Origin: Balneolaceae bacterium | Lineage (GTDB): Bacteria; Bacteroidota; Rhodothermia; Balneolales; Balneolaceae | Reading direction: 5' to 3' | NCBI GenBank assembly: GCA_017795005.1 | Contig: CP051242.1 | Coordinates: 2,008,976 to 2,072,975 of the forward strand | Length of the DNA stretch: 64,000 nt | Part shown: piece by piece, positions 1 through 64,000 of the stretch | Numbering within the stretch: position 1 is the stretch's first letter | How the letters are laid out: every line of letters begins with the position of its first letter | The notes under the pieces: model-generated | The model's input: the letters and a program-made list of their open reading frames with translations, nothing else | Told to the model about the DNA's origin: nothing | The model's database searches: none | Translations under genes and position numbers: made by a program

Positions 1-531
1 AACCGGTGATGTATGGGTTCTAAGCACTAAATCCATCATATTAGGATCATCACTTTTTCTTACAAAGAAAGTATCCTGCTCGTCACGGGCAGGGTGATTA
101 GGAGGGAAGTTCAGTGCAGTAAAGTTATGGAAATCGTCTTCTACTTCAGGTCCGTCAGAAATAGTAAAACCCAAACGGTAAAAAATCTGCTTCATCTCAT
201 CCATAGTTTTAGTAAGAGGATGGAGCGAACCAATTGGGGTGGAAGGAGCAGTTAACGTTAAATCGCCGAGAGCACTTTTTGTTTGTGAAACTGAATTTTC
301 AAGTACAGTTTTTGCTTCATCAAAGCGTTTTTGAGCGAGCTGCTTGACCTCATTCATTCCTTTACCAACTGCGGCTCTATCTTCTTTAGGAACAGAACCA
401 AGGTTCTTAAACATTGATTGAACGCGTCCATTCCGGGAGAGAAACTCAAGACGAAATGTTTCCAATTCTTCCAGGTTGGTAACTGTATAGGTCGAGATTT
501 CTTTTTTAAGAGCTACTATGTCGTCAAGCAT
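1..531 (-). CDS. pheS: Phenylalanyl-tRNA synthetase alpha subunit, 3' end cut by window edge
   Basis: The first 177 residues of PheS are present; the gene continues past the left edge. PheS is the catalytic class II subunit that charges tRNA-Phe in the alpha2beta2 enzyme. The N-terminal about 90 residues form the expected tRNA-binding coiled coil. They are followed by PIGSLHPLTKTMDEM, PEVEDDFHNFTALNFP and, at the cut, LRTHTSPV, the start of class II motif 2. The start is the ATG at 529-531. It lies downstream of rplT and is separated from it by a strong terminator, so it may have its own promoter near 540-570. The order thrS-infC-rpmI-rplT-pheS is classic. Confidence 0.95.
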   Translation of the reverse strand, partial: MLDDIVALKKEISTYTVTNLEELETFRLEFLSRNGRVQSMFKNLGSVPKEDRAAVGKGMNEVKQLAQKRFDEAKTVLENSVSQTKSALGDLTLTAPSTPIGSLHPLTKTMDEMKQIFYRLGFTISDGPEVEDDFHNFTALNFPPNHPARDEQDTFFVRKSDDPNMMDLVLRTHTSPV

Positions 532-570
532 GTACTGTAAATAGATTTACATCGAAGGTTAGGTGTAAAA

Positions 571-614
571 ATAAAAAAACCGGTAAACCTTACATATTGA
601 AGATTTACCGGTTT
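571..614 (-). terminator. Rho-independent terminator after rplT
   Basis: A perfect 11-bp inverted repeat pairs 604-614 with 577-587 around a 16-nt loop. On the minus strand it is followed by a run of U residues (the A-rich stretch at 571-579). It lies just after the rplT stop codon and before pheS, so it should end thrS-infC-rpmI-rplT transcripts or act as partial read-through into pheS. Confidence 0.85.
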
Positions 615-634
615 GGTAAATAGCAAGTTCGCTG

Positions 635-982
635 TTAAGCGTGGGCTTCCTTCACAATGGCAGCAAACGTTTCCGCATCGTGAACTGCTAGGTCGGCTAA
701 TACCTTACGGTTGATCTCCATATTCTTTTGGCTCATTGCGTGAATGAGTTTGGAATAAGTAGTTCCGTTCAGGCGTGCTGCCGCGTTTATTCTAACAATC
801 CATAATCTACGGAAAACACGTTTACGGTTTTTGCGATCGCGATATTGGTACTGAAGACCTTTTTCAACCGCATTTTTCGCAATCGTGTAAACATTTTTTC
901 GCTTGCCCCAGTAACCTTTCGCTTGATTTAGAATCTTTTTGCGACGGCGACGGGAAGCCACTAAGTTTAGTGATCGTGGCAT
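635..982 (-). CDS. rplT: 50S ribosomal protein L20
   Basis: L20 binds 23S rRNA domain I early in large-subunit assembly. The 115-residue length matches the family. The N-terminal lysine/arginine-rich extension ([18 protein letters not shown]) and the core [20 protein letters not shown] are diagnostic. In enterobacteria L20 represses the rpmI-rplT mRNA; I see no clear equivalent leader here. It follows rpmI by 19 nt and is the last gene before the terminator. Confidence 0.98.
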
Positions 983-1001
983 TTTGTCTTAGATTAAATG
1001 A

Positions 1002-1202
1002 TTAAAATTTGTTTGGGATAAGTTCTTTTACTCTTGCTACATCAGCATCTGCTACAAGAGTACTTTGACCCAACTGTCGTTTGGTTTTGCTGCTTTTTTT
1101 AGTAAGAATGTGTCGCTTAAAAGCTTTCTTACGTTTAACCTTACCGGAACCGGTAACCTTAAAACGCTTTTTAGCTCCACTGTTACTTTTCATTTTTGGC
1201 AT
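1002..1202 (-). CDS. rpmI: 50S ribosomal protein L35
   Basis: This is a small basic ribosomal protein of 66 residues beginning [18 protein letters not shown] and containing [16 protein letters not shown], the L35 signatures. An in-frame ATG lies 13 codons further upstream at 1241. That longer start would add a hydrophobic, non-conserved extension (MESLIFHK...), so the start at 1202 is preferred because L35 proteins begin MPKMK/MPKLK. It sits between infC and rplT. Confidence 0.97.
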
Positions 1203-1280
1203 TTGAAATCCACTTGCTTTGTGAAAAATTAAAGACTCCAAAGATAAGGATTAAACTATGCCTAAGCAATGCAGAGAATT

Positions 1281-1817
1281 TTATTTATTAGGTGCCAGCA
1301 TCATAATCATCCGCCGACCTTCCATATTAGGTTTAGCCTCTACTTTAGAAACATCTTCCAGGCTTTTAGCAAGCTTAAGAAGTAGTAATTCCCCTTTTTC
1401 AGTGTACAGCATATCACGTCCTCTGAATTGAACAGAAGCTTTTACTTTATCTCCACTCTCCAGGAATTCACGGGCATGGCGGGTTTTAAATTCCAGATCA
1501 TGATCGTCGGTATTAGGACGAAAGCGAAGCTCTTTTACAGTAACAGTATGTTGCTTTTTTTTAGCTTCTTTCTCTTTCTTTTTCTTTTCGTAGAGATATT
1601 TACCGTAATCAATAATTTTGCAAACCGGCGGATTAGCGTCCGGTGCAATCTCCACTAAATCCAGGTTAAACTGTTCCGCTATTTGAAGTGCGCGGTCTGA
1701 AGTCGTTATTTCATGACCTCCATCCGGCTTTATTACTCGTACCTGAGCGGCTCTTATTTCTTCATTTAATCTTGGCCGGTCTTCTTTAACCGGTCCTCGA
1801 AAGTTATTTCTTGCGAT
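1281..1817 (-). CDS. infC: Translation initiation factor IF-3 (AUC start)
   Basis: IF-3 binds the 30S subunit, blocks premature 50S joining and checks the start codon. The reading frame contains the N-domain (GPVKEDRPRLNEEIRA, then VRVIKPDGGHEI), the linker NPPVCKIIDYGKYLYEKKKKEKEAKKKQ and the C-domain (VKELRFRPNTDDHDLEFK ... EGRRMIMMLAPNK). No ATG, GTG or TTG lies at the conserved N-terminus. The first usual initiator is a GTG at 1655, which would delete the N-domain. AUC at 1815-1817 is 19 nt after the thrS stop and has a GAGG about 6 nt upstream, giving 178 residues, a normal IF-3 length. Rare start codons in infC underlie IF-3 autoregulation in E. coli (AUU). Confidence 0.93.
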   Translation of the reverse strand: MARNNFRGPVKEDRPRLNEEIRAAQVRVIKPDGGHEITTSDRALQIAEQFNLDLVEIAPDANPPVCKIIDYGKYLYEKKKKEKEAKKKQHTVTVKELRFRPNTDDHDLEFKTRHAREFLESGDKVKASVQFRGRDMLYTEKGELLLLKLAKSLEDVSKVEAKPNMEGRRMIMMLAPNK

Positions 1818-1836
1818 AGTTATCCTCGTTGTTTAG

Positions 1837-3780
1837 TTAATTTTCTGGTAACTGCTTTTCAGCAATTTCTGTGTTTAAATGTGAAAGAAAATCAGAAAAT
1901 TTGAAAGTTCCAATATCTCCCTTCTTATGTCTTCGAACAGAAACAGTGCCTGCTTCGAGTTCTTTTGCTCCAATAATCAACATATATGGAGTCTTGCTCG
2001 TTTCGGCATCACGGATTTTTCCGCCAATTTGTTCGCTTCGTTCATCCACATGTACTCTGATTCCGGAATCTCTTAATTCCTGAGCGCATTGTTGCGCATA
2101 CTCATTCTGATCATCAGAAATTGGAAGTACTCTAACCTGTTCCGGAGATAGCCAAACCGGGAAGTCTCCGGCAAAATGCTCGATTAAAATACTGGTAAAC
2201 CGTTCCATCGAACCAAATGGAGCCCGGTGAATAATTACAGGTCTGTGTTTTTCATTATCTGATCCTACATAGGTAAGATCAAATCGTTCCGGCATAACAT
2301 AATCAACCTGAACAGTTCCAAGTTGCCATTTTCTACCAATAGCATCCCTGATTATAAAATCGATTTTTGGGCCATAGAAGCTTGCTTCACCTGGAGCAAT
2401 CGTATAATCAAGTCCCATTTCATCAGCAACTTCTTTGATCTCTGATTGAGCCCTTTCCCAATATTCCATATTCCCACCATATTTATCATCATTATCATCA
2501 CGAAAGGAAAGACGAATATCGACAGGCATACCAAATGTATTGAATACAAACTGAGTAAGATCAATCGTATTCTTAATTTCATCTTTAAGCTGATCGTGTG
2601 TACAGTAAATATGAGCATCATCTTGAGTGAAGCCTCTCACACGGGATAATCCACTTAGTTCGCCGGATTGTTCGTAACGATAAACGGTTCCGAATTCAGC
2701 TAGTCTATAGGGGAGATCTCTGTAGCTTCTTAAATCAGAAGAATATACTCTATGATGATGTGGGCAGTTCATTGGCTTGAGCATGTATTCTTCATCATCG
2801 ACCTGAATCGGATCATACTGAGAATCCTGATAGTATGGATAGTGACCCGAAGTCTTATACAATTCCAGATTACCAATATGGGGGGTAATCACTTCTTTGT
2901 AACCACGTTTAATTTGCTCATCTCTTAAAAAAGATTCCAGTGTTCTTCTAAGAACTGTACCATTCGGGAGCCAAAGTGGAAGTCCGCTTCCCACCATACT
3001 ATCTATTAAATAGATACCAAGCTCTTTACCTAACTTTCGGTGATCTCTTCGTTTTGCTTCCTCAACTCTGTGAAGATGCTCATCCAACATTTTTTGTTTA
3101 GGGAAACTGATCCCATAAATACGGGTAAGCTGTTTACTGTTTACATCTCCACGCCAGTAAGCACCAGCTAGATTGGTTAATTTAATTGCTTTGACAACCC
3201 CGGTATTTGGAATATGAGGCCCGCGGCATAAATCCGTAAAGTTTCCCTGAGAATAAAAAGTGATGTCTCCATCTTCAAGACCATCAATTAAATCTACTTT
3301 ATACTCATTTCCTTTTGATTTATAAAAATCCAGAGCATCTGCTTTAGAAATTTCTTTTCGCTCAAATGAGTTTTTATTTCTGGCAACTTCAAGGAATTTC
3401 ATTTCAATTTTTTGAAGATCATCCTGAGTTATTTGTTTATCACCGAAGTCGATATCATAATAAAACCCATTTTCGATTGGAGGTCCGATACCGAATTTAG
3501 CTTCCGGATAAAGCTCCTGAACTGCTTCTGCCAGTAAGTGAGCTGATGAATGCCAGAAGGTATATTTACCATCTTCTGAATCCCAGGTGTTAATTGCAAT
3601 GGTTGCGTTTGAAGTTATGGGTCTTTCTAAATCCCAAACCTCTCCGTTAACAGTAATACTAAGTGCAACTCTTGCAAGTCCTGATGAAATTGATTCTGCA
3701 ATCTGAATTCCGGAAGTCCCGGAGGAGTAATCTCTGGTCGATCCGTCGGGAAGGGTAATAGTAATTTTATTGTCTGACAT
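1837..3780 (-). CDS. thrS: Threonyl-tRNA synthetase
   Basis: This 647-residue class II synthetase charges tRNA-Thr. The order is an N-terminal TGS domain (1-62), the editing domain with H77-SSA-H81 and a later DLCRGPHIPNTG motif that removes mischarged serine, then the catalytic core. The core has motif 2 (YRYEQSGELSGLSRVRGF), the zinc-binding cysteine in LKPMNCPHHH and motif 3 region HRAPFGSMERF. The C-terminal anticodon-binding domain ends GAKELEAGTVSVRRH. It is the first gene of the thrS-infC-rpmI-rplT operon. The 164-nt region upstream separates it from a divergent kinase gene, and I saw no T-box there. Confidence 0.98.
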   Translation of the reverse strand: MSDNKITITLPDGSTRDYSSGTSGIQIAESISSGLARVALSITVNGEVWDLERPITSNATIAINTWDSEDGKYTFWHSSAHLLAEAVQELYPEAKFGIGPPIENGFYYDIDFGDKQITQDDLQKIEMKFLEVARNKNSFERKEISKADALDFYKSKGNEYKVDLIDGLEDGDITFYSQGNFTDLCRGPHIPNTGVVKAIKLTNLAGAYWRGDVNSKQLTRIYGISFPKQKMLDEHLHRVEEAKRRDHRKLGKELGIYLIDSMVGSGLPLWLPNGTVLRRTLESFLRDEQIKRGYKEVITPHIGNLELYKTSGHYPYYQDSQYDPIQVDDEEYMLKPMNCPHHHRVYSSDLRSYRDLPYRLAEFGTVYRYEQSGELSGLSRVRGFTQDDAHIYCTHDQLKDEIKNTIDLTQFVFNTFGMPVDIRLSFRDDNDDKYGGNMEYWERAQSEIKEVADEMGLDYTIAPGEASFYGPKIDFIIRDAIGRKWQLGTVQVDYVMPERFDLTYVGSDNEKHRPVIIHRAPFGSMERFTSILIEHFAGDFPVWLSPEQVRVLPISDDQNEYAQQCAQELRDSGIRVHVDERSEQIGGKIRDAETSKTPYMLIIGAKELEAGTVSVRRHKKGDIGTFKFSDFLSHLNTEIAEKQLPEN

Positions 3781-3944
3781 TAATTGAGTTTAAAAAAGCT
3801 TTCTTTTAAGCCTTCAAAGATAGGAAAAATCAAAAACAGGCACATTCTTTTCCACAGATAATATTAGTTTTAATTTTTATTGGTATAAAAGTTGAAATAA
3901 GAGATATTTGGGCGGCAATGATTTAACCCGGTATCAACGTTTAA

Positions 3945-6020
3945 ATGAGTAGAAGCGAAGAGACTTTCTTTGGTTCGCAGTGTATGTTTGTCTGTGACCA
4001 AATTTCTTTAAAAATTTTAGATATAAATGATAACGCCGTCAAGAGATTCGGTATCCCCAAAAAGGAAATTTTAGGTAAGAGGTTAAGAGACTTTGGTTCT
4101 GAAATTATTTCAGGTACCTCGGGATTTTCGGAAACACAAACAGCTTCAAATCAATTGTGGGAATTCAATTTTCGGAATGAAGAAAGTCAAATCGTTCAGT
4201 TTTCTTCCCATTTAATTAATTATAAAGGAAGTCCTTCAAAGCTTGTAGTAGCTCATGATGTATCACAAACACCGTTCAGGGTAAATAAAGAATACCAGTT
4301 GTCCAGCCCTGTTGAGTTTATCGATTTTCCAATGGGTGAGATTGAATGGAATAGTGAACATAAGATATTGCGATGGTCTCCAAAAGCGGAGGAAATGTTT
4401 GGCTGGACTCAGGATGAAGCAATAAAGAATCAAAACTTATTAAAAGAGTTTGTTCATCCTGAGGATCTTGAAATTGTAAAGAAAGAGTTTACAGAAACAA
4501 TAAAACACCGCATTAAAAGTAAGTCGGTTGTAAATAGAAATATTACCAAATCAGGAGATGTGATTTACTGTGAATGGTATAACTCTTATTTATTTGATGA
4601 TTCGGGAAGGTTGGTATCTACCTATTCTCTTGTGTTAGATATTACACAAAGAGTGGAAGCTATGAACAGATCTCATCGTAGTATGCAAAGTTACCGAGAC
4701 TTATTTGATTCCATCAGTGATGCTATTTATTTGGTGAACGACCAAGGGCTAATATTGGGAGCTAACAGAGGAACAAAGCTAACTTTTGGATATCCCGTTA
4801 CTGAAGTAATAGGGCAGCATTATAAAAAGCTCTCCGCTCCTGGGAAGTTTCAACCTGACCGTTTGATGGAAATCAAAAAAAATAACTTAAAAGGTTCAAT
4901 TAAGCTCGAAGGGTGGGGGAAAAAAGCTAATGGAGAAGTGTTTCCAACCGAGTTGTTGGTAAATACAGGTGTTTATTTTGATCAGGAAGTATTAATAATA
5001 ATCGAGCGTGATGTTTCAGAGAGAAAACTTGCGGAAGAAGAGCTTAAGAAAAGAGAGCATTTATTAAGTGATCTGTTTAACACTTCTCCATTGGGGATTG
5101 CTTTATTGAATAGCCACAATGAGGTTATCGAAATCAATAAAGGTTTCTCCAATTTATTCGGGTATAAAAGCGAAGAAATTGAAGGTCTTGAGCTTGATCG
5201 GGTAATTGTTCCTGAAGAATACTTAGATCATGCCCATCAGCTATCCCAAACTAAAAAAGTAGAAGAAGTAACTACTATAAGGAGAACAAAAACTGGCGAG
5301 ATAGTTGATGTAATTATTTATGCAGTTCCTATTATTATTGATGAAAAGATGGTCTACAAATACGGTATATATGTAGATATAACGGATCGAAAAGAAGCGG
5401 AAGAAGAAATTCGTAAGTCATTGAGAGAGAAGGAGGTGCTACTTGCCGAAATTCATCATAGGGTTAAAAATAATTTGGCTGTTATCACAGGTTTATTAGA
5501 GCTTCAGTCCTATACTTCTACTGATGAAAATGCCAAAAGAATTCTTCAGGATAGCCAGATGAGAATCCGGTCGATTGCTCTTGTTCATGAAAAATTATAT
5601 GACAATGAAAACTTCTCTGAAATCAGAGTTCAGGATTACATGAAAGAGCTTGGTGAGATTATTAAACAAACGATGGGAGTAAGTACTACCAATGTCGATA
5701 TTAAATTTGAATTGGAGGATATCTCGCTCCCGTTAACACAAGCAATTCCTTGTGGACTATTATTGAACGAAGTGTTAACTAACTCTTTTAAACATGCTTT
5801 TAAAGGGCGCGAGAAGGGCTCAGTATTTGTATCATTTACTAAAGAAAATGGAAAATTTAACTTTACTGTAAAAGATGACGGTATTGGAATTGATACTGAA
5901 TTAAACCCAAAATCTAATAGCACTCTTGGTACTAAATTAATCAGAACATTGACAAAACAGCTTGATGCTGAAATGAACATAAGTTCTGAAAATGGAGCTG
6001 CTTTTGAATTTAGGTTTTAG
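3945..6020 (+). CDS. Cytoplasmic multi-PAS sensor histidine kinase (HisKA_2 type)
   Basis: The 691-residue protein has no signal peptide or membrane helix. Four PAS-like segments can be traced: about 7-110, 130-235 (GEIEWNSEHKILRWSPKAE), 248-365 and 370-485 (ending YVDITDRKEAEEEI). The phospho-acceptor helix carries LAEIHHRVKNNLAVITGLL, the HisKA_2 H-box. A HATPase domain follows with an N-box-like LLLNEVLTNSFKHAF and a G-box at DDGIGID. HisKA_2 kinases often answer light, redox or general stress cues through stand-alone regulators. No response regulator is adjacent: the next gene is convergent, 11 nt away. The signal is unknown. Confidence 0.88.
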   Translation: MSRSEETFFGSQCMFVCDQISLKILDINDNAVKRFGIPKKEILGKRLRDFGSEIISGTSGFSETQTASNQLWEFNFRNEESQIVQFSSHLINYKGSPSKLVVAHDVSQTPFRVNKEYQLSSPVEFIDFPMGEIEWNSEHKILRWSPKAEEMFGWTQDEAIKNQNLLKEFVHPEDLEIVKKEFTETIKHRIKSKSVVNRNITKSGDVIYCEWYNSYLFDDSGRLVSTYSLVLDITQRVEAMNRSHRSMQSYRDLFDSISDAIYLVNDQGLILGANRGTKLTFGYPVTEVIGQHYKKLSAPGKFQPDRLMEIKKNNLKGSIKLEGWGKKANGEVFPTELLVNTGVYFDQEVLIIIERDVSERKLAEEELKKREHLLSDLFNTSPLGIALLNSHNEVIEINKGFSNLFGYKSEEIEGLELDRVIVPEEYLDHAHQLSQTKKVEEVTTIRRTKTGEIVDVIIYAVPIIIDEKMVYKYGIYVDITDRKEAEEEIRKSLREKEVLLAEIHHRVKNNLAVITGLLELQSYTSTDENAKRILQDSQMRIRSIALVHEKLYDNENFSEIRVQDYMKELGEIIKQTMGVSTTNVDIKFELEDISLPLTQAIPCGLLLNEVLTNSFKHAFKGREKGSVFVSFTKENGKFNFTVKDDGIGIDTELNPKSNSTLGTKLIRTLTKQLDAEMNISSENGAAFEFRF

Positions 6021-6031
6021 AAAATTCAGGT

Positions 6032-9000
6032 TTATTTAATAAGTAACATTTTCTTTGTTTGTCTGAAGTTATTGGATTCAATAGTGTAAAAATAAACCCC
6101 ACTGGAAAATTCAGTTGCATTAAAAGAGACGCTATGAAATCCGGCTGAGAATTCTCCTTCAGCTAAAGTAGACACTAATTGTCCATTCACATTATAAACT
6201 TTAAGAAGTATATGTTTCGATGCAGGAAGCTCAAAACTAATCAATGTGGATGGGTTGAATGGGTTTGGATAATTCTGATGAAGAATTGTTGATTTAGGAA
6301 GGTCTCCATTAACTTCATTCGATAATCCCTCGTTTACACCATTTATTTCTAAATAGTCTATACTCATCCAGTTCCAGAAGCCATGGATGGCTAACTGATT
6401 TTGGTCAAGTTCTTCAAAATCTACTATAACAGCTTTATTAAGCCAGTCGGAAGTATTTTCAGCTGTGAATTCGATAGTTTCAACCGTATCTCCGTTAAGA
6501 ACCAGGTACTGACTTTTTGGTGAATCATAGGTAAGCTGATATCTGATGTTTACTACATGTTCTCCGGTTTCCAATAAATTGAATTGCGGGAAAGTAATGG
6601 TCCAGGCATCTTGCAGATCAAGGTAGCTTCCATCACTGGCAGCAGTGCTTGCAGTAACTGTAGCCTGACCAGTGGTATTGGCTAATTCAGCTTCAAACCG
6701 GGTAAAATCTCCCTCATCCTGAAAAATAGAAAGTGGGTCAGACTGAATTGATATTCCATCATTATCTGTTGCAATGGCTGTAACTTCATATTTGGTTAAT
6801 TCGCCCAGTTCCAATACAAACATGAAAGGTTCTTGCGTAACGGTTCCAATCGATTTGCCGTTAACAAAAAACTCAACTGATTCGACCGTTCCGTTTTCAT
6901 CCGAGGCATTTGCTGATATAAGAACAGTATCTGTGTCTGTAATAAAATTTCCAGCTGTACTTGAAATGTCAATAGAGGGAGGCTGTATATATGAAACCTC
7001 TCCATAAGCGGCGAATTCATAAATTGAATATCCAAATACAGTAGCCCGGTCAATTCCATGCATTCTCAGAAAACGAGTCGGTACAGGAGTATTAAGCACA
7101 ATATTATCTTCTTCGCCATCACCTGAACGCTCTTCAAAGGCAGTATTCCATAAATACCCATCAAGAGATGTTTCGATATCATAAGCTGAACCAAACGCTG
7201 CTTCCCAAGTAAGAATCACCTGATTGATATCTATAAACTCTCCCAAATCAACGGCAATCCATTCATCATCCGGAGTACCATCATACTCCGGCTCTTCAGG
7301 ATTATCTCCTGTTCCGTCACTCCATGCACTACTCCATCGGGTTGAGAAATCCTCGTCTGTTGCGTATTCAGGAAGAAGTGGGTCTCCGCAGCAGGTTTCA
7401 TAAGTACTTGCAATCACTGGTTTACCAAAAGTACGGTTAATCGCTGAAGGATCGAGAACCTGAACAGTAACTTTCGCTGTATCAATATCTAATGAATCAT
7501 CTTTATTTATTGCAATAAGCTCATATTGGGTTGTTTCAGTCGGGGAGATGGTTTGAGTACCCATTGAATCAACCTGAACTCCATCTAAAGTAATCGAAGA
7601 CGCATGAAATACTTCCCACGAAAGGAGAGTGCTTTGACCTTGTTCAATAGCGCCTCTGGCAGATTTAAAGCTTCCGATTTTAAATCCCGAATTCACAGAA
7701 GCTTCAAAAGGAGCAACCGGAAGTCCTTCTACATTATAGAGCGATATAGTCCCGGGGTTGTATTCCCAGGCATACCGGATGTTATAAGGTTCTGGGATAT
7801 CATCATGCCATACAACGACCTGATCGCCTACAATTTTTGCTTCTGCCCATTCAAACTGACCATCATCACCAGCAAGAGCGAAAGCAGTAAGAAATTCTGA
7901 ATCGTAGTCATCGGGAGTAGTTAACCCGGAACCCAGTGAATCAAAGCTGATAACTACGGTTCCTGTATCGGTAAGTATATTATTTTTATATCTTGGACTA
8001 TGAGCTACAATTTCATCTCCGTAGATCATTTTCCTGGCAAGTAATGAGAGTCGTTCTCCAACTGGTTTTTTATTGGTAGGATGGATATCTATATCTCCAA
8101 CATCTATTGTTATTGCCTCTCCGGTATTAGTCAGCTCTAAAGCTGAACTTTGCTCCGCTCTAAGCTGAGGCCAGGCATCCCAGGTAGAGGGAGTGTCACC
8201 CACAGGCTCTCCAAAATTGGGAAGTTGAACCCAGAGGAATGGAAGTTCACCCAGACCAATACTATCTCTCCAGGCTGTGATCATAGTTTTAAAAAGTGCC
8301 CCATAACCAAGTGCGTCTTCCATACTGTCTCCATTCGATTCTGCCTGATACCAAAGGATTCCTTTATATCGAAAAGGCAGAATGGGATGAACCATTTTAT
8401 TATAAATAAGGGTGGGCTGCCGCTCAGTCTCCCCATTTGCCAAGGTCACTTCCGTTTCATCGAAACCCAGCATTTGCTCACTCATAAATGCTTCAATTCT
8501 GGCTCCACCATAAGAGTTGTTTATCAAACCAATGGTGATACCTTTTTCTGAATGGATTTCTTTAGCGAAATAATATCCCACAGCAGAGAAGGTTCCTGCT
8601 GTTCCTGATGTCGCTTTTTTCCATGATGCAGTCCCAAGCTTATCTGAGATTTCCGGGGCGGTAGCCTTGTTAATTTTAAACTCCCTAATATTCGGATAAT
8701 CAGCGTTTGCCGATTCAATTATTCCACCATCAGAAGCGCTTAGTGACCATTCCATATTCGATTGTCCGCTAATGATATACACGTCACCAATCATAATGTC
8801 GGTATATGTAAATTCTTGCTCTCCCGAATTAACCGTCATAAAAAAAGGACCACCAGCTTCAAAAGCGGGAAGATATATCTTCCATGTTCCATCCTCGCTA
8901 ATAGTTGTATCTCTGACAAACCCTGCCAGAGTTACTGAGACAGTATCTCCGGCCGTTCCCCAACCCCAAACCGGAATTTCAACTTGACGCTGTAATACTG

Positions 9001-9106
9001 CCCCAGACCTATATAATTTTGATACAGATATCTGAGCAAAAGTATCCAGAGATAAAAGTGAAATAAAAGCGAAAAGCAGTATTGGTTTTAAAAAGCGGTT
9101 TTCCAT
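6032..9106 (-). CDS. Secreted sialate O-acetylesterase with T9SS sorting domain
   Basis: This 1024-residue protein has a signal peptide (1-24). Its SGNH-hydrolase domain carries the family motif GQSNM at 114-118 (nucleophile Ser116) and a likely Asp/His pair in DIDIHPTNK. It should remove O-acetyl groups from sialic acids or related acetylated glycans outside the cell. After it come a discoidin-like F5/8 type C region (about 560-690, with TRWSSAWSDG), an Ig-like region, a carbohydrate-binding-like beta domain (about 800-925) and a C-terminal type IX sorting domain (QNYPNPFNPSTLISFELP ... SSGVYFYTI). No glycan-use genes are adjacent. The exact substrate is not visible. Confidence 0.9.
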   Translation of the reverse strand: MENRFLKPILLFAFISLLSLDTFAQISVSKLYRSGAVLQRQVEIPVWGWGTAGDTVSVTLAGFVRDTTISEDGTWKIYLPAFEAGGPFFMTVNSGEQEFTYTDIMIGDVYIISGQSNMEWSLSASDGGIIESANADYPNIREFKINKATAPEISDKLGTASWKKATSGTAGTFSAVGYYFAKEIHSEKGITIGLINNSYGGARIEAFMSEQMLGFDETEVTLANGETERQPTLIYNKMVHPILPFRYKGILWYQAESNGDSMEDALGYGALFKTMITAWRDSIGLGELPFLWVQLPNFGEPVGDTPSTWDAWPQLRAEQSSALELTNTGEAITIDVGDIDIHPTNKKPVGERLSLLARKMIYGDEIVAHSPRYKNNILTDTGTVVISFDSLGSGLTTPDDYDSEFLTAFALAGDDGQFEWAEAKIVGDQVVVWHDDIPEPYNIRYAWEYNPGTISLYNVEGLPVAPFEASVNSGFKIGSFKSARGAIEQGQSTLLSWEVFHASSITLDGVQVDSMGTQTISPTETTQYELIAINKDDSLDIDTAKVTVQVLDPSAINRTFGKPVIASTYETCCGDPLLPEYATDEDFSTRWSSAWSDGTGDNPEEPEYDGTPDDEWIAVDLGEFIDINQVILTWEAAFGSAYDIETSLDGYLWNTAFEERSGDGEEDNIVLNTPVPTRFLRMHGIDRATVFGYSIYEFAAYGEVSYIQPPSIDISSTAGNFITDTDTVLISANASDENGTVESVEFFVNGKSIGTVTQEPFMFVLELGELTKYEVTAIATDNDGISIQSDPLSIFQDEGDFTRFEAELANTTGQATVTASTAASDGSYLDLQDAWTITFPQFNLLETGEHVVNIRYQLTYDSPKSQYLVLNGDTVETIEFTAENTSDWLNKAVIVDFEELDQNQLAIHGFWNWMSIDYLEINGVNEGLSNEVNGDLPKSTILHQNYPNPFNPSTLISFELPASKHILLKVYNVNGQLVSTLAEGEFSAGFHSVSFNATEFSSGVYFYTIESNNFRQTKKMLLIK

Positions 9107-9278
9107 GACACCATACCATTATTTAATCAGATTAGTATCTGATGGTAGTGATTTCATAGATTTAATCAAATCATTTTATTAAATGGGATTTAACCATTCT
9201 TTATTGAAGATAGATAGGTCGGGAAAATTTTGACTATCTACTAGGGCTTGTTTATAGTCCCAAAATTCACCAAATAAA

Positions 9279-10973
9279 TTAAATCTTAAATAATTTATTA
9301 TTCTCAGATAGTGTCAATACTTCATACTTCGAAAGATCAACAGTCTTAGGTAGTTTGTCTTTTAGAATTGGTGCAATGAATTGGGCATTAATACTATTAG
9401 ATACTTCACTCAGGACCTGAAGTTGGTTTCCATGAATGTTCTCAAGTTGATCATGCATAATAAAATGAAGACAGGGTATATCTATTTGATTACAAAATTG
9501 AATATAAGCCAAATCAAAAGCAGCAATTTGCCCCTTTTTCTTGCCTGTACCTAAGTTTCCTAAAACGTTTGTAATTTTTAAAGTATAAGCTCGATCATTT
9601 TTTTCTGGAACTAAGATAAATTGTTCGCCATATAGCTTCTCTGAAATTCCGGAAAAATATTTATTAAAAGTTAAAACTCTTTCGCTTAGCTTTTCATCTA
9701 GTGTAGAAAGATCTTCATTTATCTCATTTAGCTCTTGATCGATTTGATTAAGTTTATTTTCACTATTAGTAATCAATTCAAGTTGCTCTTCAAGTCCACC
9801 TTTTATTTTATATTTCTCATTAAGTTTTGTGATAACAATTTCTAATTCTTCAATTGCACCATTTTTATTAATTAATTTTGATAGACTATTATCTCTTTTT
9901 ATATACTCTTCTAGATTCTCTCTTAAACTTTTTATCTCATTTTCAATATTAGGTAATTCTTTATTTATAAAATAAAGACGTTCATTTATCATGCTATTAT
10001 GAAAATCTAGTAGGCTTTCAAAGTCACGAGTTATATTCTCAATTTTACTTTCAACTTCATCATAGAGTTCTTTTAGCTGATTTTTATCAATCTCGTGAAG
10101 TTGAAGTTGAAGTTTCTTTTTACTTTCAAGAACTATTTCTCTTCTTAATTCAAGCTTACTTACACTATTAGAAATAATATTAATTTCTTTTCTAAGGTCA
10201 TTTAATTCATCTAATATATTCTTGTGGCTATCATCAAGATTGAACATTGACTTGTTTTTCTCAAGCTCTAGAATATCTCTATTTATTATTCCTAGTGCTT
10301 GTTCAATTTCAGGTTTTGATCTTTCACGTTTTAACCTTTTTAATAAATCCTGTTCAGAAATTTTCGATCGAGAAAGTTTTTGTTTTCGTTCAGATGAGTC
10401 AGTATTGATTCCAAACCAGAACAAAAAAATTGCTTCATATTGTTCTAATGTAACGTTAGGATGGAGTACTTTTACTGTATTATTTAATTTTTCTTTTTCA
10501 TCTCTAATATTTCTAGCAATTATTTGCCTAAACGAAGGTTTTTTTACATTACTTTCAAAAATTAGTGATTTAAGTATTTCTGGATAGTCTTTTTTTAGTA
10601 TATCATTACCATTTACTTGTAACAACATATCGTTTCTTTGAAGGAAATTTCTTGTTATTACAATTCTATTTTCAGGGGTTTCTGAAAAATCACTAACTAA
10701 TTCAAGAGTAATAATTACATTGTTTTCTTTTAAGAAATTTTCAACTTCTGTATTAGTTTTAGATTTGAACTCTGTATCTTGATAAATGCTAAATCCGTTA
10801 GATCCTAAACAATAATCTACTAATCTTAGTACAGTAGTTTTTCCAACATTATTTCCTGATTCTTGTTTATTCCGTAAGTTTGTTTCGTCAACTATTAAAT
10901 TTAGCCCTTTTCTAAATTTAATATTCCTGATCTGCCGTTCTTCTAAGTCTACTTTTAGTCTTCCTAGGTACAT
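9279..10973 (-). CDS. ABC-3C system ATPase (DUF2326 / SMC-Rad50-like)
   Basis: The 564-residue protein is built like a short SMC/Rad50 ATPase. A P-loop lies at G40-NNVGKTT (40-47), followed by a long coiled-coil centre (about 190-430) rich in Glu, Lys and Leu. The C-terminal lobe contains GKKKGQIAAFDLAYIQFC and the Walker B-like CLHFIMHDQLENIHG, typical of DUF2326. In ABC-three-component systems this ATPase is thought to sense invasion, perhaps aberrant nucleoprotein, and license an effector. It is the last gene of a four-gene minus-strand operon. Its ATG at 10973 lies inside the preceding gene (56-nt overlap). The region is visibly AT-richer than its neighbours. Confidence 0.85.
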   Translation of the reverse strand: MYLGRLKVDLEERQIRNIKFRKGLNLIVDETNLRNKQESGNNVGKTTVLRLVDYCLGSNGFSIYQDTEFKSKTNTEVENFLKENNVIITLELVSDFSETPENRIVITRNFLQRNDMLLQVNGNDILKKDYPEILKSLIFESNVKKPSFRQIIARNIRDEKEKLNNTVKVLHPNVTLEQYEAIFLFWFGINTDSSERKQKLSRSKISEQDLLKRLKRERSKPEIEQALGIINRDILELEKNKSMFNLDDSHKNILDELNDLRKEINIISNSVSKLELRREIVLESKKKLQLQLHEIDKNQLKELYDEVESKIENITRDFESLLDFHNSMINERLYFINKELPNIENEIKSLRENLEEYIKRDNSLSKLINKNGAIEELEIVITKLNEKYKIKGGLEEQLELITNSENKLNQIDQELNEINEDLSTLDEKLSERVLTFNKYFSGISEKLYGEQFILVPEKNDRAYTLKITNVLGNLGTGKKKGQIAAFDLAYIQFCNQIDIPCLHFIMHDQLENIHGNQLQVLSEVSNSINAQFIAPILKDKLPKTVDLSKYEVLTLSENNKLFKI

Positions 10974-11241
10974 TTTTGCTAGTATATCTTTGGTTTGCTT
11001 GTCTTCTTTTTCTGTTGGGGGAGCCCCATCTTCGAGGTTTTACTGTATCAATAAGATCGATAAGGAAGAGCCAATCTAAAGCCAGTATAAATAGTTTAAG
11101 AGAAACTTCATGTTTTTTATTTACTAAATCATAAAGATCAAAAAACTCAGTTCCAGTATCATCATCAGCTAATTCATGAAGAATTAACCCTCCGATATAA
11201 TAGAGGCTATTTTTTGGATTTATTTCTTTAGACGTGATCAT
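10918..11241 (-). CDS. ABC-3C middle component
   Basis: This small protein of 107 residues sits between the ATPase gene and the C-terminal-domain gene. Residues 1-68 (SLYYIGGLILHELADDD, ... SLKLFILALDWLFLIDLID) match what I know of ABC-3C middle components: a small winged-helix-like adaptor ending in an LFL-x-x-(L/I)-I segment. The last 39 residues are strongly basic (PRRWGSPNRKRRQANQ...) and lie partly over the ATPase gene in another frame. That tail may be real or may follow a one-base frameshift. It overlaps the upstream gene by ATGA (11238-11241), which suggests translational coupling. Confidence 0.72.
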   Translation of the reverse strand: MITSKEINPKNSLYYIGGLILHELADDDTGTEFFDLYDLVNKKHEVSLKLFILALDWLFLIDLIDTVKPRRWGSPNRKRRQANQRYTSKNVPRKTKSRLRRTADQEY

Positions 11242-11822
11242 AATGTAGGAGGTCTTTCTAAAATATTACAGTTGATGAAAGAATCAACAAGTATTAAATA
11301 GATTGCGTCTTTAAGGTCAGTATTATTTTTGAAATTGGAACTATTTTTAACTTCTAAAAATAGCTCATTATAAATTCGTTCAATTATTTCATCAGAAAAT
11401 TTCTTTGCTAAAGTAGTTTTATCCAATTTATGTTCATGTTGTAGCTCTCCAATTACTTCTTCATACAAAGTTTTAATATGTCTTATAGTATTATTTTTTT
11501 TTGGAGATCCTTGAGCTTCAAGAGTATTGTAAATGTCAAATATAACACCATTGAGTTCTACATACATTTTAATTAACCCGTTATATTTAACAATAGTATT
11601 ATGATCTATTTTTTCTTGAATTACTGGGGGAGGGATAAACTCATTAGAAGATTCAGTTTTTTCCCTGAAAGTACTGGAAATTATATTTACTACTTCTGCC
11701 GTCGTGCTATATAAATTTCTATAACTAGTGCCTTCATATACTTTGGTAATATTATTGACCGTCAAATCATTGTCTGATTTATAATTATTACCAAATTTGT
11801 TTTTCTGGATTTGATCCGTCAT
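11238..11822 (-). CDS. ABC-3C C-terminal-domain protein with N-terminal G(D/N)N motif
   Basis: The 194-residue protein has two parts. Residues about 65-194 resemble the ABC-3C C-terminal domain: VIQEKIDHNTIVKYNGLI, IYNTLEAQGSPKKNN, then FINCNILERP at the end, as in family members ending in CKILExP. In most systems this domain is fused directly behind an effector. Here the N-terminus has no effector, only a short segment, FGNNYKSDNDLTVNNI (residues 10-25), resembling the C-terminus of the protein encoded just upstream. The start codon overlaps the upstream stop by one base. It probably links the ATPase/adaptor to a separate membrane effector. Confidence 0.75.
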   Translation of the reverse strand: MTDQIQKNKFGNNYKSDNDLTVNNITKVYEGTSYRNLYSTTAEVVNIISSTFREKTESSNEFIPPPVIQEKIDHNTIVKYNGLIKMYVELNGVIFDIYNTLEAQGSPKKNNTIRHIKTLYEEVIGELQHEHKLDKTTLAKKFSDEIIERIYNELFLEVKNSSNFKNNTDLKDAIYLILVDSFINCNILERPPTL

Positions 11823-12073
11823 TAATTCTGACTTTCCTTAGAATTGTTTATAGTCATATCTCTTCCAGAGCTAAAATTATCACCTGACTCATTCTCTTGA
11901 TTGGTAAAATTAACAGAACTTTCTTCTTTAGCAGTTATGTTATTTAAATTTTTTATCCTTGTCTTTAAATCGGAGTTCTTTTTTGCTTGAACAATATTTA
12001 CTATTAACGATAAGAGAGATACTATCCACCCTAAAAACTCGAAGTCTAAATTATCTACTATAAGACTAAACAT
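11822..12073 (-). CDS. Single-pass membrane protein, candidate ABC-3C effector
   Basis: This is the first gene of the ABC-3C operon and encodes 83 residues from the ATG at 12073. A TTG 13 codons upstream (12112) is an alternative start. One hydrophobic helix (about 10-30, FLGWIVSLLSLIVNIVQ) is followed by a short charged heptad-like stretch (KKNSDLKTRIKNLNN), a polar linker and the C-terminal motif SGDNFSSGRDMTINN (63-77). That motif pairs in sequence with the N-terminus of the next protein. I do not recognise a family. Small membrane proteins in such systems often act as membrane-disrupting effectors, which is inference here. Confidence 0.6.
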   Translation of the reverse strand: MFSLIVDNLDFEFLGWIVSLLSLIVNIVQAKKNSDLKTRIKNLNNITAKEESSVNFTNQENESGDNFSSGRDMTINNSKESQN

Positions 12074-12227
12074 GTAAAAATTAGGTTTGTTGTCAAAGAG
12101 AATAAGAAACAAAAAATAAACATTAGATGTTTAAAAATTTATACTTACGCTTATAAGAAATCAAGAAGTGGCATATGTCACTCAAAGCAAGTACTAAAAA
12201 TTGTTTGTACCAATCTTTGTACCATAA
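12074..12227. promoter_or_regulatory. Upstream region of the ABC-3C operon
   Basis: This AT-rich 154-nt stretch lies between the ABC-3C operon and the tRNA-Val terminator. It holds a near-perfect 14-bp dyad, GTGGCATATGTCAC (12168-12181, two mismatches), about 95 nt upstream of the first ATG. It also holds a direct repeat TTTGTACC at 12204-12211 and 12216-12223. The dyad is a possible operator. The repeat may be an integrase arm-type site left beside the tRNA. No recognisable -7/-33 promoter was fixed with confidence. Confidence 0.35.
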
Positions 12228-12266
12228 ATAAAAACCCTATGTTAATCAGTGGCTTACACAGGGTTT
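12228..12266 (-). terminator. Terminator of tRNA-Val
   Basis: On the minus strand an 11-bp stem (12256-12266 with 12232-12242, one G-U pair) around a 13-nt loop is followed by a U-rich tail. It lies directly downstream of tRNA-Val and upstream of the ABC-3C operon, so it should separate the two transcripts. Confidence 0.75.
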
Positions 12267-12269
12267 AGG

Positions 12270-12343
12270 TGCGTCCGACTGGATTCGAACCAGTGACCCC
12301 CACAATGTCAATGTGATACTCTAACCAACTGAGCTACGGACGC
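12270..12343 (-). tRNA. tRNA-Val (anticodon GAC)
   Basis: The minus strand folds as a complete 74-nt cloverleaf. The acceptor pairs GCGTCCG with CGGACGC. The D stem is GCTC/GAGT with loop AGTTGGTTA. The anticodon arm has stem TCACA/TGTGG and loop TTGACAT (anticodon GAC). The T arm is ACTGG-TTCGAAT-CCAGT, with an A discriminator. CCA is not encoded. The 3' end faces the ABC-3C island, the usual polarity for tRNA integration sites. Confidence 0.95.
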
Positions 12344-12408
12344 ATTGCACAAATATACAACAATCAATGAACAACAAGGAAGTTTAAAATGAATGTTGAT
12401 TAATGAAT

Positions 12409-12436
12409 TTTGTGTGTTGAATATTGTTTATCTTTG
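12409..12436 (+). promoter_or_regulatory. Candidate Bacteroidota-type promoter of nusB
   Basis: TATCTTTG at 12429-12436 fits the Bacteroidota -7 consensus TAnnTTTG exactly, and TTTG at 12409-12412 could be the -33 element. The 16-nt spacer is shorter than the usual 19-21 nt. Transcription would start near 12443, about 20 nt before the nusB ATG. Confidence 0.4.
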
Positions 12437-12463
12437 GCGCGTCAAATTTTATAGTTCTGTCTC

Positions 12464-12928
12464 ATGATAAATCGTCGCCTTGTACGCGAAACCGTTCTTC
12501 AATCTATTTATGCTCACCTGCAAAGTGGAGATACTATTCAGTATATCACTGATACTATTATCAAAGAAAATGTCGGAAAAGAGAAAGAGGCTAGAAGATT
12601 TGCAGAGAAGTTATTCTTCAGAACTCTGGAGAACGAGTCACAGTTTAATGAAATCATAGAATCGCATATTCAAAACTGGGATATACACCGGTTGGCTATG
12701 ATTGATTTAATTGTACTTAAAATGGCTTTGTGTGAGTTTATGTTCTTCGAAGAGATCCCTACCAAAGTAACGATTAATGAAGCTATAGAGATCGTAAAGA
12801 AATATTCTACTGCAAAATCTGGTAAATTCGTGAACGGAATTCTTGATGCTTCGCTTTTAGAACTCAGTAAACAAGGAAAAATAAATAAAACTGGAAGAGG
12901 ATTGATCGAGAGATCAACCGGAAAATGA
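12464..12928 (+). CDS. nusB: Transcription antitermination factor NusB
   Basis: NusB binds boxA RNA with ribosomal protein S10 to keep RNA polymerase processive on rRNA operons. The 154-residue protein begins INRRLVRETVLQSIYAHLQ and ends with the family block VTINEAIEIVKKYSTAKSGKFVNGILDA, here split by nothing unusual. The length is typical. The last four bases overlap the start of the next gene (ATGA at 12925-12928), so the two are probably co-translated. Confidence 0.95.
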   Translation: MINRRLVRETVLQSIYAHLQSGDTIQYITDTIIKENVGKEKEARRFAEKLFFRTLENESQFNEIIESHIQNWDIHRLAMIDLIVLKMALCEFMFFEEIPTKVTINEAIEIVKKYSTAKSGKFVNGILDASLLELSKQGKINKTGRGLIERSTGK

Positions 12929-13599
12929 GTTCTGAACATCAGGAGATTATTGCTATTGGTGATATCCATGGCTGCTCTAAAACATTAAAAGCATTACTGG
13001 AACGCCTTGATGCTGCTTATGGGAATACCCGTACCTTTGTCTTTTTAGGAGACTATGTAGACAGAGGGCCCGACACCAAAGGAGTAGTGGATATTCTGCT
13101 TGATTTCGCAGGTAACCACAACTGCGTATTCCTGCGAGGGAACCATGATGCGATGTTATTGATGGCTTATCCCCGAAAATTCATGCTTGATTGGTATGAT
13201 AATGGAGGAGATGCAACTATGGAATCTTATCAAAAGGGAGATTCAGACGTCGAAATTCCACAGCGTCATCTTCGTTTTTTTATAAATACCCGGCTGTATT
13301 ATGATACACCTGATTGGTTCTTTGTTCATGGTGGTGTTCCACCGGATATGAAGATTAAAGATGCAGTAGCACAACGGTCTTTATGGAATAGTTTTCTCTG
13401 GAGACGAGATCATATAGAAACCGAAGACAATGTTTGGGAAAAAACCGTAATTTTCGGTCACACTCCGGTTAGAACTCCAATTACAGGAAAGAATAAAATA
13501 GGGATTGATACCGGTTGTGTATATGAACATCTGGGGAAATTAACAGCTTTGTTGCTCCCGGAAATGGATTTTGTTCAACAACAACGAATAGATTTTTAA
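12925..13599 (+). CDS. PPP-family serine/threonine phosphatase
   Basis: The 224-residue cytoplasmic metallophosphatase carries the PPP signature blocks: GDIHG (12-16), GDYVDRG, LRGNHD and FVHGGVPP, with a later GHTPV. These supply the two-metal ligands Asp, His, Asn and Asp. It is similar in size to PrpA/PrpB and phage-lambda-type phosphatases. Substrates could be phosphoproteins or small molecules; symmetrical Ap4A hydrolase is less likely from length. It overlaps nusB by 4 nt and precedes ychF by 18 nt. Confidence 0.88.
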   Translation: MSSEHQEIIAIGDIHGCSKTLKALLERLDAAYGNTRTFVFLGDYVDRGPDTKGVVDILLDFAGNHNCVFLRGNHDAMLLMAYPRKFMLDWYDNGGDATMESYQKGDSDVEIPQRHLRFFINTRLYYDTPDWFFVHGGVPPDMKIKDAVAQRSLWNSFLWRRDHIETEDNVWEKTVIFGHTPVRTPITGKNKIGIDTGCVYEHLGKLTALLLPEMDFVQQQRIDF

Positions 13600-13617
13600 A
13601 ATTAAAGAATATCATTA

Positions 13618-14712
13618 ATGAGTTTGAAATGCGGAATTGTTGGGTTACCCAACGTAGGTAAATCAACACTTTTTAACGCACTAAGTAATGGTGGTGCTGA
13701 ATCAGCAAATTTTCCTTTTTGTACTATAGATCCAAATGTAGGTCAGGTTTCAATTCCCGATGAGAGACTTCTAAATCTGGCTGAAATTGCCAAATCAGTG
13801 AATGTGATTCCAACTTCTATCGAGTTTGTTGATATCGCCGGTTTAGTAGCCGGAGCTGCTGAAGGAAAAGGAAAAGGGAATGCCTTTCTTTCAAATATCC
13901 GTGAAACCGATTTAATTATTCACGTAGTTCGCTGCTTTCGCGATGATGACATTATTCATGTAGAAGGAGATGTTGATCCGGAAAGAGATATTGCCATCAT
14001 TGAATCAGAATTGATTCTGAAAGATCTGGAAAGTGTAGAGAAAAGAGTGGAGACACTTAAAAAACAATCCAAAGGTGGAGATAAAGTTTTTAAAGCTCAG
14101 CTTGAAGTTGTAGATAGTTTAAGAGCTCACCTTGAAGATGGAAATACCGCAAGAACCTTTGAAGTATCAGATGATGAAAAACTGGCTTACCGTGATTTAT
14201 TTCTGCTTTCAGCTAAACCGGTGCTTTATGCATGTAATGTCGGAGAAGAAGATCTTGAATCAGGTAATGATTTAGTAGAGTCTGTAAAAAAAGTAGCTGC
14301 TAACTTTGGAGATGAAGTGGTAATGTTTTGCGCTAAAATTGAAGCAGAAATAGCCGAATTGGATGAAGAAGAAAAAGAAATGTTTCTGGAAGAATTAGGT
14401 GTGAGTAGCGGAGGATTGGATCGTTTGATTAAAGCAGCATATTCAGAACTTGGATTAATAACCTACTTCACTGCCGGACCAAAAGAAGCTCGTGCCTGGA
14501 CAATTAAAAAAGGTACTAAAGCTCCACAAGCAGCAGGTGTTATTCATACCGATTTTGAAAAAGGGTTTATTCGTGCAGAAACCATTGCCTATCAGGATTA
14601 TGTGGATTTAAATGGTGAGAAGGGAGCTAAAGAAGCCGGTAAAATGAGACAGGAGGGAAAAGAATACACCGTTGTTGATGGTGATGTGATGTTGTTTAGG
14701 TTTAATGTATGA
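13618..14712 (+). CDS. ychF: Redox-regulated ribosome-binding ATPase YchF
   Basis: This 364-residue Obg-family P-loop protein binds ribosomes and prefers ATP to GTP. P-loop GLPNVGKSTLFNAL lies near the start (residues about 8-21), with DIAGLVAGAAEGKGKGN as the switch/G3 region. The C-terminal TGS-like domain carries TYFTAGPKEARAWTIKKGTK and HTDFEKGFIRAE. The usual G4 NKxD motif is replaced, as expected for YchF (CNVGEE). Its stop codon TGA is the first part of the downstream TGATAGG tandem repeat. Confidence 0.97.
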   Translation: MSLKCGIVGLPNVGKSTLFNALSNGGAESANFPFCTIDPNVGQVSIPDERLLNLAEIAKSVNVIPTSIEFVDIAGLVAGAAEGKGKGNAFLSNIRETDLIIHVVRCFRDDDIIHVEGDVDPERDIAIIESELILKDLESVEKRVETLKKQSKGGDKVFKAQLEVVDSLRAHLEDGNTARTFEVSDDEKLAYRDLFLLSAKPVLYACNVGEEDLESGNDLVESVKKVAANFGDEVVMFCAKIEAEIAELDEEEKEMFLEELGVSSGGLDRLIKAAYSELGLITYFTAGPKEARAWTIKKGTKAPQAAGVIHTDFEKGFIRAETIAYQDYVDLNGEKGAKEAGKMRQEGKEYTVVDGDVMLFRFNV

Positions 14713-14770
14713 TAGGTGATAGGTGATAGGTGATAGGTGATAGGTGATAGGTGATAGGTGATAGGTGATA
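14710..14770. repeat. TGATAGG heptanucleotide tandem repeat
   Basis: Eight uninterrupted copies of TGATAGG (14710-14765) plus TGATA follow one another. The first three bases are the ychF stop codon. Because 7 is not a multiple of 3, copies place TGA and TAG stops in all three forward frames. The next gene is convergent (stop at 14781). Identical copies suggest recent slippage expansion. Confidence 0.97.
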
Positions 14771-14780
14771 TAATATTTCG

Positions 14781-15308
14781 CTATTCAGGGGTTGTAGCAA
14801 AATGAACCGATAGTATTCCTGACTCTTTTAATTCTTCTAAAAGATTATACACATGAATCATGTCGGTATTTTTATCTATAAATAAGAATGCTTTCATTCT
14901 AGGTTCCATCTCAAAGATATCTTTAAGAATTAACAATCTTATCTCTTTTTCATTTACTAGGTCGGGACCAAGTTGAATAGATCCATCCTTGTATAAGTAA
15001 ATGTTATAAGCAAGACGTTTTTCTTCTATTTTTTCTATTACTTCACTTTTAGAGTTGGATAGCAAGAGTTCTTTTTTCTGGTAGTCTGTATGAAAAAAAG
15101 AATTCCCAAAGGTTAAGGCTATTAAAAAAATTATAAAACCTATTTTGATTGAATACTCTATAGTGTGAAGATTGAACGCAATATGGAAAAGCTTTCGATT
15201 TCTTTTAAGTGTAAAAACTCTTTTAGAATACAGGCTTAGCTGAACATCTTCTGCTGATCGAAAAAAACCTGATCTAGCCCTTGATCTATTTAAAAAAAAC
15301 AATCTCAT
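14781..15308 (-). CDS. Single-pass membrane protein, ExbD/TolR-like periplasmic domain
   Basis: The 175-residue protein has a basic N-terminal cytoplasmic segment of about 50 residues, one membrane helix (about 52-72, YSIKIGFIIFLIALTFGNSF) and a periplasmic domain. The end of that domain, IHVYNLLEELKESGILSVHFATTP, resembles the last helix-strand of ExbD/TolR. A conserved membrane aspartate needed for proton coupling in ExbD is not seen in the helix, and no ExbB/TolQ gene is nearby. I call it ExbD-like only on this C-terminal resemblance. Confidence 0.5.
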   Translation of the reverse strand: MRLFFLNRSRARSGFFRSAEDVQLSLYSKRVFTLKRNRKLFHIAFNLHTIEYSIKIGFIIFLIALTFGNSFFHTDYQKKELLLSNSKSEVIEKIEEKRLAYNIYLYKDGSIQLGPDLVNEKEIRLLILKDIFEMEPRMKAFLFIDKNTDMIHVYNLLEELKESGILSVHFATTPE

Positions 15309-15337
15309 AGGAGATTATAATCAAAAGAAGATGAGCG

Positions 15338-16000
15338 TTATTGTTCTTTTAGTTTTTTCTTATTGAAATAAAGAAATCCTGCCCAGACAAGACTTAATCC
15401 ACCAAAAATCCCAATAAAGGTAAAGATTGCAGGAGAGGGATCATCAATAGTGCTTACAGAACCGGAATAAGCTGCGATAATAGAATAGGGGATAGTTCCG
15501 ATCGAGTAAAAAAGAATGTATTTCCAGAACGGCATTCGGGTCACACCTGCCAGGCAGGATGTAACCTCTGGTAACATGGGAGCAGCCCTGCAAAGCATTA
15601 ATGAAAAAGGACCAAATTGAGTAAAGAGCCGACGCATTTCTAAAATCTGATCTTCATCTTTGCTCACAAAACGGAGAAGTTTTTCACCATGAAATCTGCT
15701 AATTACATAACCCATTGTTCCTGCACCTAGCATTCCTAATGTGGAGTAAAACACTCCCAATTCGACACCAAGAAAAAATCCTGAGAGAATAGTTAAAGAA
15801 AGGGTAGGAATGGCTATAAATAGATCAACCAGCATCAAAGCAACTATAATCAAACCTACAATCCAAGGAGAAACAGTCATAGCTTGTTCCAGCCAATAGC
15901 GAATGTCTTCTACAGAAAGAATACCAAGTACTTTAAAAAGCAATAAAGTAAAAGTGAAGCAAGCTCCAAGAAGGACTACAAATTTGATTAGTGCTTTCAC
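15338..16000 (-). CDS. TVP38/TMEM64-type (VTT domain) membrane protein
   Basis: This 220-residue integral membrane protein has about five or six hydrophobic segments. Its central block includes the VTT/SNARE-associated features: LSGFFLGVELGVFYSTLGMLG, then RFGxx-like FTQFGPFSLMLCRAAPMLPE and MPFWKYILFYSIGTIPY. Related DedA/TVP38 proteins act in lipid or polyprenyl-phosphate flipping and membrane homeostasis. The C-terminus is short and basic (NKKKLKEQ). It lies 3 nt downstream of the ferritin-like gene, probably in the same transcript. Confidence 0.8.
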   Translation of the reverse strand: MKALIKFVVLLGACFTFTLLLFKVLGILSVEDIRYWLEQAMTVSPWIVGLIIVALMLVDLFIAIPTLSLTILSGFFLGVELGVFYSTLGMLGAGTMGYVISRFHGEKLLRFVSKDEDQILEMRRLFTQFGPFSLMLCRAAPMLPEVTSCLAGVTRMPFWKYILFYSIGTIPYSIIAAYSGSVSTIDDPSPAIFTFIGIFGGLSLVWAGFLYFNKKKLKEQ

Positions 16001-16003
16001 AGA

Positions 16004-16618
16004 TTAAGCGCCTGTATATGATCCGGGATAAGGAGTGAAATCTGCTCTGATATCTGCAAATGATGAACCTGCAATATTTGGTCTTGAAAGCTGTAATGCT
16101 GCATCAAGTGCCCCTTTAAGAGTTACAAAGTGTGATACTTCCACTGGAAAAATTTCGCCGGTTCTGAGTCGTGCATTTGTACCCTGCAGGCTTGAAACAG
16201 AACTTTCGAAATAAGCTTCTGCTGCTTCAAGCTCAAGAGTCATAGCCAGATGGATGATATCAGCTTCACTTGGGTTATTGCCTAAATTTCCGGCACGTTC
16301 ATCAGGTCCAAAATCAGAAAGAACAATTTCAGTTCCTCCAAGACCTCTGATTAATTCGTTGAATGTATTCAAATGTTCCTGATGATGAGAGCCGTATAAA
16401 TTAGCAATATCAATGTAAGCTTGTGTTGATAGAAGGCTGGCAGCTGCAGCATAGGTTTGAACTCCCTGAGCTTCAACCTGGGCAGCATTGGTTAATATTT
16501 GTAAGTCATCAATTCCTCCGGAATCGTCGTTTCCGGCTCCTGTGCTACAACCGGTTAAAACCAGCCCAGTTCCTACTCCTAATAAGGGAGCCTTTTTTAG
16601 AAAGCTCTTTCTGTCCAT
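16004..16618 (-). CDS. Ferritin-like domain lipoprotein with Tat-like leader
   Basis: The 204-residue protein starts MDRKSFLKKAPLLGVGTGLVLTGC, a lipoprotein leader with cleavage before Cys and a Tat-like RK-x-F-L-K sequence. The body is a four-helix bundle with spaced acidic/histidine metal ligands: VEAQGVQTYAAAASLL, GSHHQEHLNTFNELI, LELEAAEAYFES and VEVSHFVTLKGAL. Such proteins are related to desiccation-associated ferritin-like proteins and may bind a diiron or dimanganese centre on the periplasmic side. The exact activity is unknown. It precedes the TVP38 gene by 3 nt. Confidence 0.8.
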   Translation of the reverse strand: MDRKSFLKKAPLLGVGTGLVLTGCSTGAGNDDSGGIDDLQILTNAAQVEAQGVQTYAAAASLLSTQAYIDIANLYGSHHQEHLNTFNELIRGLGGTEIVLSDFGPDERAGNLGNNPSEADIIHLAMTLELEAAEAYFESSVSSLQGTNARLRTGEIFPVEVSHFVTLKGALDAALQLSRPNIAGSSFADIRADFTPYPGSYTGA

Positions 16619-16633
16619 CTGTAAATTGATTTA

Positions 16634-17839
16634 TTAAAAAAATGCGGTTACAAAAAACCTGAATGCATAAAGTGACTGATCAAAAGGCGTCTGTTCACTA
16701 ACTGCAATTTTTGCTTCAACGTTTCGGGCAAGTTTGTAGCCCACTACCGCAGTTAGTCGGGAAGTGTCTGTGTCCCAATCAGAAGATAGGGAAGAAGAGT
16801 CTGTTTCTGCTGTTAAAAAATTCAAATGATCAGCCCTGAAAGCGATATAAGAACCAGGTAAGGAAGGAGGTTCAAATCGGATATCTAAATTTGTCCCAAT
16901 ATTATCAGCTCTGTATTCAGCAAGTTCATTTCCATAAAGCACAAATTGACCATCACGGTAACATGGGGCTGTCCAGTAAGCATACATTGCTTCTGCCTGA
17001 ACTTCCCAGAACCCGAAAGCATATCTTATATCTAAGCCAACCAGGCTTTGTCTGTATTGTTCCAATGGGTTATTCGGACGGTGGATTCTATTTACTGGAG
17101 TCAATTGCATAAAACTTCCATGGCTTGCTGAAAGTCCTAATTGCCAGTAAATGTTTGGATTATAGGATAGATGAGCTAATACTGCTCCGTTTGCCAGGTT
17201 CGTATAATTCTGATCAGAAGCAGGAGCAACCATTGAAAGTGATGTCTCTAATCTTAGTTTATCCTCAATCAACATCCAATCCAACAAAATACCGGTTGTA
17301 TATCCTCCCAGGTAAATGGTGGAAAGCCCAACATCTCCGGTAGTATAATTAGCATTATCTCCGGCAGCTAACCAGAACCCTCTTTCATCTGAGATATTGG
17401 TGAAATAACTATAATTAAGCGGCAGATCAACAAAAGTGCGGTCAATGCTTAATGCTTTTTTTGAATAAATACCTACCGGAGAAAGGAAGCGTCCTATACT
17501 CAGCGTATAATTTTTATCCGGATGTGCCCATGTTAAATTGGCCAGGGTAAATCTTGGAGTGCTAAGCTGACCTGTTCCCCAGGTATCTGATTGTAATCTT
17601 GCTTCAACAAAGAATTGGTCATTTATGGGGCTGAATAACAAAAGGTTTATCTGTGGAATAGAAAGATGCAGGTATTTAAAATCTTCATTGATCCCATTAG
17701 TAATAAATTTTGAATCACTTCCTCCAGAAGAAACTTCAAAATCTATTGTTCCATTCAACTGTACTTGAGAGTAGGACGTAGTGTGGAAAATAAAAGCGGT
17801 TATCAGTGTTACTAACCATACATATTTATTCATACACAA
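16634..17839 (-). CDS. Outer-membrane beta-barrel (porin-like) protein
   Basis: The 401-residue secreted protein has a signal peptide (LVTLITAFIFHTTSYSQ) and an alternating polar/hydrophobic pattern ending in RFFVTAFF, with a terminal aromatic residue, as in outer-membrane barrels. Segments such as LTWAHPDKNYTLSIGRFLSPVG resemble phosphate-selective-type porins, but I do not recognise a definite family. An internal ATG two codons in (MNKYVWL) is the more likely start. Its 5' end overlaps the cyclase gene by 8-14 nt, so it is probably the last gene of the cupredoxin-cyclase-barrel operon. Confidence 0.7.
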   Translation of the reverse strand: MCMNKYVWLVTLITAFIFHTTSYSQVQLNGTIDFEVSSGGSDSKFITNGINEDFKYLHLSIPQINLLLFSPINDQFFVEARLQSDTWGTGQLSTPRFTLANLTWAHPDKNYTLSIGRFLSPVGIYSKKALSIDRTFVDLPLNYSYFTNISDERGFWLAAGDNANYTTGDVGLSTIYLGGYTTGILLDWMLIEDKLRLETSLSMVAPASDQNYTNLANGAVLAHLSYNPNIYWQLGLSASHGSFMQLTPVNRIHRPNNPLEQYRQSLVGLDIRYAFGFWEVQAEAMYAYWTAPCYRDGQFVLYGNELAEYRADNIGTNLDIRFEPPSLPGSYIAFRADHLNFLTAETDSSSLSSDWDTDTSRLTAVVGYKLARNVEAKIAVSEQTPFDQSLYAFRFFVTAFF

Positions 17840-19514
17840 CCTCTACGATTTCCATTTCTTTATCAAAACCTTTAAGATTTTTCCTAGACACAGTATTAAA
17901 CACAAAAACTTGTTCAAGCCCAAAGTATTTTACTTTGTTTCCGGGGAGTAAAACTTGTCCGGCTTGTGCTTCAGAACATAATCGGGCAGCAAGGTTTACT
18001 TCCGGTCCAATTACTGTATAATCCAATCGTTCTTTTGCTCCCATATTACCTAAAACCATAGGACCGAAATTAATACCTACTCCCAAACCATCGAAAAAAT
18101 CAGAAACATCTGAGTCCTCGCCGTAGGTTTTTTGAATAGTAATTCCACATCTGATGGCTCGTTCAAGAGCATCATGACCACTAAAAAGTGCAATAAGGGA
18201 ATCACCAACAAACTTATCTATAGAGCCATCTTGTTCAATAACAGCATCTGCCTGAGAACTTAATGTTCTGTTTAAAAAAGAAATGAAAGTTTCCGGATCT
18301 GATTTCGCAATCTTTTCTGTTGAGCCCCGAATATCTGTAAATAAAATAGCCAGTTGTTGCCGGGTTCCACCCAAATCCGGTTCTTCGTCTGAATTTTTCT
18401 TTATCATTTCCAGAGTATGATCTCCAACATACTTTGATAAAGCGAATCGTTCCCTTAAACCAATAATCATTTCATTGAATGTTCGCGTAAGAATACCGAT
18501 TTCGTCATTGGTTTTCGGCTTGAGGGAAACATTCAGATCTCCACCTCGAACCTTTAACATTGCAGTTGTGAGTGTTTTGATTGGATCTGAAAAAGCTCGT
18601 GCCAACAAAATTGCGAGAGGTATAAGAATAAAAATACTTACCAGAGCTATTATTATGATGTTCTTTTGAAGTTTAGAAAGAATCTCAAATTGCTTAGCAG
18701 TAGGCACATAAGCATAGTAAAATGCTCTTTCACCTTCCCCCAAAGGACTGATAAAAGTTAAAACTTCTGTATTTCCAAGGTTAGTTCTGAAAGGTTCGCT
18801 TACTACTAAATTGGAAGTAATACTATCTATTAAAGCGCTGTCTCTCTGAGCTTCAAGTTCAAAGCTTTCGGAACTAAGCGAAGAGTCTGAGTATGCGATG
18901 ACAGCATCATCGAGTAACATTGCGACTTCGAGAGCAGTATTTTCCTTTAAATTAATTGCTTCAATATTCTTATAAGTTGTTCCTAAAGTAATTGTCCCAC
19001 CAATAGTGTTTCCATAATAAATCGGAATGGTAACAATTTGGTATAATGCTCCATCCACAGCCCATAATTCAGGCCATTCTATTTCAAAAGGAGGTTCCTC
19101 TCCGGCGAGCGCCATCCGAATACTTTCTCTTTTTGTAAGATTAATTCCGGTAGAATCAGGTCTTCCAAGCCATGACAGTATATTTCCATCTACATCTGTT
19201 ACTAAAAAAAGATCAGACTTAGTAAAATAAGAAAACTCTAAAAGGCTTTGTTGAACAGAAGGAGGGTCATTTAAACGGACATTCGCTTTAAAGGCGGGGT
19301 TTTCACTTATAAGATAGGCTGACTCTGCAAGGCGATCGTACTGAAGATTTTGCTGAACTTTAAAAAATCCCCGGAGTTGTGCGAAATCCAGAATTACATC
19401 TTCATTTATCGTACTTGAAAAAACATTATTAATGGCACTAATAACGACAACCAGTACTGCAAGTGTAAGTCCTAAAAGCAGAGCAATAAGTTTTGTACTA
19501 ATTGTAAACTTCAT
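17826..19514 (-). CDS. Membrane adenylate/guanylate cyclase with HAMP domain
   Basis: The 562-residue protein has an N-terminal membrane helix (about 8-28), a periplasmic sensor region of about 250 residues (dCache-like by layout), a second helix (about 287-309), a HAMP domain and a C-terminal class III cyclase domain. Metal-binding aspartates sit in LAILFTDIRGST and IDKFVGDSLIALF. GPEVNLAARL carries the transition-state Asn/Arg. It is probably an active cAMP or cGMP synthase. A cyclic-nucleotide-binding protein is encoded near 48 kb in this window. It lies 2 nt after the cupredoxin gene. Confidence 0.88.
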   Translation of the reverse strand: MKFTISTKLIALLLGLTLAVLVVVISAINNVFSSTINEDVILDFAQLRGFFKVQQNLQYDRLAESAYLISENPAFKANVRLNDPPSVQQSLLEFSYFTKSDLFLVTDVDGNILSWLGRPDSTGINLTKRESIRMALAGEEPPFEIEWPELWAVDGALYQIVTIPIYYGNTIGGTITLGTTYKNIEAINLKENTALEVAMLLDDAVIAYSDSSLSSESFELEAQRDSALIDSITSNLVVSEPFRTNLGNTEVLTFISPLGEGERAFYYAYVPTAKQFEILSKLQKNIIIIALVSIFILIPLAILLARAFSDPIKTLTTAMLKVRGGDLNVSLKPKTNDEIGILTRTFNEMIIGLRERFALSKYVGDHTLEMIKKNSDEEPDLGGTRQQLAILFTDIRGSTEKIAKSDPETFISFLNRTLSSQADAVIEQDGSIDKFVGDSLIALFSGHDALERAIRCGITIQKTYGEDSDVSDFFDGLGVGINFGPMVLGNMGAKERLDYTVIGPEVNLAARLCSEAQAGQVLLPGNKVKYFGLEQVFVFNTVSRKNLKGFDKEMEIVEVVYE

Positions 19515-19516
19515 AA

Positions 19517-20251
19517 TTAGTTTGTCAGCGTTAGACTGAGTTCTTTGTTTTCACTCTCTTCCAACGTTAATCTTTGGGTAAATAATTCTGTATTTCTATT
19601 ATATACCCTCAATTCATAAGTACCCGGCTGAAGGTTTTTCAATGTAAAGGTTCCATCTTCTTCTAATCTGGTAAAATAAGGAGTATCCAGGCTAAGAATT
19701 ATGGCATTCATTTGAGTATGGATATCACAAAATAAGTCAATGGGGCCTAGTCCTGAAACTTTCCATTTTAGTGCAGGAACTTCTTTTGAGTAAACATCTC
19801 CTGTAGGCCGTCTTCCAATATTAAAACGAGCTCCCGGTGTTAGACTGAAAACATTGTGATAGAAAGAATCATTATTCACAAATTGAACGGTGCTTCCAAT
19901 AGTAACGGGTGTAACCTGAGGGGTAAAAACAGCATTCTCCTGAACTATTCGTACAGAATCAGAAATTGGTAGATTATCAATTGAAAAAGACAAGGGATGT
20001 ACACTTACTATTGTATTCACATAAGGATTGGATTCAGAATTGTTTTGTGAAGTTGAAGACGAATTCCCACGGTTTCTATATGCTGAACCTCTAAAATTTC
20101 TTGTCGAAGATGTTGAGGTAGAGGGTAGTGTGACTTGCCCAGCAATTTGTGCAGCTTCTAAAACAGATTCCTGGGCAATTACTTTAGAATCCGAAAGGTC
20201 AGAGAAAAAGCAGAAAAATAATAATCCGCATGCAAATGATAATAGCCTCAT
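19517..20251 (-). CDS. Secreted cupredoxin-like protein with C-terminal beta domain
   Basis: The 244-residue protein begins with a signal peptide (about 1-27) and a low-complexity Ser/Asn linker (44-75). A plastocyanin-like domain follows with the type 1 copper set H132, C175, H178, M181 (from FYHNVFS and LFCDIHTQM). A C-terminal carboxypeptidase-regulatory-like beta sandwich (GTFTLKNLQPGTYELRVYN) completes it. It likely binds copper in the periplasm or at the surface and may transfer electrons or report copper/redox state. It is the first gene of an operon with a membrane cyclase and a barrel protein. Confidence 0.82.
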   Translation of the reverse strand: MRLLSFACGLLFFCFFSDLSDSKVIAQESVLEAAQIAGQVTLPSTSTSSTRNFRGSAYRNRGNSSSTSQNNSESNPYVNTIVSVHPLSFSIDNLPISDSVRIVQENAVFTPQVTPVTIGSTVQFVNNDSFYHNVFSLTPGARFNIGRRPTGDVYSKEVPALKWKVSGLGPIDLFCDIHTQMNAIILSLDTPYFTRLEEDGTFTLKNLQPGTYELRVYNRNTELFTQRLTLEESENKELSLTLTN

Positions 20252-20330
20252 ATCGTCCTTAATAATTATATGAATATAGTAATAGTTAACAATGAGTACG
20301 AACCAAAAGACGTAACAGATTTATAACATT

Positions 20331-20894
20331 TTACTTTGTATAAATATCGGTTGTATCCGAAGGTATTTTCCAGGGGTCGATTCGATCATACACAACCCAT
20401 GCATCTCGGAATCGTCTTTTAAGAATATTAGAAAAGTAAATGGCCCGGTTTCGTTCATGAAAGTCACCAACATGAACCCGATAGTAAGGGGCTTTAAAAA
20501 AAGTATAGGTATCAGCCTGATAGCCAATTATAGTAGTATCAGACCATGCTCTGAAAATAGAAGCTATAGTATCTGCCATCGCTACATTTTGACCTGAATA
20601 TATTTGAACTCTGTAGCCTTCAAACATATCGGTTTCATTTTCAGACTCATCAATAACTTTTATTTCACGATATGCTTCAGGTATCTCATTGGTTTTATTC
20701 GAATAGGTATCTGATAAAGAACTACGATATTTTGAATACCGACTTTCAGTGATTTCCTGACTATTCTCATTCAAGTCAGTGGGTTCATTTACTTCTTCAG
20801 TTCCATTTTGTTGACAACAAGCTTCTGTTGCTGGTTGTGAACTCGAACAATTCAGAAGAAATAAACCAATAAATAAAAATATCGATTTATTCAT
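20331..20894 (-). CDS. SPOR-domain lipoprotein
   Basis: The 187-residue protein has a lipoprotein leader (IFLFIGLFLLNC, Cys about 16) followed by a Cys/Gln/Glu-rich linker. A C-terminal SPOR domain follows (GYRVQIYSGQNVAMADTI ... YYRVHVGDFHERNRA). SPOR domains bind denuded glycan strands of septal peptidoglycan. It lies 1 nt after the half-length aldehyde dehydrogenase gene, at the end of the deoC operon; the functional link to aldehyde metabolism is not obvious. Confidence 0.85.
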   Translation of the reverse strand: MNKSIFLFIGLFLLNCSSSQPATEACCQQNGTEEVNEPTDLNENSQEITESRYSKYRSSLSDTYSNKTNEIPEAYREIKVIDESENETDMFEGYRVQIYSGQNVAMADTIASIFRAWSDTTIIGYQADTYTFFKAPYYRVHVGDFHERNRAIYFSNILKRRFRDAWVVYDRIDPWKIPSDTTDIYTK

Positions 20895-20895
20895 G

Positions 20896-21759
20896 TCAGA
20901 ACCCTACAGGGTGCCATGTTGTTTTGGTTTCCTGTACATCTATAATGAAATAAGGATCCTGAGCTTTTTCATGATACCAATCTTCAACTGGTTTTTTAAT
21001 TACTCTTTTAACAGAAGTAGAAGCATTTTCGTCTATTAGTTTTTTCATTTCAGCAGAAAGTTTATCACTATACATCATGGCATTTACATCTACATGACTG
21101 CTAAAATGTTCCGCTAATTCTTCTTTTTTTCCTGTTAAGATATTAACTACACCACCCGGGACGTCAGATGAGTTTAATACTTCAGCGAAAATTATAGATG
21201 GAAGAGGGTACATCTCTGAAGCTAACACTACACATGTATTTCCTCCAGCTATTACAGGAGCGACAACTGAAACAAGTCCAAGAAGAGGGCTGTTTTCAGG
21301 AGCAAAAATACCAACTACCCCTGTTGGATCCAGTATGCTAAAATTAAAATGAGCACTAGCTACTGGATTTACAGAACCAAACACCTGTTGATATTTATCA
21401 GTCCAGCCAGCGTAATAGATTAATCGATCTATGGAAGCATTCACATCAGCAGACGCTTCTGTAGCAGTAAATCCAATTTTAGAAAGTTGCGACTCAAATT
21501 CAGCACGGCGACTTTCCATCATTTCGGCTATACGATATAAAATCTGCCCACGATTATAGGCACTGCGGGATTTCCATCCACCAAAGGCACCACGAGCAGT
21601 TTTAACCGCATTGCGAACATCTTTTCTACTGCAAAGACAAGCATTTGCTAACAGCTCTTTTTCGCTGTCATACACTTTATAATAACGTCCGGATTCTGTG
21701 CGGGGGAAATTTCCTCCCACATAAATTTTGTATGTTTTTAAAACTTCTAAATGTTCCAT
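20896..21759 (-). CDS. Half-length aldehyde dehydrogenase homologue without catalytic Cys
   Basis: This 287-residue protein is homologous to the N-terminal part of the ALDH superfamily: ESGRYYKVYDSEKELLANACLCSRKDVRNAV, then RGQILYRIAEMMESRR and GIFAPENSPLLGLVSVVAP. It stops before a catalytic Cys/Glu region would begin, and its last about 70 residues do not resemble a normal catalytic domain. It follows the full ALDH gene by 69 nt. The pair resembles the domain pair of ALDH16, which has an active domain plus an inactive pseudo-ALDH domain. A structural role beside the active subunit is inferred. Confidence 0.72.
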   Translation of the reverse strand: MEHLEVLKTYKIYVGGNFPRTESGRYYKVYDSEKELLANACLCSRKDVRNAVKTARGAFGGWKSRSAYNRGQILYRIAEMMESRRAEFESQLSKIGFTATEASADVNASIDRLIYYAGWTDKYQQVFGSVNPVASAHFNFSILDPTGVVGIFAPENSPLLGLVSVVAPVIAGGNTCVVLASEMYPLPSIIFAEVLNSSDVPGGVVNILTGKKEELAEHFSSHVDVNAMMYSDKLSAEMKKLIDENASTSVKRVIKKPVEDWYHEKAQDPYFIIDVQETKTTWHPVGF

Positions 21760-21828
21760 AGTTAAAGACCATAGACCAACGACGTAAGACGAGCAAAACC
21801 TAAGTCAGTCGTCAATTTTCTTTGGTCG

Positions 21829-23340
21829 TTATTTTTTCAAATTTACGTATGCCGCAAGACCATGTAATCCGCCTTCCCGGCCAACTCCACTTTCCTTATA
21901 TCCACCAAATGGAGAAGTAGGATCAAACTTGTTATATGTGTTTGCCCAAACAACTCCCGATCTCAGACCTGCACCTACTTTAAAAATTTTCGATCCTTTG
22001 TCGGTCCAAACTCCACCGGCTAATCCATAAGGTGTATTATTAGCTTTATCAATGGCTTCGTCAGCAGTTCTGAATGTTTGTACGGTTAATACAGGCCCAA
22101 AAATTTCTTCCTGAACTACTCTATTGCTTTGAGCTACATTAGTTAAAAGGGTAGGGCGAATAAAATATCCATTTTCAGGGATGGAGCACTTACTTTGATA
22201 TACATCTGCACCTTCCTCAACTCCAATTTCCAAAAAGGAGTTAATGGTATCGAATTGCTGACCTGAGTTAATTGCACCAATATCTGTATTTTTATCCAGA
22301 GGATCGCCTACAATAAGTGTTTCCATTCGGTCTTTTAATTTTTGTACCACAAGATCAACGACACCTTCCTGAACTAATAATCTGGAACCTGCACAGCATA
22401 CATGTCCCTGATTAAAGAAAATAGCGTTGATTATTCCTTCTACAGCCTGATCGATAGGGGCGTCCTCGAATACTATTAAAGCGCCTTTACCTCCCAGTTC
22501 AAGAGTAAATTTCTTATCGGTACCAGCAAGAGACTTTTGAATTAATTTCCCTACTCCGGTTGAACCTGTAAAAGCTACTTTGTCGATGTCCTTGTGATTC
22601 ACAATCTCTGCACCTGTTTGACCAGCGCCTGTAACAATATTAACAACTCCGGCAGGTACACCTGCATCTTTTACTAATTCAGCAAATTTGAGAGCGGTTA
22701 AGGAGGTGGTTTCAGCAGGTTTAAGAACTACTGTATTTCCGCATGCCAGGGCAGGAGCAATTTTCCAAGCAAGCATTAATAGAGGGAAATTCCATGGGAT
22801 AATTTGACCACATACGCCAATTGGTTCAGGTTTTTTCCCGGGAAATGCGTAATCAAGTTTATCAGCCCAACCGGCATAATAAAAAAAGTGTGCTGCTGCT
22901 AACGGAACATCTACATCTCTCGATTCTCTGATCGGCTTTCCACCGTCCATACTTTCAAGAACGGCAAACTCACGAGCTCTTTCTTGTAGCATTCTTGCAA
23001 TTCGGTACAGATACTTGCCTCGGGTTTTAGGAGCAAGAGTGGACCATTCTCCATTAAAAGCTTTTCTGGCTGATTTAACAGCTTTGTCAACATCAGCCTG
23101 TGTTGCTTCAGCAAATTCGGTGATTTCTTCCTTTGTAGCAGGATTTGTGCTTTTGAAGTATCTGCCTTTGGATGGTTTAACAAATTTACCATCGATAAAA
23201 AGTTCGTATCTCTCTGCTATCTCAACATGGTCGTTACTTTCGGGAGCAGGAGCGTATTCCCAGATGGAAGCGAAATCCAGTTTAGAGTTTGGAGATGTAG
23301 GTTTGTAAGGAGTTTCTTTAGTTTCTGTAGTATTAGACAT
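21829..23340 (-). CDS. NAD(P)+-dependent aldehyde dehydrogenase
   Basis: The 503-residue ALDH oxidises an aldehyde to an acid. It has the cofactor-binding block IPWNFPLLMLAWKIAPALACGN, the glycine-rich FTGSTGVGKLI, the general base Glu in FTLELGGKGALIVFED and the nucleophile Cys in FFNQGHVCCAGSRLL. The N-terminal about 30 residues are an extension. It lies 17 nt downstream of deoC. The likely substrate in this context is acetaldehyde from DeoC. It is followed by a half-length ALDH homologue, a layout like the ALDH16 domain pair. Confidence 0.92.
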   Translation of the reverse strand: MSNTTETKETPYKPTSPNSKLDFASIWEYAPAPESNDHVEIAERYELFIDGKFVKPSKGRYFKSTNPATKEEITEFAEATQADVDKAVKSARKAFNGEWSTLAPKTRGKYLYRIARMLQERAREFAVLESMDGGKPIRESRDVDVPLAAAHFFYYAGWADKLDYAFPGKKPEPIGVCGQIIPWNFPLLMLAWKIAPALACGNTVVLKPAETTSLTALKFAELVKDAGVPAGVVNIVTGAGQTGAEIVNHKDIDKVAFTGSTGVGKLIQKSLAGTDKKFTLELGGKGALIVFEDAPIDQAVEGIINAIFFNQGHVCCAGSRLLVQEGVVDLVVQKLKDRMETLIVGDPLDKNTDIGAINSGQQFDTINSFLEIGVEEGADVYQSKCSIPENGYFIRPTLLTNVAQSNRVVQEEIFGPVLTVQTFRTADEAIDKANNTPYGLAGGVWTDKGSKIFKVGAGLRSGVVWANTYNKFDPTSPFGGYKESGVGREGGLHGLAAYVNLKK

Positions 23341-23357
23341 AATCTGAGTCTGATTTC

Positions 23358-24257
23358 TTAATCCACGGAAAAATAATCGGCTGATTGATATTGGCCGGTT
23401 TGTTGTTTTACAATTTGCATGAGTACGTCATTGGCTAGAGAACTAGCTCCAAATCTGAAGTATTCATTATTAAGCCAGGCAGCTCCAAGTGTTTCCTTTA
23501 CCAGAACCAGATATTGAAGTGCTTGTTTCGCAGTTCTAATCCCACCGGCAGGTTTCATTCCAATCATTTTACCGGTTCTGTAATAATAATCTCTGATAGC
23601 TTCCAGCATTACTAAAGTAACAGGTTGTGTAGCAGCCGGACTGATTTTTCCGGTAGAGGTTTTAATAAAATCACCACCAGCTTCCATAGCTATATCACTA
23701 GCTTTTCGAACATTCTCGTAGGTGTGGAGTTCGCCGGTTTCCAGAATTACTTTTAAATGCGCTTTGCCGCAGGCTTCTTTTATAGCTGCTATCTCATCAA
23801 ATACGAGGTTGTATTCGCCTGATAGAAAAGCTCCACGACTTATCACCATATCCACTTCGTCTGCACCCTCATCAACGGCGAACTTTGTATCGTCGATTCT
23901 TACGGAAAGGGGAGCCATTCCACTAGGAAACGCTGTTGCAACACTGGCAACCTGTATTCCTGACCCTTTCACATGTTTCTTCGCCGTTCTAACCATAGTT
24001 GGATATACACAAACAGCGGCTACCTTTGGGAGATCAGGCATTGGGGCATAAGGGAGTTTTGCCTTCTGACAAAGCTGAACAACCTTTCCTTCGGAATCCT
24101 TTCCTTCCAGAGTAGTTAAGTCCATCATACTCAAAGCCAATTTAAGTGCTTGTACCTTGGACTCTTTTTTAATACTTCTCTTATTCAAGCGTGCGACACG
24201 TTCTTCAACGGACACTTGATCAATTGGAGTTGAGACTGAAAAATCGGAGGTACTCAT
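23358..24257 (-). CDS. deoC: Deoxyribose-phosphate aldolase
   Basis: DeoC splits 2-deoxyribose-5-phosphate into acetaldehyde and glyceraldehyde-3-phosphate in nucleoside catabolism. The 299-residue class I aldolase has the Schiff-base lysine in DFIKTSTGKISPAAT and the second essential lysine in IGMKPAGGIRTAKQAL. An N-terminal extension of about 40 residues (KRSIKKESKVQALKLALS) makes it longer than the E. coli enzyme. It is the first gene of a minus-strand operon with two ALDH-family genes, so its acetaldehyde product probably feeds them. The upstream 301-nt gap may hold its operator. Confidence 0.95.
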   Translation of the reverse strand: MSTSDFSVSTPIDQVSVEERVARLNKRSIKKESKVQALKLALSMMDLTTLEGKDSEGKVVQLCQKAKLPYAPMPDLPKVAAVCVYPTMVRTAKKHVKGSGIQVASVATAFPSGMAPLSVRIDDTKFAVDEGADEVDMVISRGAFLSGEYNLVFDEIAAIKEACGKAHLKVILETGELHTYENVRKASDIAMEAGGDFIKTSTGKISPAATQPVTLVMLEAIRDYYYRTGKMIGMKPAGGIRTAKQALQYLVLVKETLGAAWLNNEYFRFGASSLANDVLMQIVKQQTGQYQSADYFSVD

Positions 24258-24558
24258 TGTTAATATGAAGAGTTAGGCTTTTTTGTGGTTTAGTTTTCAA
24301 CCTGATAAATGTACGAAAACAAATGCAAAAGCATTCTTACATACAGATTGGAATATTTATCTTTTTACTGCTCCAAAAAATACAATAAATAATTGATCAC
24401 AAACAGTTTTTAGCGGATTAAAATGCAAACGGTTTGTGTTGTATGAAGCAAAAGAATGAAAGCCTTTTGCCTCACTCTGTTTTTTTTAGTTAATTCATTG
24501 GCGTTCAGTAAGTAGCTGAATGAAGTGGGTATAATTATAATATAAAAAAGGAGTAAAA
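24258..24558. other. Divergent intergenic region between deoC and DUF1761
   Basis: The 301-nt region separates two divergent genes and holds no open frame that looks coding. It contains two similar half-palindromes, CAAACAGTTT (24400-24409) and CAAACGGTTT (24426-24435), and a weak hairpin GCAAAAG/CTTTTGC at 24448-24470. AT-rich promoter-like sequence lies at about 24530-24547, and an unusually good Shine-Dalgarno AAGGAG (24548-24553) sits 5 nt before the DUF1761 ATG. Otherwise I see nothing in it. Confidence 0.45.
24400..24436. promoter_or_regulatory. Candidate operator pair CAAAC(A/G)GTTT
   Basis: Two 10-mers differing at one base start 26 bp apart. Each is an odd-centred palindrome (AAAC-N-GTTT), resembling LacI-family or similar dimer sites. 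They lie 145-175 bp upstream of deoC and 125-160 bp upstream of the DUF1761 gene. A repressor gene is not present nearby. Confidence 0.3.
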
Positions 24559-24960
24559 ATGGAAGCAGAAATTAATTATTTGGCAGTTCTTGTCGCCTCG
24601 CTAATTGGATTTGTAGTAGGTTTTTTATGGTATGGTCCACTTTTTGGTAAAGCATGGATGGCTGAGGTTGGGATGACGGTAGAGCAACAACAAGCTGGAA
24701 ATATGGGGAAGATTTTCGGAACAACATTCGTACTTCAAATAATCATGACGTACTGCCTTGCTATGTTCTTAGCAGATGATTCCATTGATTTAGCTATGGG
24801 AACATTTTATGGTTTTCTAACCGGTGCAGGATGGATTTTACCAACAATGGTAATTAACAATCTATATGAGCAGCGTTCTTTTAAACTGTCTTTTATCCAG
24901 GGAGGGTATTGGGTAGTTGTATTTACTCTGATGGGGCTAGTATTGGCTGCCTGGAGATAA
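24559..24960 (+). CDS. DUF1761 membrane protein
   Basis: The 133-residue protein has four hydrophobic helices and the DUF1761 signature at its start: NYLAVLVASLIGFVVGFLWYG, then GPLFGKAWMAEVGM. The function of the family is unknown. It is one of few genes here with a strong Shine-Dalgarno (AAGGAG, 5 nt before ATG), suggesting good expression. It is monocistronic and convergent with the next gene (3-nt gap). Confidence 0.85.
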   Translation: MEAEINYLAVLVASLIGFVVGFLWYGPLFGKAWMAEVGMTVEQQQAGNMGKIFGTTFVLQIIMTYCLAMFLADDSIDLAMGTFYGFLTGAGWILPTMVINNLYEQRSFKLSFIQGGYWVVVFTLMGLVLAAWR

Positions 24961-24963
24961 TTT

Positions 24964-25620
24964 TTAAAGCCTGTTAATTGAAAGCGGATTTCTAGCGAAG
25001 TCCGCTTTTTTTAGCTCCACACTTAAATCAACGGTATCTAATTCTTCTTTTTTGAACATAGGCCAAATAAAACAGAGAATGAGTATTGCCAAACTAATTG
25101 AGAACATGATCCATGCAACGGTCTGATATTTATCCAGAATATTGAGCATAGAAAGCATATTAGTATAATCGTGTGCAGATTTTGGTAGGTTACCAATTAA
25201 AGGTAGATTTTGATGGTACGCATCAGCACAATAAGCGGCAGAACTAAACCAGGCATAAGAAAGCCAGAATAAACTGAATTGAGCAACAAAGCGCTGTTTC
25301 TTATACCATGCACTCAGAAAAATCAGAAAAGGGATGAGCCAACTCATTAAACTTCCACCCAAAATGGTTAAAAATCTCCATCCAAAGAAACCAAATAAGG
25401 TATGTCCTGCTTCGTGAATTAGAAGAGTGGTCGCATCAATTACAAAAAAGACAGCGTTGAGAAACAAAGGGTACGGATAGTTAACTGCAAACATGATATT
25501 TGAAGTTAAACTTAACCAGTATTGCTCGACCATAATCCATCCGGGGATAAATAAAAGAAAGCTGACTCCCCATTTTTTAAAAAAAGGAATAATCTTATCG
25601 ATATACTTTTCGAAATTCAT
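24964..25620 (-). CDS. Multi-pass membrane protein with HEAGH zinc-protease-like motif
   Basis: The 218-residue protein has about five or six hydrophobic segments. H69-EAG-H73, in DATTLLIHEAGHTLFGFFG, fits the HExxH zinc motif at a membrane interface, as in intramembrane or M50-like metalloproteases. The third ligand (often an NPxxD-type Asp) was not found, so activity is uncertain. The start at 25620 lies 2 nt after the glycosyltransferase stop, so the two genes are likely co-transcribed. I do not recognise a named family. Confidence 0.55.
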   Translation of the reverse strand: MNFEKYIDKIIPFFKKWGVSFLLFIPGWIMVEQYWLSLTSNIMFAVNYPYPLFLNAVFFVIDATTLLIHEAGHTLFGFFGWRFLTILGGSLMSWLIPFLIFLSAWYKKQRFVAQFSLFWLSYAWFSSAAYCADAYHQNLPLIGNLPKSAHDYTNMLSMLNILDKYQTVAWIMFSISLAILILCFIWPMFKKEELDTVDLSVELKKADFARNPLSINRL

Positions 25621-25621
25621 C

Positions 25622-26629
25622 TCAAAATAACTCAGGATATTTCTTCTTCCCTTTAATAAAGTATTGCCAGATTAAATAAACAGGCGAGAGAACATTATTT
25701 TCAGAACTTCGAAAAATTACTTTACGCTTTTTATGAGTCTTGGAAAGACTGAATAGAAAATGAAGATGTGCTTTAATTATGGCAATAAATTCTTTAGGCT
25801 TTCCGGAAAGTAATGATCTGAGTGCTGCAATTTGATCCAAAGCAAGTCGGGCAATAATTTTGGGAAGCAATTGATTTGTGGGAAGATTTTTCCACAGCAT
25901 AATCAGGTTATTCCGGAAATTGTAGTACACCTTTCTAGGAGTTCCCATTGGTAATGATCCGCCACCTAAATGAAAGACGTTACTCTCATGGGTATACTTA
26001 ATGGAATGACCTGAGTTCTTTACTCTCCAGCATAAATCAATTTCTTCCATATGAAATTCAAAGTCTTCATCAAATCCTCCAAGCTCTTCAAAAACGTCTT
26101 TTTTTATTGCTAGTGCGGCTCCGGAAGCCCAGGTAATTTCAGTGCTGTCGTCATATTGACCTTCATCTTTTTCTACGGTATCCATAATTCTTCCACGGCA
26201 GAAAGGATACCCAAGTTTGTCTAAATGTCCTCCTGCAGCGCCAGCGTATTCAAAGAATTCAGGAGTTTCATATGAAAGTAATTTAGGTTGAGCTACAGCG
26301 ATCTTCGAATCAGAAAGGAAAAGTTTATTTAATCCAATCAACCAGTTTGGATCTACTTTTACGTCGTTATTCAGAAATAAAAGAATCTCTTTATCAGCAA
26401 ATGGGACTGCCCGATTATTTCCACCTGTATACCCATAATTGTCGTCAAAACTGGCAATCTTTACTGTTGGAAAATGCTTACTAACCCATGCAATGCTACC
26501 ATCATTCGATGCATTATCAGCAAGAATGATTTCAAAATTCTCATAGTCAGTCTCAGCGACTGAAGGTAAAAATGTTTTCAGGTGTTTTAACCCGTTCCAG
26601 GTGACGATTATAATGCTAAAACCCTTCAA
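25622..26629 (-). CDS. Family 2 glycosyltransferase
   Basis: The 335-residue GT-A fold enzyme has SIIIVTWNGLKHLKTFLPSV at the N-terminus, LADNASNDGS in the nucleotide-sugar site and a DxD-like LFLNNDVKVDPNW. The acceptor-side motif FDEDFEFHMEEIDLCWRVK is the ED-x-D/E catalytic region. It resembles rhamnosyltransferases of polysaccharide or lipopolysaccharide assembly. The C-terminal about 70 residues are basic and probably sit at the membrane. It precedes the HEAGH membrane protein by 2 nt. Donor and acceptor cannot be read from sequence. Confidence 0.88.
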   Translation of the reverse strand: MKGFSIIIVTWNGLKHLKTFLPSVAETDYENFEIILADNASNDGSIAWVSKHFPTVKIASFDDNYGYTGGNNRAVPFADKEILLFLNNDVKVDPNWLIGLNKLFLSDSKIAVAQPKLLSYETPEFFEYAGAAGGHLDKLGYPFCRGRIMDTVEKDEGQYDDSTEITWASGAALAIKKDVFEELGGFDEDFEFHMEEIDLCWRVKNSGHSIKYTHESNVFHLGGGSLPMGTPRKVYYNFRNNLIMLWKNLPTNQLLPKIIARLALDQIAALRSLLSGKPKEFIAIIKAHLHFLFSLSKTHKKRKVIFRSSENNVLSPVYLIWQYFIKGKKKYPELF

Positions 26630-26659
26630 TGAATGAATTAGAAATTATGAATGTTGAGC

Positions 26660-26683
26660 TTTGCTATAGGAGAAAATAGCAAA
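26660..26683. repeat. 8-bp inverted repeat in divergent promoter region
   Basis: TTTGCTAT (26660-26667) and ATAGCAAA (26676-26683) form an 8-bp dyad around an 8-nt spacer. It lies 30 nt upstream of the glycosyltransferase start and 53 nt upstream of the divergent phosphodiesterase. It could be an operator or a small hairpin; there is no U-tract, so it is not a terminator. Confidence 0.35.
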
Positions 26684-26735
26684 ATGTCGTTTCTTTGTCG
26701 GCTATGTTAACCGGCAGAAATGATAGTAAAATTGT

Positions 26736-27251
26736 ATGATCAAAATCGGCCTTATTTCTGACACTCACAATTATCTGGACCCACAGGTTTTTGAATATTT
26801 CAAAGACTGTGACGAAATTTGGCATGCCGGTGATTTTGGGACCGTAGAAATCGCAGATAAACTCAAAAAAATCGCCCCAGTTCTTGGGGTTTATGGGAAT
26901 ATTGATGGACAGGATATTCGAGAAGAGTACCCGCTTCATCAACGATTTGAACGAGATGGCATTGATTTTTGGATGACTCACATTGGAGGAATTCCTGGTC
27001 GTTATTGTATTCCGATCCGTGAAGAAATTGAAAAAAACACACCTGATGTGTTTATCTGTGGTCACTCACATGTTTTGAAAGTGGCTAGAGATCAGGGATT
27101 ATCAAAAATGTTATATATGAATCCGGGGGCAGCAGGAAAGCAGGGGTTTCAGGAATATAGAACCGTTATTCGCTTCGAAATCGATAATGGGAAAATCCAG
27201 AATATGGAAGTAATCAATCTTGGAAAAGTTGGAGTTTCTCAGCCACTGTAG
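26736..27251 (+). CDS. YfcE/MJ0936-family phosphodiesterase
   Basis: The 171-residue calcineurin-like metallophosphoesterase has the family blocks IGLISDTHNYLDPQV, HAGDFGTVE, VYGNIDGQDI, VFICGHSHV and NPGAAGKQG. These supply the two-metal ligands. YfcE-type enzymes hydrolyse phosphodiesters such as bis-p-nitrophenyl phosphate in vitro; natural substrates are poorly known. It is cytoplasmic. The last 13 nt overlap the convergent carotenoid desaturase gene. Confidence 0.9.
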   Translation: MIKIGLISDTHNYLDPQVFEYFKDCDEIWHAGDFGTVEIADKLKKIAPVLGVYGNIDGQDIREEYPLHQRFERDGIDFWMTHIGGIPGRYCIPIREEIEKNTPDVFICGHSHVLKVARDQGLSKMLYMNPGAAGKQGFQEYRTVIRFEIDNGKIQNMEVINLGKVGVSQPL

Positions 27252-28711
27252 CGATTTATAAGTTCTACGGTATTAAACGCAGATTGAATGACTAATGGGA
27301 TACCACCTCCCGGATGAGTGGAACCCCCAACAAAATACAGTCCATCAACTTCTCTTGATTTGTTTCTGGGTCGTACAAAAGCCGCAAATTTATTGTTGGA
27401 TGAGGTTCCGTAAATACTTCCTTTATTGGAAAGATATTTATTGTAAAAATCCTGAGGTGTGATAATATGCTTATAAAGGATATGATCAGATAAATTACTG
27501 AGGCCTCTTTTCTCTAACGCTTCAATCACTAACTGTGTATAGATTTCCGACTCATTATCCCATTTATATTGGTCTGACAAGTAAGGAGCATTCACCAAAA
27601 TAAAGAGGTTTGAACCTCCTTTAGGTGCATGTGACGGGTTAGTATGAGAAGTGTTAGCCACATAAATAGTTGGATCATCCGGCATTATTTTCTCTTCAAA
27701 AATTTGATGGAATTCATTTTCATAATCCTCACTGAAGAAGATATTATGATGAACCAGTTGATCATACTTGGTATTAACGCCGAGCAATAGTACAAAACCG
27801 GAGCAGGAAGGCTCTATAGCAGATGCTTTCTCTTTTTTCTTTTTAGAGATCGAAAAATCAGGGATAAGATTTATAATGGTTTCCGTAGCGTCACTATTAG
27901 CAATAATTAAATCAGAAGGGTAGAACTGGTTGTCTGTACATACTCCCGTAACTGTTCCATCAGTAGTTTTTATTTCAGTTACTTTTGAGTTGAATACAAA
28001 TTTTACACCTAATGAGTTAGCCATCCAGAATAAAGATTCTGCAATTCTATACATGCCTCCATCAACATAAAATCCACCCTGATTGAGTTCTACATGAGGA
28101 ATTACATTCAATGTAGCTGGAGCTAAGTAAGGGGAAGAGCCGTTATAGGTAGTAAATCGTTTGAAAAACTTCCGCAGGTAATCCGATTTAAAATGTTTGT
28201 CTACTTTTTCGCTGACATTAGAAAAAGCATCAATTCTGAAGAAAGAGAATAAATCCAGATTTCTGAAATCAGAAAAATCGAATAATGGATTATAGATAAA
28301 TGAATCCGCCGTTTTATTGTAAATAGATTCAGCATAATTCAAAAAACGGGCATACGCTTCAGAATCTTCTGGGGCAATTGTATCAATTTCAGATTGGGTT
28401 TTAAGTCGATCATCAAAGCAATTGAAAACAGTACCATCCTGATAATTATATCTGCATATAGGTGACAGTGGAAGAAGATTTAAATGATCTTTTAAGGAAA
28501 ATCCGCATTCGGTGAAAAGCTTTTCCAAAAGGTGAGGCATAGTTAATAAGCTTGGTCCGGTGTCAAACCTAAATCCTTCTGCTTCAATAAGATTCATTTT
28601 TCCGCCAACCCTCTTGTTCTTCTCAAAAACAGTAACTTCATGTCCTTTTGAAGCTAATAAACAAGCAGAGGAAAGACCTCCGATTCCGGCACCGATTACA
28701 GATATTTTCAC
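27239..28711 (-). CDS. Phytoene desaturase-family FAD enzyme
   Basis: The 490-residue CrtI-type amine-oxidase-fold enzyme has an N-terminal dinucleotide-binding VIGAGIGGLSSACLLASKG and VFEKNKRVGGKM. The C-terminal FAD-contact GLYFVGGSTHPGGGIPLVI is also present. It should introduce double bonds in carotenoid biosynthesis, consistent with pigmented Balneolota. Whether it is crtI or a CrtD-like hydroxyneurosporene desaturase cannot be told here. No crtB neighbour is in the window. It diverges from a methyltransferase gene across 40 nt. Confidence 0.88.
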   Translation of the reverse strand: MKISVIGAGIGGLSSACLLASKGHEVTVFEKNKRVGGKMNLIEAEGFRFDTGPSLLTMPHLLEKLFTECGFSLKDHLNLLPLSPICRYNYQDGTVFNCFDDRLKTQSEIDTIAPEDSEAYARFLNYAESIYNKTADSFIYNPLFDFSDFRNLDLFSFFRIDAFSNVSEKVDKHFKSDYLRKFFKRFTTYNGSSPYLAPATLNVIPHVELNQGGFYVDGGMYRIAESLFWMANSLGVKFVFNSKVTEIKTTDGTVTGVCTDNQFYPSDLIIANSDATETIINLIPDFSISKKKKEKASAIEPSCSGFVLLLGVNTKYDQLVHHNIFFSEDYENEFHQIFEEKIMPDDPTIYVANTSHTNPSHAPKGGSNLFILVNAPYLSDQYKWDNESEIYTQLVIEALEKRGLSNLSDHILYKHIITPQDFYNKYLSNKGSIYGTSSNNKFAAFVRPRNKSREVDGLYFVGGSTHPGGGIPLVIQSAFNTVELINRYSG

Positions 28712-28751
28712 AAATGAGTTTTTAAGATTTCAGGAAGAAGTATCTTACAAA

Positions 28752-29945
28752 ATGATTTCGAAAATCAATAACCGAGAAGTATTGCAATTCATTCAGGCTC
28801 ATCTAAATCATGATCCCGCTGAAATAGCTTTGCAATCAAAAAAATATCCAGATTTACCCATTAGAGAGATAGCTTCACAGATTGCATCCCGTCAAAAAGC
28901 AAAAGAAAAATTACCGGAATGGTGGGCTAATCCGGAAGTCATTTTCCCTCCAAAGGAAAACCTTGAGCAGGCATCCTCTGAAATAACAGCAAAATTTAAA
29001 TCGAGATGGGTGGGAGGGAGTTCAATTTTGGATTTAACCGGCGGAAGCGGGATTGATCTTTTTTATATGGCGGAGTCATTTGAAAAAGCCGTTTATGTTG
29101 AGCCAAATAAAGAACTGGCTGAGTTAACGGAATATAACTTTCGACTTTTTCAAAAAGAGATTGGGGTTTATAATGGTACAGCAGAAGCTTATTTGAAAAA
29201 TAATACCAGAAATTTTGATGTCATTTATTTGGATCCGTCAAGAAGAGATGAAAATAATAAAAAAGTATTTGGTCTAGACCAGTACCAGCCTAATGTATTT
29301 GAGTTATATGTTGATTTGTTAAAATTCGGTGGAAAGGTTGTGATTAAAACCTCGCCAATGATCGATCTTAAACAATGTCTGGAACAGCTATCAGAGATAG
29401 TTAAGATTCAGGTTGTAGCAGTAGGTAATGAGGTAAAGGAAGTACTTTTGTATTTAGAGCCCGGCAAAACCTCAAAAGCACAAATAGAAGCATGGAATAT
29501 ATCTGACTCAAAACCTGAAGAAAAATTCAAATTTACTTTAGAGGAAGAACAGGAGTGCTCATCAGAGTATTCTAAACCGCTGAAATACATCTATGAGCCA
29601 AATTCGGCTATTCGAAAGGCTGGAGCTTTTAATGTGGTAGGAAAAAGGTTTGGTTTATTGAAGCTGCATCCTAATACCCATTTATATACCGCAAATGAAG
29701 TAAAGCTTGATTTTCCCGGTAAGATCTTTATGGTTAAAGAATTTATCAAAGCAAATAAGAAGGAAATCAGAAAATCTTATCCTAATGGTAAGGTAAATGT
29801 AATAGCAAAAAATTATCCAATTGGCGCAACCGAAATCAAAAAGAAATTCAGAGTAAAGGATGGAGGAGAGCATTTTTTAATTTTCTGTACAATCATGAAT
29901 GAAGAAAAAGTAGTAATTGAAGCAACTAAAACTTCCTTAGAATAG
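28752..29945 (+). CDS. Class I SAM-dependent methyltransferase with THUMP-like domain
   Basis: The 397-residue protein carries a SAM-binding motif, ILDLTGGSGIDLFYM, a second acidic VYVEPNKELAE and the catalytic-like motif YLDPSRRD. The C-terminal about 150 residues resemble a THUMP-like module often found with RNA methyltransferases. The N-terminal region (PAEIALQSKKYPDLP) is a helical extension. The ATG at 28752 was chosen because an earlier in-frame start would lie inside the divergent carotenoid gene. It is followed 59 nt later by mtgA. The RNA substrate is unknown. Confidence 0.82.
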   Translation: MISKINNREVLQFIQAHLNHDPAEIALQSKKYPDLPIREIASQIASRQKAKEKLPEWWANPEVIFPPKENLEQASSEITAKFKSRWVGGSSILDLTGGSGIDLFYMAESFEKAVYVEPNKELAELTEYNFRLFQKEIGVYNGTAEAYLKNNTRNFDVIYLDPSRRDENNKKVFGLDQYQPNVFELYVDLLKFGGKVVIKTSPMIDLKQCLEQLSEIVKIQVVAVGNEVKEVLLYLEPGKTSKAQIEAWNISDSKPEEKFKFTLEEEQECSSEYSKPLKYIYEPNSAIRKAGAFNVVGKRFGLLKLHPNTHLYTANEVKLDFPGKIFMVKEFIKANKKEIRKSYPNGKVNVIAKNYPIGATEIKKKFRVKDGGEHFLIFCTIMNEEKVVIEATKTSLE

Positions 29946-30004
29946 ATTAAAACCGGAAACAATTCAGAGTCGTCTTAGCTAAGAGAGTGTACCAAAATCA
30001 AGAA

Positions 30005-30868
30005 ATGGACGACAATAATTCAATTCATAGCAAAACAAAGTTTTCTGTTAAGAAAAGCATAAAAATTATTCTGGGCTTATTTGCCGGATATTCATTTTGG
30101 TTTTTGATACTAATTTTTTCAATGAACTGGATGAATCCCGGGTTTACTTCCTTCACTTTACAAGAGAACTGGAATGAATTAGAAAGTGAACGATACAGTT
30201 TAAGAGAACACTGGGTCGATTACGAAGAACTTCCCCAAAACATAAAATGGGCCGTTATTGCCTCTGAAGACCAACGCTTCTGGGAGCATCCGGGACTTGA
30301 TTTCGAAGCTATTAATAAAGCTATTAAGGAAATGGAAAACGGAGAAGGAATGAGAGGTGCAAGTACTATATCCCAACAAGTCAGCAAGAATTTATTTTTG
30401 TGGGGTGGGAAGTCCTACTTTAGAAAGGGAATTGAAGCAGGTATTACGCTTACGATCGAAGCACTTTGGTCAAAAGAAAGAATCTTAGAAGTATATCTGA
30501 ATATTGCAGAATTTGGTCCGGGTGTATACGGAATTGGAAAAGCTTCAAACCATTTCTTTTCGAAACCTGCGATACAATTAACTAATGAGGAAGCTGCGCG
30601 AATGGCGGCTGTACTTCCAAACCCAAAAAGGATGAGGATTGAACCTCCTACACCATATGTTGCGGAAAGAAAAGATTGGATACTTAGAAATATGATGCAG
30701 TTAAGTGGAATAACTTACGTTGAAAAGGAAGCACCTTTAGATAATAACGGAAGCGTGGATTCTGGGTTATCAAGGTCAAAAGAGATTTCTTATGAAACCT
30801 TAAAACCTAAAATGTGGGTACCGGTTGAAGATACAGCATTTATAAAAGCCAGATTGGATATGAATTAA
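30005..30868 (+). CDS. mtgA: Monofunctional peptidoglycan transglycosylase
   Basis: The 287-residue GT51 glycosyltransferase polymerises lipid II into glycan strands. A membrane helix (GLFAGYSFWFLILIFSM) anchors it. The GT51 motifs are VIASEDQRFWEHPGLDFEA (catalytic Glu), RGASTISQQVSKNLFLW, KERILEVYLNIAEFGPGVYG and AARMAAVLPNPKRM. No transpeptidase domain is present, so it is monofunctional. A GTG six codons upstream (29987) is an alternative start; ATG at 30005 is used. Confidence 0.93.
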   Translation: MDDNNSIHSKTKFSVKKSIKIILGLFAGYSFWFLILIFSMNWMNPGFTSFTLQENWNELESERYSLREHWVDYEELPQNIKWAVIASEDQRFWEHPGLDFEAINKAIKEMENGEGMRGASTISQQVSKNLFLWGGKSYFRKGIEAGITLTIEALWSKERILEVYLNIAEFGPGVYGIGKASNHFFSKPAIQLTNEEAARMAAVLPNPKRMRIEPPTPYVAERKDWILRNMMQLSGITYVEKEAPLDNNGSVDSGLSRSKEISYETLKPKMWVPVEDTAFIKARLDMN

Positions 30869-30958
30869 TCTGGAGTAATAGGATCGCTCTTTAAGTCCGA
30901 TTGATAATCTGCTTTTTAATGATCTTCTAAATCAGTTACATTCTTTGAAAACTGAATT

Positions 30959-31918
30959 ATGAGAATGCACTCACTTCTTACGCTGTTAACAACAGTGATC
31001 CTAATCAATTGTAACTCATCGGGTTCCTCCATTAAAGCTGAGAAAAAAGATGGAAAACTCGTAATAAGTTCAGATCATAAAGAATTGCTTACTTACCACT
31101 TTGAAACTGTGTATCCACCTGAAGGAGTAGATACTGTTTTCAAAAGAAGCGGATTTATCCATCCATTAAATACACCTTCGGGAAAAGTATTAACCCGAAT
31201 TCAGCCAGAAGACCATTATCATCATTATGGAATATGGAATCCATGGACGCATGTGTTATTTGAAGAGGATACTTTGGATTTCTGGAACTTATACAAACAT
31301 GAAGGAACAGTACGACATGCCGGTTTTGAATATGTGGAGGAAACAGAAGAATATGTAGAATTTAAAGTCCTCCACGAACATGTGGTTTTAAAGGATGGAG
31401 CCAATAAAGTAGCATTGAACGAATATCAAACCATCCGGGTGCATAAACTGAATGGGGATTATTACAATGTTGACCTGACCTTTGAATACTCACCTGGAAA
31501 GGAAAGTCCTTTTAAAATTCTGGAATATCGTTATGCAGGTTTCGGTTGGCGTACGACGGGATTTTGGGACAACCAGAATAGCGTTGTAATTACATCTGAA
31601 GGAAAAGACAGAAAAACCTCTGATGGCTCGACAGCTACATGGTACATAGCACAGGGAGATTTAGAAGAAGGGGATTTCGGAGGAGCAGTAGTAATGTCTA
31701 ATCCTGAAAATTTCAATCATCCTGAACCCCTAAGAGTATGGCCGTTTGATCAGTATGGACGTGGTGATATGTTTGTTTGTTTTTGCACTACTAAAAACAC
31801 AGATTGGGTTTTTGAGCCTGGCAATACATACACTCTACAATATAGGATGAAAGTATTTACGGGCGAACAAACCGCTGAATCAGCAGAATCAGCGTTTCAG
31901 GAATATGCAGGAAATTAA
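30959..31918 (+). CDS. DUF6807 (PmoA-like) lipoprotein
   Basis: The 319-residue protein has a lipoprotein leader (LLTTVILINC) and a beta-rich body with FIHPLNTPSGKVLTRIQPEDHYHHYG, a histidine-rich signature of DUF6807 proteins. Members occur beside Gfo/Idh/MocA oxidoreductases in sugar-catabolism clusters, and the catalytic role is undescribed. The start MRMHSL could instead begin at the second Met. It is the first of four co-directional genes (30959-35429), probably one operon for an oxidised-sugar pathway at the periplasmic face. Confidence 0.82.
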   Translation: MRMHSLLTLLTTVILINCNSSGSSIKAEKKDGKLVISSDHKELLTYHFETVYPPEGVDTVFKRSGFIHPLNTPSGKVLTRIQPEDHYHHYGIWNPWTHVLFEEDTLDFWNLYKHEGTVRHAGFEYVEETEEYVEFKVLHEHVVLKDGANKVALNEYQTIRVHKLNGDYYNVDLTFEYSPGKESPFKILEYRYAGFGWRTTGFWDNQNSVVITSEGKDRKTSDGSTATWYIAQGDLEEGDFGGAVVMSNPENFNHPEPLRVWPFDQYGRGDMFVCFCTTKNTDWVFEPGNTYTLQYRMKVFTGEQTAESAESAFQEYAGN

Positions 31919-31937
31919 TCGTTGAATTGGAGTTTAT

Positions 31938-33317
31938 ATGGATAAGAAAAAATCAAAACTAACCAGAAAAGATTTTCTAAAAAAGTCGGCGAAAGCAACT
32001 GCTTTATTAGGTATGCCAATGATTGTTCCATCTTCAGTTTTTGGGAAGAATGCCCCCAGTAACCGAATTAATGTAGGAGCTATTGGAACAGGGCGAATTT
32101 CAAGAATTCATGATATGCCCGGCGTGTGGCAATACGATTCAGCTCACATTCTTGCTACAGCTGATGTTGATATAAACAGAGCTCGCGATGGAAAACAACT
32201 TGTAGATAATTACTACTCAGAACGAGATGGTAAATCCTATTCTGCTACAACTGCATATCAGGATTATCGTGAAATGCTGGAGAAAGAAGATTTGGATGCG
32301 GTGATTATCAGTACCCCAGATCATTGGCATGGAAAAATGGCGATTGATGCTGCAAAGGCTGGTAAACATATCTATCTCCAGAAACCCGCATCACTAACTA
32401 TATCTGAAGGTCGAATGATGAGTGATATTGTTCAGAAAAGTGGAGTTGTTTTTCAGATTGGGAGTCAGCAACGTTCTTCCGTCCAATTCCGCAGAGCCGC
32501 AGAGCTAGTATTAAATGGCAGAATTGGAGAGTTAAAGCAAGTTAAAGTAGGATTGCCGGGAGATCCTTCCGGTGAGGATGAACCCGAGATGCCAATTCCC
32601 TCAAATCTCGATTATGATATGTGGCTTGGTTCAACTCCGGAAGTATATTACACTGAGAAAAGAGTGCATCCACAGTCGGGTTATGGACGTCCCGGATGGC
32701 TTAGATGCGAACAATTTGGAGCCGGGATGATTACCGGTTGGGGGGCGCATCATATAGACTCCGCGCATTGGGGAATGGGAACTGAATATACTGGGCCGGT
32801 AGAAATTTGGGGGAAAGCGGATTTTCCAACATCTGGCTTATGGAATGTGCATGGTATTTTTACAACCGAAGCAAAGTATGCGAATGGCGTACACATGATT
32901 GTAAGTAACGAGCTTCCAAATGGTGTGGAATTTATCGGTTCTGAAGGATGGATTTTTGTTACCCGTGGAAATTATCAGGCTACCGCAAGCGACCCAGTGG
33001 TTAATTCAGAGGGTAGAGCGCCTCTGGAAGCCAACGAAGCTTCAATCTTAACTTCTCAGCTTGGCGCAGATGAAATCGATCTTCCGGAAAGTCAGGAACA
33101 TCATGGGGACTGGCTTGCAGCGATAAAAGCAAATAAACAGCCCATAGCTCCGGTTGAAGTGGCACATCGTTCTTGTTCTGCGTGTTTGTTACATCACATG
33201 GCGATGAAAACAGATCGTAAACTGCACTGGGATCCCGATAAAGAAATTTTTATTGATGATGATGAGGCAAATTCCTGGTTATCAAGACCACAACGAGCAC
33301 CTTATAAAATTGGGTAA
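31938..33317 (+). CDS. Exported Gfo/Idh/MocA-family oxidoreductase
   Basis: The 459-residue protein begins with a Tat-like leader (TRKDFLKKSAKATALLGMP; RK instead of RR) and then a Rossmann fold, INVGAIGTGRISRIHDM. A catalytic-like EKP-type block appears as HIYLQKPASLTISEG. The C-terminal domain carries HHIDSAHWGMGTEYTGPVE. Folded, cofactor-loaded export by Tat fits enzymes of this family that keep NAD(P) tightly bound. It lies 19 nt after the DUF6807 gene and 5 nt before a second oxidoreductase-like gene. The sugar substrate is unknown. Confidence 0.88.
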   Translation: MDKKKSKLTRKDFLKKSAKATALLGMPMIVPSSVFGKNAPSNRINVGAIGTGRISRIHDMPGVWQYDSAHILATADVDINRARDGKQLVDNYYSERDGKSYSATTAYQDYREMLEKEDLDAVIISTPDHWHGKMAIDAAKAGKHIYLQKPASLTISEGRMMSDIVQKSGVVFQIGSQQRSSVQFRRAAELVLNGRIGELKQVKVGLPGDPSGEDEPEMPIPSNLDYDMWLGSTPEVYYTEKRVHPQSGYGRPGWLRCEQFGAGMITGWGAHHIDSAHWGMGTEYTGPVEIWGKADFPTSGLWNVHGIFTTEAKYANGVHMIVSNELPNGVEFIGSEGWIFVTRGNYQATASDPVVNSEGRAPLEANEASILTSQLGADEIDLPESQEHHGDWLAAIKANKQPIAPVEVAHRSCSACLLHHMAMKTDRKLHWDPDKEIFIDDDEANSWLSRPQRAPYKIG

Positions 33318-33322
33318 TCAGT

Positions 33323-34693
33323 TTGAGCTTTTTTCGAAGTATTTTTTTGCTTGTATGTGTTATGGCGTTTTCAGTATGTAGTAACACGGAATCAGAAATC
33401 AGACTAGCAACGTTAGATCCCGGGCATTTTCATGCTGCACTGGTTCAGAAATCAATGTATGAAGGGGTTGCTAATACAGTTCACGTATATGCTCCTGATA
33501 CCCCTGATTTGGATCTGCATCTTAGCAGAATTGAGTCCTATAATTCTCGTGAGGAAAACCCCACGAACTGGAATACGGAAGTTTATAAAGGTCCGGATTT
33601 CTTTGGAAAACTAATTGAAGATAACCAAAGTGATCTCGTTGTTCTGGCTGGAAATAATCGCCTTAAAACCGAATATATCGAACAGCTAATTTCATCCGGA
33701 ATGAATGTTCTTGCGGATAAACCGATGGTTATCAATTCAGAAGATTTCGAATTATTGAAACAGGCATTCCATAAAGCCGATGAAAATAATCTCCTGTTAT
33801 ATGATATCATGACAGAACGCTATGAAATCACCACTATTCTTCAGAAAGAACTGGCTTGGATGCCTGAGATTTTTGGTGAATTGGAGAAAGGAAGTGAAGA
33901 GAATCCCGCTATCACTAAAGAAAGTGTTCATCATTTCTATAAATACGTTTCCGGTTCAGTACTAATTCGTCCGGCATGGTTTTTTGATGTGGAACAGGAA
34001 GGTGAGGGGATTGTTGATGTGACCACACATTTGGTGGATTTGGTCCAATGGGAGTGTTTTCCAGGGCAAATCATTGATTATGAAAGCGATATTGAAGTAT
34101 ATCATGCCAGAAGGTGGCCAACCAAAATGACATTGGAAGAGTTTAGCGCTGTAACAAAACAAAATGAATTTCCAGAGTATTTATACAAAGATATTGAAGA
34201 CAATATTCTGAATGTGTACAGTAACGGTGAAATGAATTATAAAATAAAAGGTGTGCATGCTAAAGTATCAGTAACCTGGGCATATAAAGCTCCGGAAGGA
34301 ACCGGAGATACTCACTTTTCAATTATGCGTGGTACAAAAGCTAATCTGGTGATTCGGCAGGGAGAAGAAGAGAACTTTACCCCTGTACTTTATATCGAGC
34401 CAATTAATACCAATACTGACTACCTCGGTAGAATTGAATCATCCTTTAAAAGGATTCAGAATAAATACCAGGGCGTTGAGCTGGAAGAAATTTCAAAGGG
34501 ATGGAAAGTAATTGTTCCTAATGAATACCGAATTGGACATGAGGCTCATTTTGCTCAGGTTACCGAAAAATATTTGCGGTTTCTTAAATCAGGTAAAATT
34601 CCTGATTGGGAGGTTCCGAATATGCTGGCAAAATATTACACTACCACCAAGGCGCTTGAACTGGCCCGAAACTCTAATCCTTCAAACAACTAA
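33323..34693 (+). CDS. Oxidoreductase-like lipoprotein (Gfo/Idh/MocA N-fold plus Oxidoreduct_C)
   Basis: The 456-residue protein from TTG at 33323 has a lipobox leader (VCVMAFSVC) that is complete only from this start, favouring it over the internal ATG. The N-terminal part has Rossmann-like features without a clear GxGxxG (LATLDPGHFHAALVQ). The remaining domain matches a putative oxidoreductase C-terminal family, with RPAWFFDVEQEGEGIVDVTTH. Loss of a canonical dinucleotide motif suggests it may not bind NAD normally. It lies in the DUF6807/oxidoreductase/cupin operon. Confidence 0.78.
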   Translation: MSFFRSIFLLVCVMAFSVCSNTESEIRLATLDPGHFHAALVQKSMYEGVANTVHVYAPDTPDLDLHLSRIESYNSREENPTNWNTEVYKGPDFFGKLIEDNQSDLVVLAGNNRLKTEYIEQLISSGMNVLADKPMVINSEDFELLKQAFHKADENNLLLYDIMTERYEITTILQKELAWMPEIFGELEKGSEENPAITKESVHHFYKYVSGSVLIRPAWFFDVEQEGEGIVDVTTHLVDLVQWECFPGQIIDYESDIEVYHARRWPTKMTLEEFSAVTKQNEFPEYLYKDIEDNILNVYSNGEMNYKIKGVHAKVSVTWAYKAPEGTGDTHFSIMRGTKANLVIRQGEEENFTPVLYIEPINTNTDYLGRIESSFKRIQNKYQGVELEEISKGWKVIVPNEYRIGHEAHFAQVTEKYLRFLKSGKIPDWEVPNMLAKYYTTTKALELARNSNPSNN

Positions 34694-34694
34694 T

Positions 34695-35429
34695 ATGAAA
34701 TATCTGATCCTCACTTTGATAGCAGGTTTTATCCTGTCTGGTTTAAGACACCATGTAGTGGAATCTCGTGTATACACTACAGATGAACTAACTGGAAAAA
34801 CTACATTACATGGCGAAACTGTTCATCTGAAAGAACTTTCTTTTGATTTAAATACTCTATCGAAAGCAGGGACATTGAATCTCAAGTCAGAAGCCTATGA
34901 AACGCTGTTGATTGTAAAAGAAGGAGAATTGGAAATAAGTGGGAATTCAAAGACTTCGACAGTTGGTCCGGGAAGTGTGGCTTTGATTCTTCCGGGAGAT
35001 ATATTCGCATTGAAAGCAAATGTAGGAGAAGTCAGTTTTTATAAAATGGAATATATCTCAAAGAAACCAATGGATTTAGAGAGGGGAAAAGAAGCCGGAG
35101 GCTCTTTTGTAATCGATTTTGATGAACTTGAATTTAATCCCCATGGAAGAGGAGGAATAAGGAACTATTTCAACCGATCGACAGCGATGATGGAATATTT
35201 CGAGATGCACGTAACCAATCTGAATGGATTGATTAAGAGTCATGAGCCACATACTCATGGTACTGCAGAAATCGTATTAATGATTAAGGGAAATACAGAA
35301 ATGGAAATCGGAGATGGTTTTTACCAAGGCACAGTAGGGGATGTATATTTTCTTGGATCAGATGTTCCTCACGCTATTGAAAACAAGGATGCAGAACAAT
35401 GTATGTATTTTGCTTTCCAGTGGGAATAA
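34695..35429 (+). CDS. Periplasmic two-cupin protein
   Basis: The 244-residue protein has a signal peptide (YLILTLIAGFILSG) and two cupin folds: about 60-125 (LLIVKEGELEISG ... VALILPGDI) and about 160-244 (HEPHTHGTAEIVLMIKGNTEME, then DVYFLGSDVPHAIENKD). The second has the metal ligands HxH-x-E and a distant His, the first lacks them. It may be a sugar isomerase or binding protein. The start at 34695 was chosen because it follows the previous stop by 1 nt and opens a signal peptide. It is the last gene of the 30959-35429 cluster. Confidence 0.82.
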   Translation: MKYLILTLIAGFILSGLRHHVVESRVYTTDELTGKTTLHGETVHLKELSFDLNTLSKAGTLNLKSEAYETLLIVKEGELEISGNSKTSTVGPGSVALILPGDIFALKANVGEVSFYKMEYISKKPMDLERGKEAGGSFVIDFDELEFNPHGRGGIRNYFNRSTAMMEYFEMHVTNLNGLIKSHEPHTHGTAEIVLMIKGNTEMEIGDGFYQGTVGDVYFLGSDVPHAIENKDAEQCMYFAFQWE

Positions 35430-35432
35430 CAG

Positions 35433-36251
35433 TTAACGTCGTTCGAAACTGACATCCGAATACAGAAACTTCAATCCGTCGTAAATTCCTTTCAGGCGGA
35501 TTGAAATATGCGTCTCATCAGGATAATTCACTGATTTCCATCTTACTCCATTCGGGTTTATTGATGTTATAATAGAATCCATTTCTATAATGCCCATTCC
35601 ATCAGCAGATTGAGTTAATCCGGCTACCCAAAAGAATACGTCGCTATATGTTTTTTGGGGAAGTACCTTCGAAGTTCGCTCCATCAATTCCCGACCACCC
35701 CACCAAAAGGCAGGATCCAATGCCATATATCCATCGAATAAGTCAGGTTGTTCCAAAAAAATATGTCCCGCATATAAACCACCTAATGAGTGACCATAGA
35801 GAATTCGTTTACCACTGGTAGGATATTTGTTCTCAATAAAAGGGATTACTTCATCACTCAAAAAAGAAGTAAAAGCGTCCGTATTTCCCGTTTGTGTTTC
35901 TACCGGATATTTATTCAAAAGAAAATCTCTGCGCCTCTGATTGACGCTATCGATGTATATATTTTCAATCCCAACTAATATGATTTCAGGCATAAAACCT
36001 TCGATTACGGCAAAATTTCTAATATAATCGATATAGGGAGTGTTCCACTCCCCATCGGTAGCGTAAAGCACATCGTAGGTAGAATCCGGCGAATATTCCA
36101 TCGGAAGATGAACTCTTAACACACGGGTTTCATCCAACACTTCAGAATAAACAGACTCGATAATAGCTTCAGTTTCTTGTGCAAAAGAATTACTGCAAGA
36201 AAATATAAAGCCTAAAAATAGAGTACTTAGAAGTATTTTTTTCAAAATCAT
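35433..36251 (-). CDS. Secreted esterase (alpha/beta hydrolase, esterase D-like)
   Basis: The 272-residue protein has a signal peptide or lipoprotein leader (LFLGFIFSCSNSFAQ) and a nucleophile elbow GHSLGGLYAGHIF (GxSxG). An Asp/His pair is likely in the C-terminus (ETHISIRLK). DVLYATDGEWNTPYI near the start matches the esterase D/Fes-like family, which cleaves acyl or siderophore esters. It is convergent with the cupin gene (3-nt gap) and lies 12 nt downstream of the beta-lactamase-like gene, so probably shares its transcript. Confidence 0.82.
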   Translation of the reverse strand: MILKKILLSTLFLGFIFSCSNSFAQETEAIIESVYSEVLDETRVLRVHLPMEYSPDSTYDVLYATDGEWNTPYIDYIRNFAVIEGFMPEIILVGIENIYIDSVNQRRRDFLLNKYPVETQTGNTDAFTSFLSDEVIPFIENKYPTSGKRILYGHSLGGLYAGHIFLEQPDLFDGYMALDPAFWWGGRELMERTSKVLPQKTYSDVFFWVAGLTQSADGMGIIEMDSIITSINPNGVRWKSVNYPDETHISIRLKGIYDGLKFLYSDVSFERR

Positions 36252-36263
36252 GATTTGAGAAAA

Positions 36264-37511
36264 TCAGTTTTCTGAATAAGGTCCGTAAACGGCATCTCTG
36301 AAATCCTTGTGTAGGCTTCCATCAAACGGAAATTTCTGGACAAAGAATACGGCTGTTAACTCATTAACAGGATCAACCCAGAAGAGGGTAGATGCTGCCC
36401 CATCCCAGAAAAATTCACCAACCGCTCCCTGATTTTCGTTTTCATCAACCTGAGGAGCCAATCGAACTGCAAAGTCAATTCCAAAACCAACCTGACCTTT
36501 GGATGGTAACCATATTCGTTCTGTAACATCATCAGCAAGGTGATTTGTTGCCATTAATTTCACTGTTTCCGGTTTTAGAATTTGAGCTCCATCCAGAGAA
36601 CCTTCATTCACCAACATTCTGGCAAATCTCTGATAATCATCAAGGGTGGAGGTAAGTCCCCAGCCACCATGTCGAAGTGGATATTCATTTATATTCAGAT
36701 TATGAGCTTGTTGATCAGGTACCTGAATAAGATTGCCTTCGCCATCAGTTCCATAAGCAGATGACATTCTGTTTCTATCATTTTCTGGTACGAAATACCG
36801 GGTTTCATTCATTTCTAATGGTCCAAAAATGTGTTCCTTTAAATATTCCTCGAATGGTTGGCCGGAAAGAACTTCAACAAGACGAGCTTGTACATCTACT
36901 GAAGGTCCATAATACCATTCTTCGCCAGGATGAAACATAAGGGGGAGATCACTTAACCTTAGTATAGTTTCCTCAAGTGTACTGTTAAAGTCGAAAAGAT
37001 TCGCTTCTCTTAATAATTCACCTACATAAAATGCATTACCATCATTTGCAAATCCGGCTGTATGTCTCGTGATATCTCTTATTGTAATAGGGCGATTTGG
37101 TTCAATTAATACAGGATTTTTAGAGTCATCCAATCCATTAAAAACCTTTACATCGGCAAATTCAGGAAGATATTCAGCCAGTGGATCATCCAGCTGGAAT
37201 TTACCAAGCTCATACTGCTGCATTAAGGCAGTACCTGTAATGGGTTTAGTCATGGAATAAATCTGAACAATAGTATTCCTTTCCATTATTGTTCCATCTT
37301 CACGATCGGCGTCTCCAAAAGCTCCAAAGTACACTTCTTTCCCTTTTTCAAAAAAGAGCGCAGAAGCACCTGCTACTCTTCCTGAGTCAACAAAAGCTGA
37401 AAGTGTATTATTCAATCGTTGTTTCGATTCATTATTAATAACTGAGGGATTGTTACTAGTGCATCCTGAAACAAAAAGTGCCAAAATGGAGGTTAGAGTG
37501 AGATAACGCAT
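36264..37511 (-). CDS. Beta-lactamase-family serine hydrolase, lipoprotein
   Basis: The 415-residue protein from the ATG at 37511 has a lipoprotein leader (LTSILALFVSGC). Longer in-frame starts up to 37580 would place extra residues before the signal peptide and are rejected. Catalytic SxxK is in YSMTKPITG, a YGP-type second motif is in EWYYGPSVDVQ and HGGWGLTS takes the third position. This matches the serine-beta-lactamase-like class C/EstB group, usually esterases or peptidases. It probably starts a two-gene unit with the esterase downstream. Confidence 0.86.
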   Translation of the reverse strand: MRYLTLTSILALFVSGCTSNNPSVINNESKQRLNNTLSAFVDSGRVAGASALFFEKGKEVYFGAFGDADREDGTIMERNTIVQIYSMTKPITGTALMQQYELGKFQLDDPLAEYLPEFADVKVFNGLDDSKNPVLIEPNRPITIRDITRHTAGFANDGNAFYVGELLREANLFDFNSTLEETILRLSDLPLMFHPGEEWYYGPSVDVQARLVEVLSGQPFEEYLKEHIFGPLEMNETRYFVPENDRNRMSSAYGTDGEGNLIQVPDQQAHNLNINEYPLRHGGWGLTSTLDDYQRFARMLVNEGSLDGAQILKPETVKLMATNHLADDVTERIWLPSKGQVGFGIDFAVRLAPQVDENENQGAVGEFFWDGAASTLFWVDPVNELTAVFFVQKFPFDGSLHKDFRDAVYGPYSEN

Positions 37512-37695
37512 TATAAAAAAAGATTGATTAGGCATTGAACTACAAAGAGTTAGGATATTGATTACAAATGAATAAGCCAACTCTAAATTTTTTGATAGAT
37601 CATAGGATCAAAAAACATTTAATAGCATCTTTATGCTATGTGAAATTAACAGGTAAGTAAAGTACTATTATTAAGTATGTAACTAATTCACTTCT

Positions 37696-39027
37696 ATGGT
37701 CATCTTCTCTTTTAAAAAAAAACAGGCAGTTCCTTTTTTTAATCACACCTTATATTCGATTCTACTTCTCACTTTTGTTCTTTTAGGATGTGAAGACAAA
37801 CGAGTACAAACAGTATCCTGGGTTGAATTTGAACCAGTATATCTTACAGAAGAGGAGTTTATTGCTTCTGTTCAACTTCAAGCTGCTCAGGAATTAGAAA
37901 ATCCAGGTAAAATTTATTTTTATGACGGATATCTATTTGTAAACGAAGTGAATAAAGGAGTACACATTATTGACAACTCTGACCCGTCTAGTCCCGAGAA
38001 TATTGGCTTTATTAATATCCCCGCTAATAAAGATATTGCTGTAAGTGGAGCATTATTATATGCTGACTCAAATTCTGATTTATTGGTATTTGATATTCAG
38101 GATTTACAAAGTCCTCAGCTTGTTAGTCGCTCAGAAGATGTTTTTGCTAATTGGTCTGAAATCTATCTTGGATTTCCTTACCAGGAAATTGAACCCTCTA
38201 AAGGAATAGTTGTTGACTGGAGAGAGGTTACAGTAACAGAAGTTTGCGAAACTGAAGATTGCTATATCTATAACCCAAGATTTGGTATATGGGGTGAACT
38301 TAATTTTGCAACAGGTAGTGTATCTTTTGCAACAGATGGAGGTAGGGCACCCTCAGTACATGGAATAGGACAGGGAGGTTCTATGGCCAGATTCGCAATA
38401 TCCGGAAATTTTTTATACGCAGTCGATCACAGTAGTCTTATTACTCTTGATATCAGTGCTTCAACTCCTGTTGTTGGAAATAAGGAAAATATTGGTTGGA
38501 TGATTGAAACAATCTTTCCATATCAGGATCATTTATTCATTGGCTCTCAAAGTGCGATGTACATTTATTCAATTGCAAATCCATCATCACCGGTTGAAAC
38601 TTCGGTATACAACCATTTAACTTCTTGCGATCCTGTTGTAGTAGAAGGTAAATATGCTTTCGTTACACTTCGAGAAGGTAATATTTGTCCAAGAGGAGTT
38701 AATAGACTGGAAGTGATTGATATCGAAGATATCAATAATCCTTTGGAAGTGGCTTCTTATAGTATGCAGAGTCCACATGGGTTGGGAATTGATGGAGATT
38801 ACTTGTTTGTAAGTGAAGGGGAATCGGGGTTGAAAATAATGGATGCAACAGACCCACTGGACATTAAATTGATCAGAAATATCACTGATATTAAAACTTT
38901 TGATGTAATTCCCTTCAACAATGTATTAATGATTACCGGAGAGTCAGGAATCATACAATATGACTATTCAGATATTAATAATATTAGCCATTTAAGTACT
39001 ATTCCTGTAATTCAAATAATAGAATAA
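37696..39027 (+). CDS. LVIVD-repeat lipoprotein
   Basis: The 443-residue protein has a lipoprotein leader (LLLTFVLLGCEDK; MVIFSFKKKQ is an unusual basic start). The body is made of LVIVD-like beta-propeller repeats with the pattern hhhhD(n)D-x-SP: GVHIIDNSDPSSPENIG, LLVFDIQDLQSPQLV, MYIYSIANPSSPVE and LKIMDATDPLDIK. Such repeats bind surface partners and are of unknown function. The next gene begins 3 nt later and encodes a barrel-like secreted protein, so the two probably work together. Confidence 0.82.
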   Translation: MVIFSFKKKQAVPFFNHTLYSILLLTFVLLGCEDKRVQTVSWVEFEPVYLTEEEFIASVQLQAAQELENPGKIYFYDGYLFVNEVNKGVHIIDNSDPSSPENIGFINIPANKDIAVSGALLYADSNSDLLVFDIQDLQSPQLVSRSEDVFANWSEIYLGFPYQEIEPSKGIVVDWREVTVTEVCETEDCYIYNPRFGIWGELNFATGSVSFATDGGRAPSVHGIGQGGSMARFAISGNFLYAVDHSSLITLDISASTPVVGNKENIGWMIETIFPYQDHLFIGSQSAMYIYSIANPSSPVETSVYNHLTSCDPVVVEGKYAFVTLREGNICPRGVNRLEVIDIEDINNPLEVASYSMQSPHGLGIDGDYLFVSEGESGLKIMDATDPLDIKLIRNITDIKTFDVIPFNNVLMITGESGIIQYDYSDINNISHLSTIPVIQIIE

Positions 39028-39030
39028 GTC

Positions 39031-39780
39031 ATGAAAAAAAGTATTCTTAATATTCCTTTGAACTTAGCATTAATATTTGTTTCACTATTTTTCGTTAATG
39101 CTCAAAATGTGAATGCTCAATCATATCTGGAAGATGTGGTTTATCTTAAAGATGGGAGCATTCTTAGAGGTTTTATTGTTGAAATGGATGAAAATCAATC
39201 CCTGAAAATTGAAATAGAAGGTGGTAGTCAGTTTTTTATACTGTTCGAGGAAGTTCAGGAAATAACAAAAGAGCCTCGATATAAGGAGTCTTTTTATAAA
39301 GACCAGGGATATGTAAACCACACAGGAATAGATAGGCTTCCTGGAAAAACAGGAAGTTCTACAAGATATCAAATGACTCATGGTTACCAGTTTAATCCCT
39401 ATTTCTCATTAGGTTTGGGAATAGCCTACGTTAGCTATAATGAGCCTCTCAATACGGTACCTGTTTTCCTGGATGCAAAAATGAAATTGTTAAAAGCTAA
39501 TACGACTCCGTTTACATTTATAAAACTGGGATATAGTTTTACTTCAGAAGGTGATAATGAAAACTGGCCACCAATAGAAGAGCATAATGGTGGTTTAATG
39601 TATAACATAGGAGGTGGACTTATTTTCGAAACAAGAGCAGGGTATGGTTGGTACATAAATCTTGGCTACAGTTTCGAAAAAATGAGCTTTCAAGAAGAAA
39701 ACCTTTGGTGGAATCAGCAAACAATAGACAATGATATTACTTATAAAAGAGTCAATTTTGGGATTGGTCTTACTTTCTGA
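39031..39780 (+). CDS. Secreted barrel-like protein partner of LVIVD lipoprotein
   Basis: The 249-residue protein has a signal peptide (ALIFVSLFFVNAQNVNAQ). A short N-terminal beta domain (YLKDGSILRGFIVEMDE) is followed by an outer-membrane beta-barrel-like half: FNPYFSLGLGIAYVSY, PFTFIKLGYSF and RVNFGIGLTF at the C-terminus. The DGSILRG start resembles proteins with a small lipid- or ligand-binding domain before a barrel. I do not recognise a named family. The gene follows the LVIVD gene by 3 nt and is convergent with the next. Confidence 0.65.
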   Translation: MKKSILNIPLNLALIFVSLFFVNAQNVNAQSYLEDVVYLKDGSILRGFIVEMDENQSLKIEIEGGSQFFILFEEVQEITKEPRYKESFYKDQGYVNHTGIDRLPGKTGSSTRYQMTHGYQFNPYFSLGLGIAYVSYNEPLNTVPVFLDAKMKLLKANTTPFTFIKLGYSFTSEGDNENWPPIEEHNGGLMYNIGGGLIFETRAGYGWYINLGYSFEKMSFQEENLWWNQQTIDNDITYKRVNFGIGLTF

Positions 39781-39796
39781 ATTTAGAATGTTTTAA

Positions 39797-40783
39797 TCAC
39801 CACAGATGATGAACATGAAGTTTGATTTCTTCCTCATAAATTTTCCGAATCGCTTTTAGTTGTTCTCCATTGATTTCAGGCAAAGACGTGGCCTCTATGT
39901 TGGAATCAACCTGATAAGGTTTCGATGCTCCGGGAATAACCACACTGATATTATTATTCATCAGAATCCATTTTAGAGCAACCTGAGCAAGATTTTCTTT
40001 TTCCGGGAATAAGGCTTTGATTTTCTCAACTGCTTCAATTCCAGTCTCATAAGGAACGCCTGCAAAAGTTTCGCCCTTATCAAACCATTCACCATTTCTG
40101 TTCCCATGACGGTGGTCACCATCTTCAAAAGTAGTGGATTTAGAATATTTACCGGTGAGTAATCCACTTGCAAGAGGTACTCTGACTATGACTCCTACAT
40201 TCTTTTCTTTTGCCTGCTGATAAAATAAATCATCAGGTCGTTGCCGGAACATATTATAAATGATTTGAACTGTAGTAACATTTTCATACTCAATGGCTTT
40301 CAATGCTTCTTCGACTTTTTCTACACTAACTCCAAGGTTAAGAATTTTACCTTCCTCTTTTAGTTTTTCAAATTCACCAAAAATCTCAGGTCTGTAATAA
40401 ACTTCAGAAGGAGGGCAGTGGAGTTGGATTAAATCAATCGTATCCAGATTCATTCGCTTAAGTGAATCTTCTACATAGTCACGTAGTACTTCAGGAGTAT
40501 ACCCTTCATTTATATGGGGATTTATTTGCCGGCCACATTTGGTAGCTACATAAATTCGTTCATTGACTGAGTTCACGAACTTACCAACGGCTTTTTCGCT
40601 TTCTCCGGCTTCGTATACATCGGCGGTATCGATAAAGTTAACTCCCTGATCATATGCCTGATGAAGTAAGTCAGAGGCTAAATTATGATCAAAACCTGAT
40701 CCCCAGGTTCCGCCTACTTGCCATGTACCTAGTGATATTTCTGATACTTTAAATCCTGTTTTGCCTAGAGTTCTGTAGTTCAT
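39797..40783 (-). CDS. Aldo/keto reductase
   Basis: The 328-residue cytoplasmic AKR reduces aldehydes or ketones with NADPH. The catalytic Asp and Tyr are in FIDTADVYEAGESEKAVGKF, the Lys is in YVATKCG and the His is in LIQLHCPP. The C-terminal NADPH-binding loop is VVIPGASKPYQVDSN. The start overlaps the SMP-30 gene stop by ATGA (40780-40783), suggesting a linked sugar-oxidation step (lactonase plus reductase). Confidence 0.9.
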   Translation of the reverse strand: MNYRTLGKTGFKVSEISLGTWQVGGTWGSGFDHNLASDLLHQAYDQGVNFIDTADVYEAGESEKAVGKFVNSVNERIYVATKCGRQINPHINEGYTPEVLRDYVEDSLKRMNLDTIDLIQLHCPPSEVYYRPEIFGEFEKLKEEGKILNLGVSVEKVEEALKAIEYENVTTVQIIYNMFRQRPDDLFYQQAKEKNVGVIVRVPLASGLLTGKYSKSTTFEDGDHRHGNRNGEWFDKGETFAGVPYETGIEAVEKIKALFPEKENLAQVALKWILMNNNISVVIPGASKPYQVDSNIEATSLPEINGEQLKAIRKIYEEEIKLHVHHLW

Positions 40784-41685
40784 TCTGAAAAATTTCTAAT
40801 ACCTTTAACTTTCATTTTAATTGTATACAAAGACTTCATTGCTGTAATAAACAGGATATCCTGATCAAAACCACCGAAAGTAACATTGGCTGTCCAGCCC
40901 TCTGGAATATCAATATGTTCTATTTCTTCTCCATTGGGATTGAAAACCGTTACCCCATTTCCGGTAAGGTATAGATTTCCCTCATTATCCAGTGTCATGC
41001 CATCAGATCCCAACTCAGTAAATAAGGTTTGATTTGAAAGCGTTCCATCTTCATTAATGGAATAAGAATAGGTTTTGCTATCCCCAATATCAGCTACAAA
41101 AAGAGTTTTTCCATCAGCACTTCCAATAATTCCATTTGGTTTTACAATATCGTCAGCAACCATTACTAATTGACTATCAGGGGAGAGGTAATACACTCGT
41201 TCCTGAATTTCAGACTCTGAATGTTCCCACCATGGTCTTTGATAGTAAGGATCAGTAAAATAAATACCGCCTTTTGAATCTACCCAAATATCATTCGGTC
41301 CATTTAATCTCTTTCCTTCGAAATTATCGACCAGAACAGTGTAAGAGGTATCAGAGTTAATTCGAATCAATTGATTTTTTTCATCAGCAGCGGCAAGCAA
41401 ATTTCCTTCATTATCAAAATAAAGACCATTGGACCTAAGACTTGCATTCATAAACGGATTCAAACCATTATGAGTCGACCATTTCAGAATTCTGTTGTTG
41501 GGTTGATCTGTAAAATACACATTTCCATGTGGATCAACCGCCGGACCTTCTGTAAAAGAAAAACCGTCATAAACTTGGATTAATTTGGCTCCATCCGCAA
41601 TTATGGGACTCTCTTGTGAGAAGGAAGAAGAAGTTAAAATAAGGCATATGAATAAAGCTAATGTTGTACGAATATGCTGAATCAT
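40780..41685 (-). CDS. SMP-30/gluconolactonase-family secreted lactonase
   Basis: The 301-residue beta-propeller protein has a signal peptide (TTLALFICLILTSSSFS) and the family blocks FTEGPAVDPHGNVYFTDQPN, GPNDIWVDSKGGIYFTDPY and PNGIIGSADGKTLFVADI. These hold the metal ligands Glu, Asn and Asp. The ATG at 41685 is preferred over 41739, which would put 18 residues before the signal peptide. It likely hydrolyses sugar lactones in the periplasm. It couples to the aldo/keto reductase by a 4-nt overlap. Confidence 0.9.
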   Translation of the reverse strand: MIQHIRTTLALFICLILTSSSFSQESPIIADGAKLIQVYDGFSFTEGPAVDPHGNVYFTDQPNNRILKWSTHNGLNPFMNASLRSNGLYFDNEGNLLAAADEKNQLIRINSDTSYTVLVDNFEGKRLNGPNDIWVDSKGGIYFTDPYYQRPWWEHSESEIQERVYYLSPDSQLVMVADDIVKPNGIIGSADGKTLFVADIGDSKTYSYSINEDGTLSNQTLFTELGSDGMTLDNEGNLYLTGNGVTVFNPNGEEIEHIDIPEGWTANVTFGGFDQDILFITAMKSLYTIKMKVKGIRNFSE

Positions 41686-41722
41686 ATTATTGTTTTGATG
41701 AGTGATTGAGGTGAAAACAACA

Positions 41723-41758
41723 GTATAAAAAAAAGGCACTTCAAATGAAGTGCCTTTT
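41723..41758 (-). terminator. Rho-independent terminator of the amidohydrolase operon
   Basis: A perfect 12-bp hairpin pairs 41731-41742 with 41747-41758 around an AAAT tetraloop. On the minus strand it is followed by a long U run (A-rich at 41724-41734). It lies 5 nt after the first amidohydrolase stop, ending the three-gene operon. Confidence 0.9.
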
Positions 41759-41762
41759 AGAA

Positions 41763-43082
41763 TTACATATCTGTAATAACTTCCGTTTTATTTAAACCGG
41801 GAGTTCGGTTCAGGAACTCATCATACAGATCAGTTTGACGGCTTCTCATTGGAATTAGATATCCATCTATATATACATCAACAATCTGGGTAGAAGTCTC
41901 AAATGGATCACCCGTAGAAACAAATAAATTAGCTTTCTTTCCAACTTCAATAGATCCGATTTGATCACCGATTCCCATAATTTCAGCGGCATTAATAGTG
42001 ATTGCCTTAAGAGCTTCTTCACGCCCCATACCATAAGTTGCAGCAAAACCTGCATTATATGGAAGGTTTCTTGAGTTCTCTGTATCACCACTTCTAAGGG
42101 CTACTTTAACTCCTGCTTTTTGCATCACTCCCGGATTCATATACGCAGCATCATAAGCATCCGATTGTCTGGTAGGAGTTGAGAGAACAGGTCCTGCAAT
42201 TACCGGAATTCCGGACTCAGCAATTTGCTCAGCTACTCTCCAGCCTTCAGCAACTCCTGTGAATACTACATTTTCATAGCCACGTTCTTCTACCCATTCA
42301 ATAGCACTAAGAATGTCAGGAGCTGTGTTCACTTCAATGTAAAGTGTCATATTTCCTTCAATAACTTCAGACAGTGCTTGCATTTCAGGATAATAGCGAG
42401 CATCTGGAGAATTTTTAATAGAAGTATAAACTTCAGCTTTATCCCAGGCGTCATTAACTGTTTCAAGTGCTCTTTCTTTGGCGCGGTCAGCTTGTTCCTG
42501 AGTTTGCCTCCATCTTCTTTGTGCAGTAGGGTAGGTCATTACAATTCCTTTAGAACCGGCAAACATTTGATCCGGTGTATAACCGAATAAATTAATTGTT
42601 GCAGCAGTTCCCGGAAGTACGCCACCTCTCGGCATTGTAAGTGCCGTAGTCACGCCACTTACTCGGGTAACCGGAATTGCTTCAGAATTTGGGTTTACAG
42701 CGGTTAATGCTTCCATCTGAGGAGTTATGTCTCCGAATTCTCGAAAGTCGTTTGCTTCATCAATGCTGCCTATTTCGGCGAGACCTAATTGAGTTCCTGA
42801 GTCAATCATACCTGGGTAGATTTCTCTACCTTCATAATTTATCACTTCAGCATCATTTGGAATAGCAACATCAGCACCAACTGCCTCAATGATTCCATTG
42901 TTAATCACAATAGTGCCATTTTCGATGATACCATTCGTTACGGTGTAAATTTTGGCATTAGTTAACGCAAATTTTGCAGTTCGGGCTTTTCTGGGATCTT
43001 CCTGAATTTGCCCAAAAACGAGTACCGGAATGAAACTGAAAACTAATAGTTTAAGGATTCTTTTTTTCATTATAATTCTCAT
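41763..43082 (-). CDS. Secreted amidohydrolase-fold protein lacking metal ligands
   Basis: The 439-residue protein has a signal peptide and a composite amidohydrolase layout: an N-terminal beta domain (TNAKIYTVTNGIIENGTIVI) and a barrel ending EVGKKANLFVSTGDP. The HxH motif expected after the PGxID strand is absent; it reads PGMIDSGTQLG. The strand 5 and 6 histidines are also missing (LYIEVNT and VVFTGVAEG). It is therefore probably non-catalytic or uses other residues. It overlaps the next upstream gene by 4 nt (ATGA). ATG at 43070 (MKKRIL) is an equally plausible start. Confidence 0.85.
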   Translation of the reverse strand: MRIIMKKRILKLLVFSFIPVLVFGQIQEDPRKARTAKFALTNAKIYTVTNGIIENGTIVINNGIIEAVGADVAIPNDAEVINYEGREIYPGMIDSGTQLGLAEIGSIDEANDFREFGDITPQMEALTAVNPNSEAIPVTRVSGVTTALTMPRGGVLPGTAATINLFGYTPDQMFAGSKGIVMTYPTAQRRWRQTQEQADRAKERALETVNDAWDKAEVYTSIKNSPDARYYPEMQALSEVIEGNMTLYIEVNTAPDILSAIEWVEERGYENVVFTGVAEGWRVAEQIAESGIPVIAGPVLSTPTRQSDAYDAAYMNPGVMQKAGVKVALRSGDTENSRNLPYNAGFAATYGMGREEALKAITINAAEIMGIGDQIGSIEVGKKANLFVSTGDPFETSTQIVDVYIDGYLIPMRSRQTDLYDEFLNRTPGLNKTEVITDM

Positions 43083-44443
43083 TTATTGTTAAAAAGTGAG
43101 TTGAAATCCATCACTTCTGCATCTTTCATACATAAGTGATGGTCATGGGCATCTAATATTTGGATATCCTGGATATTAGATTCAGGATCGATGTACAGAC
43201 GTTGATCTTTAGCATCAGTAGCTCGGTCAAAGTATTTAACGCCATCCACAAAAGTCATTAAAGGGACTGTATAAACAGAGAGTGGGTGTCCTTCATAAAT
43301 AGCTAAATCGGCATCTTTCCCTTCTTCAATAGAACCAACCCGATCATCAATTCCCAGCTGAATCGCCGGGTTTATCGTAATCAAAGCAAGTGCATCATTA
43401 TCTGATAATTGACCATATTTCTGACTTTTTGCTGCCTCATGATAGAGGTGTCTTATCAATTCTCCTGAATCAGAGTTAATGGAAGTGTTAACTCCATTCT
43501 TAGTGAGAATTGCAGCGTTATATGCAGTTGAGTAATAAACCTCTAGTTTATATGCCCACCAGTCTGAAAAAATCGAAGCATAAGCACCAAATTCAGCTAA
43601 TTCGGGGGCTACTTTATAAGCTTCGTTAGCATGCTGGAATGTTAGTTTTTCAATTCCAAAGTCGTTGAATACCTTCATTAACATATAAATCTCATCTGCT
43701 CTGTATGAGTGACAGTGAACTAAAATTTCGCCTTCAAGTATATCTACCAAAGTTTCCATTCTAAGATCATACTCTGGCGGTGTTTTTCTATCATTGCGTT
43801 GGCTGCGATATTCATCCCATGCTTTCTTATACATTAAAGCATCATTTAATGAATTACGAATCATTGCTTCCACACCCATTCTACTTTGAGGCTGAATACC
43901 ACGAGCTCGTCCACCACGGGTTGGATTTTCACCCAGAGCAAACTTGATGGTTCTTGGTGCGCCTTCAAATCTCAAGTCATCAGGATTTGTGGAACCATAA
44001 CGAAGTTTCAGGGTTTCGTTTTGACCTCCAATCACATTTGCAGAGCCGTGCATTAAATGAATAGAAGTTACTCCGCCTGCAAGAGCCCGATAAATGGATA
44101 CGTCCATTGGGTCGACAACATCTTCCATGCTTACTTCGGCAGTAACCTGGCTGGTTCCTTCATTTATGGAAGTTCCTGCAATATGAGAGTGTGCATCAAT
44201 AATACCCGGCATAACAAATTTACCAGTAGCATCAATCTCTTCCACACCTCTTGGTGCATTAAGGTTTTTTCCTATTCTGGAAATTTTACCATCACGTACA
44301 AGAACATCGGTGTTCTCAAGAGTACCATCTGTAATAGTGATTACAGTTCCGTTTTTAATTAGAACATCCCCCGTTTGAGCAGTTGCAGTGGTAATTCCGA
44401 AAGCAACTAAGAGGATGAAAATAGATAGAATTTTTCGTTTCAT
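43079..44443 (-). CDS. Secreted metal-dependent amidohydrolase
   Basis: The 454-residue protein has a signal peptide (ILSIFILLVAFGITTATAQ) and a complete amidohydrolase site: H85-S-H87 in VMPGIIDAHSHIAG, His in ILVHCHSYRADE, His in LTFQHANEAYK and Asp in TSINSDSGELI. It resembles imidazolonepropionase-like or cytosine-deaminase-like amidohydrolases; the substrate is unknown. It is the middle of three tandem homologues and the only one with intact ligands, so it is likely the catalytic member of the set. Confidence 0.9.
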   Translation of the reverse strand: MKRKILSIFILLVAFGITTATAQTGDVLIKNGTVITITDGTLENTDVLVRDGKISRIGKNLNAPRGVEEIDATGKFVMPGIIDAHSHIAGTSINEGTSQVTAEVSMEDVVDPMDVSIYRALAGGVTSIHLMHGSANVIGGQNETLKLRYGSTNPDDLRFEGAPRTIKFALGENPTRGGRARGIQPQSRMGVEAMIRNSLNDALMYKKAWDEYRSQRNDRKTPPEYDLRMETLVDILEGEILVHCHSYRADEIYMLMKVFNDFGIEKLTFQHANEAYKVAPELAEFGAYASIFSDWWAYKLEVYYSTAYNAAILTKNGVNTSINSDSGELIRHLYHEAAKSQKYGQLSDNDALALITINPAIQLGIDDRVGSIEEGKDADLAIYEGHPLSVYTVPLMTFVDGVKYFDRATDAKDQRLYIDPESNIQDIQILDAHDHHLCMKDAEVMDFNSLFNNK

Positions 44444-44451
44444 TTTAATCC

Positions 44452-46137
44452 TTAATTATTATTTGGGGCGTCTTTAGTTGCCGTGATTGGAAAAGAAATA
44501 TTGAATTGAGCAACAGATGCTTCACCATCGAAATCTGTACCTGTAATATCACCTACAATTACAATTTCAATAGATTGTCCACCTCCGTCGAAGCTGTAAT
44601 CAAAACTTAGAGTCCCGTTTACAAAACTGATGTTTGAAAGTGCCTGATCAGGATTACCACCGTCACTGGTCATAAGACCGGTAATTTCATCACCTTCTTT
44701 TTCAAAGATCATTTTTCCGGTTAATTCTCCCTGAGGGGATGTAGATACATAACTCCATGAACCAAGAAGGGTGGATTCGCTTGCTGCATCAACAGATCCG
44801 CCAGCTCCTTTTTCTTTGATTTCGAAATCATACTTATGTCCATCTACAAAAACCATTTTTACATTCGAGTCTTTCTCGAAATATGGTCCTGTTGAAATAA
44901 CAGCATTAGCAATTTTACCAGATTCTAAAGAACCCGTAATAGTTTCAATTCCAAGCAGTTTAGCTGCATTGGTAGTAAGGGCTGCTAATGCTGCGTCTTC
45001 CGAAAGTCCTGCTTCAACGATCATGGTAAGATTAGACTTAATTTTTGAAGCGGAAGCATCAATAGTAGAAAATCCAAAAGTAATGCCAAGACTATCAAAT
45101 AGACCAAATTGAGCTAAGTGATTTTTATAAGATTCCATTCTTAGTTTTTCCAACTCCGCAACTTCATCGGTTTTGTCTTCATCATCACTATCTTTAGGTT
45201 CATCTGGCAGGTCTAAAGACATAAAAACTTTAGCATTCGATTCCTTAAGCAAATCAACCATATGCCAGCCATCTTCCAGATTACCTAAAACAAGCTCGAA
45301 ATCAAGCTCATTCATCAATCTTAAGGCGCGTTGAGCTTCTAACAAAGAATTGGCATTGTAGAATACCGGTTTTTCTTTTTCCACTACAGGATAGAAGGCT
45401 TGAAGAACACGATCCTGGGTAGGGCGTTCAAGTCCGGTTGGATTTTTAGAATACACCTGAGCATATTGGTTTTGGTTTCTGGCATTGATATATAGATTTC
45501 TCCATTTCGCCATAATACCTAACGTATTTCCGGGGTAAGCTCCAGGAGCTCCCGAGAATTGAGTATACATTGATACGTTACTCATTAAAATCATTTGATC
45601 GGCATGATCTGCATCTGAAAGTAATAGGATCGACCCTGAACCAGGTAGCATTCTTCCATAGGGCACGGAATGAGAAACAGTAAATCCAACCTTTCTCAGA
45701 TTACTTATGCTATTATCACCTACTTCTATTTGTTCAATTACTGTTCTTTCAGGAGTGATTCCAGCATAATCATTTGGTGGGTTTGGAGTGAAAAGATTAT
45801 CGGGTCTTTCCATCTGTTCCGGACGTTTAGCCCCGGTATAGGACATGCCATCAATAAATCCAGGATATACAAATAAATCGGTTCCGTCTATTACCTGAGC
45901 ATCTCCGGGAATAGAAACATTGGTGCCAACTCCGAGTATCATTCCGTTTTTAAAAACGATACTTCCTCCTTCAATTACTTCTCCTGGTGACTGAACAATT
46001 GTAGCATTTGTAATTGCATATGTTCTGGTGGGAGAGGATTCACCCGTAGGATCGCTTTGAGCGGATGCCGACGTTGAACCAGAAATTAAAAGAAGAACGA
46101 GAGATAGACCGAATACAAGTTCTCGTTGTAGCTTCAT
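44452..46137 (-). CDS. Secreted amidohydrolase-fold protein with C-terminal beta domain, ligands lost
   Basis: The 561-residue protein is the first gene of the amidohydrolase operon. It has a signal peptide and a barrel with VYPGFIDGMSYTGAK in place of PGxIDxHxH. Other ligand positions are also altered (PVFYNANSL and LVLGNLEDGW). The barrel ends at ISTGPYFEKDS. A separate beta-rich C-terminal domain follows (about 455-561, WSYVSTSPQGELTGKMIFE), similar to lipocalin-like or DUF modules seen after secreted enzymes. It is probably non-catalytic and may assist the middle homologue, which lies 8 nt downstream. Confidence 0.85.
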   Translation of the reverse strand: MKLQRELVFGLSLVLLLISGSTSASAQSDPTGESSPTRTYAITNATIVQSPGEVIEGGSIVFKNGMILGVGTNVSIPGDAQVIDGTDLFVYPGFIDGMSYTGAKRPEQMERPDNLFTPNPPNDYAGITPERTVIEQIEVGDNSISNLRKVGFTVSHSVPYGRMLPGSGSILLLSDADHADQMILMSNVSMYTQFSGAPGAYPGNTLGIMAKWRNLYINARNQNQYAQVYSKNPTGLERPTQDRVLQAFYPVVEKEKPVFYNANSLLEAQRALRLMNELDFELVLGNLEDGWHMVDLLKESNAKVFMSLDLPDEPKDSDDEDKTDEVAELEKLRMESYKNHLAQFGLFDSLGITFGFSTIDASASKIKSNLTMIVEAGLSEDAALAALTTNAAKLLGIETITGSLESGKIANAVISTGPYFEKDSNVKMVFVDGHKYDFEIKEKGAGGSVDAASESTLLGSWSYVSTSPQGELTGKMIFEKEGDEITGLMTSDGGNPDQALSNISFVNGTLSFDYSFDGGGQSIEIVIVGDITGTDFDGEASVAQFNISFPITATKDAPNNN

Positions 46138-46191
46138 TCTGTTGTTAGTTAGTTGTTATTGAAAATTGAAAAGAATTTAACTCGGTGTGTA

Positions 46192-46205
46192 TACTTAATT
46201 AAGTA
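46192..46205. promoter_or_regulatory. Perfect 14-bp palindrome upstream of amidohydrolase operon
   Basis: TACTTAATTAAGTA is perfectly self-complementary and lies 55 nt upstream of the first ATG of the three-gene amidohydrolase operon. It could be a repressor or activator site. With AT-rich sequence, chance cannot be excluded. Confidence 0.3.
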
Positions 46206-46273
46206 ATCTAAATCCCCGAGCTTACAATTCAATTTAGGAGAATTACAAAAAATTGCAATTAGTAATTCCCCAA

Positions 46274-47683
46274 TCAGATTTCCTTCAAACTTAATTTAGC
46301 AACAGCTTCAACATGATAAGTTTGAGGAAACATATCTACCGGTTGAACTTCAATAACATCATAGACCTCAGATAGGATTTTTAGATCACGTGCCATAGTA
46401 CTACTATCGCAGCTTACATAGACAATGCGTGGTACTTTCAGTTCACATAAACGGCTAACTACATCAGGATGCATTCCTGCTCTTGGAGGGTCTGTTATTA
46501 GGACATCCGGTGTTCCGAATTCCTGAACCATTTCAGGTGTGAAAACGTCTTTCATATCACCTTTTACGAAGGAAACATTTTCTACATTGTTCTCTTTAGC
46601 ATTATATCGGGCGTTTTCCACTGCTACATCTACTAGCTCAATACCAAGTACTTTACTGGCTTTTTGGCTCATAAAAAGGCTAAGCGTTCCAACACCGCAA
46701 TAAAGATCATATACAACATCACCATCTTTTAAATCTGCATAGGTTCTTGCTACTTCATACAGTTTTTCCGCTTGTGCAGTGTTAGTTTGAAAAAAAGCAT
46801 TTGGATGAATTTTAAACTCAAACTCTCCAATTTTATCTCTTATATAGCCCGGACCATAAATCACATGCTCATAGCGACCAATAGCTACAGGAGATATCTG
46901 ATCATTTACATTATTTACGATCGTTGTAATAACCGGAAATGCATTAAGTAATTCTTCTGATAAATGTTTTATAGTTTCAGGTTCATCTTTAAAAGTCACA
47001 AGATTTACCATAAAATCATCCGTATGGTGTGCCGTTCTGATCATAACATGGCGCAGGTATCCTGTTTTTTCGAAAGTGTTAAATGCCTCTATGTTATTTT
47101 CTTCACAATATTTCCTTACAAAACTGAGTATCTCAAAAGACTCTTTTCTTTGAAGATGGCATTCATTCAGGTTTAGAATTTTATCAAATCTCCCCGGGGC
47201 ATGAAGCCCTGCAGCAAAACCAGAATCATCTACAAATTCTTCACTGTGGATTTCTTCTTCAGTGAGCCAGCGTCTGGTACTTACGCTATACTCCATTTTA
47301 TTTCGGTAATACAGTTCTTTTTCGGAGCCTAAAGCCGGAAGAACAGGAGTATCTAATCCTCCTATTCTGTGAATATGGTCGGTTACCTGTTGAGTTTTAA
47401 ACTCAAGTTGTTTTTGATAGGGAACATGTTGCCAGCTGCAACCTCCACATACTTTAGCATGTTGGCATAACGGCTCTGTTCGATCAGGACTGGGGTTAAG
47501 AATTTCTAAAAGTTTGCCTTCTCTGTAGTTTTTTTTACGTTTTATGATACGGGCTTTTACTTCATCTCCGGGCATGGTTCCTGTTACAAAAACCGCCATT
47601 CCATCTACTTTTCCAATGCCTTTCCCTTTAAATGCTGCTCCTTCTATAGTTAAGGTAACTTCATGACCTTTTTTTAGACTCAT
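46274..47683 (-). CDS. rlmD: 23S rRNA (uracil-5-)-methyltransferase, RlmD/RumA family
   Basis: The 469-residue enzyme methylates a uridine of 23S rRNA using SAM. An N-terminal TRAM domain (about 1-60) precedes the iron-sulfur cysteines C73, C79 and C82 (CQHAKVCGGC) and a fourth in LNECHLQRK. The SAM site VYDLYCGVGTLSLFMSQKA and motif TDPPRAGMHPD follow, then the nucleophile cysteine in IVYVSCDSSTMARD. RlmCD-type dual specificity is possible. The start overlaps the cyclic-nucleotide-binding gene stop by 4 nt, so they are co-translated. Confidence 0.92.
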   Translation of the reverse strand: MSLKKGHEVTLTIEGAAFKGKGIGKVDGMAVFVTGTMPGDEVKARIIKRKKNYREGKLLEILNPSPDRTEPLCQHAKVCGGCSWQHVPYQKQLEFKTQQVTDHIHRIGGLDTPVLPALGSEKELYYRNKMEYSVSTRRWLTEEEIHSEEFVDDSGFAAGLHAPGRFDKILNLNECHLQRKESFEILSFVRKYCEENNIEAFNTFEKTGYLRHVMIRTAHHTDDFMVNLVTFKDEPETIKHLSEELLNAFPVITTIVNNVNDQISPVAIGRYEHVIYGPGYIRDKIGEFEFKIHPNAFFQTNTAQAEKLYEVARTYADLKDGDVVYDLYCGVGTLSLFMSQKASKVLGIELVDVAVENARYNAKENNVENVSFVKGDMKDVFTPEMVQEFGTPDVLITDPPRAGMHPDVVSRLCELKVPRIVYVSCDSSTMARDLKILSEVYDVIEVQPVDMFPQTYHVEAVAKLSLKEI

Positions 47684-48234
47684 TCGTTGAGCTCTCCGGG
47701 GTTTTGTTGCTCATAATAAGCTTCAAATTCAATTTTTACCGCTGTATATGAATCTGACAACTCTTCAATTTTATTGGTTGCCTGTTCAAGTTGGCGTAGA
47801 GCTATGTTTGTAAGTGTCTGTAGAAACTTAACAGCAATTTGAGGATGACGTTCCATTAAAAGCTCAAAATCGGGTTTAAAAAAACCTAGTAAAGTGCAGT
47901 CGGTAATACAACGAGCGGATGATTTTCTTCTAAGATTATAACCGATTGAGAGCGCTCCAAAGCTATCTGAGGTTTCAAGTAGAAAGCCTTCTTGATCTTT
48001 GTTTTCTTCTGATTCTTCTCCAAGTGAGAAAGTAAGTTCAACTTTTCCATCTTCAATAAAATACATTCCCGTTCCGGGATCATTTCTGTAAAAAACGTAT
48101 TCTCCTTCTTTATAGGTTCTCCTATGGCATAATTGTAAAAACTCGAATCGCTCTGCTGCAGAAAGATTTTTTATGAATCTGGAATTAAAAACGATTTGAG
48201 CCTGATTACGAAGGCGTTTTAATTTTTTACTCAT
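47680..48234 (-). CDS. Cyclic-nucleotide-binding domain protein
   Basis: The 184-residue protein is a single CNB (Crp/Fnr-like) beta roll: REFEFLQLC-type helix AERFEFLQLCHRRTYKEGEY, VFYRNDPGTGMYFIEDGKVEL and a phosphate-binding-cassette-like GALSIGYNLRRKSSARC. No DNA-binding helix-turn-helix is visible after it; the C-terminus is a helix of about 40 residues. Thus it may be a ligand sensor rather than a transcription factor. It lies 12 nt downstream of the Omp85 gene and overlaps rlmD. A class III cyclase is encoded elsewhere in this window. Confidence 0.82.
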   Translation of the reverse strand: MSKKLKRLRNQAQIVFNSRFIKNLSAAERFEFLQLCHRRTYKEGEYVFYRNDPGTGMYFIEDGKVELTFSLGEESEENKDQEGFLLETSDSFGALSIGYNLRRKSSARCITDCTLLGFFKPDFELLMERHPQIAVKFLQTLTNIALRQLEQATNKIEELSDSYTAVKIEFEAYYEQQNPGELNE

Positions 48235-48246
48235 AATCGATTATGT

Positions 48247-50652
48247 TTAAAATGAATGTCCAATACCAAAGCTAAAATATAATTTCCTGTTATTAAACCA
48301 ACCTTCCTGAAGGTCATGAGCCCTAAAGGCAAAATCAAAACGAACTACTACATATTCCCAATCAAGACGTAAACCCAAACCGGAACCAACAGCGATTTGT
48401 TTATAAAAAGTATCAAACTTAAATCTACCTCGTTCCAATTCATCTTCTAAAGAACCATCCGAGGAAGATGAAGCATCCTGAGAATTGAAATCATTTCTTG
48501 GTCCGTACCAGATATTACCTGCGTCAACAAACCAGGCTGCGTGCCAGTTTGCACCGATTAAATCTCTTAAAAAAATCTGTCTCGCTTCAGTAAATGCGGC
48601 AAGCTTAATCTCTCCACCATTTATAGTTACGTCTTCCGGGGCAATTTTACCTGGACCTAGCTGGAAAGGAGCCCATCCTCTTATATCATTACTTCCGCCT
48701 GCAAAGAATCTCCGGTTTAGTGGTATAGTTTCATTTTTACCGTATGGGTGTGCAATTCCTCCAAATAAACGCCATCCAAAAACAGCACTATTAGAAATAG
48801 GATAATATTTTCTGTAATCTGCCGTCAGTTTTACATACCTGCTGTATGTAAGATTGTTATCGCTTAATCCCAAGAGGGAAGGAAGATTACCTTCTAATGT
48901 ATCAGGAGTTATTACAAAACGATCTAAAGCATAAGGGATATTTCCTCCAGCAGAAACAGAATACTCACTGAAATACCCATAATTTCTTTTAATTAAATTC
49001 GTGTTTTGACTTCGGAAAGTATATCGTATTACTGAAGAAACCTGGGGTTCAAAATCCTGAAGGATTCGAATGTATTCCAACGAATTTTGACCAAACTCAT
49101 CAATTAAATTATTTGTGAATTCTGATGAAGGGTCGGTATCAACAATATCTAGTTCAATCAGATCAAAGAAAGAAGAGAACCTGTTATTATGTTGTACTTC
49201 GTATTGATAGTTGAAACGGACATCAGAGTTGATATCAAAATATAGTTGATCAGACCTGCTATATGACAGGGAATATCTTGTTAATCCACTTGTGAAGTAT
49301 CGGGTGTTGTCCAGAAAGGAAAACGGAAAAGCAATTCTCGGTATTGAATACTCTGTTCGGACCTCATAGCTTCTGAATAAAGAAGATTGAACCGTATCGG
49401 AAGGGGCTATTTCTTCTAATGTGGCGGCATTAACAAATTCAAAACTAGCATTAGCACCAATCGTTAATCTTTCTGCCTTACCAAAAACATTGTTATTTGA
49501 GTAATCCACACCAAATCCGGTACCGAAACCGTATCTCTTCATTCCAAATAATTCAGTACTGATACTATGTTTAATAATGGTCTCAAGATCAAAATAAACT
49601 GGAATTTCTTCTTTTGTAAAATCTGGACGGACACCATCTTTGTTCTGTCCGAATCTTTGAATATTTAGCATCCCTAAATTCTGGAATTCTTTAATCGTTT
49701 GTAGATATAACTCTTCATTATAGGTCTCCCCTGGAGTAAAAAGTATCTGGTCGCTTAAAAGAGAAAAACGGGTATCCGTTTCTGGTTCTTTAGAAAGGTA
49801 AATCTTATTGGTATCTGCTGTGAATGGGGGCCCACTTAGAGTATCAAATTGAGAATAATTATCCGGTTGTACAGGATCGGCGAGTTTAACTTCTAAATCA
49901 CCAAATTTATAAACCGGACCCGGATCAATATTAAATTGAACATCCAGAAGAAGAGTATTAGCGGAGTCTTGTTTCACAAAAGCGATAACTGAATCGCGAT
50001 CCACGGAAGCGTGGCCATTGTTTTTAAGAAAACTAATAATTCTAAGTTGTTCATTTTTTAATTCCTGAGTGTTGTATTGACGATTAACCCGGTATGAAGA
50101 ATCTGATAAAGCCCGTCCCGTAAGAGGGCTTTGTATAAAAAAGCGTCGTTTTAATTCAGGGTTATCAAACCCAGGAAACCCTGAATAAGAAATCGTTTGA
50201 ATCCGAGAAGCGGGACCTTCATCAATTATAAAAGAAACTTCAATTTTATCTTTTCTATACTCAACAATTGTGGTGTCTACGGTTACATTCAAAAAACCTA
50301 GAGATTCGTAATAAAGACTTATACGGTCCATATCGTTGATAACCGTTTGACGATTAAGGTATTGGGGATCTTCACCGAGACCGCCATTACTGATTCGCCA
50401 AATAAAATACCAGGGAGTAAATCTGGGGATTCCTAAAAACTCTCTATTAGTTCTTGTTCTGACGAGATTCTCAAGGGTTCGGCTTTTTACATAATTATTT
50501 CCTGAAAAACGCACTCTCCTCACAACATCTTCAGTATTTGTAGAATCGATGCCTTGAGCAAACGTATTTTCTGGAGACAAGAAACCAAATTGTAGCAGAA
50601 AAATACATGCTACACTAATTGAGAGCCTGTAAAAAGGAGATAGGGTTTTCAA
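48247..50652 (-). CDS. Omp85/BamA-TamA family outer-membrane protein
   Basis: The 801-residue protein has a signal peptide (ISVACIFLLQFGFLSPENTFAQ), then POTRA-like repeats (about 45-330, beginning VRRVRFSGNNYVKSRTLENL) and a beta-barrel ending in FSFGIGHSF with the C-terminal Phe. LNRRFFAGGSNDIRGW is the conserved barrel (V/I)RG(Y/F/W) region. Two POTRA-like repeats plus a linker suggest BamA/TamA-type insertion machinery; which cannot be told. It starts at TTG: the preceding in-frame codon is TAA, so no upstream extension exists. The initiation region is preceded by a strong hairpin. Confidence 0.88.
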   Translation of the reverse strand: MKTLSPFYRLSISVACIFLLQFGFLSPENTFAQGIDSTNTEDVVRRVRFSGNNYVKSRTLENLVRTRTNREFLGIPRFTPWYFIWRISNGGLGEDPQYLNRQTVINDMDRISLYYESLGFLNVTVDTTIVEYRKDKIEVSFIIDEGPASRIQTISYSGFPGFDNPELKRRFFIQSPLTGRALSDSSYRVNRQYNTQELKNEQLRIISFLKNNGHASVDRDSVIAFVKQDSANTLLLDVQFNIDPGPVYKFGDLEVKLADPVQPDNYSQFDTLSGPPFTADTNKIYLSKEPETDTRFSLLSDQILFTPGETYNEELYLQTIKEFQNLGMLNIQRFGQNKDGVRPDFTKEEIPVYFDLETIIKHSISTELFGMKRYGFGTGFGVDYSNNNVFGKAERLTIGANASFEFVNAATLEEIAPSDTVQSSLFRSYEVRTEYSIPRIAFPFSFLDNTRYFTSGLTRYSLSYSRSDQLYFDINSDVRFNYQYEVQHNNRFSSFFDLIELDIVDTDPSSEFTNNLIDEFGQNSLEYIRILQDFEPQVSSVIRYTFRSQNTNLIKRNYGYFSEYSVSAGGNIPYALDRFVITPDTLEGNLPSLLGLSDNNLTYSRYVKLTADYRKYYPISNSAVFGWRLFGGIAHPYGKNETIPLNRRFFAGGSNDIRGWAPFQLGPGKIAPEDVTINGGEIKLAAFTEARQIFLRDLIGANWHAAWFVDAGNIWYGPRNDFNSQDASSSSDGSLEDELERGRFKFDTFYKQIAVGSGLGLRLDWEYVVVRFDFAFRAHDLQEGWFNNRKLYFSFGIGHSF

Positions 50653-50666
50653 GTATTATAAAGAAG

Positions 50667-50693
50667 CAAAGACCACACAAAGTGCAGTCTTTG
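50667..50693 (-). terminator. Strong hairpin in the Omp85 5' leader / possible terminator
   Basis: A 12-bp stem (50667-50678 with 50682-50693) closes an AAA/UUU triloop. On the minus strand two G-U pairs make it continuous; on the plus strand these become mismatches, so it is minus-strand RNA structure. It sits 15 nt before the TTG of the Omp85 gene and after DUF2795. A short U-rich tract follows, so it may be an attenuator or terminator. Confidence 0.55.
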
Positions 50694-50726
50694 GGTTTTT
50701 CCTGAATAAAAAAATAAAGTTCACGA

Positions 50727-50981
50727 CTATACGTCGTCGTAGTCGAAGCCTTCGTCGTCTTCGTTATGAAAAAAGTCTTCCTTTCTTATATAATCAGGCC
50801 AAATATCCTCCATACTCTCGTAAATAGTGTCTTCACCCTCATCAATCTCTTCAAGTTCTTCGAGATTTACAATTACCTGAGTAGGAAGGCCGTTTCTTTC
50901 AGCCCATTCAATAAGTTCGTCTCTATTAGCCGGAAATGGAGCTTCGTCCAATGCTGCAGCTAATTCAACTGTCCAAATCAT
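50727..50981 (-). CDS. DUF2795 acidic small protein
   Basis: The 84-residue protein contains the DUF2795 pattern: AALDEAPFPANRDELIEWAERNGLPTQVIVNLEEL. A very acidic tail of about 40 residues (EEIDEGEDTIYESMED ... DDEGFDYDDV) follows. The family is a small helix-turn-helix-like fold of unknown function. The acidic tail could bind basic proteins. It lies 74 nt upstream of the Omp85 gene, separated by the hairpin. Confidence 0.8.
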   Translation of the reverse strand: MIWTVELAAALDEAPFPANRDELIEWAERNGLPTQVIVNLEELEEIDEGEDTIYESMEDIWPDYIRKEDFFHNEDDEGFDYDDV

Positions 50982-51147
50982 AGTATTACCTTTGGTTTAA
51001 ATTTTTTTGTTCAATATATCTGGTACATTAAACATGTGAGCCATGTAAAATTCAAGTATTCATTAAATTTTTTTTGAGCTCAAATCGTGCCGAAAATATT
51101 GTTATCTTGGCACAAATACATCAACTAAATCCAATCAGGATTATTTT

Positions 51148-51363
51148 ATGTTTAATGGAATAGGAACAACCGAAATTATCATCATCGCTATCTTCGTTCT
51201 GGTCTTCTTTGGAGCGAAGAGAATTCCTGAATTAGCCAAAGGTTTAGGTCAGGGAATTAAAGAATTCAGACAAGCCTCAAAAGACATCAAAAAGGAAATT
51301 GAAGACAGTTCCAAAGATATTGATGACGCCATAAATCACGAAGAAAACAAAACTTCTAAGTAA
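51148..51363 (+). CDS. tatA: Sec-independent protein translocase subunit TatA
   Basis: The 71-residue TatA has a short N-terminal membrane helix (TEIIIIAIFVLVFFGA), a hinge FGAKRIPELAKGLGQG and an amphipathic helix plus charged tail. It forms the folded-protein channel with TatC. Candidate Tat substrates with RK-x-F-L leaders are encoded in this window at 16004 and 31938. No tatC is adjacent. gatA begins 11 nt downstream. Confidence 0.92.
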   Translation: MFNGIGTTEIIIIAIFVLVFFGAKRIPELAKGLGQGIKEFRQASKDIKKEIEDSSKDIDDAINHEENKTSK

Positions 51364-51374
51364 AAGAGGACGGT

Positions 51375-52907
51375 TTGACCATACGAACAATTGCTGAAGC
51401 CAGAGAAAAATTACTGGCTGGAGAAGTTACATTAAGAGAATTAGTAGAAGGATATAAATCGCAAATCATAGCACGAAACGAAGAGGTAAATGCCTTCGTT
51501 TATCTCGATTTTGATTCCGCTTTTGAACAAGCTGATGCTATCCAGAAAAAGGTAGATGAAGGTGACGCTGGCGCATTAGTTGGCGCAATAATGGGTATCA
51601 AAGATGTAATTTGTGAGCGTGGAAAACCCACAACTTGTGCGTCAAATATCTTAGAAAATTTCGAAAGTGTATATGATGCTACAGTTATAGAGAGACTTCA
51701 GGCTGAAGACGCCATTCTCATTGGTCGACTCAACATGGATGAATTTGCGATGGGATCTACCAATGAATACAGTAGATACGGAGCTGCAAAAAATCCCCAT
51801 GATACATCAAAAGTAACGGGGGGATCATCCGGTGGAAGTGCTGCAGCTGTCGCTGCAAATATGGCGAATGCTACTCTTGGTTCAGATACAGGGGGCTCAA
51901 TTCGTCAACCTGCATCTTATTGTGGAGTTGTTGGTCTTAAACCAACATATGGACGTGTATCAAGATATGGATTAGTAGCTTATGCTTCATCTTTTGATTC
52001 AATTGGTCCATTTGGAAATTCTGTTGAAGATGTGGCAATGGTTCTTCAAACTATCGCAGGATTTGATGAACGTGACAACACTTGTTCATCAAAAGAAAAA
52101 GCAGATTATGTGTCAGCGGTTAAAAACCCTGATAAGAAAATAAAAATCGGAGTCCCTGAATCTCTTTTTGGAGAGGGATTGGATTCGGAAATCGAATCCA
52201 GTATTAAAGAAATTCTTGATAAGCTTAAAAGTGAAGGAGCAGAGCTAGTTCCGGTTGAACTTCCACATTCAAAATATGCACTCGCCACCTATTACATTTT
52301 AGCTACCGCAGAAGCTTCTAGTAATCTGGCTCGGTTTGATGGAATTCGATATGGCCATAGGGCAGATAAAAATGAAGTTCTGGATGAGTTAAAATTAGAG
52401 GAAGAAGCGCTTAAATCTGCAATTAAGAGTGCAGAAGGTGATAATCTAATTGCTATCCAAAAAGAGCTGGATCGGTTAGACGCACCTTTAACCCGTTTAT
52501 ACAAAAAATCCCGAACTGAGGGATTTGGTGTAGAAGTGAAGCGTAGAATTATGCTTGGAACCTATGTTCTTAGTGCTGGTTATTACGATGCGTATTACGG
52601 AAAAGCACAGCGCGTCCGACGGCTCATACAGCAGGACTTTACCAATGCATTTAAAAATGTAGATGTAATTGTTACACCTACTGCTCCAACAACTGCCTTT
52701 GGTTTAGTTGAAAAGCAAGATGATCCGGTACAAATGTATCTAAACGATATTTATACAATTTCAGCGAATCTGGCCGGAATTTGTGGTATCAGTATTCCAG
52801 CAGGAACCCATTCTAACGGACTACCATTTGGTATTCAGTTCATGGCCGATTCTTTTCAGGAGTCAAAAGTTTTGAATGCAGCCCGACTTGTGGAGTTATT
52901 CCGTTAG
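51375..52907 (+). CDS. gatA: Asp-tRNA(Asn)/Glu-tRNA(Gln) amidotransferase subunit A
   Basis: The 510-residue amidase-signature enzyme releases ammonia from glutamine for amidating Glu-tRNA(Gln) and Asp-tRNA(Asn). The Ser-cisSer-Lys triad sits in GIKDVICERGKPTT, VTGGSSGGSAAAVAANM and SDTGGSIRQPASYCGVVG. The C-terminus has PTAPTTAFGLVEKQDDP. It starts at TTG with an AGAGG upstream; no ATG opens the conserved N-terminus. It lies 11 nt after tatA, so the two are probably co-transcribed. Confidence 0.95.
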   Translation: MTIRTIAEAREKLLAGEVTLRELVEGYKSQIIARNEEVNAFVYLDFDSAFEQADAIQKKVDEGDAGALVGAIMGIKDVICERGKPTTCASNILENFESVYDATVIERLQAEDAILIGRLNMDEFAMGSTNEYSRYGAAKNPHDTSKVTGGSSGGSAAAVAANMANATLGSDTGGSIRQPASYCGVVGLKPTYGRVSRYGLVAYASSFDSIGPFGNSVEDVAMVLQTIAGFDERDNTCSSKEKADYVSAVKNPDKKIKIGVPESLFGEGLDSEIESSIKEILDKLKSEGAELVPVELPHSKYALATYYILATAEASSNLARFDGIRYGHRADKNEVLDELKLEEEALKSAIKSAEGDNLIAIQKELDRLDAPLTRLYKKSRTEGFGVEVKRRIMLGTYVLSAGYYDAYYGKAQRVRRLIQQDFTNAFKNVDVIVTPTAPTTAFGLVEKQDDPVQMYLNDIYTISANLAGICGISIPAGTHSNGLPFGIQFMADSFQESKVLNAARLVELFR

Positions 52908-52952
52908 TTTGGTATACTACATCAGATTTAACTAAAATTAAACTACATCAAC

Positions 52953-53717
52953 ATGAACCGCCTGAAAGGGAAATCGGTATTGATCACGGGTGCCACGTCG
53001 GGGATTGGAAAAGCATCAGCAATACAGTTTGCTGGACAGGGATGCAATCTCATTCTCACAGGTAGAAGAAAGGAACGACTTGAAGATTTGAGCAAAGTTC
53101 TGGTTTCCGAATATCAGGTTACGGTAGTCTTTGAGGTGTTTGATATTCGTGAACTGGATGCCTGCAAAGAATTTGTTTCGAATCTTGTTTTAGATGTAGA
53201 TATCCTGATTAATAATGCAGGCTTAGCTGTTGGTGTTGATTCTGTGCAGTCCGGTGACTTTGATGACTGGGATACCATGATCGATACAAACGTCAAAGGC
53301 TTACTCGCAATGACGCGGCTTATCACTCCAAAAATGATAGAAAGAAATTCAGGTCATGTGATCAATATCGGTTCAACAGCCGGGCACGAAGCTTACCCCG
53401 GTGGAGTAGTATATTGCGCAACCAAACATGCCGTAAAAGCAATAACAGAGTCTACTAAAAAAGACCTTCACGGTACTAAAATCAGAGTGAGTATGGTCTC
53501 TCCAGGGTTAGTTGAAACAGAATTTAGTAATGTGCGGTTTAAAGGTGATGATAAACGCGCGGATTCTGTTTATAAAGGAATGCAACCACTTACAGCACAA
53601 GATATTGCAGAAATCATCGTATTCGTGGCTAATCGTCCCGATCACGTTAACATACTCGACTCAATTATAATGCCTGTTTATCAATCATCAGCTCAAATGG
53701 TTCATAGAGATGAATAA
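52953..53717 (+). CDS. NADP-dependent short-chain dehydrogenase (YdfG-like)
   Basis: The 254-residue classical SDR has the cofactor glycine motif TGATSGIGKASA, the NNAG motif INNAGLAVG and the catalytic Ser-Tyr-Lys (INIGSTAGHEAYPGGVVYCATKH). The size and INNAGLAVG resemble YdfG-like serine/3-hydroxy-acid dehydrogenases. The stop overlaps the M28 gene start by 8 nt. Native substrate unknown. Confidence 0.88.
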   Translation: MNRLKGKSVLITGATSGIGKASAIQFAGQGCNLILTGRRKERLEDLSKVLVSEYQVTVVFEVFDIRELDACKEFVSNLVLDVDILINNAGLAVGVDSVQSGDFDDWDTMIDTNVKGLLAMTRLITPKMIERNSGHVINIGSTAGHEAYPGGVVYCATKHAVKAITESTKKDLHGTKIRVSMVSPGLVETEFSNVRFKGDDKRADSVYKGMQPLTAQDIAEIIVFVANRPDHVNILDSIIMPVYQSSAQMVHRDE

Positions 53718-54681
53718 ATCTGTAATCGTATTCTTCGTATTTTTATTAATTACTGCTTGTTCCCCCGAGAATAAATCAGGACTTCAGTTTTCAGACAAAG
53801 GAAGAGAAGTTCCTGTTTTTAATTCTGACTCAGCCTATCAATTTATTCAAACACAAGTTGATTTCGGTCCGAGAGTTCCAAATACCTATGGACATGTAGA
53901 GACGAGAAAGTATTTACAGGACAAACTTCGGAGTTATGCGGGTTCAGCAAATGTATTCTCTCAGGAATTCACCTCTGTTGGGTATTCAGGGGATCAATTG
54001 AATATGGCAAACATAATTGCAGCTTTTAATCCAACAGCAGCAGACAGAATTATGCTTTGTGCACATTGGGACACTCGTCCAAGAGCAGATGAAGATACTG
54101 CCCGAACAGCCGATTTTATTTTAGGTGCTAATGACGGAGGTAGTGGGGTTGGAGTATTATTAGAACTGGCGAGAATTTTCGCGGATAATCCACCGCCGCT
54201 TGGGGTAGATATTATATTCTTTGATGGAGAAGATTATGGCGTTCAGGGAGATCTTGCCAATTATTTTCTTGGATCAAGGCATTGGTCATTAAATCCACCT
54301 GTACCTGGGTATTCTCCTCGCTTTGGAATATTGCTCGACTTGGTTGGTGCTGTAAATGCAGAATTTCCAAAAGAAAGCTACTCAATGACTTACGCCCCTA
54401 ACCTTGTGAATGAATTATGGGATATAGCAGAAGAAAAAGGGTATGATAATTTCTTTCTTAACAAACCTGGTGTGGGCATACAGGATGATCATAAGATGGT
54501 CAGCGAAAATACAGACATCCCCGTTATCAACATTATTCATCATTATAACACTCCTGAAAAAGGCAGAAGCGTATTCCCTGATCACTGGCATACTCATCAG
54601 GACGATATGCAGATTATAAGTAGGGAAACACTTCAGGCAGTAGGAGAAGTTGTTCTTGAATTAATATATAATCGCATCTGA
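53710..54681 (+). CDS. M28-family metallopeptidase lipoprotein (QC-like)
   Basis: The 323-residue protein has a lipoprotein leader (FFVFLLITACSP) and M28 zinc-site blocks: LCAHWDTRPRADED, GANDGGSGVGVLLELARI and FFDGEDYGVQGD. The N-terminal part (SAYQFIQTQVDFGPRVPNT) and the single-zinc layout resemble glutaminyl cyclases, which make N-terminal pyroglutamate. Aminopeptidase activity is the alternative. It overlaps prmA by one base. Confidence 0.88.
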   Translation: MNKSVIVFFVFLLITACSPENKSGLQFSDKGREVPVFNSDSAYQFIQTQVDFGPRVPNTYGHVETRKYLQDKLRSYAGSANVFSQEFTSVGYSGDQLNMANIIAAFNPTAADRIMLCAHWDTRPRADEDTARTADFILGANDGGSGVGVLLELARIFADNPPPLGVDIIFFDGEDYGVQGDLANYFLGSRHWSLNPPVPGYSPRFGILLDLVGAVNAEFPKESYSMTYAPNLVNELWDIAEEKGYDNFFLNKPGVGIQDDHKMVSENTDIPVINIIHHYNTPEKGRSVFPDHWHTHQDDMQIISRETLQAVGEVVLELIYNRI

Positions 54682-55511
54682 TGGACTATATTAGGCTTTC
54701 AATCTCTTTGAATGATGATTTCCATGAGCTGCTGATCGCAGAGCTTTTTGAGCTTGATTTCGAAGGTTTTGAAGAAGAAGAGAATAAACTTGTTGCTTCT
54801 ATTCCAGCAAATCGATTCGATGATTCCAAAAGAGAAGAAATAGAGCGAATACTCCTCAGTTTTTCAGGTGCAGGGATAATTAATGAAGAATTAATCACTC
54901 CCCAAAACTGGAATCAAACCTGGGAGCAATCCATTAAACCTCAAAATATCGGTAAGTTTTATGTACGACCAACATGGGCATCTGAGAACAATAATTCTGA
55001 TACGATTGAGTTATTGATTGATCCTAAGATGGCATTTGGGACGGGATATCATGCCACTACACGTTTGATTCTTGAATGGATTCCTGAAATAGTTAAAAAA
55101 GGAGATTCGGTACTCGATGCAGGTACCGGAACAGGTATCCTTGGTATTGCAGCATTGAAATTGGGAGCTGACTCAGCTTTCGGCTTCGATATTGATGAAT
55201 GGAGTAAAGGTAATGCTGAAGAAAATATGGAGCTCAACCAGATAACTGGTTTTGAAGTAAAACTCGGTTCTATCGAGGTGATTCCAACAGATTCTCAATA
55301 TGATGTGATCCTAGCGAATATTAACAGGAATGCGCTTATTTATCTTATTCCGGAACTGCTCAAATTTTTAAAACCAGAAGGGAAGTTGTTACTCTCAGGA
55401 TTATTGGAAGAAGATGAGTCCACGATGTTATCTCAGGAAAGTCTGCAATCTCTTTCACATTTGGGAACTCGTCAACAACAGGAATGGATCGCAATGCTTT
55501 TCAGCTCATGA
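54681..55511 (+). CDS. prmA: Ribosomal protein L11 methyltransferase
   Basis: The 276-residue enzyme trimethylates lysines and the N-terminus of L11. The N-terminal domain is an acidic beta-alpha region (ELFELDFEGFEEEENKLVAS), followed by SAM blocks LIDPKMAFGTGYHATTRLIL, VLDAGTGTGILGIAALKLGA and DVILANINRNALIYL. It overlaps the M28 gene by one base and the Ppx gene by ATGA. Confidence 0.93.
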   Translation: MDYIRLSISLNDDFHELLIAELFELDFEGFEEEENKLVASIPANRFDDSKREEIERILLSFSGAGIINEELITPQNWNQTWEQSIKPQNIGKFYVRPTWASENNNSDTIELLIDPKMAFGTGYHATTRLILEWIPEIVKKGDSVLDAGTGTGILGIAALKLGADSAFGFDIDEWSKGNAEENMELNQITGFEVKLGSIEVIPTDSQYDVILANINRNALIYLIPELLKFLKPEGKLLLSGLLEEDESTMLSQESLQSLSHLGTRQQQEWIAMLFSS

Positions 55512-56428
55512 AAGCAGCAATAGATATTGGTACAAATACGGCACTTTTATTGATTGCTGATCTTAAGAAAGACGGCATTAAGGTAATTCACGAAGAACAA
55601 CGGATTCCCCGTCTCGGACAAGGAGTGGATGAATCCAAATTACTTCATCCGGATAGTATGGAGCGTGTTCTTGATAATTTGAAAGAATACAAAGCTATTA
55701 TTGAAGATGATTTCCCTCAGGTAGAAAATGTGGTAGTAACCGCAACCAGTGCTGTACGGGATGCCGGAAACAGAGCAAAATTTCTTTCAAGAATTAAAGA
55801 TGAAACCGGTTTTGAAGTAAAGTTACTCAGCGGTGATGAGGAAGCTCAGTATACTTATCAGGGAGCTTTGACTGAAGTGGAAATTCCACGAGATCATTTT
55901 GCATTCGTGCTGGATATTGGAGGTGGAAGTACAGAACTGGCTTATGGGAATACAACGTCACTTTCGCAATATCACTCATTTGATATTGGCTCTGTTCGTT
56001 TTAAGGAGCGGTTTCTAAAGCATAATCCTCCTAAAAATGAAGAAATTGAAGCCTGCAGAAGAGAAGTGAATCATTTGCTCAGTGAAATCAAATTCGAAAT
56101 TAGTAATAAAGTAATAGCTGTTGGAGTTGCCGGAACAGCAACATCGCTTGCAGCAATTATTCTGAACCTGGAGGAATGCGATAAGACGATAATTAATGGA
56201 TATGGAGTAAAGCTGGATGCATTATCTGAGGTAATTGCTTCATTTAGCTCTAAAACCCATGAAGAAATTCTTCAGCTTTGTCCCCGTATCTTAAAAGGCA
56301 GGGAAGATATTCTATTACCGGGACTCATAATCATGGAACAATTCATGAAATTCTACCATCTTGATGAGATGAAGGTATCAACCGGAGGAATACGTCACGG
56401 AGCAATCCTTTTATCAGAAAAAGATTAA
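55508..56428 (+). CDS. Ppx/GppA-family phosphatase
   Basis: The 306-residue actin-like phosphatase starts KAAIDIGTNTALLLIADL. The ATG at 55508 overlaps the prmA stop by ATGA and opens exactly at the conserved strand; an earlier ATG at 55484 lies inside prmA. Further motifs are TSAVRDAGN, FVLDIGGGSTELAYG and GTATSLAAIIL. Family members degrade polyphosphate or (p)ppGpp. The single-domain size is smaller than E. coli Ppx, so substrate choice is unclear. Confidence 0.9.
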   Translation: MKAAIDIGTNTALLLIADLKKDGIKVIHEEQRIPRLGQGVDESKLLHPDSMERVLDNLKEYKAIIEDDFPQVENVVVTATSAVRDAGNRAKFLSRIKDETGFEVKLLSGDEEAQYTYQGALTEVEIPRDHFAFVLDIGGGSTELAYGNTTSLSQYHSFDIGSVRFKERFLKHNPPKNEEIEACRREVNHLLSEIKFEISNKVIAVGVAGTATSLAAIILNLEECDKTIINGYGVKLDALSEVIASFSSKTHEEILQLCPRILKGREDILLPGLIIMEQFMKFYHLDEMKVSTGGIRHGAILLSEKD

Positions 56429-56488
56429 AATTTCCAATTTTCATTTACGCTAAGCTTTGTATTTTAAGCCACAATTTTTTGGTCAGTA

Positions 56489-57121
56489 ATGTCGGATAAC
56501 AGTAACAACCTTACAAATACTTCCCCGCGGGAAAACGCATCAGCGAGCAGCATCGAAGATGACAAGTTCGTAGCGGATGCTCTCGCCGGAAATGAGGATT
56601 CGTACCGTAAACTGGTAGACAAATATGACCGCCCGATTTACTTCCACATCCGAAAGATGATCAAAGAGACAGAAATGGTGGAAGATCTGGTACAGGAAGT
56701 CTTTATTAAGGCTTTCAAAAATTTGCAGACCTATAGCAATGAATATGCTTTTTCTACCTGGTTATATCGTATTGCGACCAATCATACCATAGATTATCTC
56801 CGAAAGAAGAAGCTGCAAACCTTCTCCATTAATGATCCGATAAAAACCAAAGACGGAGAAGTAGAAGTTCAGCTTCCTGATGAAAGTTTTTCTACAGATC
56901 AACCAATCATCAAAAAAGAACGAAAAGCAATCGTGCAGGATGCCATTGCCAATCTTCCTGAAAAATACAAAGCGGTTATTCAACTCCGACACATGGAAGA
57001 ACTCAGCTACGATGAAATAGCTGATGAACTCGATCTTCCTTTAGGTACGGTAAAAGCCCATATCTTCCGCGCCCGTGAACTTCTGTATAAAGCTCTAATT
57101 GATAAGAAAGATAGGTTTTAG
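56489..57121 (+). CDS. ECF-type RNA polymerase sigma factor
   Basis: The 210-residue sigma factor has region 2 (YDRPIYFHIRKMIKETEMVEDLVQEVFIKAFKNL, then STWLYRIATNHTIDYLR) and region 4 (LPEKYKAVIQLRHMEELSYDEIADELDLPLGTVKAHI). An N-terminal extension of about 35 residues is Asn/Ser-rich. No anti-sigma gene is adjacent, which is common in this phylum. Target promoters are unknown. Confidence 0.9.
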   Translation: MSDNSNNLTNTSPRENASASSIEDDKFVADALAGNEDSYRKLVDKYDRPIYFHIRKMIKETEMVEDLVQEVFIKAFKNLQTYSNEYAFSTWLYRIATNHTIDYLRKKKLQTFSINDPIKTKDGEVEVQLPDESFSTDQPIIKKERKAIVQDAIANLPEKYKAVIQLRHMEELSYDEIADELDLPLGTVKAHIFRARELLYKALIDKKDRF

Positions 57122-57178
57122 GGAAATAATAGTGTTTGGGTTTGAGTTATGTGAAATACTATAACTTAACCAGAAACA

Positions 57179-57750
57179 ATGTTTCAAAAACTTCTACTCA
57201 TCTTTGCTTTATTTTTTTTTGTGTAATTGCTCTGTCTCAAAAAAATTTATTGACACAAAAAAAGAGAACGCAATAAGAAAACTCAATCTTGATATTGCAG
57301 GTAAAAAAGTTCAGATTTATAAAAATAATGGAGACCTGCTTGCTGTAAGTAATTCTCTCTTGATTACTCAAGATAGCCTGTTCTACACAGAAAATTATTC
57401 TACATCTGTTTCATTAAGTGATTTAGGTTATCTTAAAATACCTCCAAAAAATCCAGAATTGAGACTATTACCGGGCTTTACACTTTTTGCAACAGGATTA
57501 ATCTATGGAAGGTCAGGTAGTGAAAATGTAAGTCTTGGAGAAGCGTTGGGTAGGGCATATAATGGTTTTTTATTGATGTCTATTGGAGTAGTTGCCACAA
57601 CAATCGGAATAATTTCGAACAGGAGTAATTATTATTATTTCCAGGAGGAAGTTAATTTAAATCAAAGAAGCACAAATAAACCGCCTTGCAGGAACCCAAG
57701 AAGCCGAAGGAGATGCTAATTATTCTAATATGAGTAAAGGTACTAACTAA
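57179..57750 (+). pseudogene. Lipoprotein gene broken at a T9 tract and near its 3' end
   Basis: An ATG at 57179 opens a classic lipoprotein leader (MFQKLLLIFALFFF) but meets a stop after a T9 run (57212-57220). Removing one T joins it to LCNCSVSKKFIDTKK, continuing the leader through its lipobox into a frame open to 57719. A second shift seems present: dropping one A at 57659-57661 would continue as LIKEAQINRLAGTQEAEGD to a stop at 57750. The body includes GFTLFATGLIYG and LLMSIGVVATTIGI. I do not recognise the family. It could be phase variable, slippage-corrected, a true pseudogene or sequencing error. Confidence 0.7.
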
Positions 57751-58687
57751 GATTCCCCTTCACAATCTCCAGATTTCTTTCAAACCCCTCAAACCTCGTT
57801 CGTTTAACCGCACTTCCTTCGAAGATTGAATTGAATTCGTTAATCGTTAATTCACTGAATTGTCTTTCAGTTGCTTCCAGAACTTTTTGTCTTGGATGAA
57901 GATCAACAAACTGAGAAAGTTTGGCTTTGCTGTTCCAGGGGCATACATCCTGACAAATATCACATCCGAAGACCCAATTTTTAATGTCTGTATGGTATTG
58001 CTGATTTATTTCTCCTTTATGTTCGATGGTGAGGTAGGAGATACATTTCGTTGCATCCACTTTGTAGGGTTCATAAATGGCGTCGGTAGGACAAGCATCT
58101 AAACAAGCCGTGCAAGTGCCACAATGATCGGTTACAGGTGTGTCATATTCGGTTTCCAGATCAATGATCATTTCTGCGATAAAGAACCAGGAGCCCAGAT
58201 TTTTATTTAAAATGTTGGAGTTTTTTCCTACCCAACCCAATCCGGCTTTTACAGCCCATGCTTTATCAAGAACCGGAGCGGAATCCACAAAATACCGGCC
58301 ATCGATTCCTCCAACAAGTTCAGAAGTAAAATGGAACAACTCTTTTAGTTTCTTTTTAAGCACTTTGTGATAATCACGACCTTGAGCGTACTTTGCAATT
58401 AAAGGCTGATTTGTTATTCCAATTTGTTCATTATGTGAAGGGTGATGGTAACTCGCTAACAACGAGACCACGGTTTTTGAACCGGGAACGAGCAGGGTAG
58501 GGTCGACTCGCTTCTCGAAGTTATTCGCCATCCAGTCCATGGTACCATAACGATCTTCATCCAACCATTGAGCCAATCGTTCCGCTTCTGTATTTAAACG
58601 TTCTGCTTTTGCAAATCCGCAGGCATCAAAGCCCAGTTCGAGTGCATAATTTCGGATTAACTGCGTGTATGTCTGCTTGTTCATCAT
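57743..58687 (-). CDS. queG: Epoxyqueuosine reductase
   Basis: The 314-residue cobalamin- and iron-sulfur-dependent enzyme makes queuosine in tRNA wobble positions from epoxyqueuosine. Two 4Fe-4S clusters are set by CGTCTACLDACPTDAI and FGCDICQDVCPWN. The N-terminal block LGFDACGFAKAERL and the DUF1730 region FVDSAPVLDKAWAVKAGLGW are diagnostic. The extra leading Met (MMNKQ) leaves two start options. It overlaps the tail of the broken lipoprotein gene. Confidence 0.95.
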   Translation of the reverse strand: MMNKQTYTQLIRNYALELGFDACGFAKAERLNTEAERLAQWLDEDRYGTMDWMANNFEKRVDPTLLVPGSKTVVSLLASYHHPSHNEQIGITNQPLIAKYAQGRDYHKVLKKKLKELFHFTSELVGGIDGRYFVDSAPVLDKAWAVKAGLGWVGKNSNILNKNLGSWFFIAEMIIDLETEYDTPVTDHCGTCTACLDACPTDAIYEPYKVDATKCISYLTIEHKGEINQQYHTDIKNWVFGCDICQDVCPWNSKAKLSQFVDLHPRQKVLEATERQFSELTINEFNSIFEGSAVKRTRFEGFERNLEIVKGNLS

Positions 58688-58705
58688 AACGATGAAGCAA
58701 CTTAA

Positions 58706-59419
58706 CTAAACCGGCTCTTTTTTCAGAGGGATGAGTTTATCGCCTTTCCAGATGAGATCCTGGACTTTACCGTCAATGAGCCGGACGGTACGATAAGGGT
58801 ACTTTTTTACGACGGCGTAATCATGAGTAACCAACAAGATGGCGGTTCCCCTGTTATTAATTTGCTTCAGAATATTCATGATATCCTGTGTTGCTTTTGG
58901 ATCGAGGTTACCGGTTGGTTCATCAGCCAGAAGAATTCTGGGTTCGTTTGCCAGTGCTCGGGCAATCACTACCCGTTGTTGTTCTCCACCGGAAAGATCA
59001 GATGGCATATTTTTTCTTCTGTGACTTAATCCCACTAACCCAAGTACTTCCAGTACTCTTTGTTTGATAAACTTTGGCTTTTCTCCGGTTACCTGAAGAG
59101 CAAAAGCCACGTTATCATAGATGTCACGATCCTGGAGGAGTTGAAAATCCTGAAATACAATTCCCATTCTTCTGCGAAGCATCGGAACCTGTTTCATGCT
59201 GATTTTATTAACCGGGAAATCAGTGACCCGAACACTTCCTTCATCCGGAACAACATCACGGTATAACAGTTTTAAAAAAGAACTCTTTCCAATACCGGTT
59301 GGTCCAATCAGATAGCAAAATTCACCATTATTAAGCTTAAAATTTACATTCCTTAAAACCGGTCTGTGTTCGTAGCTAAGGGAAACATTTCTAAGTTCTA
59401 TTACTGTAGATTCTGACAT
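58706..59419 (-). CDS. ftsE: Cell division ABC transporter ATPase FtsE
   Basis: The 237-residue ABC ATPase has Walker [18 protein letters not shown], signature [17 protein letters not shown] and Walker [17 protein letters not shown]. The start [20 protein letters not shown] is FtsE-like. FtsE with FtsX activates septal amidases or transmits division signals. ftsX is not adjacent here. It overlaps the methyltransferase gene by 19 nt. Confidence 0.85.
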
Positions 59420-60183
59420 TTAAGTACCATTGTTACACGTGCGCTGTTTTCATCGGCATCAATCAAATCAAAGCCTGCGTATTTAGCAACCAGATGATAA
59501 GGTGTTTGTTCCACAATCGACAGCATTTCATGTAAAGAATATGCACGCTGTGTATGAATTTCCCGGAAGCTGTTAATCACTTTCCCGGTTTCCTGATCGA
59601 GTTCTTCGATTTCAAACTCATTGTAATGAATTCTTTCCTTTGCATCGTATCTGCTGTTTCTGAAATACCGGTATTTTCCAGCAACACCTTCTTCATTATT
59701 CAGAAAGTCGACTGATTCCAAAGAGTTCTTTGGGGTAGAGAAATCATAGATAAGAAGTCCACCGGGATTTAAAATCCGGTATGTATTTAAAAGAAAAGTG
59801 TTTATTTCTTCTTTTTCTTTAAGATAATTCACGCTATCAAAAACGGTGTAAATACAGTCGAACTTTTTTTCAATAAGGATATCCAGATAGTTCATTGGAA
59901 AAAAGTCTACATTCAACTCAAATTCTGCTGCTTTCTGTTGCGCTATTTTAATCATAGATGCAGATAAATCGGTCGCAGTAATACTGTAGCATTCAAGTTC
60001 TGCTAGAGATAAGGCCAATGCACCGGTGCCACATGCTAACTCTAAAATATTCTGCGGATCATAATGATGTGTTTGCATAATCTCATCAATGAAATCAGCC
60101 CAGGATTCATAATCCACATCGCCCATCAATGTATCATACAAAGGTGCCAGGGAAGTATAAATGTCTTTTTGTTCAGGCTTCAT
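59401..60183 (-). CDS. Class I SAM-dependent methyltransferase
   Basis: The 260-residue protein has SAM motif ILELACGTGALALSLAEL, then TATDLSASMIKIAQQKA and CIYTVFDSVNYL. The N-terminus YTSLAPLYDTLMGDVDYESW is typical of small-molecule methyltransferases. It overlaps pdxA by 11 nt and ftsE by 19 nt, so it lies in a compact pdxA-methyltransferase-ftsE run. Substrate unknown. Confidence 0.85.
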   Translation of the reverse strand: MKPEQKDIYTSLAPLYDTLMGDVDYESWADFIDEIMQTHHYDPQNILELACGTGALALSLAELECYSITATDLSASMIKIAQQKAAEFELNVDFFPMNYLDILIEKKFDCIYTVFDSVNYLKEKEEINTFLLNTYRILNPGGLLIYDFSTPKNSLESVDFLNNEEGVAGKYRYFRNSRYDAKERIHYNEFEIEELDQETGKVINSFREIHTQRAYSLHEMLSIVEQTPYHLVAKYAGFDLIDADENSARVTMVLKCQNLQ

Positions 60184-61162
60184 ACTTCATTTTGGCAAGT
60201 TCAACGGCGAGGTTATAGGCTTCAATAAATGAAGAAGGATTCGCTTTTCCCTGGCCTGCAATATTAAAAGCTGTTCCATGATCAGGGGAAGTGCGGATTA
60301 TTGGAAGTCCTCCAGTAAAATTGATTCCTTTACCGAACGAAACCAACTTAAAAGGAATGAGTCCCTGATCGTGATACATTGCTAAAATGGCATCAAAGTC
60401 TTTATCAAAACGCTGACCAAAGAAACCATCTGCAGGGAAAGGACCATGAGCATCAACCCCTGATTTGCATGCTTTCTCCAGTGCCGGAGTAATTATTTCT
60501 ATTTCCTCGTTTCCAATAACACCGCCATCACCGGCATGGGGATTCAGACCAAATACAGCAATTTTTGGAGATTCAATTCCAAAATCTTTAATCAAACTAT
60601 TATTCAAAATCGAAAGCTTTCTAAGAATAAGTTCTTGAGTCAGGGTTTCAGAAACTTTTGAAATGGGAATATGTGCGGTTACTAAAGCAACTCTGAGTTC
60701 ATCCGTTACGAGCATCATAAGTACTTCTTCAGTACCAGTCTGCTCAGCAAGAAATTCTGTATGACCAGGAATCTGATATCCTGCCAGGTTTACCGCTTCT
60801 TTCGAAATGGGAGCTGTTACCAAAGCATGACTTACTTCTAAAGAAGCTAATTCAATACCCAATTCAATAGATTGCATGGCAATTTTTCCGCTTTCTTTGT
60901 CAAGCTTACCTGGGAAAATATCGAGTTCCTCGACAGGAAGATCTAATAAGTTGATATGATCCGGATTAATCTGGTCAATAAACTCACATCTGTTCAAGTG
61001 GATAACAAGCTTGAGTTCTTTGGCATAGAAATCCAGGACTTCTTTTGGGGCAATGATAAGGGGAGAAGATTCTTTAAGATCGATTTTATCCATCGATTTA
61101 AGAATGATTTCAGGTCCAACCCCGTTAATATCGCCAATACTGATCCCGATAACAGGTTTCAT
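60173..61162 (-). CDS. pdxA: 4-hydroxythreonine-4-phosphate dehydrogenase
   Basis: The 329-residue enzyme oxidises 4-phosphohydroxy-threonine in the DXP-dependent pyridoxal phosphate pathway. Metal histidines lie in IPGHTEFLAEQTG, GLNPHAGDGGVIG and AMYHDQGLIPFKLVSFG. The N-terminus VIGISIGDINGVGPEII is diagnostic. It is the first gene of the pdxA-methyltransferase-ftsE unit. Confidence 0.96.
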   Translation of the reverse strand: MKPVIGISIGDINGVGPEIILKSMDKIDLKESSPLIIAPKEVLDFYAKELKLVIHLNRCEFIDQINPDHINLLDLPVEELDIFPGKLDKESGKIAMQSIELGIELASLEVSHALVTAPISKEAVNLAGYQIPGHTEFLAEQTGTEEVLMMLVTDELRVALVTAHIPISKVSETLTQELILRKLSILNNSLIKDFGIESPKIAVFGLNPHAGDGGVIGNEEIEIITPALEKACKSGVDAHGPFPADGFFGQRFDKDFDAILAMYHDQGLIPFKLVSFGKGINFTGGLPIIRTSPDHGTAFNIAGQGKANPSSFIEAYNLAVELAKMKYEA

Positions 61163-61216
61163 ATACTCATTTATTTCAGGCGATAAAGTAAGATCAATCG
61201 ATAGGAAATAACAGCT

Positions 61217-62590
61217 TTATTCTGCGCCTCTTAGAACAAAATCTCCGAATCCTGTAGTTTTCTCAAAAACGAAAGTTTTACCGGGATAGGTCCATACTTC
61301 TATAACATCTCCATTGGTAGGGAATCTGCGGTCTTTTTTATTAGGAGGACCATATTTGATATAAACTTCTCCCTGATCCGTTTCATGTCCATTCGGATTG
61401 CCCGGGTTGCGATATTCTTTAAATGCAAAATCAACTCTTCGGAAATATTCTGCCATTAACTCATTATACACAGTGTTTGGAGTAGGGTCTTTGCTATCCC
61501 AGAACGCTCTGAATTTCTGTTCTTTTTCTCTGGCATTACCAGATTTGATTCGTTTAATTTCATTTTCAGAAACAATGAACTTCATATTCTCAATGGCGAT
61601 ATCCAGATTTAGTAAGCTGGCAGGCATATTTCTCCAGTAAGACTTAAAAAAGCTTTTAGCCACGGGATTTTTTTTATCTGAAGAATTGATTTCAACTACA
61701 TAGGCTGAATTGTCAAAAGTAGAATTAGGAACTTTGATTAAAGCATAACTGAAATTTAATTTCGAATCGTTAAAGCTTAAAGAAGGGTCTTTACCGGAGC
61801 TAAGCACAGGAATTACTCCTGTCCTAACTTCATCCTTTATGATTTCAGAAGAATAAACAGATTCCAATTTAGTAGTATCTCGTCTGTTTGGGTTGGCTTT
61901 AAATACATTAACGGAATAGTTCAATTCTGGCGAATAGTTAGGAATTCGGGCAAGTATCATAAAGTCTTTTCCGAAAGGAACATTATCGTCCATATTCATG
62001 AGAACCATCTTGTCATCGGCTTTTTGTTCTCTGATGAGATAGATTTCGCCCATTGGTTTTTTATTCCAATCCCAAATCCGAACATTTTGTCTGTTAGAAC
62101 TTCGTTCTCTAGTGCTTTCCATTAAACTCAGTTGCAGCACGTAATGATACATCCCCGACTCTAAGGTATTCGATAGCGAACCGGAAGCATATAAAGCTTT
62201 GGATTCCGTTTCCTGAAAGGTTTTGGTGTATAGTGTATCTGTCCATAAATCCCGTGTAGCACTTTCAAGATTGGAAGATTTTCTTCCCGCTTTTCCTTTA
62301 AAAATCTCTGAATTCAGTCGGGCTATGGTATAGTACTCCATGCCTTCAGGTTTCGTAATATCATCGTTAATTGAAATCTTTTTGTAAGGTAGAAAGTCGT
62401 TATCAAAACGGAAGATGAGAGATAGGTTGGCTTTTCCATCTTCAGTTGGAAGGATCAGATCATCAATGAAAATCTGAGGAGCATTGGCTCTGTTTACTAG
62501 ATTTACATAACTGACCCGGTTTGAACGTTGAGCCCATAAAGAGGTTGATACTAATAAAAGAGCTAGTAGCAGAGAGAACCTTTTTTGCAT
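61217..62590 (-). CDS. GWxTD-domain secreted protein
   Basis: The 457-residue protein has a signal peptide (SLLLALLLVSTSLWAQ). The C-terminal GWxTD domain is recognised by FRAFWDSKDPTPNTVYNELM and RRVDFAFKEYRNPGNPNG ... QGEVYIKYGPPNKKD, with a changed FWDSKD motif. The central part is two beta-rich regions. GWxTD proteins are confined largely to Bacteroidota, Balneolota, Acidobacteriota and relatives, and their function is unknown. It lies 54 nt upstream of pdxA. Confidence 0.85.
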   Translation of the reverse strand: MQKRFSLLLALLLVSTSLWAQRSNRVSYVNLVNRANAPQIFIDDLILPTEDGKANLSLIFRFDNDFLPYKKISINDDITKPEGMEYYTIARLNSEIFKGKAGRKSSNLESATRDLWTDTLYTKTFQETESKALYASGSLSNTLESGMYHYVLQLSLMESTRERSSNRQNVRIWDWNKKPMGEIYLIREQKADDKMVLMNMDDNVPFGKDFMILARIPNYSPELNYSVNVFKANPNRRDTTKLESVYSSEIIKDEVRTGVIPVLSSGKDPSLSFNDSKLNFSYALIKVPNSTFDNSAYVVEINSSDKKNPVAKSFFKSYWRNMPASLLNLDIAIENMKFIVSENEIKRIKSGNAREKEQKFRAFWDSKDPTPNTVYNELMAEYFRRVDFAFKEYRNPGNPNGHETDQGEVYIKYGPPNKKDRRFPTNGDVIEVWTYPGKTFVFEKTTGFGDFVLRGAE

Positions 62591-62706
62591 TGTTTCAAAT
62601 ATTTAGTTCTGTGACCGAGCAGGAAATAAGTAATCGATCTTTAAAATTTCTATTTTCAACGAAATATTGTTGGATACTAGTATACAAAAACATTGAATTC
62701 TTACCT

Positions 62707-64000
62707 ATGAGTACAACCTCGAAGCATTGGCTGAATGATTTAATACAAGAACTTCAAACACAGGAAGATGTTATAAAACTGGGTGGAGGAGCTTCCAGAA
62801 TCGAAAAAGAGCATAGCAAAGGTAAATTTACCGCAAGAGAACGCATTGAAAAACTGATCGATGAAAAGAGTGATTTTTATGAGTTGGGTTTATGGGCCGG
62901 CTACGAAATGTACGATGAAGTTGGAGGATGTCCGGGTGGAGGAGTAGTAACAGGTATTGGAGAAGTGAGTGGTAGGACCTGTATGATTGTCGCTAATGAT
63001 GCTACAGTTAAAGCGGGAGCATGGTTTCCAATAACGGCTAAAAAGAACCTGAGAGCACAGGAGATAGCCATTGAGAATCATATTCCTCTTATTTATTTAG
63101 TGGATTCGGCCGGAGTATTTTTACCCATGCAGGATGAAATTTTTCCGGATAAAGATCACTTCGGCAGAATGTTTCGGAACAATGCGGTTATATCATCAAA
63201 AGGAATCCCACAAATTGCCGCTATTATGGGAAGTTGTGTCGCCGGTGGTGCATATCTTCCTATTATGAGTGATGAAGCATTAATTGTTGATGGAACCGGA
63301 AGTGTATTTCTGGCTGGGAGTTATCTTGTTAAAGCAGCCATTGGTGAGTCAGTTGATAATGAAACGCTTGGTGGAGCTACTACTCATACCGAAATTAGCG
63401 GAGTTACTGATTATAAAATGAAGGATGATGAAGAATGTCTAACTACTATTCGAAATCTGGTAGATAAACTTGGACCATTTGATACTGCCGGATTTAATAA
63501 ATCAGATGCAAAAGAGCCAAAACGCCCAGCTTCAGATATATATGATATTCTTCCCGAATCCAGGACTTCTCAATATGATATGTATGAAATTCTTGATTGC
63601 ATTATAGATGATGGCAGCTTTACCGAATTCAAAAAAGGATACGGACAGTCCATTATTACCGGATATGCCAGAATTGACGGTTGGAGTGTGGGAATTGTAG
63701 CTAATCAAAGAACCATCAATAAAACCAAAAATGGTGAGATGCAAATTGGCGGGGTGATTTACTCTGATAGTGCTGATAAGGCAGCCCGGTTTATTATGAA
63801 TTGTAACCAAAAGAAAATTCCTTTAGTCTTTTTTCAGGATGTAACAGGATTTATGATTGGTAAGCGAAGTGAACATGGGGGAATTATAAAAGACGGCGCT
63901 AAAATGGTGAATGCAATGGCGAATTCTACCGTTCCGAAAATTACTATCGTAATTGGAAACAGCTATGGTGCCGGAAATTATGCCATGTGCGGACGTGCAT
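62707..64000 (+). CDS. Acyl-CoA carboxylase carboxyltransferase subunit (MCC-beta-like), right end cut
   Basis: The first 431 residues are present, with the right end cut by the window. It transfers CO2 from carboxybiotin to an acyl-CoA. Crotonase-like lobes show GGGASRIEKEHSKGKFTARER, SAGVFLPMQDEIFPDKDHFG, MGSCVAGGAYLPIMSDEALI and GSVFLAGSYLVKAAIGE in the N-half. The C-half has DVTGFMIGKRSEHGGIIKDGA and IGNSYGAGNYAMCGRA. The AYLPIMSDE and IFLxG-type motifs favour 3-methylcrotonyl-CoA carboxylase beta (leucine breakdown) over propionyl-CoA carboxylase. The 116-nt gap upstream is AT-rich. Confidence 0.9.
   Translation, partial: MSTTSKHWLNDLIQELQTQEDVIKLGGGASRIEKEHSKGKFTARERIEKLIDEKSDFYELGLWAGYEMYDEVGGCPGGGVVTGIGEVSGRTCMIVANDATVKAGAWFPITAKKNLRAQEIAIENHIPLIYLVDSAGVFLPMQDEIFPDKDHFGRMFRNNAVISSKGIPQIAAIMGSCVAGGAYLPIMSDEALIVDGTGSVFLAGSYLVKAAIGESVDNETLGGATTHTEISGVTDYKMKDDEECLTTIRNLVDKLGPFDTAGFNKSDAKEPKRPASDIYDILPESRTSQYDMYEILDCIIDDGSFTEFKKGYGQSIITGYARIDGWSVGIVANQRTINKTKNGEMQIGGVIYSDSADKAARFIMNCNQKKIPLVFFQDVTGFMIGKRSEHGGIIKDGAKMVNAMANSTVPKITIVIGNSYGAGNYAMCGRA

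Follow-up and report, generated by a model that had tools for sequence, protein, structure and literature searches.

A one-base frame break at a nine-T run in the leader of a putative accessory lipoprotein gene of a Balneolaceae bacterium

A putative lipoprotein gene of a Balneolaceae bacterium appears to be interrupted by a one-base shift within its signal-peptide codons, where a run of nine T is found. The explanation that we favour, with about even confidence, is that recent and ordinary slippage has frameshifted a dispensable accessory gene, which would now be off and perhaps revertible. According to this explanation, a one-base change in the length of the T run, probably produced by ordinary replication slippage in the recent past, would put the gene out of frame, and this copy would then yield no exported lipoprotein in the cell. 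A return slip at the tract is possible, at published rates for runs of this kind. We see no sign, at the level of sequence, that the tract has been selected as a switch.

The frame break and an intact homologue

The window, that is, the whole stretch of 64,000 nucleotides analysed, belongs to a single contig of 3.75 Mb that is 99.5% complete. An ATG at position 57179 opens a leader reading frame that encodes MFQKLLLIFALFFFV before a stop codon (57179-57226, + strand). It is offset by one base from the main ORF, and the two frames diverge at a T9 homopolymer (57212-57220, + strand), a slippable tract lying inside the coding region and in the leader, as in contingency loci. The T9 run and the one-base offset between leader and body, both pointed out in the earlier note, are present in the sequence. 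The main ORF (57204-57719, + strand) has 171 codons from a TTG and a codon score of 14.3, and is one base out of phase with the frame of the ATG at 57179. It reads as the body of a small lipoprotein, with a Cys, then a hydrophilic region and glycine-rich hydrophobic segments. Past the tract, 165 codons are free of stops and their codon score is positive. The upstream neighbour encodes an RNA polymerase sigma-70 family factor (56489-57121, + strand; Pfam Sigma70_r2 and Sigma70_r4_2), and the convergent downstream neighbour encodes the epoxyqueuosine reductase QueG (57743-58687, - strand; Pfam QueG_DUF1730).

An intact homologue, whose existence the earlier note had left to be checked, was found by protein search in genome G312, with 31% identity over residues 3-169 at E 3.3e-24. 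It is a single open frame of 178 codons from an ATG, and the same protein is encoded on Gracilimonas mengyeensis contig NZ_FXTP01000003.1 (L053:4977-5513), in a genome of the same family. The homologue leader, MLQKLLLILCV, has 7 of its 11 residues in common with the out-of-frame leader at 57179. Compared with the start of the homologue leader over 11 residues, the leader at 57179 scores 32, while the rest of the 1,310 ATG-led, stop-free 11-mers of the window reach at most 21; by this comparison, the leader is no chance look-alike. Since the homologue has a closely similar leader and a body colinear with that of the ORF, the leader at 57179 and the body at 57204-57719 would most simply form a single gene, whose frame is lost at the tract or close to it. 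The G. mengyeensis gene, whose C-terminus is also similar, differs in being intact in one frame, in having a T run of 5 in its leader and in lying in another genomic neighbourhood.

In the homologue, Cys 17 follows a basic and hydrophobic leader, the lipobox being judged by eye from general rules. At our locus, the arrangement of signal peptide and Cys arises only when the leader and body frames are joined. We considered the TTG at 57204 as the true start and rejected it: six residues lead to the first Cys (eight to the next) without a basic n-region, and the homologue has the upstream leader. For annotation, an entry as a lipoprotein gene with an interrupted frame, belonging to an unnamed Balneolaceae family, is preferable to one for a short protein starting at TTG 57204. 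An AlphaFold model of the homologue, built on a two-row alignment, had a pLDDT of 45, too poor for a fold search.

A sparse family at a variable junction

By profile search, members of the family were found in 6 of the 92 genomes of the taxonomic family, own genome included, that is, in 5 of the 91 others. At the level of the order, the count is 7 of 128, again with the own genome included, and the additional match is weak. Weak matches elsewhere in the phylum (L015-L022 and G036) were left out of the member count, and one TAG counted in the G026 match was read, by comparing ends, as that gene's own stop codon. The leader reads open in all five of the other family members. The members have in common a hydrophobic leader, a Cys closely followed by a Lys, and hydrophobic segments containing glycine. 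For this ORF and those other members that were scanned, no Pfam or NCBIfam family rose above the curated cut-off. The gene is accessory, and the Balneolaceae lipoprotein family to which it belongs is sparse and unnamed.

The gene has no relative in the same-genus genomes G001 and G002, and it is absent from the sigma-queG junction in the relatives whose junction was read. This junction (window 57122-57742; compared in L004, L005, L006, L009, L010 and L110) is a variable site. It is just a short spacer in G002 and G014, whereas at this place G005 and G008 carry a different lipoprotein-like gene, and G001 holds about 4.8 kb of other genes. By eye, the genes of the G001-type insert were labelled as response-regulator-like, histidine-kinase-like and beta-lactamase-like. 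Because G001 and G002 contain no relative and the content of the junction differs between relatives, the gene looks dispensable. A search for a phage or plasmid origin of the gene gave no match.

The C-terminal tail and the age of the break

We think that the inactivation is recent because the body remains stop-free beyond the tract and scores as coding. A second one-base shift near 57660, also proposed in the earlier note, would if real make the decay older than one recent slip. Here the evidence is divided: the C-terminus of the homologue fits the ORF's own frame, whereas codon usage fits the other one.

The last 19 residues of the ORF align without gaps with the last 19 of the homologue, up to a common stop, and 4 of 1,882 stop-anchored 19-mers score as well against the homologue as this tail does. 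When 23 residues of the tail are aligned ungapped, the score is reached by 1 of 5,000 shuffles. In the DNA, 24 of 57 tail positions match the homologue, a figure equalled in 29 of 6,999 windows. The gapped local score is less striking, as 63 of 5,000 shuffles reach it. On the side of codon usage, an alternative C-terminal frame of 29 codons plus stop (57661-57750, + strand) has a codon score of 9.9 over 57661-57747, reached by none of 20,000 random open 29-codon segments and by none of 3,168 overlapping out-of-frame segments of window genes. The ORF's own tail has a codon score of -5.3, below all 51 of the 51 true gene tails compared.

An older pseudogene carrying two independent shifts, one at T9 and one near 57660, would agree with this strongly coding-type usage in the alternative frame and its reverse in the ORF's own tail. 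We nevertheless regard it as quite unlikely, because the C-terminus of the homologue fits the ORF's own frame, ungapped and to the same stop, the body contains no stop, and the alternative tail has no convincing relative. Against the homologue the alternative tail has no similarity (score 13, reached by 3,790 of 5,000 shuffles), and among 394 genomes of the phylum it matched nothing besides itself at E 0.05. We also considered it as a piece of another gene and rejected this: of two weak matches, the one inspected falls inside a longer gene but not in its frame. As an observation in its own right, this 29-codon frame opens right after an in-frame TAA and has no upstream start codon, with very gene-like codon usage.

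Runs of T and the origin of the frame break

Homopolymer frameshifts in leaders are a familiar route to losing or toggling a surface protein. As cited in PMC2831843, tracts of 8-9 A or T close to the start of a gene undergo deletions at about 1e-4, insertions being rarer. Given these published slip rates, both the loss of the frame and its return are plausible without selection. The tract resembles those of B. subtilis swrA and Campylobacter coli flhA as they are cited in PMC2831843, which likewise have 8-9 A/T near the 5' end and a one-base frame switch. However, switching was measured at the swrA and flhA loci, whereas the present locus is represented by one sequence and homologues lack a comparable tract: the longest T run in five homologue leaders is 5. 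As far as sampled, the tract is therefore private to this lineage.

The genome contains 86 T9/T10 runs (76 T9 and 10 T10). Open frames that score positive for codon usage hold 42 of them, counting this one, which is in frame from the TTG. When all 86 were examined for frame breaks, 16 candidate rows came up, and only the present gene (two rows, L073) was judged by eye to be interrupted. The least clear of the other rows, L082, is a 65-codon ORF that has a T9 close to its end; the 71 codons that follow, in another frame, look weakly gene-like. In five further genes (L023, L036, L065, L074 and L090), a T9/T10 lies in frame within an open N-terminal leader; T runs in leaders can thus reflect a Phe-rich composition. 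T9 is not over-represented in the window: it occurs 3 times, where shuffles predict 10.3.

Assemblies often contain homopolymers miscalled by a single base, and this could have happened at the tract in a gene that is in fact intact. The body, which looks intact by its homologue match and its codon score, is consistent with such an error, and we give it an appreciable though minor probability. On the other hand, the genome stands in that one nearly complete contig, and at the 41 further T9/T10 runs that fall in genes the coding frame is uninterrupted. Moreover, 42 of the 57 predicted window genes match an 80 kb stretch of G001, and all 42 are colinear in one frame and approximately full length; the remaining 15, the lipoprotein gene among them, have no match in those 80 kb. 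Since none of the 42 comparable genes is frameshifted relative to G001, a generally error-rich assembly is improbable, although a miscall at a single tract could still have occurred.

The earlier note had suggested a phase-variable gene. Its idea that a slippable T tract in the leader interrupts a lipoprotein gene is supported by the intact homologue; phase variation itself finds no support in the homologue leaders, whose T runs are 5 at most. The note's own caution, that two separate shifts would point to decay or sequence error, keeps some weight. A selected contingency gene of a Balneolaceae species, switched by poly-T and caught in the off state, would fit a T9 that is long enough to slip and sits in a leader where a change of one unit toggles the frame. 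It would also fit a protein that is accessory and probably exported, and tracts close to the start of genes are a theme familiar from PMC2831843. Still, we hold this unlikely: besides the short T runs of the homologues and the single sequence of the locus, five other genes of the genome hold T9/T10 leaders in frame, and no second gene broken at a T9/T10 run turned up in the genome. A limited search of the literature listed no paper on phase variation in Balneolaceae.

Slippage could also act on the transcript: some of the mRNA would then regain the frame at T9, and the gene would be expressed despite its DNA frame. As at the 9A/9T transcriptional slippage sites of Baranov et al. 2005 (PMC1088944), a run of nine T stands where two frames of one gene meet. 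The same paper proposes that 9T runs are slippage-prone and that broken ORFs joined there may not be pseudogenes, and the window contains fewer T9 runs than its shuffles do. We consider this very unlikely, however. In contrast to the sites of Baranov et al. 2005, the run is not conserved in homologues and the frame relation is unsuited to the prevailing single-base insertions: in E. coli and Buchnera, slips at A/T runs are mostly one-base insertions (PMC5574713), and a +1 insertion does not join the leader and body frames. Moreover, RNA folding around T9 is no better than in shuffles (z -0.17).

An imperfect inverted repeat surrounds the tract (57204-57224 and 57253-57273; arms of 21 nt, 86%), with T9 facing an A7 run. 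A ribosomal frameshift signal or RNA hairpin was considered and rejected: the repeat is present, yet its fold does not surpass that of shuffles and Rfam returned nothing at gathering scores at the locus. A promoter and terminator scan there gave background levels. The case has its main bearing on annotation, and it would matter more only if reads had mixed tract lengths.

Another T9 run of the genome (11494-11502) lies inside the CTD10 gene of an ABC-three-component cluster (9279-12112, - strand). This cluster, which encodes a DUF2326 protein and a CTD10 protein and has no match in the same-genus stretch compared, is perhaps a defence island.
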